From Craspedostauros australis (Eukaryota > Bacillariophyta > Bacillariophyceae > Mastogloiales > Achnanthaceae), in contig JAMXDE010000003.1 in NCBI GenBank assembly GCA_026770025.1, forward strand, positions 744,001-808,000: a DNA stretch of 64,000 nucleotides, read 5' to 3'. The notes below the pieces were generated by a model. It saw only the letters and a program-made list of their open reading frames with translations, had not been told where the DNA came from and made no database searches. Both the position numbers and the translations under genes were made by a program. Shown here in pieces: positions 1-64,000 of the stretch (within the stretch, counting starts at the first letter, position 1; every line of letters starts with the position of its first letter).

Positions 1-1
1 G

Positions 2-1126
2 CGGTTCAAGGTCCAGCACGTCAAGGGGCATGCGGACGCACGGGCGAACCACCAGTTGTCGGACTGGGAGGTTCTCAATGTCGTGGCGGATCACGAGGCC
101 GGCAGACATTGGCGGGCCATCGACCAAGCCCAATCGTGGGGCTCGGTCTCCGGGGCGCCACAGTCAGCGGGCTGGGTAGTTGCAGACCTCAGCGGGCCAG
201 TTTCAGAGGCCAGCTACGAGGCCGTCTCCCAAGCGGCGGCAACTCAGGGCCTGCGCAACAAGTGGCGCCAGCGCTGGGGGTCCGCCGCAAGCCACGCAGT
301 CGATTGGAGGCCCATGATGAGGGCGTCGTCCCGATGGAGAGGCGGCCAGCAACGGGCCATCCTCAAGTTGGCGTCCGGGAACGCGGCGTCCGGCAGGAAC
401 ATGTGCCGGCGTGGGCAGTCTGCCTCCGGGGCCTGCCCCAGGTGCGGGGCCGTCGAAGACAATTGGCATGTGGTGCGCTGCCCAAGCGATGACAGCAAGG
501 CCATATGGGAAGACGCAGTTCAACGAATTCGGAAAGTGATCCAGCCTCCTCGGGTCCGACGAGAGGCGGCCCAACTGCTGGTCAAAGCCCTCCGCATCCT
601 CCAGCAAGGCGGCAACCCGCCGCAAGGCATTCGGCGCACGGCGACGCATGGCATTGAGGTGGCGCAGCATGGTGTCGGTTGGGACGGACTTCTTTGGGGA
701 GGGTGGTCCACCGCATGGGAGCAGTTCAGCCCGAATCCGGAGCCAACAGCAGCGCGGAGACGGCCAGTCCACTGGCAGGCTGATGTGACTCACGAGCTGT
801 GGCTCATGATCCTTCAGCAGTGGACGTCCAGGAACCGCCAGCTGCATGAGGATGGAACGCGCAGCCTGATGGCCCAACGCATGGAGTCGTACTCCACGGC
901 GCTAAGGGAGCTCCCGCTCGCCTCGCTTCCGGTGCATCTTCGCCAGATCGCACAGCAGGTGCCAAGCACGACGCCCAAGAAGGCAGAGTGGCTGCTCGTG
1001 ATGCTCCATGCCATGCCTCACGTGGCCGACACCATCCCCCCAACGCAAGTGGCATGGCTGAGGCGCGCTGTGTCAGAATCCCACCAGTCCGGGCGGCCCG
1101 CCTCGTCGGCAGCCCCGCCTTGCTAG
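2..1126 (+). CDS. C-terminal end of a reverse transcriptase / RNase H retroelement protein (partial)
   Basis: The frame is open from the left edge to a TAG at 1126, so the start lies outside the window. The first 30 residues read like the end of an RNase H domain (HVKGHAD, then LNVVADHEA, the usual His and final Asp context). About 110 residues on is a Cys-x2-Cys...His-x4-Cys zinc-binding motif (CPRCG...WHVVRC) as found after the RT of many non-LTR-like elements. A long Trp-rich tail follows with no domain I recognise. The stretch is far richer in G+C than the DNA to its right and codes with C/G-ended codons, so it may be a transferred or recently inserted element. RNase H plus zinc motif is what I see; the element class is inferred. 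Confidence 0.6.
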   Translation, partial: RFKVQHVKGHADARANHQLSDWEVLNVVADHEAGRHWRAIDQAQSWGSVSGAPQSAGWVVADLSGPVSEASYEAVSQAAATQGLRNKWRQRWGSAASHAVDWRPMMRASSRWRGGQQRAILKLASGNAASGRNMCRRGQSASGACPRCGAVEDNWHVVRCPSDDSKAIWEDAVQRIRKVIQPPRVRREAAQLLVKALRILQQGGNPPQGIRRTATHGIEVAQHGVGWDGLLWGGWSTAWEQFSPNPEPTAARRRPVHWQADVTHELWLMILQQWTSRNRQLHEDGTRSLMAQRMESYSTALRELPLASLPVHLRQIAQQVPSTTPKKAEWLLVMLHAMPHVADTIPPTQVAWLRRAVSESHQSGRPASSAAPPC

Positions 1127-1199
1127 CTTGCATACGCCGCGGCTCGACAGCGCCACCCGGCCAGCATCGCGACACGAACAGGCTCCGACTGCACGACCT

Positions 1200-1958
1200 C
1201 TACTTTATCCGTTCCCGCTGTATGATACATGCAGAATAAACGAGGCGGTACAAAAGCGCCATCGGCGCATAGGTAAAACTATAGTCTATGTGACACAACA
1301 ACAACATGCCTCCCATCAGTTGGGGTTGTAGAATCAGCTTGCTGAAATCTGGATGAGTGAACATATTTTTCTCATTTTCAGCTGCCATTCTCATTGCTGC
1401 ATCCGTCAACACCAAGCAGTTGTGTTGATCGGCGCATATCAACGCATTTATCATGGTGTTCTCTTCGAGATGTTTGCGGGCCAACTCCGCTTCAAGAACA
1501 AGCTTGAGTCGCCAGAAGCCGAACTCATTGGCCACAAGGATCAGCTGTTGCAGACCATCCTGTCCAGTGTGGGTAGGGGTTGGCTGGTGAGAGGCATATG
1601 CATCGTGGTGAGCGCTGGTGTGAGCGCCGATGTGAGCGCCGACGCGAGCAGCAGCGTTGTCACGAACGCTGTCATGAAAGGATATCTTGGCTGTGCAGAT
1701 GCATTGGAGGACGTATCAGACGTGTTTGGGTTGTAGGTTGAGAAGAGGGACGGTCACTTGCATGGGGGCTGCGCCATCTTCGGCGCCATCATTCGCGTGC
1801 TGATGTTGGATTCCTTTGCCGATCAGTGTCTCAATGGATGGGACGGTGATCATGAAGACTTCGGAGTTTGTCTTGATTGGTTGTTGTCGGTCGTCCTGTC
1901 CACATACGAAGATGGTGTCTGCCCTGTTCTCAGGTTGGAAGGATCTGAGCTGTCTTCT
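1200..1958 (-). pseudogene. BTB/POZ-BACK domain, continuation of the ankyrin gene, broken by TGA
   Basis: Read in the frame whose codons end at positions divisible by 3, the minus strand below 1958 gives a BTB-like core (ADTIFVCGQDD, then SEVFMITVPSIETLI). A TGA lies at 1716-1718, followed by YVLQCICTAKISF, a His-rich insertion (GAHIGAHTSAHHD), and a BACK-like helical part (LVANEFGFWRLKLVLEAELA, ALICADQHNC). The part ends at the TAG at 1200-1202. The TGA sits where BTB proteins often have Arg before the YIYT-type segment, so CGA to TGA is likely. The ankyrin and BTB frames differ by one base near 1940-1961. An unrecognised intron is possible, but no convincing GT/AG pair removes both lesions. 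BTB domains usually dimerise or recruit Cullin-3 ligases; that role is inferred. Confidence 0.55.
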
Positions 1959-3346
1959 TCAATGTTGATTTTGGTCCTCTTGTGACTGCTGTGTTTGTGT
2001 TCATTCTCTTGCTTCTTTCGCTTCAACTGCTGTCCCAACTGTTCTTGTGGCTGTTCATTCTCTTGCTCGTTTTGTTGTAAGCGTTGCTGCAGTTGTTGCA
2101 GTTGTGGGTGGACTGAAGGCGAAAGTCCTCTGATGAGGGACTCCATACACTCCAGCTTGCCGTTCATGCATGCCCAATGAAGGGGAGTGTTGCCATAGTT
2201 GTTTTTGCAGTTGATGTCCGCCCCACATGATTCGATGAGGTACTTGATACACTCCAGGTGGCCTTCCCAGCATGCGTGATGAAGGGGAGTGAAACCATCG
2301 TTGTCTTTGCAGTTGGCATTCGCCCCACATGATTCGATGAGGTACTCCACACACTCCAGGCGGCCGTTGTAGCATGCATCATGAAGGGGAGTGAAACCAT
2401 TGTTGGTTTTGCAGTTGGCATTTGCCTCACATGATTCAATGAGGTACTCCACACACTCCAGGTGGCTGCTGCGGCATGCCCAATGAAGGGGAGTGGAACC
2501 ATTGTTGGTTTTGCAATTGATGTCCGCCTCACATGATTCGATGAGGTACTTCACACACTCCAGCTTGCCGTTGTGGCATGCCCAATGAAGGGGAGTGGAA
2601 CCATCATTGGTTTTGCAGTTGATGTCCGCCTCACATGATTCGATGAGGTACTTGACAGACTCCAGCTGGCCGTTCATGCATGCCCGATGAAGGGGAGTGT
2701 AACCATCATGGTCTTTGCAGTTGATGTTCGCCTCACATGATTCGATGAGGTACTTCACACACTCCAGCTGGCCGTTGCGGCATGCGTGATGAAGGGGAGT
2801 GGAACCATTGTTGGTTTTGCAATTGACGTTCGCCTCACATGATTCGATGAGATACTTCACACACTCCAGCTTGCCGTTGTGGCATGCCCAATGAAGGGGA
2901 GTGGAACCATCATTGGTTTTGCAGTTGATGTCCGCCTCACATGATTCGATGAGGTACTTGACAGACTCCAGCTGGCCGTTCATGCATGCCCGATGAAGGG
3001 GAGTGTAACTATCATGGTCTTTGCAGTTGATGTTCGCCTCACATGATTCGATGAGGTACTTCACACACTCCAGCTGGCCGTTGCGGCATGCGTGATGAAG
3101 GGGAGTGATACCATTGTTGTTTTGGCAGTTGACGTTCGCCTCACATGATTCGATGAGATACTTCACACACTCCAGCTGGCCTTCGTAGCATGCCAAATGA
3201 AGGGGAGTGATACGTCCCCTGCCTGTAACCATGTTGACATCAACGCCTTCATTCTGCGTCTTGTTCTGCTTCTTCCATTGCTTCAACACCGACAAGTCAC
3301 CTGCCCAGGCAGCACCAAGGAATTGTTCATTCGTGACATTCGGCAT
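1850..3346 (-). CDS. Ankyrin-repeat protein with Gln-rich coiled-coil tail (first part of an ankyrin-BTB gene)
   Basis: The start is the ATG at 3344-3346 (MPNVTNEQF), giving 498 residues; upstream in-frame sequence lacks another ATG. A short helical N-terminus is followed by 11 consecutive ankyrin repeats of exactly 34 residues (consensus TPLHxAC.NGxLECVKYLIESC.A). A Gln/Glu-rich coiled coil (LQQLQQRLQQ) and a basic cluster (KRKK, HKRTK) follow, possibly nuclear-targeting. Ankyrin stacks bind proteins; no catalytic residues are visible. The end of the frame overlaps, in another frame, DNA that reads as the start of a BTB domain (1200-1958). The stop at 1850 therefore probably reflects a frameshift, and the original protein was ankyrin plus BTB. 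The ankyrin part is confident; whether the gene is still functional is doubtful. Confidence 0.8.
   Translation of the reverse strand: MPNVTNEQFLGAAWAGDLSVLKQWKKQNKTQNEGVDVNMVTGRGRITPLHLACYEGQLECVKYLIESCEANVNCQNNNGITPLHHACRNGQLECVKYLIESCEANINCKDHDSYTPLHRACMNGQLESVKYLIESCEADINCKTNDGSTPLHWACHNGKLECVKYLIESCEANVNCKTNNGSTPLHHACRNGQLECVKYLIESCEANINCKDHDGYTPLHRACMNGQLESVKYLIESCEADINCKTNDGSTPLHWACHNGKLECVKYLIESCEADINCKTNNGSTPLHWACRSSHLECVEYLIESCEANANCKTNNGFTPLHDACYNGRLECVEYLIESCGANANCKDNDGFTPLHHACWEGHLECIKYLIESCGADINCKNNYGNTPLHWACMNGKLECMESLIRGLSPSVHPQLQQLQQRLQQNEQENEQPQEQLGQQLKRKKQENEHKHSSHKRTKINIEEDSSDPSNLRTGQTPSSYVDRTTDNNQSRQTPKSS
2501..3112 (-). repeat. Tandem duplication of a 306-bp block of three ankyrin repeats
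   Basis: Ankyrin repeats 2-4 (about 2807-3112) and 5-7 (about 2501-2806) have the same order of repeat types (HHACRNGQ, HRACMNGQ, HWACHNGK) and differ at only a few bases. The unit is 306 bp, three 34-residue repeats. This is a recent in-frame expansion of the array. Confidence 0.8.
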
Positions 3347-3572
3347 GTTGAGAGGATGGTTGATGGTTGATGGTTGGTGGTCTTTTGGCGTTGGATTGGC
3401 TGTCAAGGAAGTGTGTAGTCTGAGCTATCTACTATGAGGCAGAGATATCGATGGTGTGTCTTCAATAGCTTGTATTAGTATAATATGAGTACTATGCACC
3501 GTGTGATGAATGTGAGTGGCAATTCGATGTCTGTTGTTGATGTGCTCGAGTGTGGGGTTGTGTGGTGTGTTG

Positions 3573-3616
3573 TTGCTGTCTTGTTGCTGTCTTGTTGCTG
3601 TCTTGTTGCTGTCTTG
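3573..3616. repeat. 11-bp tandem repeat TTGCTGTCTTG, four copies
   Basis: Four consecutive copies of TTGCTGTCTTG lie about 230 bp upstream of the ankyrin start codon. The rest of 3347-3767 is T-rich on the plus strand with a short CT run near 3691 and contains no supported gene; it is probably the ankyrin promoter region. Confidence 0.7.
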
Positions 3617-3769
3617 TTCGCACGTGTCCTCTCTTTCTCTCTTTGCGCACAAGCATCGTCGTGTTTGCCTCCTTCTCTTGATCGCACCCCTCTCTCTCTC
3701 TCTGGTTCGTGCGGCTTGGATCCTCCTGTTCCCATCCATCACGAGTATGTACTACTACTTCTACGACTA

Positions 3770-5616
3770 GTGTCTCGTGGCTTGAGTGGAGGCCAATTTT
3801 TTTGGTAACCATTGGTAACAATTGGTAACTAGTCGCATGAGTCAATTTTGACGTAGACGCTGGTACATTTTGTACGTCAGTCCCACGCAAACCGGCCCCA
3901 AAACCACCATTTTTGACACAAACCTCCTCGGCAAGTCCATGCCGCTCCGTTTTTTTGGGCTCTCCTTTGGTGAGCACTCTCATGTGTGGCTTGTAATCAC
4001 ACACTCCAACTTTAGTGGCGATTGGTTGGGTAGTGGTCGAGATCTGTTTGTTTCTTTGGAGCAGGAACTCGTTGATCCCATTCACGAATGCCAATCACCG
4101 CGATGTATCGTGGCGAATTTCTGTGTGCCCCAGCGCGTGTTAACACGCGGTGGAAATGATCACAAAACATTGTGGTGCCAACCATTGTGTTCTTCACATG
4201 CTATGATCAGTTCCTTATATCCTGATATCATCCATTGCGACTTCGTTCATCGTAAAACATTGTAATTGTTTGTGGTTGATTACTTCTGCAATAGCGTTTT
4301 AGTTCTACTCCAGAATTCCGTACACCAGCAACCGTCTTGGCAACAGCAACTTGGATGCATGTGTATCGTTGCGCCCATCCTGCTTGGGAGAGCAATGATC
4401 CCTTGGTTAGCAGCAGTACACAAGAGCAGTCCAGAATAGAGCAGAGTCGACTGTTTGACATCGAGGAGTCCAATCTCGCCATGCTCTGATCGCTCTTCTT
4501 TGGATCTTCCGCATCGCTGAGCATGTGCAACTGCGCCGCGCACAATTTCCACTTGGTGTGAGCACATGCTAGCATATATCGCGTGCGCAATGTAGATGCC
4601 AGTGTTCGATTGGCCTTAGCGGCGCTCAAGACCAGTGTAGAACATCAGGCAACCTCTACAGAACGGTTCGAATGCGGTTTGATAGAGCACGAACAGCGAC
4701 TGCGTCAACGACCCCACCCATCGCATGAGCGCAGGATAGGTGGCTAGTCTTCGCGAGAGTGTAGCAACCAGTGCCAATGAAGACAGTTGTGGCGCGTAGT
4801 CAGGAAGCGATGTTTCCTCGGGAGGATAGTACGCGGTAAAGTGACGAAAAGAACTTGCAATTGATAGATCTTTGGAGGAACTGAGGTTCGAAGACCAAGA
4901 CTACATGGGCGGATTCAGGAGAGGATAATTCGTCTATTGAAAGCAACGGCACGATGATCCGACATCAGCGCGAGGCACAACCTTGCATCAAGTAGAGAGA
5001 CTCAGGTGAGCAGCACAGTACGAATCTACAACACGTAAAAACGCACGATAATGTTTGGCGCCAAGTTTTGTGCGTTCACGGATCGATGATCATGGCTGTC
5101 ACGAGCATTAGTGACTGACTTCAAACACCCAAGACAACACACAAAAGCAATCTGGACCGCTGACCAGCACACCACCCGAAGCAGAATGAAGTGACGAATA
5201 CAGCCATGCCATTCACTTGAGCAATAGACGAAACAGAATTGGATGCGGGTCTTTGGAAGACGGTTGATCGAGATTGGACGAAGAAGCACCAAATTTCTGT
5301 ACCAGAACGTCGTAGACTCTACGCGGTTACCAATGGTTACCAACGAAAAAATACCAAAATCACGTCCGTACGTCGTCCGTATGAAAAAGGCCGATAAAGG
5401 GTAAAAAGAGGCATCAAGATGAACATCAAGCGGAGACCGTTTGCCAACAATGAAGACATCAACAGATAGCTCTCACTCTCCTCTTTCTAATTATGCAAAG
5501 ATGTCGGTCAACGGCCATCAACTCATCGAATGGTTGCTTGTGCCGTCGGCGATATGCCAATGGTTACCAATAGTTACCAATAATTACCAAAAAACCGGAA
5601 ATTAGCCACGAGACAC
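3770..5616. mobile_element. TIR DNA element with TA flanks and subterminal GGTAAC repeats
   Basis: The ends are inverted: GTGTCTCGTGGCT at 3770 and its complement ending at 5616, each flanked by TA (3768-3769 and 5617-5618). Just inside each end are two to three copies of a GGTAACNATT-type repeat in inverted orientation (about 3794-3828 and 5554-5598), with another pair near 5328-5342. TA duplication plus short TIR fits the Tc1/mariner type. The interior has only short minus-strand frames (for example 4228-4629) that I cannot match to a transposase, so the element looks non-autonomous or degraded. Ends seen directly; superfamily inferred. Confidence 0.55.
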
Positions 5617-5618
5617 TA

Positions 5619-7496
5619 GTAGTACATGAACAACAACAAGAAGGAAGACAACAGAGGGTTCTGACAACAACAGGGTTCTGTTGTGTGGCATTGTCGAAAC
5701 GAGAATCTTCGACTGATACGACTATGAGTCAGATCACCAAAGAAGATCAATGACTGTGTTGACATCTGTCGAAGCACAACGAATGCGAAAGATCGTTGAT
5801 GGTGACACCCAAGTGGTTCGAAATGGTCGTTGGGTGTTTCCATTGGTCTGAACGGTCTTTCGGCCTTGAGTCTGCCTCCAACAACTCGACTTCAGTCACA
5901 ATCAACACCACATCAATTCGAAGCAAACAATGTGAAAGTCTTCGGAGGCAGAGATACAGAGAGACAGAGACAGAGGAAGCTGTTCTCACCACCACCACCA
6001 TGTGCACCATGACCCACACTTTCTTGCGTCATCGTGGCATCTGCAAGACTGTTGACTCTCGTCCGCCTGCCATCGCAAGCACCAACTCGAGGTGTGAAGC
6101 AATGCCCCGAACAACGATGAAGCCACCGATGTGACTGCCTTTGTTGATTTCGACCCATCTCAGTTGGATTTGGCCGGTTGCCATCCCACCGCATCGCAAG
6201 CATCACCATCTGCACAGTCAACAAGAGTCCTCAACATCAAACCAGCACCCGACCAACACCACATGCATATTGGGATGGGTTGACACGTTCAGCAATCAAC
6301 AGGCGGAGCGATACCGTGCCTCCTCCAATGTTCCTGCCGCACGGACCACCAACATATGATACCATGCGCGTTCTATCCATAGGCAGAAGCGCCATCGTCT
6401 TGGCTCGTGATTTCCAAAGCATTCATGCTCAACCGAGGCGATCGACAGGAACATCCGCCTCACAAATGAAGTTGGGAGCACCACGAAGGAGGACATGCGG
6501 GTGTACGGTGCGCACATGGGCCATGGATTGCTGACCGCGTGCTTCTTGTACCATACGGAACTCTGTGTCAGCCATGATCCGCAATATGGTACTTGCACTC
6601 TGCATGGGGTTGCTTGTTGGTTGGTTGGTTTCTTCTTTTGCTCGTCAAGCTCTCTGGATGCTTGGACTGCGCTGGCTCGTCGGTTCTTGTTTTTCCACCA
6701 CGCTGGCACTGCTCGCTTCGAAGATTGGAATGGATGGTGCCCTGGCATGTGTTGCTATAACAGTGAGTGATCGCTCCTTCTAGGACTTGGCAAGGCTCTC
6801 CACTTCAGTTTTGGCACAATGGTGGGAGTGCAACTCATGGAGAGACGAGGACAATAGCGTGATACGAGACGGTCGATGCAACCGTGTACCAACCATTCTC
6901 CTCGTGGCTTCTCATTATTTTCCTCTGCCTTGTTCGCCATGTGGTCTTCGTAGATCGCCTCTTCCAGAAACTTGGATTGGCTGGCATCGGCACTGTCGCT
7001 TTGCATCTGCTTGGTAGTGTGACTTGGAGTAGAGAGTGCTCTGTGTGTGAATCCGGTGGCACAGTGACGATGGCATGGCTTGTGAAAATGCTGCTGTCAT
7101 GCGTCCTTTGTCTGCGCAACGAACCAACAACGATGCTGATGGCAGAGTGCGGATGGAACCACAGATGTCCAATCTGCTCATGAATGACATCAGCAACATC
7201 CGTCTGTGCGTATGTATCGTAGAGAGCAGACCAGACTCGTGGTAGACGAGGCAGAGGCAGCCTAGGAGCAGTATCCAGCCCTTCAATCTCTTGGAACATC
7301 TGGTGACTTCATCACAGCGTTTTATTGCACGGGCAGATCTAGTACATGCGGTACTGTTCCAAACATACATAGAGAAGTACAGTCTATTCGTATGTATCTT
7401 ACATTACCGGGACGTGGATCTACCATACCTCTATGAGTATGATACAAATACGGAGCGGCCCCTCCATCTCATTCCATCCCATCGTGTCGTGATGCA
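5619..7496. other. Region without a confident gene; weak hydrophobic frame 6574-6783 (+)
   Basis: No frame here has a recognisable domain. The best candidate is a plus-strand ATG frame at 6574 (69 residues, two hydrophobic stretches such as MVLALCMGLLVGWLV). It is followed by a GTGAGT that could be a splice donor near 6761 and another hydrophobic stretch near 6960-7020 (KLGLAGIGTVALHLLG). These could be exons of a small membrane protein, but antisense frames are equally long, so I do not call a gene. Confidence 0.3.
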
Positions 7497-9619
7497 TCAC
7501 GGGGTGGGAGTTTTGGTACCATTCATCAAGGGATGGCGGTGCTGAGACGTGCTCTTGCTCCTGATCGCTTTCTGTTGTGCGAGTTGCAGTGGTTTTGTGC
7601 CAGACGGCTTCTCATGGTAGACAGCATCGCGAGTCGACGATCTGCTTCGTCCACGACGATTTGATTGAAGGGTCCTGCGTGATGACGAATGTTTGTTGCC
7701 ATGCTGTTGTTTGCCATGTCGTCCATCTTCATCTCGCTCATTGTTGTGCCGTTCAACGCTGTAATTTCGACATCCTCTTGATCTGCTTCGTTGTCGCGCC
7801 GATGGTGATCATTCATCGGAGGACTTCCTTCGCCCATCTTCGCCATGTGGTGTCGATTGGCTACGGCCACGTTGATTTGGTCTTCATGAACTTCGTCGGG
7901 CATGCTTTCAGGAAGGTGAGCCCTTGCGCCATTGCAAACCAGTACCAGTGGAGTGTACATTTGAGTTGGTTTTGCGTGAACTCGAGGCTGCGCTCACATC
8001 ATCCAAACTGCCAGATGTTCCTTGTCTCCGCGATGATGGCGACGAGTCCATCGATACTTGCGCAGTTCTTCTATGGCCGTGATCGGACGGGCTTCGACGA
8101 CTCCGCGCCGATGGCGAGCGGCGGCTTCTTCCAGAGGAGGACGTGTGAATTTCTCCGTCACGACGATGACGAAATGATGGCAAACGCTCCACACTGTTTG
8201 ATCTTGACGATGTCGCGTGCGGCTTGCCACTGGTGTGCTGTGCGCTTTTCCGCCGATGCCGTGGCGACGGTGATATCAATGATGATGACACGTCTCTTGT
8301 TTTGCTGGTGTGGTGGCGTTGGGGGCCATTGCCAAGCACCTTGGAGAACGTTTCCTTTCCTTGATCACATCGCGCAGAGCACCCGTGCTTCGTCCGCGTG
8401 AACGTCGTTGCTTTGAGTCTTCGCTTGGGCACAACGAACTGCGTGCGGATCTGTTGCGAGAAGGAGCCACCTGGTCCTTCTTGCTCGATTGCAATTTGAT
8501 TCCCAAACTCAAAGATCCAGGACTGGATGAGGCTTGGGGTGCTGTCGAGACACCTCCTTGTTCGCGTTCGATCTGTTGAAGATTGAGTTTGGATTTGGGC
8601 TGTGATGATGACGACGATGATGACGATGACGCCTTTGCAGATGCTTTGGTCAAGGCAAGATCGGCCCATTGCGATGGTCGAGATTCGAGAGATGGTCATA
8701 GCTTCGATTTGGCAGGATTGGTCGACGACACTTCACGTCATGATGATCGTTTGGCCTTGAGGATGCTTTCCAACGTTGACCTGTGCTTGTTCAACAATGA
8801 AGACTGCTGTCGCTGTTCATGTGTGCGGCTGAAGGGGGCTGGTGTAGATACCGCGCTCTGACCTCCAGGTGTGACAGGGGCCTCGAGGCTTCTCCCACCG
8901 TTCGTTGCAGCAGCGCTTGTCGCAACGTCGACGCCGTCATCGTCGTGGAGACTTGGCAGATTGGAGAGTGACTCCAGGTTCTTGCTGCATGACTTTTTCA
9001 ATGTCGCAACCCGGGATAGAGCCGGGGTGCTGGCTGCACTCATCGCGCCTGGTGTGCCGGATGTGCCTGGCTTGTTGTGCCCATCCTTCGAGAATTCCAA
9101 GAATCTCAAGAACTCCAAACTCTTGCTCCTCGATTTGGCGCTGCTGGTCGTTCCGTTGGAATTCGTTTGTGTCCTTGGCCTGCGTCTCCGACTCTGGGAA
9201 AGCATCATCTTGTCTTGACTGCTCCGTTCGCGGGCTGCGCCAAGTGCTGGGGCTGTGGCGAAGCTGAGTCCACCTGGGGTGTTTGGTGCCGGTATGGATT
9301 CGTTGGTGTTGAACTTGCTGGAATCAAGGGAGCCGAATGACATCTCGTGAGCTTGCATGTTGAGCATGTCCAGACTCTTCGCACGTGATCGTTTCACAGC
9401 CGAAGCTTTCGCATCTTGTGCTGTACTTCTATTGGCGCTGCTTGGTGTATCTGCGCTGACACTCGCACAACCACCTGATTTTGCAGCTGGTTTGGCCTCT
9501 TTGGCGACGCCAGTGGGCTTGCTCGCCTTCGATTTTGTGTCGGCCTGTTGCGGTTGCTTAATCTCCGTTTGCTTCTCTGCTATCAGTCTGACACCGTCCT
9601 CTTCCAGAAACTGTAATCG
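7497..9619 (-). pseudogene. Ser/Arg-rich low-complexity protein gene, decayed
   Basis: From 9619 down to 8738 one minus frame is open and shows degenerate repeats: a KSLDML / KSLEFL / KNLESL / STLESI motif, alternating with TPGGLSFATAPAL / TPGAMSAASTPAL / TPGGQSAVSTPAP. The same frame continues past TGA codons at 8738 and about 8699 through a poly-Ser run and another PG.LS repeat to 8276. An adjacent frame then carries an RS-like stretch (SGRSRRSPSARSRRSPS) to 7908 and, across further TGAs, to 7497. Every in-frame stop is TGA where CGA (Arg) would fit. No enzyme domain is visible. A 5' exon may lie at about 9630-9956 in another frame (ATG at 9954-9956). Alternatives are several small introns rather than decay. 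Confidence 0.45.
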
Positions 9620-9810
9620 TCATGACCGCACGGGCTGGACGAAGGTTCGAACAGAGTACCAGGCTGGACGCTTTGCTGTGGCAACTCCCAGAATAGTAGA
9701 TAGTACTCATGGAAGGTTCCAGACTCATATCACGGGTCAAGGTGCGGAGCAACTCGCGAGTCTTCCCACAATGCCTCTTGGATGTCAATGACTCATCATC
9801 TTGTCTGATT

Positions 9811-9834
9811 GTTTGCGTTTGCGTTTGCGTTTGT
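9811..9834. repeat. GTTTGC hexamer microsatellite
   Basis: About four copies of GTTTGC, the last imperfect. On the minus strand it encodes a Gln-Thr run in the possible 5' exon of the Ser/Arg-rich gene. Confidence 0.6.
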
Positions 9835-10014
9835 GGTATTATACCGATGTGGAGGGATGCGGCATCGTTGGAGTGGTCGCCATCGCCATCGTCGAACAGA
9901 GTTGCACCACATGGAGAGAACAGAGAGGTGACGTTCGTTGCGATTGTGTGTGTCATCGTGAACAACCACCAAGTCGTCCCAACTCGACAAATTGAAGTTG
10001 TCGGCAAACGTACG

Positions 10015-10450
10015 ACTATGCATTTACGCACCAGCTTGGTGCAGCCCCTGGCCTCGCCTGGAGCTGCCCTCGCCCGTAGCTGCCCTCGCCCGTAGCTGCC
10101 CTCGCCAATCCTCTAAAGAGAGCCATTTCTAACGCAGGACATAGCAATAGTACCATACACTCTTTGCATCTTTCTACTCCAGGGTAATACCAGAATCACG
10201 GAATGGCATCCTCTGCGGTTGTGCAATGGTGTGCAATGTGCAATACTCTATACTGTACTGTACTGTACTGTACTGTACTGTACTGTACTGTACTGTACTG
10301 TACTGTACTCGTATTCATCGATGTAATGGCATGCAATGGCATGTAATGTATGTCAGGGTGTGGTGTGTGGTGACGGCGCAATGTGCTCATTGTTGGCAGC
10401 AGCATACTGGTATGAGCGCTTCGGTTTCTCGGGCTGTCTCGAGGCCGCTC
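10015..10450. repeat. 3' flank of ATPase copy 1, duplicated at 61,705-62,092
   Basis: From ACTATGCATTT onward this stretch matches the DNA just 3' of ATPase copy 2, including GGTGCAGCCCCTGGCCTC and GCAATAGTACCATACACTC. It marks one boundary of the segmental duplication. To its left the two loci differ: the Ser/Arg-rich gene here, a 10-bp satellite at copy 2. Confidence 0.85.
10251..10305. repeat. TACTG pentamer microsatellite, 11 copies
   Basis: Eleven consecutive TACTG units lie in the ATPase 3' flank. The matching place in copy 2 (about 61,925-61,940) has essentially one unit plus a variant, so the array expanded here or collapsed there. Confidence 0.85.
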
Positions 10451-11674
10451 TTAAGAACCGTATGTTAGCACCGAAACATCGTCATCGTGCTCGTCCTCGT
10501 CATCATGGTCGTACTCTGCTTCTCCATCCTCGGAAAATGCGCCTGTCTTGTACGTCTTCGATCCTGTGGCGTGAGTGTAGCCATCGATGCCGTTGCTTGT
10601 ACTTTTTCTGGAACGCACGTCAGCTCGACCGAGTTTAGGTATGATCTCAAATCCAGAGAGATTCGCAGGTGATGCAATTCCAAGCAGCTCATCGATCTTG
10701 TGGTTGCGGCGGGTCCATTCTGTCAGCTTCGGGTTGAGGTTGCCATGTCGGTACCGTGTGGTGACGAATTGGCCACGTCGTTCCTTGATGTCATCGACCT
10801 TGGTCTTGCATCCCCATGCTGTGTAGTGATCAACAGCGTTGTCGAAGTAGTCGCTGATCAGGTCTGGGGCGTCGTTCTGAGCATAGTGCTCGCCTGCCAG
10901 CTCACAGGCGAGAGCTGCATCATAGATACACATAGATTGCGAGGCAGTGACGATCGCCAGGTTGTACGCGTTCTGGATCCTGGAATGGCGCTTGTTCTTG
11001 ATAGTGATCGAGCGCTTTTCAGCCTCGAGCAAGAATGCCTTGTGGATCCAGTTCCTTCCTCTGGTCTTCCCGATGTTGCGGAGGGTCTTGATGGACTTGC
11101 GCAGGGTTGCCAGATGGCGGAGGTGTCCTGTCTCTCTGTACCTTCCCGCCGCAATCAAGCCTGCGAAGAAGGGTGAGGCCAACACCATCAGACAGGTATG
11201 GTCTCGGGAAGCAAAAAAGTCGAAGGAGTCGTAGAGGCGTTCCGCAGTTTCATACCGTCGATGGTATACCAGGGTCCACTCCCGAGCATATAAGTTTATC
11301 AAATCTGCTGGAACCTCAGATGGATCCAATGACTCTTTGTCGAGACCTTGTGCGGCTTGAGCCTCGAAGTCTTGCCATGGGATCGGCTCATCACCAGTCT
11401 GCCACTTAAAAAATAGGCGCATTTCTGCGCCCATGTTGCTCGTGGAACGAACTTGATGGATGTCGATTTTTTGATGGACTGAATGGGACGCCTTGATCAG
11501 AGAAGGCAATGCGCCTCCAATCTGAAAACTCAGCATGATAGTGATTTGGTAGTTCACGATGCCCATCTCAAACTCTCCAACTTCCATCGAATCATTATAT
11601 CCCTGCCGACATTCTCGCATCAGCTCTAGGTAAGGAGAGTTGAACGATGAGATGAAGTTGGTCCTGATGATGGA
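10451..11674 (-). pseudogene. STAND ATPase copy 1, 3' part (after the Copia insertion)
   Basis: This is the C-terminal 408 codons of the ATPase, in frame with the upstream part once the Copia element and one 6-bp duplication are removed. It begins IIRTNFISSFNSPYLELM and consists of helical, TPR-like repeats (AYNLAIVTASQSMCIYDAALA) as in the C-terminal part of multi-sensor kinase-type ATPases. It ends in an acidic tail (DHDDEDEHDDDVSVLTYGS). Positions 10,754 to about 11,171 appear identical to copy 2, while the flanking segments differ by roughly 10% at protein level. Cut off from its promoter by the Copia element, it is not expected to be expressed as part of the original protein. Confidence 0.8.
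11669..11674. other. Target-site duplication GATGGA, left copy of element A
   Basis: GATGGA immediately precedes the left LTR and recurs at 17,575-17,580 after the right LTR. Deleting the element and one copy leaves a 23-bp ATPase segment that aligns without gaps to copy 2 near 63,305. Confidence 0.9.
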
Positions 11675-12338
11675 TGTTGGAACATGACGAATATTCAGAT
11701 TCGTGTATGACCCAGTAGGGGTCACAGTTGCGCAAATGACTGCTCACACATATTTGTTTGTCCAGAACTCCTTCTCACGATCAAATGTTCCAAACCCGAA
11801 AACGGAAAATTCACAGCAGAATCCTCGAATATGACGAAAGAATCTCGGAATCTTCAGAAACAAATAATCTACCGATCGAGAGGAATCTAACGTCAGTGGG
11901 GACGTGAGGAACAGAACATGAACGTCAGCAGAGGAGCAAGACCAGATATATATGGATGAGAGGAACCACTTAGGTAAGACGTCAGGATTAGAGACTGACG
12001 CAATCGAGTTCCTGAATCTCTGTCTGACACAACCAAGACCAAATAAGACAACAACACGACGAACTGCGGGAAACTGGCGCAGGTCGAGGATTCACATCGC
12101 GGTGGATCGTTAGGAATTAGGAAATGATCTGACTCAATAGGAGTCAGAACTACACGAGTTTGCAGGGCAACTGGAGATTGACATGAGTTGACTTTTGACA
12201 GACAAGTCGAGCTCATAAATCGCAGAGAAAGAGGAATCACCAACCTACAAACCCGGGATAACAGAACAACTAACTTAGTGAACCAATTGTAGCCCCACCC
12301 GGTCTACATGAGCAACAGGATTGAGACCTGTTTCAACA
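11675..12338 (+). repeat. 5' LTR of element A
   Basis: 664 bp from TGTTGGAACATG to CTGTTTCAACA. I found no difference from the 3' LTR on reading both. A TATATATA at about 11,945-11,952 could serve as a promoter box. Confidence 0.93.
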
Positions 12339-12353
12339 CGTTTTAAAACGTGT
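12336..12353. promoter_or_regulatory. Perfect 18-bp palindrome at the LTR/primer-site junction of element A
   Basis: ACACGTTTTAAAACGTGT spans the last three LTR bases and the first internal bases, where a primer-binding site is expected. A second small hairpin (GTGTC-TTGA-GACAC) follows at once. No match to the usual initiator-tRNA site is visible. Element C has a related palindrome in the same place. Confidence 0.6.
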
Positions 12354-12409
12354 CTTGAGACACTCAGACACACGAAGTTGGGCCATCAGGGCTGAAGAAC
12401 AACGACAAG

Positions 12410-15400
12410 ATGGATGAAGACGGGGTCAAGTCGGTGAAGATCGTCAAGTTCGATGGCGAGGACTTTGACGAGTGGTTGGACGTCTTCATGGCTCTCGCTG
12501 CGTGCAAGGGGTACGATGAGGTGTTGGACGAGACAGTCGCGGTACCAAGGCATGATCAGGCAGCCAAGAGCGAAGCAGAGAAGAAGGCTGAGCGGATGAA
12601 CAAGGCAGCATACAGCACACTGATGCTCAGCACTGAGGGGCTGGCGAGAAGCATCGTGAGGGAGTGCAAGACAGATCACCAACCCAAGGGTGATGCTGTG
12701 GCAGCGTTGAAGGCACTTCAGGACAGGTATGCACCGCGGGACAAGGCAGACAAGGTGACGAAGCTCAACGAGTTCACCATGTGTACACTGCAGACTCCGG
12801 AAGAGGATCCAAGCCAGTGGATGATGAGAATCAACAAGATTGTGAAGGAGCTGAAGGATTTCGGTGTGGAGAAGACGGATGACGACTGCATTGCGCATGT
12901 GATGGTGAACCTACCGGAGGAGATCTACAGCGAGGTGAAGACTACACTGGATAGAGAGCTGAATGATGGAGACCTCAAGTGGGAGTCGCTGAAGAAGTCC
13001 CTGATCCGATTCTGGAAGAGGAAGGTGAGGACGAGTGAGGATGGGAGCACTGCGTCGACTTCAACCAACAAGGCCTTCAACACCATGACGAAGGGGTATC
13101 AGAGCGGGTTCAAGGGCACGTGTCGCAAGTGTGGAGAATACGGACACAAGGCAGCAGAGTGCACCAAGCCACCAACCAACAACAATGACTACCTCCAACG
13201 AATCAAGTGCTACAGATGCAAGAAGCAAGGGCACAAGGCCAAGGATTGTCCGGAGAAGAACGGACAGGGCGGACAAGCAGGAGGATCTGGGAACACCCAC
13301 TCTGGAATGTTCGTTGGTATGGCAGCGATATCTCATGTAACTGGGACAGATGGCAGGCAGGCTGGAGACAAGAACAAGTGGCTGGCTGACACCGGAGCTA
13401 CATGCCATGTGACCTGGTCAACCGAAGGGATCACAGATCTGGTGGCGGTCACCGATGACAGACAGGTGCAGGTGGGAGACCGCAACATGGTGACACCAAC
13501 CCATGTGGGGGAATTCCATGGAGAGTGCCTGGACGGTACCGAGTTCATCTTGAAGTCAGTCTTCGTGGTCCCAGGATTCGCACACAACATCATCAGTATT
13601 CCCCAATTCCTGGAGAAGGGATGCACGCTCAGTGGAGGCAAGGATGATATCACTTTGAAGCATCCAAGCGCCGACATCAGTCTGAAGTTCCAACATGAAG
13701 ATGACAATGGAGACGGTAACCTGTACTTCCTCAAATGCAAGTCAAAGGGGAAGCCAACGGAATCCATCATGGCCACGGGAACTGTGGAGAGGAAGAGCAC
13801 CATGGATGTCAATCGAGCTCATCGCATCCTGGGGCATCCAAACGAGCGCTACACCAAGCTGACAGCAGCAAAGGCAGGCTGGTCACTCACTGGGACTTGG
13901 AGAGCATGTGAGGCATGTGCAAAGGCAAAAGCAAAGGCGAAGGGAGTGAGGAAGAAGGCATTTGAGAAAGCTACCCACATCGCTCAACGCCTATACCTGG
14001 ACATCTCTGGTCCATACAAGAAGACAGCCAAAGGAAGCAACTACTGGCTGTTGATCGTGGATGAGGTTTCGAAGAAGAAGTGGAGTTACTTCCTGACAAA
14101 CAAGAGCCAGCTTGCAGGACAGGTGGAGACTCTGCTCACCAAACTCAAAGGTGCGGACCTGAAGGTGGAGGCCATTCGGTGTGACAATGCTGGTGAGAAC
14201 CAAGGGAAGCTGGAGAAGGTCTGTGACGAGCATGGAGTCCAACTGGAGTACACCGCCCCCAACACACCAATGATGAATGGTGTTGTCGAGAGAGGATTCG
14301 TGACGATTCGAGATTCGGCACTGGCGCTCATGTTGGATGCTGATCTCACTGATGAGGCACAAGGACGGCTTTGGGCGGAGGCAATCCACACGGCAACCCG
14401 GCTCCATAATCTGACGGTCACGACAGGCAACGACAAGAGTCCAGATGAAACCTTCTACGGCCAGAATCCCAAGCTCTATCCGCATCTGATGGAATGGGGA
14501 CGCGTCGGATACGTAACGGATCGCGCCAAGAAGCCGAAGCTTACACCGAAAGCATTCAAAACGGTGATGCTGGGCTATGCTGACAACCATGCAGGCGATA
14601 CCTACCGGATGCTGAAGGTCGATACCAACAAGGTGGTGATGTCCAGAGACCTTAACTGGATGGAGTGGCATGGAGCAGGGGTCGTGGACGGTGTGGAGAT
14701 CATTGCACAACCTGAGCCTGCATCCAATCCAACACCAGCAGCAACCGCAGCCGCAGTCCCAGATGAGAAGGCTGTGGTCGACGCGGATGTTCCACTGATG
14801 ATGACTCCGTCCACTGGGGAGAGAGCGGCAACCACCAAGATTCCAAAGATGGTCAGCATCGATGAACTTCCTCATGTCATTTCGGACGATGAGAGCGGTG
14901 TGATGGCGGACCCAACCGACCATGTCCGGGACGATATCAACGGAATCGTTGTGGATCCTGGGCTTGTCTCTGATTCGGATGGAAATGAGGGCATGGATGA
15001 CTTCGAGATGGTGGATGTGCATCAGGCGAATAAACGGCATGTGACACCTGCGAACCAACGTGAGAGACATCCAACTCGTCTGGCAGTTCCGCAAGCTGGG
15101 AGAGGGTCATCCAAGATGGAGAGAGAGCGAGCGAAACTACAGACCTGGAGATCCTACGAGGTGCAAGGCCGGAATGATGGAAGGCCAAACACCAGATCCG
15201 GGAGAGTGTTGATGGTTTTCAACGCCTCCCTTACTTCTGATCCAGGGCTGCCGAAGACGCTCAAGGACGCTCTGAGCAGGCCAGATGGTGACAAGTGGAA
15301 GGGAGCAGCTGAAAAGGAGGTTCACAACTTCCAGAAGCGCGACTGTCTCCAAGTCATTGATCGAGGCAGCATGGGACGAGGACGCACTGCACTCAAATCT

Positions 15401-16858
15401 CGCTGGATATTCGTGAAGAAGTCCGAACAGGATGGGTCAACACGGTACAAAGCGAGGCTGGTGGTGAAGGGATACGAACAGATCCCTGGAGTGGACTTCA
15501 CAGAGTCATTCTCCCCAGTCGCAAGTGATACCACAATTCGAACAATGCTGGCGGTGTGCCTGGCCAACACTGGATGGGTGATCGAAGCCCTGGATGTGGA
15601 GGCAGCATTCCTGAACGCAGAGATTGAAGAAGAGGTGTACATCGAGATCCCAGAAGGATTCGTGGACGGAGACTTTGACGGAAGGGCAGATCCAGAATAT
15701 CGTCACAAGCATGTTGCAAAACTGCTGAAGGCGGTGTATGGAACGGTTCAAGCACCCAGAGCATGGATGAAGACTTTCACAGCAGCACTGGTGGACATTG
15801 GATTCACCAAGAGTCTGGCAGATCCATGCTTGTTCGTGTACAAGTCGAGCGGGCAAGTCACGGCACTGGTGATCGTGTATGTCGATGATGCTGCTATCGG
15901 AGGAGACCCAGTCACAGTCGAATGGATCAAGGAAGAGATCGCACGCAAGTTCAACATCACGGACCTTGGAGAGCTCACCAAACATCTGGGAGTATGGTAC
16001 AAGAGGATGACTGATGCAGATGGCAAGTGCCTGGTGGTCAGCATGGACGACTTCGTGGAGCAGATGATCAAGGAATTCGAACAGCACTACGGATCGAACA
16101 TCAGACTCTTTGAGACCCCGGGATACCCATCAACTACCCTGGTGAAGGCGACCGAAGATGATGAAGTGGACAATCGAGCTGGATACCGATCCATCGTTGG
16201 CAAGCTTCTCTGGATGATGAAGAAAGTGGGACCAGAGTGTGCCAACGCTGTCAGAGAACTTGCATCACATCTGGAGCATCCAACCAAGGAACACTGGAAG
16301 GCGATGGCGAGACTGATCGGATACATCAAGGCTGAGATTGCGAAGGAGGACAGCTATGCCATCAAGCTCAGGAAGCCGCGCAGGCTGGAGATCGAAGCAT
16401 GGTGCGATTCGGATTACGCAACGAACAAGGACCATCGTCGCAGCGTCTCAGGCAACATCGTGACGGTCGGAGGGTGTCTTGTGAGCTGGCAGTCCAAGAC
16501 ACAGCGATCAGTGACACTCTCGAGCACAGAGGCGGAGTACGTGTCGATGGCAAACTGCGCAACCGAATGCAAGTTCGCCAAGATGCTGCTGGATGAGATG
16601 ACCGGAACCAACACGCAGATCACTCTACATGGCGACAACACTGGAGCAATCTTCTTGACCAAGAACCAGCAGGTTGGACTACGCACCAAGCACATCGATG
16701 TGGCATATCACTTCATCAAGGAGATGGTACAGGGAGGAGAGATGACCATGAAGTTCACACCATCCGAGATGAACTTCGCGGATCCCATGACCAAGAATGT
16801 GAAGGAGAGCATTCATGAGAGGCTGGTGCCATCCATCAGACAAGGAGGGTTGAAGTGA
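12410..16858 (+). CDS. Copia polyprotein of element A (Gag-PR-IN-RT-RNase H)
   Basis: The ATG at 12,410 opens 1,482 codons ending in TGA. Order: Gag helical region (1-230); two zinc knuckles (CRKCGEYGHKAAEC at about 238 and CYRCKKQGHKAKDC at about 267); aspartic protease (WLADTGATCH, Asp near 327); GAG-pre-integrase with HxxxH/CxxC; integrase with the D-D-E set near 529, 592 and 627 (LDISGP, CDNAGEN, NGVVER); RT with YVDD near 1157; RNase H (CDSDYA near 1330, SSTEAEY, KHIDVAYHFI). All catalytic motifs are present and there is no internal stop, so the protein could be functional. It makes virus-like particles, copies its RNA and integrates the cDNA. Confidence 0.95.
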   Translation: MDEDGVKSVKIVKFDGEDFDEWLDVFMALAACKGYDEVLDETVAVPRHDQAAKSEAEKKAERMNKAAYSTLMLSTEGLARSIVRECKTDHQPKGDAVAALKALQDRYAPRDKADKVTKLNEFTMCTLQTPEEDPSQWMMRINKIVKELKDFGVEKTDDDCIAHVMVNLPEEIYSEVKTTLDRELNDGDLKWESLKKSLIRFWKRKVRTSEDGSTASTSTNKAFNTMTKGYQSGFKGTCRKCGEYGHKAAECTKPPTNNNDYLQRIKCYRCKKQGHKAKDCPEKNGQGGQAGGSGNTHSGMFVGMAAISHVTGTDGRQAGDKNKWLADTGATCHVTWSTEGITDLVAVTDDRQVQVGDRNMVTPTHVGEFHGECLDGTEFILKSVFVVPGFAHNIISIPQFLEKGCTLSGGKDDITLKHPSADISLKFQHEDDNGDGNLYFLKCKSKGKPTESIMATGTVERKSTMDVNRAHRILGHPNERYTKLTAAKAGWSLTGTWRACEACAKAKAKAKGVRKKAFEKATHIAQRLYLDISGPYKKTAKGSNYWLLIVDEVSKKKWSYFLTNKSQLAGQVETLLTKLKGADLKVEAIRCDNAGENQGKLEKVCDEHGVQLEYTAPNTPMMNGVVERGFVTIRDSALALMLDADLTDEAQGRLWAEAIHTATRLHNLTVTTGNDKSPDETFYGQNPKLYPHLMEWGRVGYVTDRAKKPKLTPKAFKTVMLGYADNHAGDTYRMLKVDTNKVVMSRDLNWMEWHGAGVVDGVEIIAQPEPASNPTPAATAAAVPDEKAVVDADVPLMMTPSTGERAATTKIPKMVSIDELPHVISDDESGVMADPTDHVRDDINGIVVDPGLVSDSDGNEGMDDFEMVDVHQANKRHVTPANQRERHPTRLAVPQAGRGSSKMERERAKLQTWRSYEVQGRNDGRPNTRSGRVLMVFNASLTSDPGLPKTLKDALSRPDGDKWKGAAEKEVHNFQKRDCLQVIDRGSMGRGRTALKSRWIFVKKSEQDGSTRYKARLVVKGYEQIPGVDFTESFSPVASDTTIRTMLAVCLANTGWVIEALDVEAAFLNAEIEEEVYIEIPEGFVDGDFDGRADPEYRHKHVAKLLKAVYGTVQAPRAWMKTFTAALVDIGFTKSLADPCLFVYKSSGQVTALVIVYVDDAAIGGDPVTVEWIKEEIARKFNITDLGELTKHLGVWYKRMTDADGKCLVVSMDDFVEQMIKEFEQHYGSNIRLFETPGYPSTTLVKATEDDEVDNRAGYRSIVGKLLWMMKKVGPECANAVRELASHLEHPTKEHWKAMARLIGYIKAEIAKEDSYAIKLRKPRRLEIEAWCDSDYATNKDHRRSVSGNIVTVGGCLVSWQSKTQRSVTLSSTEAEYVSMANCATECKFAKMLLDEMTGTNTQITLHGDNTGAIFLTKNQQVGLRTKHIDVAYHFIKEMVQGGEMTMKFTPSEMNFADPMTKNVKESIHERLVPSIRQGGLK

Positions 16859-16900
16859 CAATCGACGTCATTTTGAGATGAAAGGAGAGGTTCTGCACAA

Positions 16901-16910
16901 ACAGGGAGAG
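16901..16910 (+). promoter_or_regulatory. Polypurine tract of element A
   Basis: ACAGGGAGAG directly precedes the 3' LTR, the expected plus-strand primer position. Confidence 0.6.
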
Positions 16911-17574
16911 TGTTGGAACATGACGAATATTCAGATTCGTGTATGACCCAGTAGGGGTCACAGTTGCGCAAATGACTGCTCACACATATTTGTTTGTCCA
17001 GAACTCCTTCTCACGATCAAATGTTCCAAACCCGAAAACGGAAAATTCACAGCAGAATCCTCGAATATGACGAAAGAATCTCGGAATCTTCAGAAACAAA
17101 TAATCTACCGATCGAGAGGAATCTAACGTCAGTGGGGACGTGAGGAACAGAACATGAACGTCAGCAGAGGAGCAAGACCAGATATATATGGATGAGAGGA
17201 ACCACTTAGGTAAGACGTCAGGATTAGAGACTGACGCAATCGAGTTCCTGAATCTCTGTCTGACACAACCAAGACCAAATAAGACAACAACACGACGAAC
17301 TGCGGGAAACTGGCGCAGGTCGAGGATTCACATCGCGGTGGATCGTTAGGAATTAGGAAATGATCTGACTCAATAGGAGTCAGAACTACACGAGTTTGCA
17401 GGGCAACTGGAGATTGACATGAGTTGACTTTTGACAGACAAGTCGAGCTCATAAATCGCAGAGAAAGAGGAATCACCAACCTACAAACCCGGGATAACAG
17501 AACAACTAACTTAGTGAACCAATTGTAGCCCCACCCGGTCTACATGAGCAACAGGATTGAGACCTGTTTCAACA
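16911..17574 (+). repeat. 3' LTR of element A
   Basis: 664 bp, same ends and same sequence as the 5' LTR as far as I can read, followed by the duplicated target GATGGA. Confidence 0.93.
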
Positions 17575-20500
17575 GATGGAAACAATCGCACTCTTCGACT
17601 TTCCGTTGGTTTTATCGATGACTGCGGTTGCAAGGTCGGCACAGCGTTGTGCCATCGCTTGGTCTCCTGTCATGGCCATCATGACACCATAGGCTCCGAA
17701 AGCAGGTGCCGCGTCTTCGGTAATGCCGTACCGAATGGTGCACTGAATCATCCTGAACAGATTGAAGAGGCACGGAACCATCTTGCGGATGAGGTTGGAG
17801 CGAATACCAAAGTCGGTACCGATCCTCATGCTGTAGATCTGGCCAGGATCTGTCATCAGCGGCAAGGACATGATCTGCTCGTTCGTGTTCTTCTTCAGAA
17901 ACGACTTGATATCCAGCAGCATCTTGGCGCTGCGCAGCAAGTGCCATCTCTTCGGGAACTCTTTCATTGCTCGGAGCGCTCGTTTGTCGAGTTGTTGGGC
18001 GTCCAGATGACGATTTTCCCTGCCCAGCGCCTTGGTCATCGCGAAGTACGTGGGGAGCTTGTCCTCAAGCGACCGAGCCCTCTCCAACACTTCGTAGCCG
18101 AGCTTGTATCCAACCTCGAAGTGGCTCAACGATAGCTCCACATCACAGCGAGCGTGGTACAGTCGCAAGCACGCGTCGTAGTGCTCTGCATTGTTCCATG
18201 CTGATCGATGAGCAGCTTGTTGGGTGGAAGAAGTGCTTCTGCTACTGCTGCTGCTACTACTGCTACTGCTGATGGAGTTGGTAGTATTGGCGGCGAGGGA
18301 AGTATGGTTCTTCACTCGACGCAAGGCGGTGAACGCCTTCTCCAAGTAGCTGGATGCCGATTCCAAGGCTCCCATCTGCAACGCCTTCTCGCCAACCTCG
18401 AGGTTCATCATGACGGTGAACATGTGGTCCTTGGTCTGGACACTGTTGAGATGATCAACTGCCACGAAGAGAAGGCCTTCGATCTCGTTCAATCGTGAGG
18501 ATGATGACTTGGATGGTTTCGTTTGCGAGGTAGAGTGCGTTGACTGCGCTGATTGTGCCGATTGCGCTGCCATGCTGCGCTGATGCAACCGCTTATGGCA
18601 TGGTGCCTTGGACTTGGCATGCACGTCGCCACCGTCATTCTCCTTCAAAGGATCGTCGTCATTCCGTCCAAGCCGGTAGTTCTTCAGCAGGCAGTGGCCG
18701 ATGCGCAACCGCAGCTTGTCACGGACCTCGCCACGAGGGATCATTCCATGCGCAGCCTGCTGGATGCGGTCATGGGCGAAGTTGTACATGGTGCCGCCGA
18801 TGGGGTTGTTGACCAGACGCTCGAGGACGGCCTGTTCCATGAGTTCAGAGAGTGCCTGTTCGTTGGAGACGATGCCGTCCGCATCGATCGTAGCACTGGT
18901 CACACCATCCACATGGCCTTGCTCATTCTACAGCACGAGACGCAGAATAGAGAGGTGGAAGGCCGATCCGATGTAGGCTGCGATGGATAGGGCTCTTTGG
19001 AGCAGCGTTGGGAGATCCTTGATCTTGGACTCGATGGCGTGGACGATGTTGTGACTGATGGGCAGATCCACGGCGCGGAAGCTTCTGCTGCCTTTGCCAC
19101 CTCCTTGGTTTGGGATCTTCCACTCCCACTGCGATGAGGCTTGGTTGTATGTGAGGATGTTCTTCCTCTCCAGCTCTTCCAATGCCTGCAACGTGAAGAA
19201 GATGTTGCCGTTGGTCTTGATATGCAGCTTCTTCGAGAGGACATCGATGTCTTCGCAACACAGCATACTCTCTAGCCATGCGGTGGTGTCTGCCAACGAT
19301 AGGTTTGCAATGGTGACGTGGCTGAGCGTTCGATGCTGCCGGTGGGAAGCGCCGTGGCTGGGTCCACCATCGCTGTCTTCTGTCGCCTCGAGGTTTTTCA
19401 AGAAGGCCGTCGACAGCGCATGATTCGGTGGGAGGTCCAACACTTCTTCGGTGTGCGGATTCGTCTCCTGTCGGACAGCACCCACAAGGAGGAAGTTCTT
19501 GAGATCCGTGTCTTCCATCAGACTGGCCAGGAGGCGCAAGCCAACGCCGGATGACCACTGCAGATCATCCAGGAACATGTAGATGGGACGTTCCGTCGTA
19601 GATATGGCCTTGATGAACTGCATGAAGATGTACTGCAGCTGGTTCCATGAGCCGTCACCCAGCAGCTGAGCCGCTGCTGGCATGGCACTCGAAGATGGAC
19701 TCTCGGTTAGGTTCTGGCTGACACTCGTACTTGTTGCAGTGCTTATAGCTCCAGCGATGAACTTCCCGTAACGGTGCTGGTTTGTGGAGCGATGAGCGAT
19801 CGATCCATCGTCCTGGATTGTTGTGTGGGGTGAGAGGATGGCAAGGGCCGGCACCACCTTGATGAGCGGAATGAATCCATCCGTGGGAAAGGCTTCCTTG
19901 ACGCATTGGCGGATTCGATCGAGCTCTTCTGCCGGTCCGCGCTTGAGTTGAGACGTGAAGTCACGCATGGCCTGGATGAGGGCGGAGAAGGGATCGCTGC
20001 CGCCGGTGTACTCATCGTACTTGCCGCGCAGCACGTAGCAGCAGGTGCAGGTGTTGGCCGCTGCCTTCTTATCTTCGTTCTGTTTGTCGGTCTTCTGCTT
20101 TGGCTCTGTGTTGCAGGTGCAGCACTCTTGCAGAAAGTGATCGATCAGGGCTGATTTACCAGTTCCGCTGATACCCCATACCAGTACGGCGGGGTACACG
20201 TTGTCGTTGGCATCAGTCTCTTGCGAACTCTCTTCCTGTATGGTCGGCTTGGAGGGAGAGTTGGCAACATCGTCGGCATTGCGAGATCGCGATGATCCCA
20301 TGACCTTCTTGTTGACATGATGGAGCCGCTTCAGTTCCTTTTCTCGTCCAAGAAACCACGAACCTGATCGCCATGGTGCGGTTTCCTTCGATTGATGCAG
20401 TTTCCTGGTTGGATCGGTGGAATTTCTGGGATTGTCCATGGTGGAAGGAGACAGCGGGCTGTCGTTGTTGCTATTGTTGTTGTTGTTGCTGTTCATGCCA

Positions 20501-20763
20501 GCCACCATGGTTGCATCGTGCGCGAGCCCAGTGTCGTGGAGCACTTGGCTTGTTACGGGTTCGGTGATCGATGACATGGTGGTGCAGGTGGTACGGAACA
20601 TACGAGGAGCTCGTGCGAGTGGAGTGTGGCTATTTTGTGTCCTCCTTTTGATGCTTCGAGTCCAGGACCAAAGAAGTGGCTGGGGCGAGAAAGCGTCATC
20701 CACTTGTTGTTGCTGGTGCCAATACCGTGTGTTCGCGCGAAGGTCGCGTCCGCACCTCTCCAT
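17575..20763 (-). pseudogene. STAND ATPase copy 1, 5' part (AAA_16-like NTPase), disrupted
   Basis: The ATG at 20,761-20,763 opens a frame with an Asn/Ser-rich N-terminus, then FLGREKELKRL, Walker A (GISGTGKSALI), GKYDEYTGGSDPFSALIQA, Walker B (IYMFLDDLQW) and a winged-helix-like segment ending ILTYNQASSQWEWKI. This order matches the STAND/AAA_16 ATPase module of multi-sensor signalling kinases; no kinase domain is seen before it. A TAG at 18,928-18,930 interrupts the frame (LRLVL, stop, NEQGHVDG); CAG to TAG is the simplest cause. After it the same frame continues through a poly-Ser linker and TPR-like helices to SAIVSI, where the Copia LTR begins at 17,574. STAND ATPases act as nucleotide-driven signalling switches, probably cytosolic; that role is inferred. 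The gene is dead through both nonsense codon and insertion. Confidence 0.8.
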
Positions 20764-21599
20764 GCGTGAACAGAGCCGCCTCGGTGAAGCACAAGCTCTG
20801 TTTGTGGAGATGTTGTGTTCTTTCCAACATCACAAGGAAGCGAAGGTTATCCGCGAAGTTTAAAGTCCTGCGACTAACTGAAAATATCAAGGAGTACGAT
20901 CAAATAGGTTTGTACCTTAGAGAAAAAAGCCAGTCACAGTGACTATTGATGTTTCCTTGCAAATCACGACTATGTGGCCCGGTTGAGTGACGGGACCTGG
21001 AGTCCGTCCTGGAGTGGTAGCGGCACAGTCGTTAGACGAACGCCGAATGCAAAACGGTGTCGCGACAACACAAGTTGAAGAGTTTTGGTCCCTTGTTGCC
21101 ACTTGTTTGCTTCCTTTTGGGAGGCACGTCGATTGCGCATTTACCACTATTCCATAGTTTGTTCCTCTGATCCGTCTTCTACGTCACCATAAACAAATCC
21201 CACTTCGTACCAAGGAAAGACGTATGTAAAACGGTTACATTGGCGTTATGGCTCCGGCCAGTTTGTCGACCAACCTTTTGTAAGACCCCGTTCAGGGTTC
21301 TCATGTAGTCCTTCGCGGATTTTTAAGATAGGCACTTAGATCATCCTATTTTGTTGTAGATAGTATATGAGCGAAGTTACAAGCTCCTGGGCCTTATAGT
21401 AAAAAAGCTTATATTTTTCGCACTAATCTACAACTAAAAACGTTGCGCATGCGGACGTGAAGGGGCAAATGGGGTTCGGAATCGCCAGTCGTGCTTCAAC
21501 TTGCTGTCCAGTCGTGCCCTTGATCGACAGACTCACATTTCGCGTGGGCGAGGCAGTTGGTTGCGAACAAATGTCGAGGATTGCGCAGTGGTGGTAGGC
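20764..21599. other. Upstream region of ATPase copy 1; transposon TIR remnant at 20,973-21,017
   Basis: No gene is supported. After TA at 20,971-20,972 the segment starting TGTGGCCCGGTTGAG and including GTGACGGGACCTGGAG closely resembles the TIR of the 22,233-26,815 transposon. I found no inverted partner, so it is an isolated terminus. The rest shows no clear structure. Confidence 0.5.
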
Positions 21600-22232
21600 T
21601 GTTGGAAATCCGGGGTGGTGTGATAGTAGAAAGCTTATCGTTTGTTAGAATCTACTTCTCTGAACTGTGAGCTCTTCATTGCTCTCAATTGCAAAGTCCA
21701 ATCTCCTCCTGAGATTGCCATGGGTCCCTCTGTTGGTCTAGCAGGCATCCATCTTGCATTCATCGCAAATTCATCATGGACATGCATGCACCACCGAGTA
21801 CCCCATATTCGTGCACATTAGCACGTTGCCCTCTGCTGATAGTTTCGATGCCTTAGACATCACCGAGTCGTAGGCATGACATAGATCGGCTCATTCGATC
21901 AGATCACGATCTCACATGCGTTGCGGGAACGCCTTGGTTGGGAGCTCGTTCAGCTCCTTGATCATCAGACATCTCCGATCATCTCCGATCGACTCTGGTC
22001 GACTCCGATCGTTTCTGATTGTTTCTTCGCCGATCACTTCACCGGCTTCCTGGATGTTCCTCATACCAGGTTCGTTCACAGGCCGTCTCACACTTCGTGA
22101 TGTCGGCCTTCCTCCAGTACTCTTTTCTCATTGGTTGCGACATGGGGGCCGTAGTCGCTCGTATCGTGATGTTGGTCACGATTCCAACATCCCCGCCCCC
22201 TGCGACATACACGTGTGATTCGCATTCCTGTA
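21600..22232 (-). repeat. 3' LTR of Copia element B (distal piece, split by a DNA transposon)
   Basis: Read on the minus strand, this stretch ends CCCCGGATTTCCAACA at 21,600, the same end as the element D LTR at 50,342. Its final 90 bp align with that LTR (CTCACAGTTC, TTCTAAC). The other end of the LTR is at 26,818-27,012, on the far side of the inserted transposon. Confidence 0.7.
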
Positions 22233-22390
22233 TGACCCGGTTGTGTGACGGGACCTGCAGTCGGTCCTGGAGGGGTGGCAACTTACAGGGCTTTCAGCCA
22301 AGCCACCCACATATTCATAAACTAGAACAAAATATAAGAATCATAGTGGACGCCGATTTTGCTTTAATGCCTTATTTTAATTTTTATCCA
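22233..22390 (+). repeat. Left TIR of DDE transposon copy 1
   Basis: Aligns inverted with 26,655-26,815, including GTCGGTCCTGGAGGGGTGG and GGACGCCGATTTTGCTTTAA. Several small differences show moderate age. Confidence 0.85.
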
Positions 22391-22820
22391 CCTTTGTAGA
22401 TTTACGGTCCTCTTGGTCGAATATGAACACTGCTCCGTGATGATCGCAAGGCATTGATTAGCTTTTCCGATGCAAACAACGTAATGTGCGCAGACACGTT
22501 CGGGAAAGAACTTTTGTTGACGGGTTGCGTACGGAATTTGACATTTCAGCGACGCCATTGTTCAACTTGTCCGAGCACGTTTTTGAAATAACAAACCGTT
22601 ATCTGACGTTACCATTCAAATTCAAATTTGACTCTCGTCACATGTCACCAATCTCCTCACATTTTGCCGCCAAATCGAGTTTTGCTTTTCTGCGGTGGTG
22701 TGCTGTGCTTGTGGCATGTTCATGTAGTTCTTGTATTGTCACCTTCTTGCACTCCTCCTGCTCAGTTCATTTCCATCATTACTAGTTTTCTCTATCCACC
22801 CATCAGTACCAATCAGCATC

Positions 22821-25800
22821 ATGCCCGTCTCTACCACGAAAGCTGCGTCGAAGGACGCCAATCCTTCTCCCTCCAAGAAGCAGCGTTTTCCCTCCTCTCC
22901 ATCCGTGCGTCCCTTCCCATCCAATCCGATTGATTGCAAGGAACTCTTTGCACCATCTACTGCTGAGAAGCTCTTGCCTCCATTGGATATGGATGGTAAG
23001 CAGCACAATCCAACTTCTGCAACAGACAAGCTCCTCCCTCCTGTGCTCGAAGGCGCGACCTTCAACAACGAGTGTGACATTGAGATCCTTGGCAACCACA
23101 AGCAAAATCGCACACTCAATGCAACCAACGAGAAGCTCTTCGTCTGTGTGCACATCACCACCGATAATGGCATGATTCTTGACACCTCCAAGGTCACAGT
23201 CCAGGCCTTTGGACAGGGTTCCAATGCTGGGACAAAAGTGCATGTCAAAGTCTGCGTCCCGACTCCTCCAGCTTTCCCCGCACCGACTATCCAACCAGCA
23301 AAGAAAGGCAAGCGCATCCAATGCCGCAAGGCTGGCAACAACGAAGCCTTCCGCCCCAAGGGACGCAACAAAATCAAGAGCAGGAAATCAAATGCGGGAA
23401 GATTCCAAAACAAGCACAACACGAACAAGAGAGATGCGTTTGAAACCATCCACAAGGTTTGCAAGAGCTTGGAGTGAGGAACCTTGCGACTGTGCTGACC
23501 AAATTTCCTCGTTGCGGATTTGTATTGGGGCGCAAATCCAACAAGCAAGTGTGGAGCAAAGCGAAGAAGATCTTCGCGGTGGCCTCCAATGCGCTGTGGA
23601 AAGCGCTGATTCTGGCAATGAACTTGCCAGTTCCTCAGATGGAACAGGTGGTGGTGTTTGTGCGCGCGGGGGTAGACTTGCCGCCTATCAAGCTGGCTCC
23701 CAACCTCTACGCGATTTGCCTCGTCGGCAAGAAAAACATTGCACGCAAAGCAAGGTGCATTCTTGCCATGTCTGTCTCGCCACACCAATGTACTAACCTC
23801 CTCTCGCGACACAAGAGCGAACTTCCTGACGATCAGCGTCTTCGCCTCTTGCCAGAGCAATACACCATCACACGGGGCCAGCTCCTCACTCTGCGCAACT
23901 ACTACGAGCTCTTGCGCGAGGGCAATGTGCTTGGTGCTGCTGTTCACAACTATCGTGTCAGCACATACAGCTTGGCTGGCATGGTGTCCTTCATCAGCAA
24001 CACAACCACATACAAGGTGGGCCTTTGTCACAATATCAAATTGGGAGGGGTGATATTTGAAAACGTGCCAGTATTCGAACGTGGCGGAACGAGCGTGGGC
24101 GAACTGTTCCAAATGTACAAGACTACGACGAACAATCCAGTCGGCGAGCCAGCATTCCGAGCAATGACAGGCCTGCTCACACGCAGAGACAACGTGGTTA
24201 CTGGTCTCTCCTCTTTTGAAATCTACTTCTGGATGGCAATGAAGACGTTGAAGGAGATGCTCATGTGCTTGAATACCCTACTTGAGGATTCATTCAACAG
24301 TGATGACGGACACGACGACCTAACCGTGGAGTATATTCAAACCTGTGAGACATTGGTGCGCGATCTGGACCTAATGATCACATGCCTCAAGTGGGAGTAT
24401 ACTGCGTCGCACATGCAGATCAAGTGCAAAGAAGACTGCATGCACTGCGCTCATTTCGCGCTTCGCCGCGATCCAAAAACGCAACAGGCTAAATCTACAC
24501 TCAACACCACCACCACAACAGCACCTGCCAGCACCGATACGACATGCGTGGTCATTCATCCTCCCACAACAACAACAGAGTGTGATGCCAATGCCATTTC
24601 TCCCATCACTCATGATCAACAAGGCAAAGTATGCGACAGATGTGGAGACGCGATGCGATTCATGGATGTTCGCGTCGCACCATTCATCGAGACGCTCAAG
24701 GCCAATCATCTTGGCGACCATGAGGATGAATTAGGCAGTATGCTGGAGGCGGTACTGGGCTTCAACAATGAGATCACTGTGTACATGGCACACTGAGTGA
24801 GAGCAAAGGTCCAATTCAATCAGATGAACAAGTACAAGGCCAAACTCAACAACAATGACAAGTGCGCCTATGTTGTCATCAACCATAAGCAGAAGATTCT
24901 GTTGACAGCGCAAGGAGAATCACAGACAGAGTACTGGGGCAAGAAGGGCATGTCGCTCCTTGGCGTTATGATTGTCACTTGCAAAGATGACGAATTCACG
25001 TATCGCTTTGTTGATATAATTGTTCATGACCTGCCAACCCAAGACACACTTAAAGTTGGTGGGCTTCTCAAAGCCATCCAGAAGAAGGTACGCGATCTCC
25101 TACCATCGGTGACAGAAATCATCCTGCAGTCAGACAACGCTGGCTGCTTTGCCAGCCACGAGCACATCGCGCTCGTCTCATCATGGATCAACAAGAATGC
25201 GTCATGCAACGGACTTCCTCAATTTGTCATTTGGATCTAAACAGAAGCCCAAACCGGCAAAGGGCGAATCGACACTCACTTCGCCTACATCACTATCGTA
25301 CTACGATCCTATGTGCAAAGTGGCGGCAAGATTCAAACCGAACACGAAATTTTCGTCGCGATGCGAATGGGAAATATCAGAGGTACTACCACCGTCTTGG
25401 TTTACGCATCGGGTTTGAAAGGTCGCTGTGTGACGCACAAGACAAATGCACGCATCAGGTTCCGCGCGAAGGGCATGAATGTACGATCAACGCACGTTGT
25501 GCAACACAGAAACGGCTACGCAGACGTACTTGCAGCTTCAAATGTTACTGATCCAGTGCATGTGGAGGAAGCTGAATGGGAAGACTATGACGTCATGAAT
25601 TCCAAGGTTCCTATCATGATAGAACACCAGTCCACACAAGAGCCACTTGCAGCAACATCACCACGGAAGCAGAAAAAGACCCCCAGGTTCGCGAAGAGTG
25701 CCACCGAAAGCAAGGCGCCGACGTACCTCGAAGGGATCAACATGGCAGCCTTGGAGACACCTGATGTAAGTAGTGTGCTGCAGGACACCACAGCAGCAAC

Positions 25801-26383
25801 AGAACATCCGCGATTGGCTGAACCTGGCTGGGCTGCGAAAGCTGTACAACGTAACAAGCCCATTCGCCCATACCTGGTGGAAGTGTTGGAGGAGGTGTGC
25901 AGAGTGGCACGCGCGGACCCGAAGAACAGACCAACTGAGTACGAGGCATGCAGGCGGTGCATGGAGACGACCAAAATGAAGACTGACTGGTATGCGCGGG
26001 TACACGTGAACCCAATGCGAGTGAAGCAATACATGTCCGCGTCGTACCAGCGCACGAAACCGAAGCCCACGAACATGAGTACCCTGGAAACCACGATCAA
26101 CAAAAACGCAACGAACACAACGAACACCCCACCACCGACGAACGCGAACAGCACCCACACAGAGATCGTGCCTGCACAACACACAACAGCAGATGAGGAG
26201 GAAATCGCGCTGCAACAAGAAGAAAACGAAGCATCGGAGCAAATTGCGTGGGAGACACAAACAATGAAGGAGAATACGGAATCTCCGGAGTTGGTGGAAC
26301 AAAATGTGAGAACACAATTGTTGCGGCGAGTCAGAGCTGCAATGGAGGCAAGTTATTACACACGTGAAACCCAATTAAGATGA
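22821..26383 (+). pseudogene. DDE transposase of transposon copy 1 (frameshift, two stops, Asp to Asn)
   Basis: The ATG at 22,821 (MPVSTTKAASKDANPSPSKK) opens a low-complexity N-terminal part. A one-base frameshift near 23,460 moves to the frame starting LQELGVRNLATVL. That frame runs through a Cys/His region (CKEDCMHCAHFAL, then CDRCGDAMRF) to TGA at 24,794-24,796. It resumes with EYWGKKGMSLLGV and ILQSDNAGCFASHEHIAL, hits TAA at 25,238-25,240, then TEAQTGK...DTHFAYI and a charged tail to 26,383. The layout matches the catalytic domain of a family repeated in invertebrate genomes (WFGKRG, QDNAGCY, EPQ.GK motifs; from memory of the family). At the first catalytic position it has Asn (24,881-24,883) where the other copy has Asp. 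It cannot make an active enzyme. Confidence 0.75.
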
Positions 26384-26654
26384 AAGGGGTAAAGATGCAG
26401 ATTATGAGTCTTATCGATGTCGTACGAGTCTGTGCAACTGCTTCACTGCTGGATCGTCCTTGATTGGTGCGCGTGTTCACAGCGTAACCCCAATTCAACG
26501 GTTTCACACGTATCACGGATTGGAGGGACTAAGAAAATAAATTAGCACTGCAATTGACATCGATAATTCTTCTTTTGGCGATACGAATCAAGGCACCAAG
26601 ACACCGAATCTGGCCGTAGTGCGCTAGTCGTGTCTAGATGAGCGCGAAATCGAT

Positions 26655-26815
26655 GGGTCCATAAAACTTAAAATAAACCATTAAAGCAAAATCGGCGTCC
26701 ACTGCGATTCTTATATTTTTCTCTAGTTGATGAATATGTGGGTGGTTTGGTTGAAATCCCCGTAAGTTGCCACCCCTCCAGGACCGACTGCAGGTCCCGT
26801 CACACAACCGGGTCG
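26655..26815 (-). repeat. Right TIR of DDE transposon copy 1
   Basis: Inverse of the left TIR. Its inner edge reads TATTTTAAGTTTTATGGACCC on the complement (a 21-bp block, ending about 26,655), also found at the inner TIR edge of the 54,280-60,988 transposon. The 26,384-26,654 stretch inside it holds no gene. Confidence 0.85.
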
Positions 26816-27012
26816 TATTGGAGTCATGAACGTCAGGCATGGTTTGCATTCGGCACGTGGCGTTCTTCACCGCGAGTTACGTGCAGCTCACATTTTTCTG
26901 TGTCACAATGATCAAACGTGTGAGTTGCGGTAATGTAGAATATCCCGACGTTCGGCTCCTTACTCTTGGGAGGTGCGGCAATATGGTGTTTCAGAACACC
27001 CGATTCCTGACA
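26816..27012 (-). repeat. 3' LTR of Copia element B (proximal piece)
   Basis: On the minus strand the LTR begins TGTCAGGAATCGGGTG at 27,012, right after the purine tract AATGGAAGGG (27,013-27,022). It shares TTGCCGCACCTCCCAA with the element D LTR at 49,597-50,342. It is cut at TA by the DNA transposon. Confidence 0.75.
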
Positions 27013-27050
27013 CCCTTCCATTGCTGCTCCAACCATATCATCCACCATGT

Positions 27051-28628
27051 TCAGTCCAATGCTGATCTGGGCTGAATGATGCTCCCCTTGTGCCGATCGT
27101 AGATCTCCTTCTTAGTGTTCTTCGTGAATCCGTCGGAGATGTTATCTTCTGACTTCACGAATCGAGCTCTCGCCTCCTTGTTAGCAATCAGCTCTCTAAT
27201 GAAGTGGTTGCGTATATCGATGTGTCTCGTCCTCGCTGATGTCGATGGATTGGTTGCGATGAAGATCGCCCCCACGTTATCGACCATCACATCTGCAAGT
27301 CTCTCCATCTTCAACCCGATGTCCTCCATCAGTTGAGTCAAAAAGCGGATCTCCTTTCCAGCTTCTGATAGTGCGACATACTCGGCCTCGGTCGAGCTCA
27401 GTGTCACGCTGCGTTGCGCCTTCGATCTCCAGATGATAGGCACTCCTTGCAGCAGGACCAGATGTCCTCCAACGCTGATGCGGTTGTCCTTGTCTCCAGC
27501 GAACTCGCTATCGGTGTACACCACGATCTTCCATTCGTTGTTGTTCAACGGCTTGGGCTCCATCCTCAATCCGTATTCTCTCGTGTCCGACATGAACTTC
27601 ATCACTCTCAGCATCTCCTTGTATGCTGTGGTCGTTGGTCCATCCAACACCTTTGTAAGCTCTCGGACTGCGTTCGCGATGTCTGGTCTCGAATGCTTCA
27701 CCAGGTATAGCAGCATGCCCACTCCACTGCGGTATCTACTGTGTCGATCCTTGTCGACCTTTGGTGCTTCACTGTTCCTCTGGATCCCTTGACCTGGTGT
27801 GCCTGGGGTTCCGTATCGCTGAAGCTTCGTCACGTCGCTCTTGAATGTATCCGTGATGTTCTTGATGATGTGTGGCTGATTCACCCAGCAGTTGGTTTCG
27901 CTCTCGTTGAATTCGATCCGGCAGCTCAAGTAGTCTTCGAGTCCATCCTCGATCTTGATTCCGAATCGTTCGCGCTTGATGTCCTTCACCAGTCGCTTCA
28001 GTTCGAGAGTGCTTCCGATGCACAGACAATCATCGACATACGTCCCGATAAGGACGAGGTTCCCTTCCCGATTCCGAATTAGCAGGCATGGGTCCACCTT
28101 GCTCTGCCGGAAACCAAGCTTGATCAGGATGTCCACAAGCTTCTTGTTCCACTGCCTTGCGCTCTGAACCAACCCGTAGATGGTCTTCTTTAGCAGCAGG
28201 CACTCGTCCGGTTCATGCTCCATTCCCTTGGGGCATTGCATGTAGATCTCTTCGTCGAGATCTCCGTGCAGGAAGGCAGTTTCGAAGTCGATGATGATGC
28301 TGTCCGTCTTCAACAACATCTTCATAGTAAGCATCACTCGGTATGTTGCATCGTGGATCACTGGTGCATGATGAGCGGAGAAGTCCACTCCAGCAATCTG
28401 TGAGTATCCACAGGCAACCAATCTGGCGCGAAAGACTCCATTCCTCTTCTCCTTGAAGACCCATTTCGTCTTCACGCATCGCCGATCCCTCGGCATTTTG
28501 TTCTTCTTGATCTTCTGCCAGACTCCTTGTCTCGTCATGTCGTAGAACTCCTTGTTGATGGCCTCCCGCCACTTCCTTCGCTTCGCTGGATCTGCATGAT
28601 CCCAGCATTCCTCGAAGGTGGTTGGGTC
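27051..28628 (-). pseudogene. Copia element B: RT-RNase H fragment
   Basis: This is the 3' third of a Copia polyprotein, about 525 codons, without Gag, protease or integrase. It opens exactly at the border with a family C LTR (DPTTFEECWDHADP) and contains the RT core (KTKWVFKEKRNGVFRARLV, FLHGDLDEEIYM, TYVDDCLCIG), RNase H (YTDSEFAGDKDNRISVGG, SSTEAEYVALSEAG, RHIDIRNHFI) and the C-terminus QPRSALD. Its closest relative in the window is element D. The frame is open, but with no 5' half it cannot function; the truncation coincides with the C LTR start at 28,629. Confidence 0.9.
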
Positions 28629-29421
28629 TGTCGAGATGTACATGTGAGTATATGTCGAGATGTACGAGTATATGTGCATCGTTCACCCGCTATTCTCTCA
28701 TACGCACTTGGACGGTATAACTACATTCGTGTCAATAGTATACTGTGATTCGTCAGAATTACAGGGGAAACGGAACACACGAAAAGGGGCAAGATTTCTG
28801 GAGGAAATTTGCAAATGACGATTTCTGAGAGAATTGGAAGATCGTCCGTCCATCCATCAATGGTACCAAGAGAATCTCGAGGTACTTCCCAACTAAACCT
28901 CAGATGACGATATCATCTGACAGACCACTGCATCACCAATGGAACGTGACATCTGGAGAGCAGAAGGACGCCTACTGACGTTGACAGGATGTCATCGTGT
29001 CACCACGTCGACATCTGTCTCCAAGTCAGAGCAGGAGGCGAAGATCCGATGACCAAAGGGCATCAGCATCATGGATACAGAAGGTGAACTTCAAATGGCG
29101 AGTACTCATGGAGTAGGAGCCAGTACTGAATGAACGGAGTGTCGAATACGGAGTACGTATCGAACACGGAGTATCGTGTGCGACGAGCACACGATGTTGA
29201 GAGAGAGAGAATACAGAGAGGAGCGAGAGAACATCTCGCGTACCAACTCATAGTCGGAGACCGAATCTACGAAACAGATTGAAGCACCGAGAGCATCGGG
29301 CAAGAGAACGGGCGTACACCGAGAGCATCGGAGTAGCCAAGTAATGAAATAGCAAACGAACGACTATCAACCAACACCATCTTCCACGATCGTAGGTTAC
29401 CGTGAGCGGAACTTGCCAACA
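28629..29421 (+). repeat. 5' LTR of element C
   Basis: Runs from TGTCGAGATGTACATG to GCGGAACTTGCCAACA. The first 50 bp contain a tandem TATGTCGAGATGTAC motif. Followed at 29,422 by the palindrome CGTTTATAAACG. Confidence 0.93.
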
Positions 29422-29433
29422 CGTTTATAAACG
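29422..29433. promoter_or_regulatory. Palindrome CGTTTATAAACG at the LTR/primer-site junction of element C
   Basis: A perfect 12-bp palindrome lies directly after the 5' LTR, in the same place as CGTTTTAAAACG in element A, although the two LTR families are unrelated in sequence. Confidence 0.55.
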
Positions 29434-29503
29434 ATAGATCAGGGCGAGCCCGCGAATCGTATCGTGCGAGGAAGACGAACATCATTCAAGAGCAACAAGC
29501 TGA

Positions 29504-31003
29504 ATGAGCGAGGAAGAGGAATTGAGAGACATCCCTCTGTCCAACCCGACTATCAAGCAAGAAGAAGGTGCGAGTGAGACTCCACCACCAGAAGAGAAAG
29601 AAGTAGCAGCGGCTACTGTCCTATCAGGCGCAGACGCAAGCGCGATCGACGAGACCGAAGAGGAACGGTCTGCAAGGCTACACCGCGAGAAGGAGAGTAT
29701 CCTCAAGGCGTACAAGCAAGAGGAGACTGGTGTGACGGAGAGCATTCGCACAGCCAAACGAAGTGGTAAAAGTGAGACACCATCAGGAGGAGAATTTGTG
29801 AGCAAATCAACCCTCGCGAAACAACAAGCGAAAAACGAAGAATCGCAAACACAGAAACAAACGGAAATCAAGGGCGCGAGCGCACCAACAACGAAACAAC
29901 GAATCAACATGGCGACATCAGCCAACGTGAACAAGCGACGCATCAAGGCGCCAATGTTCAGCGGTGAACAAGAAGACTACAGCGCATGGGAGTCCCAAGC
30001 GAAGGCATACGCTCGTGCACAGAAGACGAGAGACGTGATGTTGGGCAAGACCAAGGTGCCAACAGTGAGCGAGATCGCGGCAGCCGCCGACGACACAAAG
30101 GAAGCGATGGAAGAGATCTACGAGCTGGGATGCGACTGCTTCAGCGATCTGATCCTCATGATGGATGCAGAGAAAGGAAAAGGTAAGCAGGCCATCCAGT
30201 ACATCAACCAGTGCATCTCCGACGACTACCCCGAAGGAGACGCACACGCAGCGTGGAACGTTCTCGCGGAGAAGTTCCGACCATCCGACGCGGTGACGAA
30301 GATCAAACTCAAGCGCCAATTCAACAACGAAAAGATGAAGAGAGACACGGACCCCGACATCTACATCACGCAACTCGAGAGTCTACGATCGCGTCTCCAC
30401 GATGTCAAGTACGAAATCACGGACGAGGAAATGATCATGCAAATCCTCAGCACGGTGAGCAACGAGTACAGAACCCACATCGTGAACTTCCAACATCAAC
30501 TCACGTTCAATCCAGAACTGGTTACCATCAACACGATCAGAGGAGTACTCCGTACTGCATACGCCACTCACAGAGGAGGCAAGGCATACGTCGACGACTT
30601 CCAAGACAGTAACACGAAGAGCAACGACACCGGCTTCACGAGCACCGGTAACTTCAAGGGTACTTGTCACAACTGTGGCGTGTATGGCCATAGATCCGCC
30701 GATTGTCCAGAACGCAAGAAATCGAATAACAAGAAAAACAACAACAACAACAACAAAATGAACGGAAAGCATAACAAGGGAAGCGGCTTCAAGGGCAAGT
30801 GCAACTACTGTGGCATCTTTGGACATCGCGAGGCGGAGTGCCGAAAGAAGAAGTTCAACGAAAGCAAAAAAAAACAACAAACAAGCCAACGCGGCTACGG
30901 AAGGACACGACAAGAGCGGGCACGAGATGGTACTCTCTGCAAAGGACATGCCGCTCTGCATGTTGGTGTCCGACGACTACATCGAAGACTCCTTCTTCGA
31001 TAA
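29504..31003 (+). CDS. Gag of element C
   Basis: The ATG at 29,504 opens an acidic N-terminus, a helical Gag region (ALEDYSAWESQAK-like) and two zinc knuckles (CHNCGVYGHRSADC near 30,664 and CNYCGIFGHREAEC near 30,799) separated by a Lys/Asn-rich linker. Sense homology ends at a run of nine A (30,866-30,874). Beyond it the frame reads Arg-rich nonsense to 31,003 while the pol frame carries on. Gag packages the element RNA in virus-like particles. The true product probably ends or shifts at the A run. Confidence 0.85.
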   Translation: MSEEEELRDIPLSNPTIKQEEGASETPPPEEKEVAAATVLSGADASAIDETEEERSARLHREKESILKAYKQEETGVTESIRTAKRSGKSETPSGGEFVSKSTLAKQQAKNEESQTQKQTEIKGASAPTTKQRINMATSANVNKRRIKAPMFSGEQEDYSAWESQAKAYARAQKTRDVMLGKTKVPTVSEIAAAADDTKEAMEEIYELGCDCFSDLILMMDAEKGKGKQAIQYINQCISDDYPEGDAHAAWNVLAEKFRPSDAVTKIKLKRQFNNEKMKRDTDPDIYITQLESLRSRLHDVKYEITDEEMIMQILSTVSNEYRTHIVNFQHQLTFNPELVTINTIRGVLRTAYATHRGGKAYVDDFQDSNTKSNDTGFTSTGNFKGTCHNCGVYGHRSADCPERKKSNNKKNNNNNNKMNGKHNKGSGFKGKCNYCGIFGHREAECRKKKFNESKKKQQTSQRGYGRTRQERARDGTLCKGHAALHVGVRRLHRRLLLR

Positions 31004-34000
31004 CTTCGAGTGCGTCGGAAGTGACGACGAAGTTCAGGACGATGAGATCGTCCCGGAGTGGCTCAGCGAGGAGCCAATCATCCACGAGGTGGATCCAAGA
31101 CGCGGGGTGAGCTACGAATGCTGCTTCAACGCGCACGACCTGATCGGTTCATACGGCGACGAAGCTGAGATGGGCAGCGAGGCCAACGATAGCGACATCA
31201 AAGAGGCCATGAGTGATGACGACGACGACGCCGACGAGGACGGCACAGATGAAGACGACGAGGCAAGCCGCGACGAAATGCCTCCTCCTCAAGTTGGGAG
31301 ATATGAGAGAACGGGAACCTTCATCAATCAAGGCCAAGGCGAAACGAACCGCGCAGCGGCGCCACCTCCTCCAGCGGCGGGGAACAACAGATCGGGCATC
31401 TTCGACGAGGATGACAGCGACGAATCCGAGGACGGCAATCATCCAAACGACAGCTTCAATCCAAACGAGCATGTCGTCTATCCAGCGAATATCGACTTCC
31501 CGGATATTGCGGATCCCAACAGTGTCGACTATCTACTCCGTCACACTGTCACACCAGATGCAACAGTAACAGCATTGACAATCCAAAAGCAGCTCATCTT
31601 TGATGCTGTAATGGAAGCAGGGATGCGACTGTTCCCAGAAACCACACGAGGGGCGCTCATGCCAATATGGGTGAACATGATGGGATCCATCCTATCCGAG
31701 CACTTCGAATCAATCGAAGAGATCCTTGCCAATGCGATCGTCATCAACCACATACTGGAAGCGGACGACTCGGAAACGATCCCAGAGACGGATCTACACT
31801 ACATCCTTGGAGGATGTATGCGTGTACTCTTGCGAGAGCGATCACGCGTCCACCCATACGATCCAGTCACAGGATCACACCGAAGCAACACGACTCCATC
31901 GGACTACGCGCAGCTATCCGATGAGACCAACGACGATCATCATGAGAATCTATGGAACGAATATGGAGCCCACATCAACGAAGAGGACGAAGACAACGTC
32001 ATGACCGATACAGCTGCAGCAGCCGTGGAGCAGCTCCACAAGCTGAGCACCAAGCACAAGGACAAGGTCAACAAGGACACCTGGCTCGCCGACAGTGGAG
32101 CTTCGTGTCACATCGTCAATTCAGACGCCGCTCTCTTCAATGTGCGGCACATCAAGTCATTCGTCCAAGTGGGAGACAGCACGAAGCTGGACTCTCCCAA
32201 AATGGGATCCATTCGCTTGAAGGTCAAGCAACGAGACAACACTGGCCACGTCATCCGGCTTGATGATGTGAAGTACACACCGAAAATGGCGGTGAACCTT
32301 TTCTCTACGAACAAGGCTCTGTACAACGGTTACCAGCTTGGTAGCAACGGCATTCTGATGGACATCATCAACGGATCCGGAACGAAGATCGTATTCGACC
32401 GAGTCTTCCCTATGGCCAACGGATTCATCACGGGAGTGCAGATGCATCCCATCATACCAACGAACGACGACAAGGCTTGCACAGCCCTCGTCAAGAACCC
32501 ATCCAAGGAGATCAACGCGGTGAACTTGCATCGAATGCTCGGCCACGCGCCACTCGAGGCCATGAAGCGAACGGCAGCTCAATACGGATGGAAGATTATC
32601 GGCGAGATGCCGGTATGTCGCGACTGCGCGGTCGCGAACGCAAGAGTGAAGAACATTCCGAAGGCAACCATTCCGAGAGCGACTCGCCGCGGCGAACGGC
32701 TCTTCATTGACATTAGTTACACTAAACACATAAGCTTCGGAGATAAACGCTACTGGACCCTGATCGTGGACGACTGCACGGATCACTGCTGGAGTTTCTT
32801 TCTCAAGAACAAGAGTGATCAACCAGGGTACATCAAACGATTCATCCAAACGATCAAGTCACAGACTGGTGACCAACAGATCATCTTCCGAGGTGACAAC
32901 AGCGGAGAGAACAAATCCACGCAGGATATTCTCATCGATGCAGGACTCAACGTGAAATTCGAGTTCACGGCATCGAACACGCCGCAACAGAACGGTAGAG
33001 TAGAACGCAAGTTCGCGTACCTCTACACCAAGATCCGCTCCATGCTCAACGGAGCACAGCTCGACGAAGAGTATAGGCATGGCCTGTGGGCAGCAGCTGC
33101 TAGCACTGCCACCGCCATCGCCAACATCACCGTAGCGAAGAATCAAAAGGAGTCACCACATCGACAATTCTTCGGCAACGATCCACCATACGCAGATGCA
33201 CTCCGCACTTTCGGAGAGGTGGGTGTTGTGAAGACTACCTACGGCGGGATCACCGCTAAACTCAAGAATAGAGGAGAAGAGATGGTGTTCATCGGATATG
33301 CACACCAACATGCATCAGGGGTCTACAACATGTACAGACCATCGACCAAGTCACTCATCTGCTCACGCGACATCAAGTGGCTCAATCAATCATACGGACA
33401 GTTCCGTGGCTGGGCACCAGCACCGAACGTATCCAACGAAACAGAAACAACGGACGCAGACGGCTTCACAACCATCGGACGGAAGGGAGCAACGCCAAGG
33501 ACGGCAACGCGTCAAGCATCGGAAGCGAAGAGAGTATCTTTCGCTGACAACAACAGATACTATATCCTATCGGACAGCGACGATGAGGATAATGAGGACG
33601 ATGGAGCAGTAACTCAACTAATTCATAACGACGAGGAAGATCGGAGCGAATCCAATCATGAGGATGACGAGATCACACCATCTGGCGACGAAGCCAACGA
33701 TGATACAGGCGTCACCCCTCCGAACACACCAGCGAGGTCTACACATGACACACCATCCAGACCTCCACCGAGCAAACCAAGCAAACGTGACATAGACAGA
33801 AAGGAGAGGATCCGACGTCACGAAGCACGAGGCAGGAAGGGAGAAGTTAATCCCAAATCTACTACAGGGAAGAGCATTCCCAGAGCTCTGCGTGAGCTCG
33901 CAGACTACAACGAACGAGGTCGAAAGGAAGAAGGATATGAAAGCGATCCATCATCCAACGAAGACAGCGATAAACTCAGCGACGAGGAGACCGACCATTC

Positions 34001-35756
34001 CAACAACGAAACTACAGATGACGAAGAGATTGCAGACGAAGAAGAGATCGAAATCACTCACTATAGCACAACAGGACTGTACGGAATGAATGCAATCATT
34101 ACCGAATCACCAGCGATCGACATCGGATTGTCGATGCAGGACGAGAAGAAAGAACCAGAGAAGCACATCGAACCTACAACATTCGATGGAGCCTTCAATC
34201 ATCCAGACCCTATCCATCGAAAGGGATATCGAGCAGCCATCAAGAAAGAGTTCGACTCCATGGACACACGCAAAGTGTACAGCAAGATCAAACGAGATAC
34301 CATCCCACGCGGCCGCAGATGCTGCAAGTGCAAATGGGTCTTCAAGCTGAAGCGTGACGGCACACATCGAGCGCGGCTCGTTGCATGTGGCTATTCACAA
34401 ATCGCAGGAGTGGACTTCCAAGAGCACTACTCACCCGTCATTCACGACGTGACCTATCGGGTCATGATGGTGATCATGCTGATCAAGAAGATGGACTGCG
34501 CACTCGTCGATGTCGTAACGGCATTCCTACACGGAGACCTCGACGAGGAGATCTACATGAACTGTCCCAACGGGATGGATCATCAACCAGACGAAGCCCT
34601 GACCCTACACAAGCCAATCTACGGACTTGTGCAGAGCGCCAGGCAATGGTTCAAGATGTTGGTATCGACCCTCAAGAATATCAACTTCGAGCAGAGCGCA
34701 GCAGACCCGTGCTTGTTCTACAGGAAGACGAACGAAGGAAGCATGATCGTGGCCATCTACGTGGACGACTGCTTTTGCTGCGGAGATTCCAAAGCATTGG
34801 AGACCTTCCTGAAGGACATCCAAGGTAGCAAATTCAAGGTAACAATCGAGCGCGGACTCGGAGACTACCTCAGCTGCAACATCGAACTGAACCATGACAA
34901 GACCAAAGCGACATTGCGTCAACCACATCTCATCCGACACCTCATCGAAGAATTCGGAACCAAGGTTGAGAAGATGCAACGCTATGGGACACCGGGAACC
35001 CCGGGTCAAATCATCGTACGACCATCCGAAGATAACGGACTGCATAAGGTCGGAGCGGAAGAACATGCCGAATACCGCCGAGGCGTCGGTATGCTACTCT
35101 TCCTCATCAAGCACTCGCGACCAGATATCGCGAACCCCGTGAGGGAACTCTCCAAGGTATTGATCGGGCCCACCAAGGCCGCAATGAAGGAGATGTATCG
35201 GATCATCAAGTATGTGATCGATACAAAGGACTATGGATTGAAGATCCATCCAGCGCGTCCAGACGACGACGGCTGGGACATGGAGCTCTTCTGCGATAGC
35301 GAATATGTAGGAGACAAGAACACGAGAATCAGCGTAGGGGGATTCATCCTATACCTGTGCAAGGTGCCAATCCTTTGGCGATCCAAGGCACAGAAGGCCG
35401 TCACACTCAGCTCATCCGAAGCAGAATACGTTGCCCTTTCCGAAGCGGCAAAGGAGATCTTCTTCGTCGTGCAGCTACTCGAAAGTGTGGGCGTCCCAGT
35501 GAAGACACCGATCAAGGTCCGTGTGGACAATATCGGAGCAATCTTCATCGCCAAGAACCCATCGACATCCCAACGATCGCGGCACATCGACGTGCGCCAT
35601 CACTACGTGAGGAACATGGTAATCAACAAAACCATCGAAATCATTTTCGTCAAATCCGAGCAGAACACAAGCGACGGATTCACCAAGAACATCAAGGCCG
35701 ACTTGCAACGTGAACATGAGAAGTCGTACCTTGACACATCGAGAACATTCGAATGA
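30864..35756 (+). CDS. Pol of element C (protease-integrase-RT-RNase H)
   Basis: The frame is open from 30,810, but the part continuous with gag starts near the A run. There is no convincing own start codon before GHEMVLSAKDM. An acidic linker of about 350 residues precedes the protease (WLADSGASCHIV near 32,084), the pre-integrase zinc region, integrase (LFIDIS near 32,701, GDNSGEN near 32,896, NGRVERKF near 32,992), a second acidic linker, RT (KWVFKLKRDGTHRARLV, FLHGDLDEEIYM, YVDD near 34,759) and RNase H (CDSEYVGDKNTRISVGG, SSSEAEYVAL, RHIDVRHHYV). It ends at TGA 35,756. All active-site motifs are intact. Expression depends on passing the A9 site. Confidence 0.92.
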   Translation, partial: AKKNNKQANAATEGHDKSGHEMVLSAKDMPLCMLVSDDYIEDSFFDNFECVGSDDEVQDDEIVPEWLSEEPIIHEVDPRRGVSYECCFNAHDLIGSYGDEAEMGSEANDSDIKEAMSDDDDDADEDGTDEDDEASRDEMPPPQVGRYERTGTFINQGQGETNRAAAPPPPAAGNNRSGIFDEDDSDESEDGNHPNDSFNPNEHVVYPANIDFPDIADPNSVDYLLRHTVTPDATVTALTIQKQLIFDAVMEAGMRLFPETTRGALMPIWVNMMGSILSEHFESIEEILANAIVINHILEADDSETIPETDLHYILGGCMRVLLRERSRVHPYDPVTGSHRSNTTPSDYAQLSDETNDDHHENLWNEYGAHINEEDEDNVMTDTAAAAVEQLHKLSTKHKDKVNKDTWLADSGASCHIVNSDAALFNVRHIKSFVQVGDSTKLDSPKMGSIRLKVKQRDNTGHVIRLDDVKYTPKMAVNLFSTNKALYNGYQLGSNGILMDIINGSGTKIVFDRVFPMANGFITGVQMHPIIPTNDDKACTALVKNPSKEINAVNLHRMLGHAPLEAMKRTAAQYGWKIIGEMPVCRDCAVANARVKNIPKATIPRATRRGERLFIDISYTKHISFGDKRYWTLIVDDCTDHCWSFFLKNKSDQPGYIKRFIQTIKSQTGDQQIIFRGDNSGENKSTQDILIDAGLNVKFEFTASNTPQQNGRVERKFAYLYTKIRSMLNGAQLDEEYRHGLWAAAASTATAIANITVAKNQKESPHRQFFGNDPPYADALRTFGEVGVVKTTYGGITAKLKNRGEEMVFIGYAHQHASGVYNMYRPSTKSLICSRDIKWLNQSYGQFRGWAPAPNVSNETETTDADGFTTIGRKGATPRTATRQASEAKRVSFADNNRYYILSDSDDEDNEDDGAVTQLIHNDEEDRSESNHEDDEITPSGDEANDDTGVTPPNTPARSTHDTPSRPPPSKPSKRDIDRKERIRRHEARGRKGEVNPKSTTGKSIPRALRELADYNERGRKEEGYESDPSSNEDSDKLSDEETDHSNNETTDDEEIADEEEIEITHYSTTGLYGMNAIITESPAIDIGLSMQDEKKEPEKHIEPTTFDGAFNHPDPIHRKGYRAAIKKEFDSMDTRKVYSKIKRDTIPRGRRCCKCKWVFKLKRDGTHRARLVACGYSQIAGVDFQEHYSPVIHDVTYRVMMVIMLIKKMDCALVDVVTAFLHGDLDEEIYMNCPNGMDHQPDEALTLHKPIYGLVQSARQWFKMLVSTLKNINFEQSAADPCLFYRKTNEGSMIVAIYVDDCFCCGDSKALETFLKDIQGSKFKVTIERGLGDYLSCNIELNHDKTKATLRQPHLIRHLIEEFGTKVEKMQRYGTPGTPGQIIVRPSEDNGLHKVGAEEHAEYRRGVGMLLFLIKHSRPDIANPVRELSKVLIGPTKAAMKEMYRIIKYVIDTKDYGLKIHPARPDDDGWDMELFCDSEYVGDKNTRISVGGFILYLCKVPILWRSKAQKAVTLSSSEAEYVALSEAAKEIFFVVQLLESVGVPVKTPIKVRVDNIGAIFIAKNPSTSQRSRHIDVRHHYVRNMVINKTIEIIFVKSEQNTSDGFTKNIKADLQREHEKSYLDTSRTFE
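30866..30874 (+). other. A9 run at the gag-pol frame change of element C
   Basis: AGC followed by nine A and CAACAAAC. One A fewer would join gag and pol in a single frame, as in element D. It is either a slippage mutation or a site of programmed frameshift or transcriptional slippage. Confidence 0.6.
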
Positions 35757-35766
35757 CCGAATGCAC

Positions 35767-35776
35767 ATAGGAAGGG
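35767..35776 (+). promoter_or_regulatory. Polypurine tract of element C
   Basis: ATAGGAAGGG directly precedes the 3' LTR. Confidence 0.55.
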
Positions 35777-36569
35777 TGTCGAGATGTACATGTGAGTATA
35801 TGTCGAGATGTACGTGTATATGTGCATCGTTCACCCGCTATTCTCTCATACGCACTTGGACGGTATAACTACATTCGTGTCAATAGTATACTGTGATTCG
35901 TCAGAATTACAGGGGAAACGGAACACACGAAAAGGGGCAAGATTTCTGGAGGAAATTTGCAAATGACGATTTCTGAGAGAATTGGAAGATCGTCCGTCCA
36001 TCCATCAATGGTACCAAGAGAATCTCGAGGTACTTCCCAACTAAACCTCAGATGACGATATCATCTGACAGACCACTGCATCACCAATGGAACGTGACAT
36101 CTGAAGAGCAGAAGGACGCCTACTGACGTTGACAGGATGTCATCGTGTCACCACGTCGACATCTGTCTCCAAGTCAGAGCAGGAGGCGAAGATCCGATGA
36201 CCGAAGGGCATCAGCATCATGGATACAGAAGGTGAACTTCAAATGGCGAGTACTCATGGAGTAGGAGCCAGTACTGAATGAACGGAGTGTCGAATACGGA
36301 GTACGTATCGAATACGGAGTATCGTGTGCGACGAGCACACGATGTTGAGAGAGAGAGAATACAGAGAGGAGCGAGAGAACATCTCGCGTACCGACTCATA
36401 GTCGGAGACTGAATCTACGAAACAGATTGAAGCACCGAGAGCATCGGGCAAGAGAACGGGCGTACACCGAGAGCATCAGAGTAGCCAAGTAATGAAATAG
36501 CAAACGAACGACTATCAACCAACACCATCTTCCACGATCGTAGGTTACCGTGAGCGGAACTTGCCAACA
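35777..36569 (+). repeat. 3' LTR of element C
   Basis: 793 bp, about 99% identical to the 5' LTR. It is followed immediately by the interior of element D's gag, not by a copy of the left flank. Confidence 0.93.
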
Positions 36570-39500
36570 GATGCGCATGAAGAAGGGAGAACACCCGGAC
36601 ACGTTCCTCACCGAGATGGAAGTGCTCCGTGGACGTCTCTCCCACGCCGGCGTCGACTTGGACATGACTCAGTACCACATGCTCGTGCTCAACGCCCTCG
36701 CAAGGGACTACGAGATGGATGTGAAGCTCATCGAGCTCAAGTTCACCGGCATCGAAAACACGATGTCAATCGAGGACATCCGTGAAGCTGTGAGTGCCAC
36801 CTACGACGCACGTCACATCAAGCAAGGAAGCAACCGCCGCGAGAGCGACACCAAAGAGGAAATGGCTCTCGCTGCCACTGGCGGTTTCAAAGGGTACTGC
36901 CGCAACTGCGGTGCCTATGGGCACAAGAAGGCGGACTGCCGCTCTCCCCCGAAGAACAAAAACAACAAGGCCTTGAAGAAGAACAACAAGAGAGGAGACA
37001 CCCCCGCCAAGAACAAGTTCAACGGAAACTGCAAGTACTGCGGTAAGAAGGGGCACAAGATCCTCGACTGCTTCAAGTTGAAAGCAGCAATGCGAGAAGC
37101 CGAGGCCGCAAACGTGGCGACCGACGGCATGGAGGAAGAGACAGACGTCGCCCTCGAAATGGTCGAAGAACACATGTGGCGGACTGCAGAAGACAATGTG
37201 GCAGGCTACGACTCCTTCGTTGAAGTTGACGAGGAGATGTGGTCGCCCTCCAACGAGAAGGCCGACGACGTAGCCCTGGCCATGATCGAGGAGCCCATCT
37301 GGTTGCCCGAAGACGACAAGTCCATGGATAGCACGGAGATGATGTGCTTCCTCACCAACGAGTTCGAAATTGATTCGACAGAGGTCAAAAATGTGACCAA
37401 CCCAAGGCTCGTAACCACCCAAGAAATCGCGAACATCAAGAAAAACATGAGCAACGACCACGCCATGATGCCTCCCGAAGAGGAGACCACCGAAGGCCTC
37501 GCCCTCACGTCCACCGACGAAGAGATGGCCGACCAAGGCAACGAAGAGCCAAACCAAGGCTCCGAGTGGACAGCTGAAGAGCGGGCGGCCCACCACCCAG
37601 GAGTATATGGTCACTACGGACCACCAGCGGTAGCCGCCGAGCGCATCAACCGCGAACTCTTCCCGTCCGACGACGAGTCCACTGAAGACGACGGGTTCTT
37701 CGACGAGGTCATCTACGACGAAGACCTCGTCAGCTCTGAAGAGGAGACTACCAACGAAGTGGCAATGGTGATCGGAGCGGAAGACATCTGCAGAGAGCCT
37801 GTCTTCTCGCTCTCCACCAACAAGTCTCCCATCGAGAAGACGATCGAAGCAGCAGGGCGCGCTATGTACCAAGGATGGGCATCGTGCCCACTGTGCTTCA
37901 AACAAGGGTACATCTACTCGTACTGCGTCGATTGTCCAGCCCAGCCATTCCTCATCGATCTACCGGACGGAATGGACGTGGTGAAGCCGACAACCCACGA
38001 AGAGCGCGATCAACGCCGCGCAATGCTCGCAAAGGAGGAGTCCCTCGCACTCGCAGTGCGATACTCATTGAGCAACGCCATGCCGGCTGACAATGTGCGC
38101 TCCGAGCTTGCCCTGCTGTGCCTCGACACAGTGGAGGAGTACAACTCGAGAGACAGACGCACTTGCGCGGATGCTCGCACCCTCTACTTCCTCCTACGCG
38201 AAATCGGGATGATGACTCCATTCAACGTCATGAAGAACATGCCGTTCATCAACAAAAGGCTGGAGAAGGAGCAGTTGCCAGCCATCCACCATGGACTCAT
38301 CGGGAGCCTGGCCTCGCGTGGAGCACTCCAAGTCATGTGGAAGAACCACCCAGGCCACTACGGAGTCCGCAGCCCAAATGCGTTCCCTGAACTCCCCATC
38401 TACAGCGAGAGAAACCCGCAACCAGACATGGCGATGGTGATCGGTGACATCGACGGCTTCGAAGAACGCCGCGTCACGCTCGCCCCAGACCGCCATGAGG
38501 CAAACACTTGGTTGGGCGACTCAGGTGCCTCGTGCCACCTGACCAACAACGACGAGGGGATGACAAACGTGCGCGTGGCCGACCACTCCATCAAGATCGG
38601 CAGCGGTCGCTACATCAAGGCAACAAAGGTGGGCGACAAGCGCATGATGGTGATGCAGAAAAACGGTACCACCGCAACCATCCTCCTCAAGCACGTGAAG
38701 TTCGTGCCCAAATTGTGGGTGAACCTCCTCAGCATCAACAAAGCGCTCGAGAGCGGCTTCAACATCAGCAACCACGGCGTTGTGATGAGCCTGGAGAAGC
38801 GCGGACAACGCATTACGTTTGACCGGCTTATGGCTACCCACAGTGGGTTCGTGAGCGGTGTTAACATGGTCACCGCCCCTCACCCCCACGATCAAGCCAA
38901 TGTTGGCGTGTCCACCCAGACCACGGTGGACATCAACCAAATCCATAAAATGTTAGGCCATGTTGACACTTACACGATCTCTCGCACAGCGGGACGATAC
39001 GGGTGGAATGTCACAGGCAAATTGCATGCATGTGTGGACTGTGCCATTGGCAAACAAAGGCAGAAGGCCATGAGGAAGAAACTCCAATCACGAGCGAAGG
39101 AGGTTGGTGATCGACTGTTCATTGACACATCGAGTGTCCAGACACACAGCTACGGACAAGGAAAGTATTGGCTCCTAGTCCTCGATGATTACAGTGACTA
39201 CTGTTGGAGCTATTTCTTGAAGGAGAAGAGTGAGGTTGGAACAAAAATGATTCTGTTGCTTAAGTGGCTCCAAGCCAATCAGCAAACACGAGTGAAAATT
39301 ATCAGATGTGACAACGCAGGAGAAAATTATTCCGCGGAGAAGCAACTGCTCGTCGCAGGGTTCGGTCCAACATTCGAGTACACTGCAGCATCGACGCCGC
39401 AACAGAACGGTCGCGTGGAAAGAAAATTCGCCACGTTGTACGGGAAAGTCCGAGCCATGCTCAATCACACGCACCTGCCGAAAAATGTCCGAGGAAAATT

Positions 39501-42057
39501 ATGGGCCGAGGCGACCAGAACTGCTACCCAACTGGAGAATATCATCGGGACGAAAACGAGAGAACCAGCATGCGTGCTGTTCAACAACCGGATCCCAACT
39601 TACGTGGATGGGTTGCGCGTTTTCGGGGAAATAGGCATGGTGTACATCGGAGGCCGCATGATAAAGGCGAAGCTGGATGACAGATCCAGACCGGCTATGT
39701 TCGTTGGATACGGCCAGTCACACGCGAAGGGAGTGTATCGAATGCTGAACCTCGCAACAACTAAGATCCTAATCACGAGAGACGTGACATGGATGAATCA
39801 GTCATATGGGCAATTCAGAGGTATCGAGAATGCCAACAGATCAATACTAATAGATCTGGAAGATGACGACTCTACATCGGGTATGAAGACCCGACACACG
39901 AGAGCAGCTTGGGAGCGACGATCGGAGACCATCAAAGGAATGGAGACCGACGACGCAGATCGCAGCAGCAGAGCCGGAGAGAAAGAAGATACAGAAGACG
40001 CTGCGCGAGGGCAAGATGACTTGCTCCCCACCCAAGGGAAAAATGAGTCGAACGATAATGACGGCGACGAATTCGGAAGGGACGATGAGGGGAGAGCTAA
40101 TGAAGAGGCCAAACGTGAGCCGGAGCAGACCCCTATCGCAGAACCTGTGCAACGCGTACCGAGGATGGTGAGTGCTCTCACAGGGTACAACAAAGAACCC
40201 ATCCCAGAGGAGGAGCGAGACCTCGAATCGAGCGATGAGTCAGAACCAAATACAGACGAAGGGTACGAGACACCCCAAGAGACTATCGCATCCCCATCGG
40301 ACACAGGAGGACTCGACTTCCACACGGACGGGTCAACATTCAACAGAGATATCGCAGGCATGATGATAGATACACCTCACGGAATGATGAGACTCGACGA
40401 TATCATCACTGCGGACCAAGCATTGAACAACGAACAGAATGAGGATGGGATGGAACTAGCGAGCATCGCTATGCTGCTGGATCCAACCACATTCGAGGAC
40501 TGCTGGGACCACGCGGACCCCAGTAAGAGAAAGAAATGGCGCGAAGCCATCAACAAGGAATTCTACGATATGGCCAGAAGGAAAGTATGGGAAAAGATCA
40601 AGAAGGACCGGATGCCGAGGAATCGGCGGTGCGTGAAGACCAAATGGGTCTTCAAGGAAAAGAGGAACGGGGTATTCCGCGCCAGACTCGTGGCATGCGG
40701 ATATTCGCAAATCGCAGGAGTCGACTTCTCAGCGCACCACGCACCGGTGATACATGATGCAACCTACCGTATCATGCTCACTATGAAAATGATACTGAAG
40801 CTAGACAGCATCATCATCAACTTTGAGACAGCATTCTTGCATGGAGACCTCGACGAAGAGATCTATATGCAATGCCCGAAAGGCATGAAACACGAAACAG
40901 ATGAATGCCTGCTGCTCAAGAAAACCATCTACGGACTCGTGCAGAGTGCCAGACAATGGAATAAGAAGCTCGTCGACATCCTATTCAAATTGGGGTTCAG
41001 ACAGAGTGAGGTAGACCCATGCCTGCTGATTCGGAATCAGGAAGGGCAACTGCTTTTAATCGGCACCTATGTGGACGATTGTCTCTGCATCGGAGAAAAG
41101 CAGGAACTGGAGAAGCTCGTGAAAGATATCCGCGCGGAACGGTTCGGGGTCAAAGTGGAGGAAGATCTCGAAGACTACCTGAGCTGCAAGATCATATTCA
41201 ACCACGACAAGACGAACTGTTGGGTGAACCAACCACACATCCTCAAGAACATCATCGACACGTTTGGGAGCGATGTGCTGAAACTACAACGATACGGAAC
41301 ACCAGGAACACCAGGGCAGGGCATCCAAAGGAACAGCGATGCACCCAAGGTGGACGAACAGCGACACAGCCGATACCGAAGTGGAGTAGGCATGCTGCTA
41401 TACCTGGTGAAACACTCTCGACCCGACATCGCCAATGCAGTGCGAGAACTGACCAAAGTATTGGACAGACCAACAGCCTCAGCATACAAGGAGATGCTAC
41501 GAGTCATGAAGTTCGTATGGGACACGAGAGAATATGGACTGAAGATGAAACCGAGTCCACTGACTAACGATGCATGGAAGATTGCAATATTCACCGACAG
41601 CGAGTTCGCGGGTGACAAGGACAATCGCATCAGCGTAGGAGGGCACATCGTCCTACTACAGGGAGTGCCGATCATATGGAGATCAAAAGCACAACACAGC
41701 GTAACACTCAGCTCAACAGAAGCAGAGTACGTCGCACTGTCAGAAGCAGGGAAAGAAATCCGCTTCGTGACGCAACTGATGAGCGACATCGGATTAAAGA
41801 TGCACAAGCCCGCGGACGTTATGGTCGACAACGTCGGAGCGATCTTCATCGCCTCAAACCCATCGACATCCGCAAGAACAAGGCACATCGACATCCAACA
41901 TCACTTCATACGTGAACTCGTCAAGAACGGAGAAGCCGTAACCAAATTCGTGCGATCGGAAGACAACATCGCAGACGGCTTCACAAAGAACACCAAAAAG
42001 GAGATCTATGACAACCACAAGCATCACTTCATCCAACTGCGGTCTGCAATGGATTAA
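36570..42057 (+). CDS. Copia polyprotein of element D (lacking the Gag N-terminus)
   Basis: About 1,828 codons are open with no internal stop. They contain: the rest of Gag (MRMKKGEHPDTFLTEME onward); zinc knuckles CRNCGAYGHKKADC (near 36,898) and CKYCGKKGHKILDC (near 37,030); an unusually long acidic linker; protease WLGDSGASCHLT (near 38,509); integrase LFIDTS, CDNAGEN, NGRVERKF (39,115-39,420); RT with FLHGDLDEEIYM and YVDDCLCIG (near 41,069); RNase H (FTDSEFAGDKDNRISVGG, SSTEAEYVALSEAG). Gag and pol share one frame, unlike element C. The first part (to about 38,900) uses mostly C/G-ended codons, the later part is more A/T-rich. With no 5' LTR or Gag start it is defective, though most enzymes are intact. 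Confidence 0.93.
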
Positions 42058-43062
42058 TGGGAGTAAGGCGAAAGGTGAAAGAGAAGGACGGTGATGATGG
42101 ATATGACCCGTGTGAGTCAATAGCGGTGCGGTCCCTCCAGGATTCTTTGATTTTGGTCCTTCGATTCAGATGAAACTTGGCGCACATACACTTTAACATA
42201 CTTAGATTAATAATACGAGATTGTAGCTTCAGAGAGGCCTTATATTTATAGTTATGAGGTGATGAAGTTGGGCAGGCTACCTCTAATGGAGGCCGCGATC
42301 TGTCGTGTTGTTTTTCTCGAGTTTGGGACTATCTCATGACATTTTGGTTTGTTCACGAGTTCGAGAATCTGTTTTTGGTGGGTCGGAGGCAAAAATTGAT
42401 GCCAATTGCCGCACAGACGGGCAGACGACAAAATTTGTGGGTGCTCGCAACATGATCAACTCGCGGTGTCAACGTGTGAAGCTGTCCCAACTGCTCTTCC
42501 CCTGCTCATTCTCGATTCATTGCGCACAGGATTATGATAGTGAAGGCGGTACTTCGAATGGAGAGGGGATAGTCGAGCCTTAAAGCTTCTGAAAGAGTGA
42601 GGCAATGATGGAGAATGGGGTTGACATCCTCAGTCTCGTGCAACGCCGTGTTGTACTGTGGCGAATGTCCTTGTTCACATGTGTTCGATCTCAGTCGTTC
42701 AATTCAACCCTTGTCGAAGAAATCGTCCCAAGTCTTTGAAAGAAATCATTTAGGAAGTATTGAAGTACATGTAGTCTTCTGGATGGCAGTGAGTAAGCTG
42801 GAGAAGAAGCAATGGTGGAACCCCTTTAGTCATCATCAATCCAAAGCGAGAGAGGACATTTTAAATATTGGCTCGCGTAACCCCCACTAACGTTACTCGT
42901 GTCTCATGGCAACGATCTACGCAATTTCGACTACTGATAAATGTGAACGTTTGAAATTCAAATTTGAAATTTACCGATGGCTCTCGTATTTTATCATTGA
43001 CATTTATCAAACGTCATCATCAGTATTCCTTGTCCAATCACTTCGTCTCACCATCATGACGT

Positions 43063-43664
43063 GTGTATGAGGGTGCACGGACAGACAGTAGATGGTTCTC
43101 GCAAAGCCTTCAAACGCAACAAATTCAACGCATGGTTTGGTGGGAGGCGTTGGGTGGACCAACAGATTCGTCCCAACAACACCATCCACCGCAGAAACTG
43201 AACAACAACGCAATTGCATCCAGCACAGCAAGTCAACCAGGGCCGCAGGTCAACCATATCATTAACAACGACTCCATTGTGGCTATCGAAGATATGCTCA
43301 GTGTTTGCTGAGCAGAATGACACTGCATAGTTCAGTGCCGACAGCATCGTCGACGACCATGAGACACCACCATCTCATGAACACACCAGCAGAGAAATCT
43401 ACCAAGCTACTCCACTAACGCCTACCGCAGCATCGTCAACGGATGCAGCAACCATCGTCAACACTCTGTACCGACACACAAGGAATACAAGTATGGTTGA
43501 AGGGCAATGGTGGATCTGGAGCTGCATCTCCTTGCACTCCCACTGCAGACCAAATTCTCATCCTCTATGATGTCAATGGGCAAAGGGCAGTGAAGAGCAG
43601 TCAGCAATGCACAACGAGCTGCGAATGCCGTGCATCAGGGCAACAGCAACCTCAACAACACTGA
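43063..43664 (+). pseudogene. Unrecognised coding-like remnants inside transposon copy 3
   Basis: Two short frames have protein-like composition: 43,063-43,311 (LQTQQIQRMVWWEALGG, QVNHIINNDSIVAIEDM) and 43,443-43,664 (QILILYDVNGQ). No family recognised, and no start with a clear context. They may be captured gene fragments. Confidence 0.25.
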
Positions 43665-45254
43665 CATCACAGCGGCAAGGACAATGCTCAGTGAGTTGGT
43701 GCATTCAGAGCCTTGTGGATGGCTGAGCATTGAGCATGTGGAATGAACATCACAGTAGTCTTCAGAAGTTGCATATTTGGCTGATGGTCAATAGCAGAGC
43801 ATCTGGCTGGAAGCAGCTGATGGGCAGAGAGCACAGCATATAGTACAGATCTCATCAGTGTATGTCGCAACAGACGGAGAGCACCACATCCCGTCGAAAG
43901 CATGAAAGGCAACATCCGGCTGACGCCAACACACATACTAGTCACCGGTGCCACACAGAATGCAGAGTGCAGACTGCTTCCTGAAGCAACCAACTGATGA
44001 GAAGACTGCATTCAGCAAGATCCGGGAATATTGTTATTGATCAACAAGTAGTAGGCAGTTTCCAGAAGAAGCAAAAGGGCTTCCAACCACAGCCAATGAA
44101 TTCAAACACGGATCAATATCGAGAAGAGTATCTGGCTTCAACCAGGTACTAGTGGGTTAGTAGTGAGCACCACCACATGACATTTGGCAACCAGTAGTGA
44201 AGCAATGAAGCACATTCAGAACGAGGAGCATCCAACCACAACCAAATTCACAGAGAAGATCCAACAGGAAGCAACCAGCAGCAGAAAAGGATCAAGCATC
44301 GAATACACTGCAAAGTAATTGGCAACAATCAAGAAACTACAAATCCCCAACACCAGAGTATCCAACAAAGAGCATAGTACATAAAGCAAAGTATCTCAAA
44401 ACGATCAACAGATCACTCTGCATCATTTGGCAGCAAGCAGAGCTCACAGGTCACAGCTGCAGAGCCTGCAGGGTACATAACAGAGAACACCTGACTGAGT
44501 TCTGTTGGCTGCAACCAACAAATCAGCAGAGTATTTGGCAACAATCACTTGTTCCAGTTTGATTTGTCATCACCTACATCAATGCCACTCATTGATCATT
44601 GTGCTCTAATTGATGTTGCTCCTCTGGCATCCCATGGAATGCTGTCTGATGCGGATGCGCACCCGCACACACTACAGATTCTGCGTGGCTCAAATGTCAA
44701 ACAGCATGAGCATCGTACGATCAACAATTCCATCCACAAAATCCATTCCAAATTGTCGCCGCTCCCAAACACACGAACAAACCAACACAAACGAACGCAA
44801 ATGAATGGGCAGACAAGTGATCACTCCGCACAACAAACAAAATCCACAATTCAGCAGCGCAAATCAACCAACAGACAAACGACCAAATCCACGAATGGCA
44901 GAACACACAGAATGGACAAACTGCTGCACCAATAGATGCCAACCAAACATATGATACCGCTCTTCGCATCCGAAGATCTTTTGGAGCAATGGTCAACTAC
45001 TGTGCTCATCGGCCAGTCCCCCACAGCCGTCAATGCCATCAATGACATCAATGACATCAATGCCATCAACAACCGACCAAATCCTCCTGCATGTCCAGCA
45101 AGAAATGGTGGAATGCATGGTACCATCAATGCGTCGAAGCCATCATGTCATACCAAAGGATGTCCACTGTGGCTAAATCACAAAGATCATCTGTGCCTGC
45201 GTTGTCCTTGAGAGTCTGTACCATTCGTTCCATGCCACTGCCACTGTCGCGCAC

Positions 45255-46427
45255 ATGAAAGGATTATCTGAGAACATGATCGTGGGATGCGTGGAGTGCG
45301 CAGGGTACCTCCTCGAGGATCTCTGCAATGGCCATGCCGACAAGCAGTTAATGAAGAATGTTGCCAAAGGCCCAAGCAACCTCGTCTGCGTCATCAGGTT
45401 GACTTGCACCAACCTGGATGCAGTTCTTGTCTTCTCATCCATCCAATCGTGGAGGTCATGCACTTCCAGTACATGCACTGGCTTGGAGGTAAGTGTTGAC
45501 ACACAACCGCAGTTGCAGCAACCCATCACCATCACCGTAGCAATTGCCCATCGTGCGTTTGTGTGCAGCACTTCAAACACTTGCACACCAACACAATCAC
45601 ACCCATTCTCTCCTTCTCCTTTTCTTGTCATCCATACTTTTCATCCACTCTACATCATCCTGATGGGACCAAGTGCAATGCAATACACAATTGCAGGGCT
45701 TCCAGACAACCTCCAGTTCCTTGTCGCCACAGCCATGCAGCACACAACACACTGCACTCTTCACGCAGCACACAGTACACAGGCCTACTCGCAAGAACTA
45801 CTTCGCCTCAATCAACACCAACTTCTGTCCATATGCTGGCATCAACCCAACTGTCACTACAATCATGCGCAAGCCAGGCGTTGATACCACCATGAACCTC
45901 ATCGATTTCGCCCACTTTGCAGGAGCATCCTTTCAGAACATGGAAGAGCCACCAGATGCAGCATTCCACATGCTGAGAGCAGAATGAAGTGAGCCACTCC
46001 CGAGTGCAAAGAGAATCAGCAGAAGAAGATTGCCATCGCTGCCTTCTCCTTCCCATCCTGCAAGATCAACGTTGATACTGCCACCTCCTTCAACACCTTC
46101 AGCATGGCCAAGGCTATCCTGCAACAGCTCAAGAGCAAGGGATGCGATGTCAGTGGTGGCAACAGCATTGACAAAGCCACCAAGGAGGATATGCTGAAGG
46201 CCATCCTGAAGGATATTGTCAACAACATCATCAACACTCTGGAAGCAATGCTCTCCTTTCCAGGGCTCAATTCTCCCACCACAGGGATCCAGGCAAGTAC
46301 TATTCATGATGATGTTTTGAATGCAAGCGAGATCACAACTGCCTCCTCTTTGCCAATTCCGTCAACGCTGCTAGCCTACATCACAGACTCATGGCCTACA
46401 CGTACCCATCACCCAATTCTCTGTTGA
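45255..46427 (+). pseudogene. Unrecognised decayed protein gene inside transposon copy 3
   Basis: Three overlapping frames switch reading phase. 45,255 onward carries VECAGYLLEDLCNGHADKQL. 45,673-45,987 ends with YFASINTNFCPYAGINPTVT and LIDFAHFAGASFQNMEE. From about 46,020 to 46,427 a shifted frame gives KIAIAAFSFPSCKINVDTAT and MLKAILKDIVNNIINTLEAM. The amphipathic, low-gap character suggests one ancestral protein with frameshifts. I do not recognise the family, and it does not resemble the transposase of the other copies. Confidence 0.35.
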
Positions 46428-46735
46428 AATTCCCTGTTGTCCCAACAGTACCGTGCTCATGTATCGCTCAGGAGTGATCGATCCTACACTTGCCATGTTG
46501 AAAGTGAGGGGGGTTTTGTTATTTCTGTCCTCTGTTCTGGTTCAGTCCTGGACGATCAGGAATTTCTGATGCCACACATTTCGACAAGGGTCGTCAGGTT
46601 TTGCAGATGAATAACTGCCCTTTGCTGTGCACGGTAATGTGGCACCTGAGTTGCCCTCTCTTGTTTGCACATGTTTAAACCTCTCCTTTTGAGTTGCAAG
46701 CACCAAGTCCCAGAGTTCAATGTTTGGATGACCAA

Positions 46736-47526
46736 TGTCGAGATGTACATGTGAGTATATGTCGAGATGTACAAGTATATGTGCATCGTTCACCTGTTAT
46801 TCTCTCATACGCACTTGGACGGTACAACTACATTCGTGTCGATAGTATGCTGTGATTCGTCAGAATTACAGTGGAAATGGAACACACGAAAATGAGCAAG
46901 ATTTCTGGAGGAAATTTGCAATCGACGATTTCTGAGAGAATTAGAACATCGTCCGTCCATCCATCAATGGTACCAAGAGAATCTCAAGGTACTTCCCAAC
47001 TAAACCTCAGATGACGATATCATCTGACAGGCTGCTGCATCACCAATGGAACATGACATCTGGAGAGCAGAAGGACGCCTACTGACGTCGACAGGATGTC
47101 ATCATGTCACCACGTTGACATCTGTCTCCAAGTCAGAACAGGAGGTGAAGATCCGATGACCAAAGAGGATCAGCATCATGAATACAGAAGGTGAACTTCA
47201 AATGGTAAGTACTCATGAAGTAGGAGCCAGTACTGAATGAACGGAGTGTCGAATGCGGAGTACGCATCGAACACGGAGTATCATGTAGCACAAGCGCACG
47301 ATGTTGAGAGAGAGAATACAGAGAGGAGCGAGAGAGTATCTCGCGCACCGACTCATAGTCGGAGACTGAATCTACAAAACAGATTGAAGCACCGAGAGCA
47401 TCGGGCAAGAGAACGGGTGTACACCAAGAGGATTGGAGTGCCAACGTAATGAAATAGCAAATGAACGACTATCAACCAACACCATCTTCCACGATCGTAG
47501 GTTACCGTGAGCGGAACTTGCCAACA
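46736..47526 (+). repeat. Solo LTR of family C
   Basis: 791 bp from TGTCGAGATGTACATG to ACTTGCCAACA, matching the element C LTRs at about 93-95% by eye. It is flanked by a perfect 6-bp duplication GACCAA (46,730-46,735 and 47,527-47,532). It arose by LTR-LTR recombination after an insertion into transposon copy 3. Confidence 0.93.
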
Positions 47527-47760
47527 GACCAACTGGGGATGAATACAATGTGAATGACCAAGTTGTTGACTTGCTCATTGCTCAGATCAACTTCCCGGAA
47601 CTTGGCACTTGTGAACTATTGTAGAGCTTGTCAGCGATGCCCCCCATCGCCTCTTCCTTGACTTGTTCTGCTGAAGTTTGTTTGGCATTGTTGGCTTCCA
47701 TTTTTGGGTTGGTGTGTTGCTGCCATGGGACTGTGCACGGACACCAGAACCAGACCACCA

Positions 47761-48354
47761 TCATTGCAGTTGGCAAAGCTGACACCAATGGGCAAGGATG
47801 AGGGTGGTGCTAGTGCGACAGGCATCAATGAGATGAATCTGGAGGCAGTGGATGGTTGTTACAAGGATAACAAAGGTGGAGCTGAGGGGGTAGGTCCCAG
47901 CATGGGGCCTTGAATCACCATGGTCTTGGGAGGGAGAAGCTTGTTGGCCATGTTCAAGAATGTATGTGAGTTGGGCACATGAGTTGTCCTGGTCAAGGTG
48001 GGGAAAGACAGCCATGGATACAGTTCTGGCTGCCTCTGTTATCATCCTGGTTTGGATCATTGTCTTGCTGGCTTCTGTATTCTGGACATTTGCTCTTTGT
48101 TGGTTGCTTGTGGTTGGCTCCGGAATTTGGTTTTTGGTGTTGATGGGTAGGCTGTCTCTACACTTGATGGGTGGATTTGTGGGTATGGTGGGTATTGCCC
48201 TGAAGGGATCGCTGTTGGAGTTGCAATGGAGCTGCAATGAAATTTTCTCTGCTGAGAGGGAAGGGAATGGCGTTTTTCCAGCCCCTAGATGCCTGGGTGA
48301 CCACGGGTAACCCCCAAGTGTAAGTGTTGGTAGGCAGATACATTCAGACACCAT
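47761..48354 (-). CDS. Hypothetical protein, 197 codons (doubtful)
   Basis: The ATG at 48,352-48,354 opens a minus-strand frame of mixed composition (CNSNSDPFRAIPTIPTNPP, SMAVFPHLDQDNSCAQLTYI). No domain recognised. A plus-strand frame across the same DNA (47,960-48,310) is strongly hydrophobic, so either strand may be spurious. It lies inside transposon copy 3. Confidence 0.2.
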   Translation of the reverse strand: MVSECICLPTLTLGGYPWSPRHLGAGKTPFPSLSAEKISLQLHCNSNSDPFRAIPTIPTNPPIKCRDSLPINTKNQIPEPTTSNQQRANVQNTEASKTMIQTRMITEAARTVSMAVFPHLDQDNSCAQLTYILEHGQQASPSQDHGDSRPHAGTYPLSSTFVILVTTIHCLQIHLIDACRTSTTLILAHWCQLCQLQ

Positions 48355-49524
48355 TCAGATAGTGGTGGGAGAGCAGAGTAGTTTGGGACATCAGCATTTC
48401 CTTCAGTTGGTTCTCTCTCAGGTTTACTCACACTTGGGAGTTCGGAGTGCCCTCCTGAGCATGTTTTGGCGTTTGGGTGAATGTGTTGATGTTTGTGCTT
48501 GCAAGTGTGTGATGTTGGATGTGGTGATGTGTACGGTCTGCGTCATTTGTTGACATGAATGATCACAACATGACTTAGTCAGAGGAGTCGGCAATCGCTT
48601 GGACATGCACAAACTACACAGGAACAAGAATCCACGAAAAAATCATACTCGTTCCCATTCAGCAGCACAGGTGAATGTGTGTGCTACGCTGGTACGGCAA
48701 GATAACAGTTGGCAAACAATCCAGATCTATTCTACACAGAAAATCAAAACCACACAGAGTAGAATAGTAGGGTGCGAGTCGAGCATGCAGCGCACATGAT
48801 GTTGTGACGAATGTAGAAGAGTATGATACGAGATCGCTCAGCAAAAACGTGCGGTGCAAAAAACGAAGAGAAAGCGAGAATCGAACCGAAGCAAAAGAAT
48901 GTCGTCATTGCGTCTTCAGAGCGCCCACAATGCATTGCTGCAACAGAGCATACAAACTTCAAATACCGTCGATTGCCTTCGCGCTCCCACGACCAGCGTC
49001 ACAAACACACACTTCGAAATGGATTGGCAAACGCTGCGCTTCTGAAACCAAAACACACGCGAAAATCAGGTCTGATCTGAACAACGTGGAATGAAGACGT
49101 CAATTCGAACGTCTGTCCAACCACACGCAACTTTGGCGATGTCACGCACCACGGATCATGTGACATCACACCGTACTTAACGAAAACAAGAACGACGTCA
49201 TCGCAGGCTCGACTCCGGTTAACGTCCGTAACGTTCACATCGGCACCTCAATTTTTTCAAATCAAGCTTCCCACCAAGCAAAACACAAAGAAAGCGAAAA
49301 TCAGATAGAAATGGGTTCCACGTGCCGTGACATGATCACCAAAAAAGAAACGTCTGTCCACTTGCACCGTACTTGGCCTCTAAAACAGTAGATTGCCACT
49401 CTTATAATTTTATAACTAAGGCCTGGACTCACCATCTAACGCCTGAATCATGTTACCATAACAATAAAGTATATAAATGTAGGTTTTGATTTTTATGAGG
49501 GGCCGTACAAGCTTGGGCCAAAAT
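48355..49524. other. Right interior of transposon copy 3, no gene recognised
   Basis: Only short frames with no recognisable domain. The stretch before the right TIR is A/T-rich. Confidence 0.4.
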
Positions 49525-49596
49525 GCATTCTGGATGGACCGCACCGCTTTTCGCTCACACGGGTCATATTATGTTGTCGATGCGACAATGGAAGGG

Positions 49597-50342
49597 TGTT
49601 AGGAATCGAGGGTACGACTTTGTCGGAATACCCGTGATTGCCGCACCTCCCAACATTGTTCGTCACAGCTTTGAATATTATTCGTCACATGTTCTGAGAC
49701 TATTTGTCACACCTTTATATGCCAGGTCAATATGACTATGACTAAGGGTACGGACGCGATTGATACCTGTACTACTGTGAGGAAGATAGCTTGTCCTCCA
49801 GTAACGCAAGGACGACACCCATGGCAGATCAGGAGGTCCCGATACCAAGCCAACCATGGCAACCATGCAGACGACGACGTCGATCAGAACGGCAAGTCCA
49901 TGAGCAGGTGACGCACCTTCTTCAGAGGACAGCACGCGCCCCTCCTGCGGACAAGAACATCCGCAGGTTTGGAACATCAGAAAGGATCAGAACAACCGCA
50001 GGTTTGGAACATCACCAAAGGTGACATCGACCATGAGACGATGGTGTCATGAGATCAACGACGGAAACATGAGATAGGCAAGAGCTCAAGACTGCAGATC
50101 CCTACCATGCAAGCGTAGACAGCTACGACGATGCAGAGACAAGGAAGCAAGAACAGAGCATGATGAATGAAGAGAGAAGCACCTAAGAGACAACAGGATG
50201 CCCCGTGTCGCCACCGCGACAGATGCCTGCCATGAAGACGAAATCGGAAGAGAAAGTGAGATTGTGCTCACAGTTCTAAAACGGTACAGTTTCTAACAGC
50301 AGATTAGAATTTAGTACTAACTATAACCCCGGATTTCCAACA
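49597..50342 (+). repeat. 3' LTR of Copia element D
   Basis: Begins TGTTAGGAATCGAGGG after the purine tract AATGGAAGGG and ends CCCCGGATTTCCAACA. It shares both ends and TTGCCGCACCTCCCAA with the split LTR of element B, so B and D are one family. Confidence 0.8.
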
Positions 50343-53300
50343 TATCCGTGAAAGGGCGCCACAGGTATTGGCGAAAGAGTCGCAACCAAGGACACAACAG
50401 ATCCCAGATCTCATGAGTGAAACTCTTGCCCCTCCAATGCCAGTCTCAGAGGGAGCCGACAGGCAAATGTCTCCGACAGAGGGAGCTACCAATGAGTCTC
50501 CGGTACCTGATCCCACTATAGAGTCATCGGACCAGCGAACACTTCAACCGCAATTGAGTTCACCTCTCCGAGAGTCGCCAATTTCAGAACTGGCAACTCC
50601 ATTACCACCTCCAGCTCCGACGCCAATTGATACCAGCTCCACGCCACCCATGATGCCTAAGTCTGAGCCAACGCCAACAAGACCTCGAAGCACGAGAAGT
50701 CGCAAACAACCAAAGCGATTCACGTACGCGCGTATGGGAGGCAAAGCAGCCTGGTTGGACGACGAAGACACCGATGATTACTACTTTTGCCCCGCAGTAG
50801 CTACCTTGGAAGAAATTGAACAGGCAGCAATACCCAGGGAGTCGCACCCCGATTCGTCATCGATCATCACATTCTCACAAACTGTCGTCGATTGCTTACA
50901 TACAATCGAACCTCTCCAACGCGAAGGCAGCGACTCTCTCTCCATCGATCTACACCAATTCAAGGTGGACGCTCACTACTTGTTGCGCAGACTTCGAGTT
51001 CGATTCAATATGTTGAATCCACAACCAACCAACATTGCTCTTCCAACATTCGCCCCAAAGCCGGCTGAAGCAGGAGAAGCAAGCATCAACATGGCCGACT
51101 AGGGCAACTGGACCCCAACAACATGACCGAGGAAGGAGCAACTCCATTCCAGGAGACGTACAACAACTTCCACTCGGACATGGAGGATCACTTCGAGAAA
51201 GACCTCAACAGTGTCTTTCTCAACGAAGACCTCCTCCGACTGGCCACTGACCACGCCGTTGAGCAATTCGTGGAGAAGCTGAGTACCTTCATCAGCACAG
51301 GCACGATGGAACCCCGCTTCGACGCTCTCGACTTCATGTCCAAGGCCAAATCAGGACCATGGTACTATCAAGATCCTGAGCACTTGATGAACCAAGGGTA
51401 CCTTCCACCCAAATCTGCGTACAGCGCAGAAGCGTTCGTCCAAAGAACTCGCTCCGTGTGGAACGCGATGATCGAAAATCATCACTACCGACTTGCATTC
51501 GAGCTACTCCGTCGCCAAGTAATGACGATCCGACCAGGACCGTGGCTACGTCCAAGCGAATATGAGATTGAGCAATTCGTCCAAGGCATGATTGAGTCGA
51601 ACACGGCGCCACTCACTTCGGCCCCAGCGACTCGCTCTGCCAATCAAGGATCCATGCTCGACATCGACTCGTCATCCACGCTTGACATCAATCCATCATT
51701 CATTCTCGATACAGCGAAGTGCATTCCACCAACCACATGGGCGAACATCGAGCAGCATGCTTACTCTGTCGCAATCATCGAGCCACAGAAGGATGCAACA
51801 AACTTCCCCACCTACGTCGATAATCGCATGATCAGCTACTTCGCCGCAGGTGGCGACTTGGATATCGCCGAACGCACCTCGGTGTACAAGGCATCCAACA
51901 CCGACCCAGACACTCTCTCCTTCGACGAAGCCATTCGCGATGACAACAAGGACGAGTGGATGCAAGCCGCCGAAAAGGAGATTCGGGATCTAACGGAAAA
52001 AGAAACGTGGGAGGAAGTGAAGAAGATCGACGTCGTCAACGATCGCATCTTTCCGGGAACCTGGGTCTTTCGCCGTAAGCGCCTCCCCGACGGAACCATC
52101 AAGAAATACAAGGGACGCTGGTGTTGCCGTGGAGACCTCATGAATGAGGACGCCTCCACCTACGCACCAGTCGTCGCTTGGTCATCCGTCCGCATCTTCC
52201 TCAGCACTTCCATCGTCATGGGCTGGGCAACAACGTCCATCGACTTCACGAACGCATTCGTGCAAGCATCCATCCACAAGCCTGTGTACCTTCATCTCCC
52301 TCGCGGATTCAAGTCAACAAAGGGCCCTGACACCTGCCTCAAGCTCCGCAAGAGCTTGTACGGCTTGACGATTGCTCCTCGCCTCTGGTACGAACACCTG
52401 ATTCGAGCTCTCACTACGATCGGCTTCAAGGCCTGCGACCAAGAGCAGTGCTTGTTCATCAAACAAGACATCATGATCGTCCTCTACGTTGACGACGCGG
52501 GCATCGCCTCCAAGACCAAGCAAGCCGCCGACGACTTTATCAAGTCAATGCGCGATCTCGGCTTCAAGCTCACCCAAGAAGGAAGCTTCAACGAGTTCCT
52601 GGGAATCGAGCTCAGCCGTGACCCAAAAGCAGACACGGTCCATCTCCGCCAGCCAGGATTGATCAAAAAGATCCTCGCCACCACGAAAATGGCGAACTGC
52701 AGTCCGTGCCCCGTACCAACTACGCAGCTCGCACTTGGACAGTGCAAGGATGAGCCACCCATGAACGAACCATGGAACTACCGCTCCGTCGTCGGCATGT
52801 TGCTGTATCTCATGACCAACACTCGCCCTGACCTAGCGTTCGCAGTTTCCCAAGTCGCTCGCTTCGGAAGCGACCCTCGCCGCTCACACGCGAAGGCCAT
52901 CAAGCGCATCATGCGCTATCTCAAGCACACTGAGGACAAGGGCACCATCGTGCATCCCACCGGGCAGCTCGATCTCAAGTGCTACGTGGATGCAGACTTC
53001 GCAGGGCTCTACGGACGAGAAGACAACAAGGACCCCGTCTCCGTCAAGTCGCGCACCGGCTACCTCATCACATTGGGAGGGTGCCCCCTCATTTGGAAGT
53101 CCAAACTCCAAACTGAGATTGCTCTATCCACGATGGAGTCCGAGTACGCCGCTCTCTCTCTCTGGCAATGCGCACGTTGATCCCCATCCAACAGCTCATC
53201 CGCCAAGTCATCAACAATGCAGGCACCAACATGCCGCTGCACACCAACCTCCAGTGCACTGTTTTTGAGGACAACCAAGCTTGCATCTCCCTTGCCACCA

Positions 53301-53485
53301 ATCATCAACCAACCGCGCACACCAAACACTTCCTGACTAAGTGGCACTTCTTTTGGTACTGGGTCAAGGCAGGGTTCATCTACATCCAGCACATCGCAAC
53401 ACCGGAGCAACTGGCCGACATCTTCACCAAAGGATTGTCCATTGCAGTCTTTGAATACCTACGATTCAAGATCATGGGTTGGTAA
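50343..53485 (+). pseudogene. Copia polyprotein of element E (integrase-RT linker, RT, RNase H; two frameshifts)
   Basis: The first frame (to TAG 51,102) is a Pro/Ser/Thr-rich linker ending in a basic patch (RSTRSRKQPKRFTYAR), typical between integrase and RT. A one-base shift near 51,080-51,120 moves into the frame with GTWVFRRKRLPDGTIKKYKG, FTNAFVQASIHKPVYLHLP, YGLTIAPRLWYEHL and YVDDAGIA (near 52,487), then RNase H (KCYVDADFAGLYG, STMESEYAAL). At a (CT)n run (53,151-53,162) the frame shifts again and continues FEDNQACISLATN, HTKHFLTKWHFF, QLADIFTKGL to TAA at 53,485. Both lesions and the missing 5' half make it defective. Confidence 0.85.
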
Positions 53486-53570
53486 CAACCAACAACAACA
53501 AACAACAACGAAGGATGAAGTTTTCATCGATACCACAACTCTAACCACAACCCAACACTGAGAGGGAGAG

Positions 53571-54270
53571 TTGAGATTCAATGAGGGACAGACTATTACC
53601 GAACACGGTATCAACCCGATGGGAGAAATTCTTGTTTTGGCGCAAAATCTTCCAACTTGATTGACCACCAAATCTTTTCTCCTCCTTCCTCTCCTCCATT
53701 CACGAATCCATCATGACTCAAACCTGACCGACCTGACTCACACCCCACCTGGGAACTATATGCTCTTCAGATCCTCCTTACTACAACATACTTCGATTCC
53801 TTCATGCTGATGACCACCACACTACCACCGTGGTCTCAACATGCATATCCAACTTGCTTCAACTCAAGCAATGGAATCCGAGGGCCAGCTTCAGCCACAG
53901 CCACTGCTTCATGGCCGTCACCACTAGGTGTCATGACCTACACTGCAGTGTAACTACATGTACGGAGAGCAAAGCACTGTAATGATTGTCTACTCTGTTG
54001 CACTGAATCAAGTACATCAGTGCAGGGTCTCGCCAAGTTGTGTGGCATCGTTTCTTCACCCTACTAACACCAATAAGCTAACTCATAATAACAGACAAGG
54101 ATTAGCTACAAAGCACTCTGCTACTCATCGTTACAGTTACAACTCTTCAATCAATACACCTCTCTTGAACTGCATCACACGGCTATCCCAAAGCCGGCAG
54201 ATTCACAAGGCATTCTCCACCGATTCGCGACGTCTACGCCCGAATCCTAACTAAGATCGGTGAATTTCAA
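53571..54270 (+). repeat. Probable 3' LTR of element E
   Basis: The start is set by the purine tract ending at 53,570. The proposed termini TTGAGATTCA and TGAATTTCAA are inverted with one mismatch, giving a 700-bp LTR with TTGA...TCAA ends instead of TG...CA. There is no second LTR in the window to confirm it. Confidence 0.45.
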
Positions 54271-54279
54271 CTTTCTCTA

Positions 54280-54434
54280 AGAGCCGCCTTAGTGAGTCGA
54301 CCTGCACTTTGTTACGGGACTCAAGAACATTTTTTCAGTAGATCCAAACCAAGCATATAATCGTATTCTCCCACCTCTCCTTATAAATAATTAACCATTA
54401 CATTTTTGAGATAGATCCTATTTTAAGTTTTATG
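54280..54434 (+). repeat. Left TIR of DDE transposon copy 2
   Basis: Inverse of 60,834-60,988. The inner edge TATTTTAAGTTTTATG is shared with transposon copy 1, showing a common family despite different outer ends. Between 54,435 and 54,938 there is no gene, only three direct copies of ACACATCACACAAA-like sequence near 54,636-54,670. Confidence 0.85.
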
Positions 54435-57394
54435 CATATTCAAAGGTTTTCTGAAGTCGTATGGGTCGATCCCCATGAAATTCCTAGTTGTTTCGCAGAA
54501 AGTTCGATCATGTTCTCATGCATTTATCGTATGGTATCCAATCATGGAATAGACGCCGGGATTGTCGTTCGTTTGGTACGCGTTAAATACACGTTAGCAT
54601 CTGCGACATGATCTCACATTTTGCTCGTCACAAAACACATCACACAAAACACATCACACAAAACACATCACACATCATCGGCATCTGTTCACAAATTCAG
54701 GCATCATCGCCACACTTTCGCTCCATTTCGCAACTTTCTTCGCCAATGTCATGTGTACTCTCTGTTGTGTTCCATGCTTGTGCTCGCCCTAGTAGTGTAG
54801 TAGTAGTAATAGTTGCTGTGGCTGTCAATGAATGGTGGCCTTTCATCCCATGCTCTCCTCTCCTCACTTCGTCTCAGACCTGTGCAGATCATCACATCCG
54901 ACCAAATAGCAACTACACTCTCCACCAACAATTCCACCATGTTTCCCTCTGCTGCTACCAAGGACCTCTCCAAGGATGGCAACCCCTCCCCCAGTAAGAA
55001 ACCACGTTCTCTTTGCCCTGTATCTCCTCCCTTCAATTCGAGGGGGTTCCTGCTGCCAACTGCGGAGCAACTGTTGCCTGACAAGCCCTCTGCTACGTTG
55101 AGGAAGCCGAGCATCATCACGCAAGTGATTGATGTGAAGCCGATGCTTGCAGCAGAGGGCAGCCTCGTCCCGAACAGTACGCATGCGCACGCTCGCGAGC
55201 TGCATGTGTACGTTCACATCCTCGACAACAACGGAGGCGTCTTCGACGACTCCAATGTCAGGGTGCGTTCGGAGGGACGAGGTGTCGGCGATTGTACGTC
55301 GGTGAGCGTTATCGTGAACGCGCCACCCCCGCCTGCTACAGCTGATGTTGCACCACCTGTCGAGCCTGCCCCACCGGCGAGGCTTCCTCGTCGCTGCAAT
55401 GCTGTTGTTGCTGGTGTCTACGCAGACACCTCCAACGACAGCGACACCACCTACGACGACAACGACAGGGGTGAACGAACGCGCGCCAGCAGGAACAGGA
55501 GAGGAGGTCAGTTCGGGTTTGATCCGGAAGAGGCGGGAAACTGGAGGCGCGATGCCATTGTTCGTGTCATGGCAGTGCTTGGATCTAACCTAGATCCTGA
55601 ACTGTTGTACCACATGCCCAAAACAGGATTCGTTCTTGACAGCAACGGTGATAGGACAACATGGTGGAACTTGACACGCGTGTGGGTCACTGTGGCTACT
55701 GCACTCTGGGGTGTCTTGCTCCCTCAGGAGGAGTTGCCAACTCGTCAGATGAAACAGGTGGTGGAGTTTGTCCGCGCTCGCGTGGACCTGCCGCCGCCTG
55801 CACTCGGTTCAAATCTGTACACCCTGTGTGTGAGGGGGGAAAAGACAATTGCTAACGTGGCGAAAGCCGTTCTCGCTGCATCTACTTCATGCAACAACGT
55901 CACTGCAATCCTGTCTCGTCATGTGGAAATCATGCCAGAGGAACAACGTGTTCGTGTCGCACCCGCACGCGCCACTAACACTAGGAGTCAACTAACAACG
56001 TTGCGACGCGCCTTCGACATATTCAGCTGTGGCGGAATCATTCCGCCCAAGGTTCTACAGTATCGTGTGCGTGCTTGCAATCTGTCTGGTGTGACGTCGT
56101 TTCTCATGACCACCACTACGTACAAGGCAGGGTTGAGTCACACGGTACAGTTTGGAGGTGTCAAATTTGAAAATGTCCCCGTGTTCGATCGCGGAAGCAC
56201 GACCATCGAACAACTATTCGGCATGTACTCATCCACGACCAACAACCCAGTGGGAATGCCCGCTTTCACCCTCATCACTAACCTACTCACACGCAAAAGC
56301 AAGATCAAGACGGGCCTCTCTTCCTTCGAAAGCTACTTCTGGATGGCGACGGAGAAACTCAAACAGGCGATTTCGCGCCTAGTAGACCTACTGAAGGCTA
56401 AGTATGAAACAGACGGGGAGGAACAAAACAATGCCAATGACGAGAGCGACAACCACAACGACGAGCCAGATGACGTCATCGCACCACATGTGCGCACAGC
56501 CGATTCCCTCTTGCATGCACTCGAACTGCTTGTTGTGTTCCTCAAATGGGAATTCACCGCCTCCCACATGCAGCTTCAGTGTGACGATCCCATGCATTCG
56601 GCTGCGTTCGCACTCATCACAGGAAAGGAGAAGAAGGCAACAACCACATCAACCAATCAACGCACCAACAAGCACAAGCGCAAGAAGACCACCTCTGTCA
56701 CAAACAACACTCCAAACATCACAAATGACAATTCTCCCACCACTACAAATGACCAACCCTGTAAAGTATGCAACCGTTGTGGCGCAGCAATGCGATTTGT
56801 GGATGATCGTTTTGTCCCTTTCGTTGAAATGCTTAAGGACAACGAACTCGCAGAACACAAGGACGAATTGCAATCCATGCTTGCAGCGGCACCGGGATTC
56901 GCCAACGAAATTGTTAACTACATGGCTCACAAAGTGCGTGCCAAAGTGCAATTCCGACAAATCGCTTTTTATCAATCTGAGCTCAATGATAAGCCTGAAA
57001 GAGCCTATGTGGTACTCGACCATAAGCAAAAAATTCTACCAACAGGCCAAGGCGAAGCCCAACAAGAATATTGGGGAAAAAAGGGAATGTCACTGCTTGG
57101 GGCAATGGTCATCACGTGTCGCAACGACATTTTTACTTATCGGTTCATTGACATTGTGGTCGATGGAAGACCGACACAAGACACACTTCAAGTTGGTGGA
57201 CTGCTGGAGATCGTGCAAAAAAAGGTCAAAGACATTCATCCATCCGTGACTGAAATCATCCTACAGAGCGATAACGCGTGTTGCTTTGCCAGTCACGAGC
57301 ACATCGCGCTCATCACGTCCAAACTCAACAAGAACCTTGCGACACGAAACGCGGCCAAAATCATCCTGTGGATCTACACGGAGGCCCAAACCGG

Positions 57395-57600
57395 TATTAG
57401 AGCACTATCGAAAAATCACAAGGGGTGAGCAAAAGCAAAGTACCATGCCGGGATTCGAACCCGGAACCTCAGTTAGAATTACTGGTGCTCTACCGTTGAG
57501 CTACAGGCGATGCGATTGCTGATCCGAACACAAGTGAAATTTATAGATAGTGGGGGCTACGGGAGTAACGTACTTAGCACTATTCGATTTTGTGCTGATA
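57395..57600. repeat. Left 206-bp terminal repeat of the miniature element
   Basis: Base-for-base the same as 57,852-58,057 on reading both. Holds a minus-strand tRNA-like sequence with Pol III A and B boxes. Confidence 0.85.
57441..57510 (-). tRNA. tRNA-like sequence in the left terminal repeat (probably not a functional tRNA)
   Basis: On the minus strand: D arm TA-GCTC-AACGGTA-GAGC, T arm CCGGG-TTCGAAT-CCCGG (perfect), and a four-pair anticodon stem CAGT/ACTG. The A box TAGCTCAACGG and B box GGTTCGAATCC fit Pol III promoters. The anticodon loop AATTCTA lacks T33, and the acceptor stem (TCGCCTG against CATGGTA) pairs poorly. It is therefore a tRNA-derived promoter module or pseudo-tRNA; the amino acid cannot be assigned. 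Confidence 0.5.
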
Positions 57601-57851
57601 CTCCCCTACGCTACGACCGTCGGACCACCTGCTCATGAGCACTATGACGATTATTCGTTTTCTCCCGCGTCTCCCCATCTCGGGGCACCCTCATTGCTGG
57701 GTGGCTAATACTGCCAGACGAAGTGGGAGTGCTGCCGTAGCAGACAAGTGTGAGACTGGGTCGAAATCCGGTGATCGCAACGCGCCCACGAAGGCGTGTT
57801 GTGCAAGGTTGTCCTAACTCAGCGATGTAGAACTAGCTGCGACTGTTAATC

Positions 57852-58057
57852 TATTAGAGCACTATCGAAAAATCACAAGGGGTGAGCAAAAGCAAAGTAC
57901 CATGCCGGGATTCGAACCCGGAACCTCAGTTAGAATTACTGGTGCTCTACCGTTGAGCTACAGGCGATGCGATTGCTGATCCGAACACAAGTGAAATTTA
58001 TAGATAGTGGGGGCTACGGGAGTAACGTACTTAGCACTATTCGATTTTGTGCTGATA
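57852..58057. repeat. Right 206-bp terminal repeat of the miniature element
   Basis: Identical to the left repeat, followed by the duplicated target ACCGG. The internal 57,601-57,851 lacks a clear primer site or purine tract; it contains GGGTCGAAATCCGG, a weak B-box-like motif on the plus strand. Confidence 0.85.
57898..57967 (-). tRNA. tRNA-like sequence in the right terminal repeat (probably not a functional tRNA)
   Basis: Identical copy of the tRNA-like segment at 57,441-57,510, with the same intact D and T arms and the same defects in the anticodon loop and acceptor stem. Confidence 0.5.
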
Positions 58058-59150
58058 ACCGGTAAGAGCATGCTGGACACCCACTTCGCGTACATCACCC
58101 GTGTACTGCGAAAATACGTGCAAAGTGGCAAGGACATCAAGACCCCTTTCCAAGTCTTCCTCGCGCTCCAAGCCGGCAGCATCGCAGGGACGACCACGGT
58201 ACTTGCCAACGCGTCGTCCCTCCAAGGCAACATCACCACGCTTCCTGGCGCACCAAAAAGACGATTCCGCGCGAATGGGCAACAGGTACGTCAAACTCAC
58301 GAGGTGAAGTATGATGATGACCAGGCGCGGTTGGTGGCTGCATCTGGTATCACGGAAGACGTCGTGGTCAAGAGCGCTGAATGGGAAGGGTGGACCATCA
58401 ACAAGTTGGGTGTCGTCCCTGCCGATTCGCACACGTCCGACAAGCTGCCGATCACGTCCGAATCGTCCAGGAAAACGGACAAGACGCGCAAAATGGGGCG
58501 CACAGCAACAGAGAGCAAGGCGTTCGCGATTGGCAAAGCCCTCCAAGACGGACAACAACATCTACCATCCGATCACACCACAGCACTACAAGACCAGACC
58601 GCGGAAACCGAACACCCACCACTCGCAGTGCCAGGTTGGGCAAGCAAAACAACACGGACCAACGCCAAACTACCAGACTACATTGCGGACAAGTTGAAGG
58701 ACATCTGTGAAGCGTCCGCGAAGGACCCAAAAAACAGGCCATCGGAGCACGAAGCACACGAGAAACTGATGAACAACGCAAGAACCAAAACTGACTGGTA
58801 CGTGCAACTGCACGCAAATCCCATGCGTGTCAAATCGTCGCTGTTTGCGGCGTACAGTGCCAAACAACGCAAAGAAAAGAAGGAGGCTGCCCTCATCAAG
58901 ACAGAAACCACCACAACACCAACCACCACCACCAACACAACAAGCACAGCAACAGCATCTGTAATCGTGGCGGCCCCCAATGCGCCAGCTGCAACAGAGG
59001 AGGAACGAATCGAAGAGGAGTTGCAGAGAGAGGAAGAGGAATTGGAGAATCAGAGGTGGTGTGATGCTCACACAGTGAAGGCGAATGCAGAAAGTGAGGC
59101 TGTGTTGGATGATGATGGCACAAAAATTTTGTGAGGGGTGTGCATCACCG

Positions 59151-60660
59151 CGATAGCACTAGTTGTGGAGTGTTGTGGGTGCCCGGCCAGGCTACTAAAA
59201 CGAGTCTAGATCCCACCCAAAAACACATCCAAATATCGGCTTGTCATGCTATATCTCAACAACAAACTGCTTAAAATTAAAACTAAGCATTGCATTCGTA
59301 CACATGACTATCGGTTTATCAGAATATTGAAGTTAAATGAGTATAGAAAATATTTTGGAAGTCATGTTGGTTTGCGGTGTTTTGTGTGGTGGATTCGGAA
59401 AAAATTGTTGATGCCACAATGTTGCCCTCCAATGAGCACACATGATCATCATCATCATCCTTGTATTTCAGCAAACTGTGCATACCATTCGCTCTGCATA
59501 CCTCCCAGCTATCCGCTCCATGAAGCATGGACACAGATATCGGCTCTGCATGCAGCAATGCATCCACACACCAAAACAGATCGTTTTTGAAAAATCAGTT
59601 TCAATGTGGATGCAGTTCAGATATGGATCCGTATCTCGTCCATACGATCCTTTAACCCCCTCCAAGCGCTCCTCGTGCATTCCCACACTCCATGGCGACA
59701 CGCAGCTGCATCCAGAATGGGCTGGGAGTGCATGGCCGACATGATGCACCTCCACAAGATGATGTGGTGGTGCATTTGTTGCTCCCACCAACAACGACCA
59801 TTCTGCAGATATGGTCAGCTGCAGTCTCTTCCAGACAACTTGAGCATAGCATACTTCACGACGTGCATCTTCAATGGATGCCGCACGCATCTTGTATGGG
59901 TGGCTTGGTGATTGAGGGGTGTCTTCCCATCGCCCCTCACAGCCAAAGCCACGCGACTGGTGCCAGGCGAGCCCCAACCAAAACTCTTGAAAACCACCTT
60001 TGCCTCTGCGCGGACACCTTCCCGGTGCTCCGCGACCCTCAAACTTCGAGGGTGCCTTCATCTTGGCCTCCTTGAGGCATCTTGCCCATCCGTAGGCGCT
60101 GATATGGCCTGTGTGTGCCACACATCGGCCAAAACCAACCAGCCGATTTGGGGCCAAATTGTGATCGTATTTCTGGGGCCTACGACGGCCCCAAATCAAC
60201 CCCTCTTCCCGCCTCCGTTCGTCCACCCACCAAACGTTGCGTGGAGGTGACGGCGATATGCTTGGATCTTGAATTGGCCGGCTGGTTGTTGCGGCACCAA
60301 GCATACCGTTCGACGGCCATTGTGGTATTTTTTTTTGGTGTTGCTCCACTTCCATGTCGGTGTGTCGAGTTTGCCACTCTCAACCAGCCTCACATGTTGG
60401 GGGAAGTGGAGATTTACCTCCAATGGTACCAACGGTCCAACAAAACACACAACACAAAACACTCGAGGAGTACCAACCCCACTCAACCACTTCGCCACGA
60501 CGAAGCAGACCTGATGATGTTGAGCATCGTGATATCATTGGTGTTTGATGACGAAGTATCCAGTTTCGTGACGTCGATGACGGATTGGACAAGCACATGG
60601 TATAAGTAACGTAAACGCGTGTTCACCGCTGCCCCCAACATTCTACAACTAGTGCTATCG
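59151..60660. mobile_element. TIR element nested in transposon copy 2
   Basis: CGATAGCACTAGTTGTGGAG at 59,151 is mirrored by the complement ending at 60,660 (CGATAGCACTAGTTGTAGAA); similarity extends about 25 bp. A TA lies inside each end (59,154-59,155 and 60,656-60,657), so a TA-duplicating element running from GCACTAG is possible. Inner frames on both strands (for example minus 59,468-60,355) show no recognisable transposase. The 59,250-59,400 part is A/T-rich without a gene. Confidence 0.5.
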
Positions 60661-60833
60661 TGGATGGACTGTTGGATGGTCTCATCCGAACACCTGAAAA
60701 AGAGACTAAACAATTCAAAATCGGAACAACCTTGCTGAAACGAAGAACAGCAAAGGGTTAAATTGGATCGATGTAGTCGGTAGAAGACGGCCGAGTCCCT
60801 AAAGCAGTCTAAAAATGCGCACATTGACGGGTC

Positions 60834-60988
60834 CATAAAACTTAAAATAGGATCTATCTCAAAAATGTAATGGTTAATTATTTATAAAGAGAGTTAGGAG
60901 AATACGAATATGTACGTTGTTTGGATATCTGAGACAAAAGTTCTGGAGTCCCGTAACAAAGTGCAGGTCGACTCACTAAGTGGGGTCC
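60834..60988 (-). repeat. Right TIR of DDE transposon copy 2
   Basis: Inverse of the left TIR, with the inner block GATAGATCCTATTTTAAG on the complement. It ends next to TA at 60,989. Confidence 0.85.
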
Positions 60989-61060
60989 TAATGAATCGAA
61001 CATAATTTGTCCACGTACGAGTCCGAACACCCGAAAAGCACACGATCGTGTTTCCTCACA

Positions 61061-61680
61061 GATCCTCACAGATCCTCACAGATCCTCACAGATCCTCACA
61101 GATCCTCACAGATCCTCACAGATCCTCACAGATCCTCACAGATCCTCACAGATCCTCACAGATCCTCACAGATCCTCACAGATCCTCACAGATCCTCACA
61201 GATCCTCACAGATCCTCACAGATCCTCACAGATCCTCACAGATCCTCACAGATCCTCACAGATCCTCACAGATCCTCACAGATCCTCACAGATCCTCACA
61301 GATCCTCACAGATCCTCACAGATCCTCACAGATCCTCACAGATCCTCACAGATCCTCACAGATCCTCACAGATCCTCACAGATCCTCACAGATCCTCACA
61401 GATCCTCACAGATCCTCACAGATCCTCACAGATCCTCACAGATCCTCACAGATCCTCACAGATCCTCACAGATCCTCACAGATCCTCACAGATCCTCACA
61501 GATCCTCACAGATCCTCACAGATCCTCACAGATCCTCACAGATCCTCACAGATCCTCACAGATCCTCACAGATCCTCACAGATCCTCACAGATCCTCACA
61601 GATCCTCACAGATCCTCACAGATCCTCACAGATCCTCACAGATCCTCACAGATCCTCACAGATCCTCACAGATCCTCACA
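61061..61680. repeat. Minisatellite GATCCTCACA, 62 perfect tandem copies
   Basis: 620 bp of the 10-mer without a visible variant, preceded by a partial unit (TTTCCTCACA). A unit not divisible by three gives a 30-bp, ten-residue periodicity, so plus frames stay open by chance. It adjoins the left boundary of the ATPase duplication at about 61,705. Confidence 0.97.
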
Positions 61681-61704
61681 GAAAGGCTCCCAATCATTCC
61701 TTCG

Positions 61705-62092
61705 AACTATGCATTTGCGTACGAGCTTGGTGCAGCCCCTGGCCTCGCCTGGAGCTGCCCTCGCCCGTAGCTGCCTTCGCCAATCCTCTAAAGAGAGCCA
61801 ATTCTAACGCAGCACATGGCAATAGTACCATACACTCTTTGCATCTTTCTACTCCAGAGTAATACCAGAATTGCGGAATGGCATCCTCTGCGGTTGTGCG
61901 ATGGTGTGCAATGTGCAATACTCTATACTGTGCTGTACGCGTATTCATCGATGTAATGTCATGTAATGGCATGTAATGTATGTCAGGGTGTGGTATGTGG
62001 TGTGGTATGTGGTGACGGCGCAACGTGCTCATTGTTGGCAGCAGCCTACTCGTACGAGCACTTCGGTTGCTCGGGCTGTCTCGAGGCCGCTC
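61705..62092. repeat. 3' flank of ATPase copy 2 (duplicate of 10,015-10,450)
   Basis: Matches the copy 1 flank from ACTATGCATTT onward, but with the TACTG array reduced and one TGTGGTATG repeat duplicated near 61,990-62,010. Confidence 0.85.
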
Positions 62093-64000
62093 TTAAGAAC
62101 CGTATGTTAGCACCGAGACATCGTCATCGTGCTCGTCCACGTCATCGTGGTCGTACTCTGCGTCTCCATCCTCGGACAATGCGTCTGTCTCGTACGTCTT
62201 CGATCCTGTGGCGTGAGTGCAGCCATCGATGCCCTTGCGCGTACTGTTTCTGGAACGCATGTCGGCTGGACCGGGTTTAGGTATGATCTCAAATCCAGAG
62301 AGATTCGCAGGCGATGCAATTCCAAGCAGCTCATCGATCTTGTGGTTGCGGCGGGTCCATTCCGCCAGCTTCGGGTTGAGGCTGCCATGTCGATACCGTG
62401 TGGTGACGAATTGGCCACGTCGTTCCTTGATGTCATCGACCTTGGTCTTGCATCCCCATGCTGTGTAGTGATCAACAGCGTTGTCGAAGTAGTCGCTGAT
62501 CAGGTCTGGGGCGTCGTTCTGAGCATAGTGCTCGCCTGCCAGCTCACAGGCGAGAGCTGCATCATAGATACACATAGATTGCGAGGCAGTGACGATCGCC
62601 AGGTTGTACGCGTTCTGGATCCTGGAATGGCGCTTGTTCTTGATAGTGATCGAGCGCTTTTCAGCCTCGAGCAAGAATGCCTTGTGGATCCAGTTCCTTC
62701 CTCTGGTCTTCCCGATGTTGCGGAGGGTCTTGATGGACTTGCGCAGGGTTGCCAGATGGCGGAGGTGTCCTGTCTCTCTGTACCTTCCCGCCGCAATCAA
62801 GCCTGCGAAGAAAGGACGAGCCAACACCACCAGATAAGTATGGGCTTGGGAAGCAAAGAAGTCGAAGGAGTCGTAGAGGCGTTCCGCAGTTTCATACCGC
62901 CGATGGTATACTAGGGTCCACTCCCGAGCATAAAAGTTTGTCAAATCTGCTTGTACCTCAGATGGATCCAATGACTCTTTGTCGAGACCTTGTGCGGCTT
63001 GAGCCTCGAAGTCTTGCCATGGGATCGGCTCATCACCAGTCAACCACTTACACAGCAGGGCCGTTATCCCAGTCGCGTTGTTCATGGAACGAACTTGATG
63101 GATGTCGATTTTTTGATGGACTGAATGGGACGCCTTGATCAGAGAAGGCAATGCGCTTCCAATTTGAAAAGCCAGCATGATAATCATGCTGTAGGTCACG
63201 ATGCCCATCTCGAACTCTCCAACTTCCATCGAATCATTATATCCCTGCCAGCATTCTCGCATCAGCTCTAGGTAAGGAGCGTTGAACGATGAGATGAAGT
63301 TGGTCCTGATCATAGCAACAATCGCGCTCTTCGACTTTCCGTTGGTTTTATCGATGACTGCGGTTGCAAGGTCGGCACAGCGTTGTGCCATCACTTGGTC
63401 TCCTGCCATGGCCATAACGACACCAAAGGCTCCGAAAGCAGGTGCCGCGTCTTCGGTAATGCCGTACCGAATGGTGCACTGAATCGTCCTGAATAGATTG
63501 AAGAGGTACGGAAGCATCTTGCGGATGAGGTTGGAGCGAATACCAAAGTCGGTACCGATCCTCATGCGGTAGATCTGAACAGGATCTGTCATAAGTGGCA
63601 AGGACATGATCTGCTCGTTCGTGTTCTTCTTCAGAAACGACTTGATATCCAGCAGCATCTTGGCGCTGCGCAGCAAGTGCCATCTCTTCGGGAACCCTTT
63701 CATCGCTCGGAGCGCTCGTTTGTCGAGTTGTTGGGCGTCTAGATGACGATCTTCCCTGCCCAGCGCCTTGGCCATCGCGAAGTACGTGGGGAGCTTGTCC
63801 TCAAGCGACCGAGCCCTCTCCAACACTTCGTAGCCGAGCTTGTACCCAGCCTCGAAGTGGCTCAACGATAGCTCCACATCACAGCGAGCGTGGTACAGTC
63901 GCAAGCACGCGTCGTAGTGCTCTGCATTGTTCCATGCTGATCGATGAGCAGCTTGTTGGGTGGAAGAAGTGCTGCTGCTGCTGATGGAGTTGGTAGTATT
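62093..64000 (-). CDS. STAND ATPase copy 2, C-terminal part (runs off the right edge)
   Basis: The frame is open from the right edge to the stop at 62,093, about 635 codons. It covers the end of a poly-Ser linker (shorter than in copy 1), TPR-like helices (LYHARCDVELSLSHFEAGYK, LPTYFAMAKALGREDRHLD), the place where copy 1 carries the Copia insertion (SAIVAMIRTNFISSF, uninterrupted here near 63,305) and the acidic C-terminus (DHDDVDEHDDDVSVLTYGS). The AAA_16 ATPase half must lie beyond 64,000. No stop or frameshift is seen, so this copy may be the working gene. Probable role: nucleotide-switch signalling ATPase, inferred from copy 1. Confidence 0.85.
   Translation of the reverse strand, partial: NTTNSISSSSTSSTQQAAHRSAWNNAEHYDACLRLYHARCDVELSLSHFEAGYKLGYEVLERARSLEDKLPTYFAMAKALGREDRHLDAQQLDKRALRAMKGFPKRWHLLRSAKMLLDIKSFLKKNTNEQIMSLPLMTDPVQIYRMRIGTDFGIRSNLIRKMLPYLFNLFRTIQCTIRYGITEDAAPAFGAFGVVMAMAGDQVMAQRCADLATAVIDKTNGKSKSAIVAMIRTNFISSFNAPYLELMRECWQGYNDSMEVGEFEMGIVTYSMIIMLAFQIGSALPSLIKASHSVHQKIDIHQVRSMNNATGITALLCKWLTGDEPIPWQDFEAQAAQGLDKESLDPSEVQADLTNFYAREWTLVYHRRYETAERLYDSFDFFASQAHTYLVVLARPFFAGLIAAGRYRETGHLRHLATLRKSIKTLRNIGKTRGRNWIHKAFLLEAEKRSITIKNKRHSRIQNAYNLAIVTASQSMCIYDAALACELAGEHYAQNDAPDLISDYFDNAVDHYTAWGCKTKVDDIKERRGQFVTTRYRHGSLNPKLAEWTRRNHKIDELLGIASPANLSGFEIIPKPGPADMRSRNSTRKGIDGCTHATGSKTYETDALSEDGDAEYDHDDVDEHDDDVSVLTYGS

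Follow-up and report, generated by a model that had tools for sequence, protein, structure and literature searches.

The window analysed here, a stretch of 64,000 nucleotides from the diatom Craspedostauros australis, contains a short element that is bounded by direct repeats and carries a tRNA-like sequence in each repeat. Consistent with a diatom host, a RuBisCO large subunit encoded on contig C90 of the assembly has as its best solved relatives 7yk5, 5mz2, 5n9z, 5oya and 6ftl (1049-1072 bits; next 926), which are diatom enzymes. This locus raises three questions: what class of mobile element it belongs to, which RNA polymerase transcribes it, and whose proteins copy and insert it. All of its directional features lie on the minus strand (tRNA-like module, primer site and polypurine tract among them), so that the left-hand repeat is the 3' LTR in the sense of the element, which we refer to as the mini-element. 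Its features, in window positions, are as follows.

57395-58057, minus strand: mini-element (TRIM), whole, 663 bp
57390..57394, no strand: target-site duplication ACCGG, copy 1
58058..58062, no strand: target-site duplication ACCGG, copy 2
57852..58057, minus strand: 5' LTR in element sense, TATCAGCAC...CTCTAATA, 206 bp
57395..57600, minus strand: 3' LTR, identical to the 5' LTR
57601..57851, minus strand: internal region, non-coding, 251 bp
57838..57851, minus strand: primer-binding site, 14 nt, GATTAACAGTCGCA, complementary to nuclear tRNA-Asn(GTT), to about nucleotide 40
57601..57608, minus strand: polypurine tract TAGGGGAG, adjoining the 3' LTR
57903..57962 (5' LTR) and 57446..57505 (3' LTR), minus strand: tRNA-like core (D, anticodon and T arms)
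57950..57960 (5' LTR) and 57493-57503 (3' LTR), minus strand: A box TAGCTCAACGG
57908..57918 (5' LTR) and 57451-57461 (3' LTR), minus strand: B box GGTTCGAATCC
57997..58002 (5' LTR) and 57540-57545 (3' LTR), minus strand: TATAAA, starting 42 bp ahead of the A box start
57888..57891 (5' LTR) and 57431-57434 (3' LTR), minus strand: TTTT, the first Pol III-terminator-like run past the tRNA-like core
57868-57872 (5' LTR) and 57411-57415 (3' LTR), minus strand: TTTTT, after the TTTT

The outline given by the first-pass annotation was confirmed on several points. The two repeats (57395-57600 versus 57852-58057) are identical at 206/206 bases, ACCGG stands at both ends of the 663 bp, and the longest stop-free stretch in the six frames is 73 codons, in agreement with the claim that the element has no coding capacity. 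The tRNA-like D and T arms, with A and B boxes, that it had seen in each repeat were recovered by Rfam as tRNA (RF00005; 35.4 bits per repeat against a gathering score of 29; minus strand, model positions 6-65 of 71), with both arms complete and the acceptor stem incomplete. ARAGORN called zero tRNA genes in the window. Because its acceptor stem is incomplete, we describe the LTR module as tRNA-like and not as a tRNA gene. When the core was compared with 21 tRNA genes, the top alignment score was that of tRNA-Arg(TCT) (53/69 aligned positions), and tRNA-Thr(AGT) scored below it (53/66 aligned positions). In the sense of the LTR, TATAAA begins at position 56, the A box at 98, the B box at 140, TTTT at 167 and TTTTT at 186. 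The element is shorter than 1000 bp, has two LTRs and no coding sequence, and has a primer-binding site past the 5' LTR and a polypurine tract ahead of the 3' LTR, as TRIMs do; its LTRs contain tRNA-like sequence with an A box of the form TRGCY...YGG and the B box GGTTC, as in the Helenus group of TRIMs.

A search of the assembly (74.8 Mb, 90 contigs), which the first-pass annotation had proposed for the 206-bp repeat, recovered full copies, solo LTRs and 5-bp duplications. Of 115 candidates 40 were scored, and one further copy equalled the window element over all 663 bases; the 251-bp internal region had 21 genome matches. Two LTR patterns, one at the beginning of the tRNA-like module and one in a U3 stretch, matched 109 and 117 sites, respectively, with ≤3 mismatches, and the reversed-pattern control matched 0 sites at the same threshold. 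Together, the multiple copies and the empty control show that the mini-element is not a chance arrangement. We examined 86 loci, window included, from among the matches listed: 20 had two LTRs, 64 had one LTR without an internal region in the fetched piece, and two were of other kinds (L028, which is old and showed one LTR, and L155, without a long LTR match). Exact 5-bp duplications, a fixed length of the kind that TRIMs have, bordered 20/20 two-LTR copies, and all 20 lay in different flanks. Among the 64 solo-LTR loci, 48 had an exact 5-bp duplication, 4 matched with a one-base shift and 12 had none, some of the latter being truncated and one (L148) being the LTR of a hybrid element on contig C14 that is described below. 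Some solo loci share flanks and are thus duplicated loci; the 48 exact ones reduced to 41 distinct 8+8-base flanks. An LTR subfamily comprising L022-L025 and many solo LTRs ends in CTCTTTCA rather than CTCTAATA, and is often less similar to the window LTR.

The insertion in the window could also be compared with empty sites. Five paralogous sites without the element, fetched out of 40 scored paralogous places, matched the joined flanks at 95, 95, 95, 93 and 93 of 95 bases and held ACCGG once. The window copy sits in multi-copy sequence (its right flank had 40 scored copies at 90-100% identity, among 200 candidates) and splits a reading frame of that sequence into window positions 54813-57428 and 58007-59134, neither part of which matched Pfam. 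Another copy, L027 on C13, contains, at 945-6353 of the locus, an insert of ~5.4 kb with an 851-aa ORF, an HMDEKWF motif and 31-nt inverted arms. The ORF had no Pfam match. This locus does look nested, with the insert inside a mini-element copy, and the insert, by its resemblance, is perhaps a mariner-like transposon.

The first-pass annotation had left room for a composite MITE, in which the element would consist of a pair of 206-bp units that resemble DNA transposons and have weak inverted ends. Both ends do read TAT(C/T)AG inward, and units that stand alone with their own duplication (48 exact among 64) outnumber the two-LTR copies, which is the result that was said to favour a MITE. The numbers were as foreseen (64 solo against 20 two-LTR loci among the 86); the conclusion drawn from them does not follow, since solo LTRs, which are expected from LTR-LTR recombination, also keep the duplication. 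Against a composite MITE, the primer site and polypurine tract fall exactly at the junctions and are common to Copia elements, whereas a MITE would have DNA transposon ends without these or any other signature of reverse transcription, and the full copies carry one and the same internal region. Furthermore, LTR variants are common within an element and mostly not between elements. The LTR pairs were identical in 16/20 two-LTR copies, with the remaining four differing at 1, 2, 6 and 8 positions; between elements, the LTRs differed on average at 4.5 positions, and 5.2% of 308 comparisons were identical (308 equal-length pairs of 380 possible, the 72 of unequal length having been dropped). We therefore rejected the composite MITE, which we consider extremely improbable. 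On this evidence, the mini-element belongs to the LTR elements and not to the MITEs, and its sense strand is the minus strand.

An LTR element needs a primer, and the primer site pointed to a particular tRNA. GATTAACAGTCGCA is the reverse complement of TGCGACTGTTAATC, which was found in 5/5 fetched nuclear tRNA-Asn(GTT) loci, their identity being confirmed by ARAGORN. The 14-nt match falls in the anticodon region, and the 5' part of the tRNA up to the match is 40 nt as cut by ARAGORN. Drosophila Copia and Ty5 are known to be primed from the anticodon loop, according to work cited by Kojima 2024 (PMC10886601). The idea that the tRNA-like module might serve as the element's own primer was unsupported: the longest exact complement in the LTR to the first 18 internal bases is 5 nt.

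The same signals occur in larger elements of the genome. The Copia family that is present in locus L026 (see below) has a 709-bp LTR that is widespread in the genome (212 candidates, of which 40 were scored). In 6/6 Copia elements with both ends fetched, the LTR starts with TATCAAC and ends with GATTATCA, the same 14-nt primer site follows, TATAGGGGAG stands ahead of the 3' LTR and the insertion is flanked by 5-bp duplications. Thus, primer-binding site, polypurine tract, terminal bases and duplication length are all common to the mini-element and to an autonomous element of the same genome. An 1819-aa ORF is open in all three Copia copies read (two whole elements and the copy in L026), and that of L026 matches RVT_2 (6.1e-23). 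The first-pass annotation had held that a longer coding relative would mark the mini-element as a deleted LTR element. Such Copia relatives were indeed found, but only signals are shared: the LTR and internal region of the mini-element had no match at E 1e-10 in the two whole Copia elements (L160, L161), and it is therefore not a simple deletion product of them. Rfam matches on L026 up to E 1 consisted of two tRNA matches in the mini-element LTRs, with none in the Copia LTR. The mini-element appears to make use of the machinery of these larger Copia retrotransposons. In the window itself, a 685-aa ORF at 51123-53180 (RVT_2, 2.8e-39) represents another Copia-type fragment, and 61007-61807 is a long tandem repeat that can be read as TDPHRSSQIL units in two frames.

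To consider which polymerase might use the LTR promoter, we compared LTR copies across the genome. In copies with an ungapped core, the A-box motif is kept in 95/103 and the B box GGTTCGA..CC in 84/103, which argues for a role of RNA polymerase III. Diversity among 72 distinct LTRs was 0.056 in the core versus 0.086 elsewhere (p 0.016), and at non-CpG positions 0.024 versus 0.084 (p 8e-5), p values that are rough, the rows being related, and a difference that ascertainment favours. In the part of the LTR that was unused for copy finding, the core did not differ significantly (0.072 versus 0.094, p 0.57); without CpG positions the values were 0.033 and 0.096 (p 0.036, again rough for related rows). 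Lower diversity of the tRNA-like module is therefore strong only after CpG columns are removed. The fall in core diversity upon their removal hints at CpG decay in the host.

In isolation, the 60-nt core forms a three-arm fold whose stability is not above that of shuffles (z -0.81), and a 79-nt version (z 0.03) has a best fold that is not a cloverleaf. A candidate compensatory change in the T stem, where pair 44-56 is A-T in 7/40 and G-C in 22/40 distinct cores, was not counted as support, because both sides are CpG sites and decay alone gives it. Retention of pairs, at 94% versus 24-41% for slid partners, was likewise set aside as expected from the conservation of one sequence; all 13 pairs are kept in only 18/40 distinct cores.

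A different promoter would leave the rest of the system unchanged. In that case the genomic RNA of the same TRIM, with the same Copia helper, would be made by Pol II from TATAAA, and the module would be a captured tRNA or SINE remnant or a structured tRNA-like RNA end. TATAAA starts 42 bp ahead of the A box, and diversity around and after it (0.056 and 0.042), in a stretch part of which was used for finding copies, is about that of the module. In addition, the 5' LTR has two T-runs, TTTT and TTTTT, between the module and the internal region, both of which Pol III would have to read through. Retention of the A and B boxes and the low non-CpG diversity of the module speak against Pol II, as does the sense strand of the internal region, which has zero T-runs of four or more, a weak point given that ~0.5 are expected from its T content. 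We regard transcription by Pol II as possible rather than probable. Use of the LTR module by Pol III is thus plausible as a prediction from sequence, and the two T-runs of the 5' LTR are its difficulty.

Evidence that links the mini-element to Copia more closely came from L026, on contig C40, where an 8.46-kb insertion fuses the two at the primer site. In sense order it consists of a mini-element LTR ending CTCTATCA, the primer site, the Copia internal region and a Copia LTR ending GATTATCA, followed by the complete 251-bp internal region of the mini-element with its primer site, the polypurine tract and a mini-element LTR ending CTCTAATA. TCCAG duplications stand on both sides, and the outer LTRs agree at all but 2 of 206 positions. 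A nested Copia does not account for this structure: nesting brings two LTRs and a duplication of its own, and one Copia LTR is present. The flanks of the fusion resemble nearby window sequence at 79-82%.

This order of parts would result if reverse transcription changed templates at the shared primer site, from mini-element RNA to Copia RNA. Minus-strand DNA made on the mini-element RNA would reach the primer site and, by way of the 14 nt common to both, continue on Copia RNA. The Copia U5 and R would then be copied, followed by a jump to the Copia 3' end, and synthesis would run to the Copia primer site and a few bases into U5. Finally, plus-strand DNA with the mini-element LTR would anneal at the Copia primer site. 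The ATCA end of the 5' LTR in L026 may be a trace of those few Copia U5 bases, against which stands a solo mini-element LTR with the same end (L097, see below).

DNA recombination, for example between a TRIM and a one-LTR Copia circle at their 14-bp primer sites, might by reasoning yield the same order of parts, and the fusion would then be no proof of co-packaging. One fully resolved case in one assembly is at hand, and both junction patterns are exact at C40 alone. For the left junction (mini-element U5, then other sequence past the primer site), the other 20 matches within 2 mismatches comprised 19 ordinary copies and C14 (2 mismatches); for the right junction (Copia LTR end, then mini-element internal region), the other match, with 3 mismatches, was an ordinary Copia. 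A simple reciprocal crossover, however, is expected to leave one mini-element-type end, whereas both LTR-primer-site junctions end in the Copia-like ATCA; this argument is weak, as the solo mini-element LTR L097 also ends CTCTATCA. The nearly identical outer LTRs and the one shared duplication also argue against recombination, being among the signs of template switching used in passages of Sabot and Schulman 2007 (PMC1950507), namely flanking duplications and similar outer LTRs. We consider an origin by DNA recombination unlikely.

A second hybrid, partly resolved, may extend the template-switch reading to another Copia. In L159 on C14 (268-4221 of the locus), a mini-element-type LTR (94%) gives way, at the primer site, to the internal region of a second Copia family. 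A neighbour copy of this Copia, in L167, shows 95.7% identity to it, beginning immediately ahead of the primer site. By tblastn, the L026 polyprotein is ~50% identical to the second Copia in L167 and 42% in L159. Toward its 3' end, another Copia seems to interrupt L159, which may be a fusion or a Copia carrying a mini-element-type LTR.

The sequence itself shows the LTRs and their identity within most copies, the duplications and empty sites, the primer-binding site and polypurine tract, the Copia elements with the same signals and the fusion insertion; beyond this, we propose a life cycle with Pol III use, half-tRNA priming and co-packaging. Transcription would proceed from the promoter inside the LTR, where the tRNA-like A and B boxes point to RNA polymerase III; the RNA would begin shortly before the A box of the 5' LTR and end at the T-run in the 3' LTR, giving it terminal repeats of an estimated ~85 nt for strand transfer. 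Resident Copia elements would supply the proteins that package and copy this RNA. The primer would be tRNA-Asn, paired through its 5' half with the 14-nt site, the plus strand would start at TAGGGGAG, and Copia integrase would insert the DNA with 5-bp duplications. We hold it very likely that the mini-element is a recently active Helenus-type TRIM with a Pol III-type LTR promoter, copied and inserted by resident Copia proteins. For a more specific version, we lean somewhat toward a Pol III-promoter TRIM, the first in stramenopiles, that rides in particles of at least two Copia families sharing the half-tRNA-Asn primer site, with fused insertions as fossils of co-packaging.

The first-pass annotation had called a tRNA-type element of this kind a new design. 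This did not hold, because tRNA-bearing TRIMs have already been published under the name Helenus, with hosts among fungi and animals and in one plant according to the parts of Kojima 2024 (PMC10886601) drawn on here. By those parts, Helenus elements are likewise TRIMs of <1000 bp in which both LTRs contain tRNA-like sequence, A and B boxes included, and which have a primer-binding site and a polypurine tract; 5-bp duplications occur in fungal and plant Helenus, there are solo LTRs with duplications, and fungal Helenus also have Copia-type anticodon-region primers, once tRNA-Asn. The same paper gives a cross-species match for one fungal family. The mini-element differs in its host, a diatom (stramenopile), and in having a same-genome helper candidate that is fused to it in one insertion. 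The words diatom, stramenopile and oomycete have 0 occurrences in the main text of PMC10886601. Among the matches listed for open-licence full texts (titles and abstract starts), no other paper on tRNA-bearing TRIMs appeared, and no tRNA-bearing TRIM in a diatom was found in open-licence full texts; among papers from 2023 on naming Helenus with TRIM, tRNA and retrotransposon, PMC10886601 was the only one found. Thus, the mini-element is probably the first stramenopile tRNA-bearing TRIM.

The first-pass annotation was right in seeing a miniature element of LTR type whose LTRs each bear a tRNA-type, Pol III-like module, an algal analogue of Cassandra. Like Cassandra, as presented in passages of PMC10886601, it is a TRIM whose LTR carries promoter sequence of a small-RNA, Pol III type. 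Cassandra carries 5S rRNA sequence and inhabits land plants, whereas the mini-element is tRNA-like and algal; and Pol III transcripts have been reported for Cassandra, whereas for the mini-element they are predicted from sequence. For Cassandra, the same passages of Kojima 2024 indicate no autonomous partner. Similar to the C40 fusion, complex insertions in Triticeae (PMC1950507) have three LTRs, flanking 5-bp duplications and similar outer LTRs. The passages concerned name Angela, Squiq and Opie complexes of full-size elements, whereas one part of the C40 fusion is a TRIM and its middle LTR comes from an unrelated Copia. Copia polyproteins in a diatom are familiar from the CoDi elements (Maumus et al. 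2009, PMC2806351); in contrast to the mini-element, no tRNA module is mentioned in the passages of that paper drawn on here, in which "tRNA" has 0 occurrences. What appears to be new here is a same-genome helper candidate for a tRNA-bearing TRIM, supported by a fusion insertion.

These results extend tRNA-bearing TRIMs to a diatom, far from the known fungal, animal and plant hosts, a distance that favours their repeated origin. They also provide a Pol III-type TRIM together with a resident helper candidate, whose 1819-aa frame is open and which a fusion insertion ties to the TRIM. The items shared with Copia are the primer site, the polypurine tract and the terminal bases, so that LTR homology appears not to be needed for trans-mobilisation here, and whether it is needed becomes testable.
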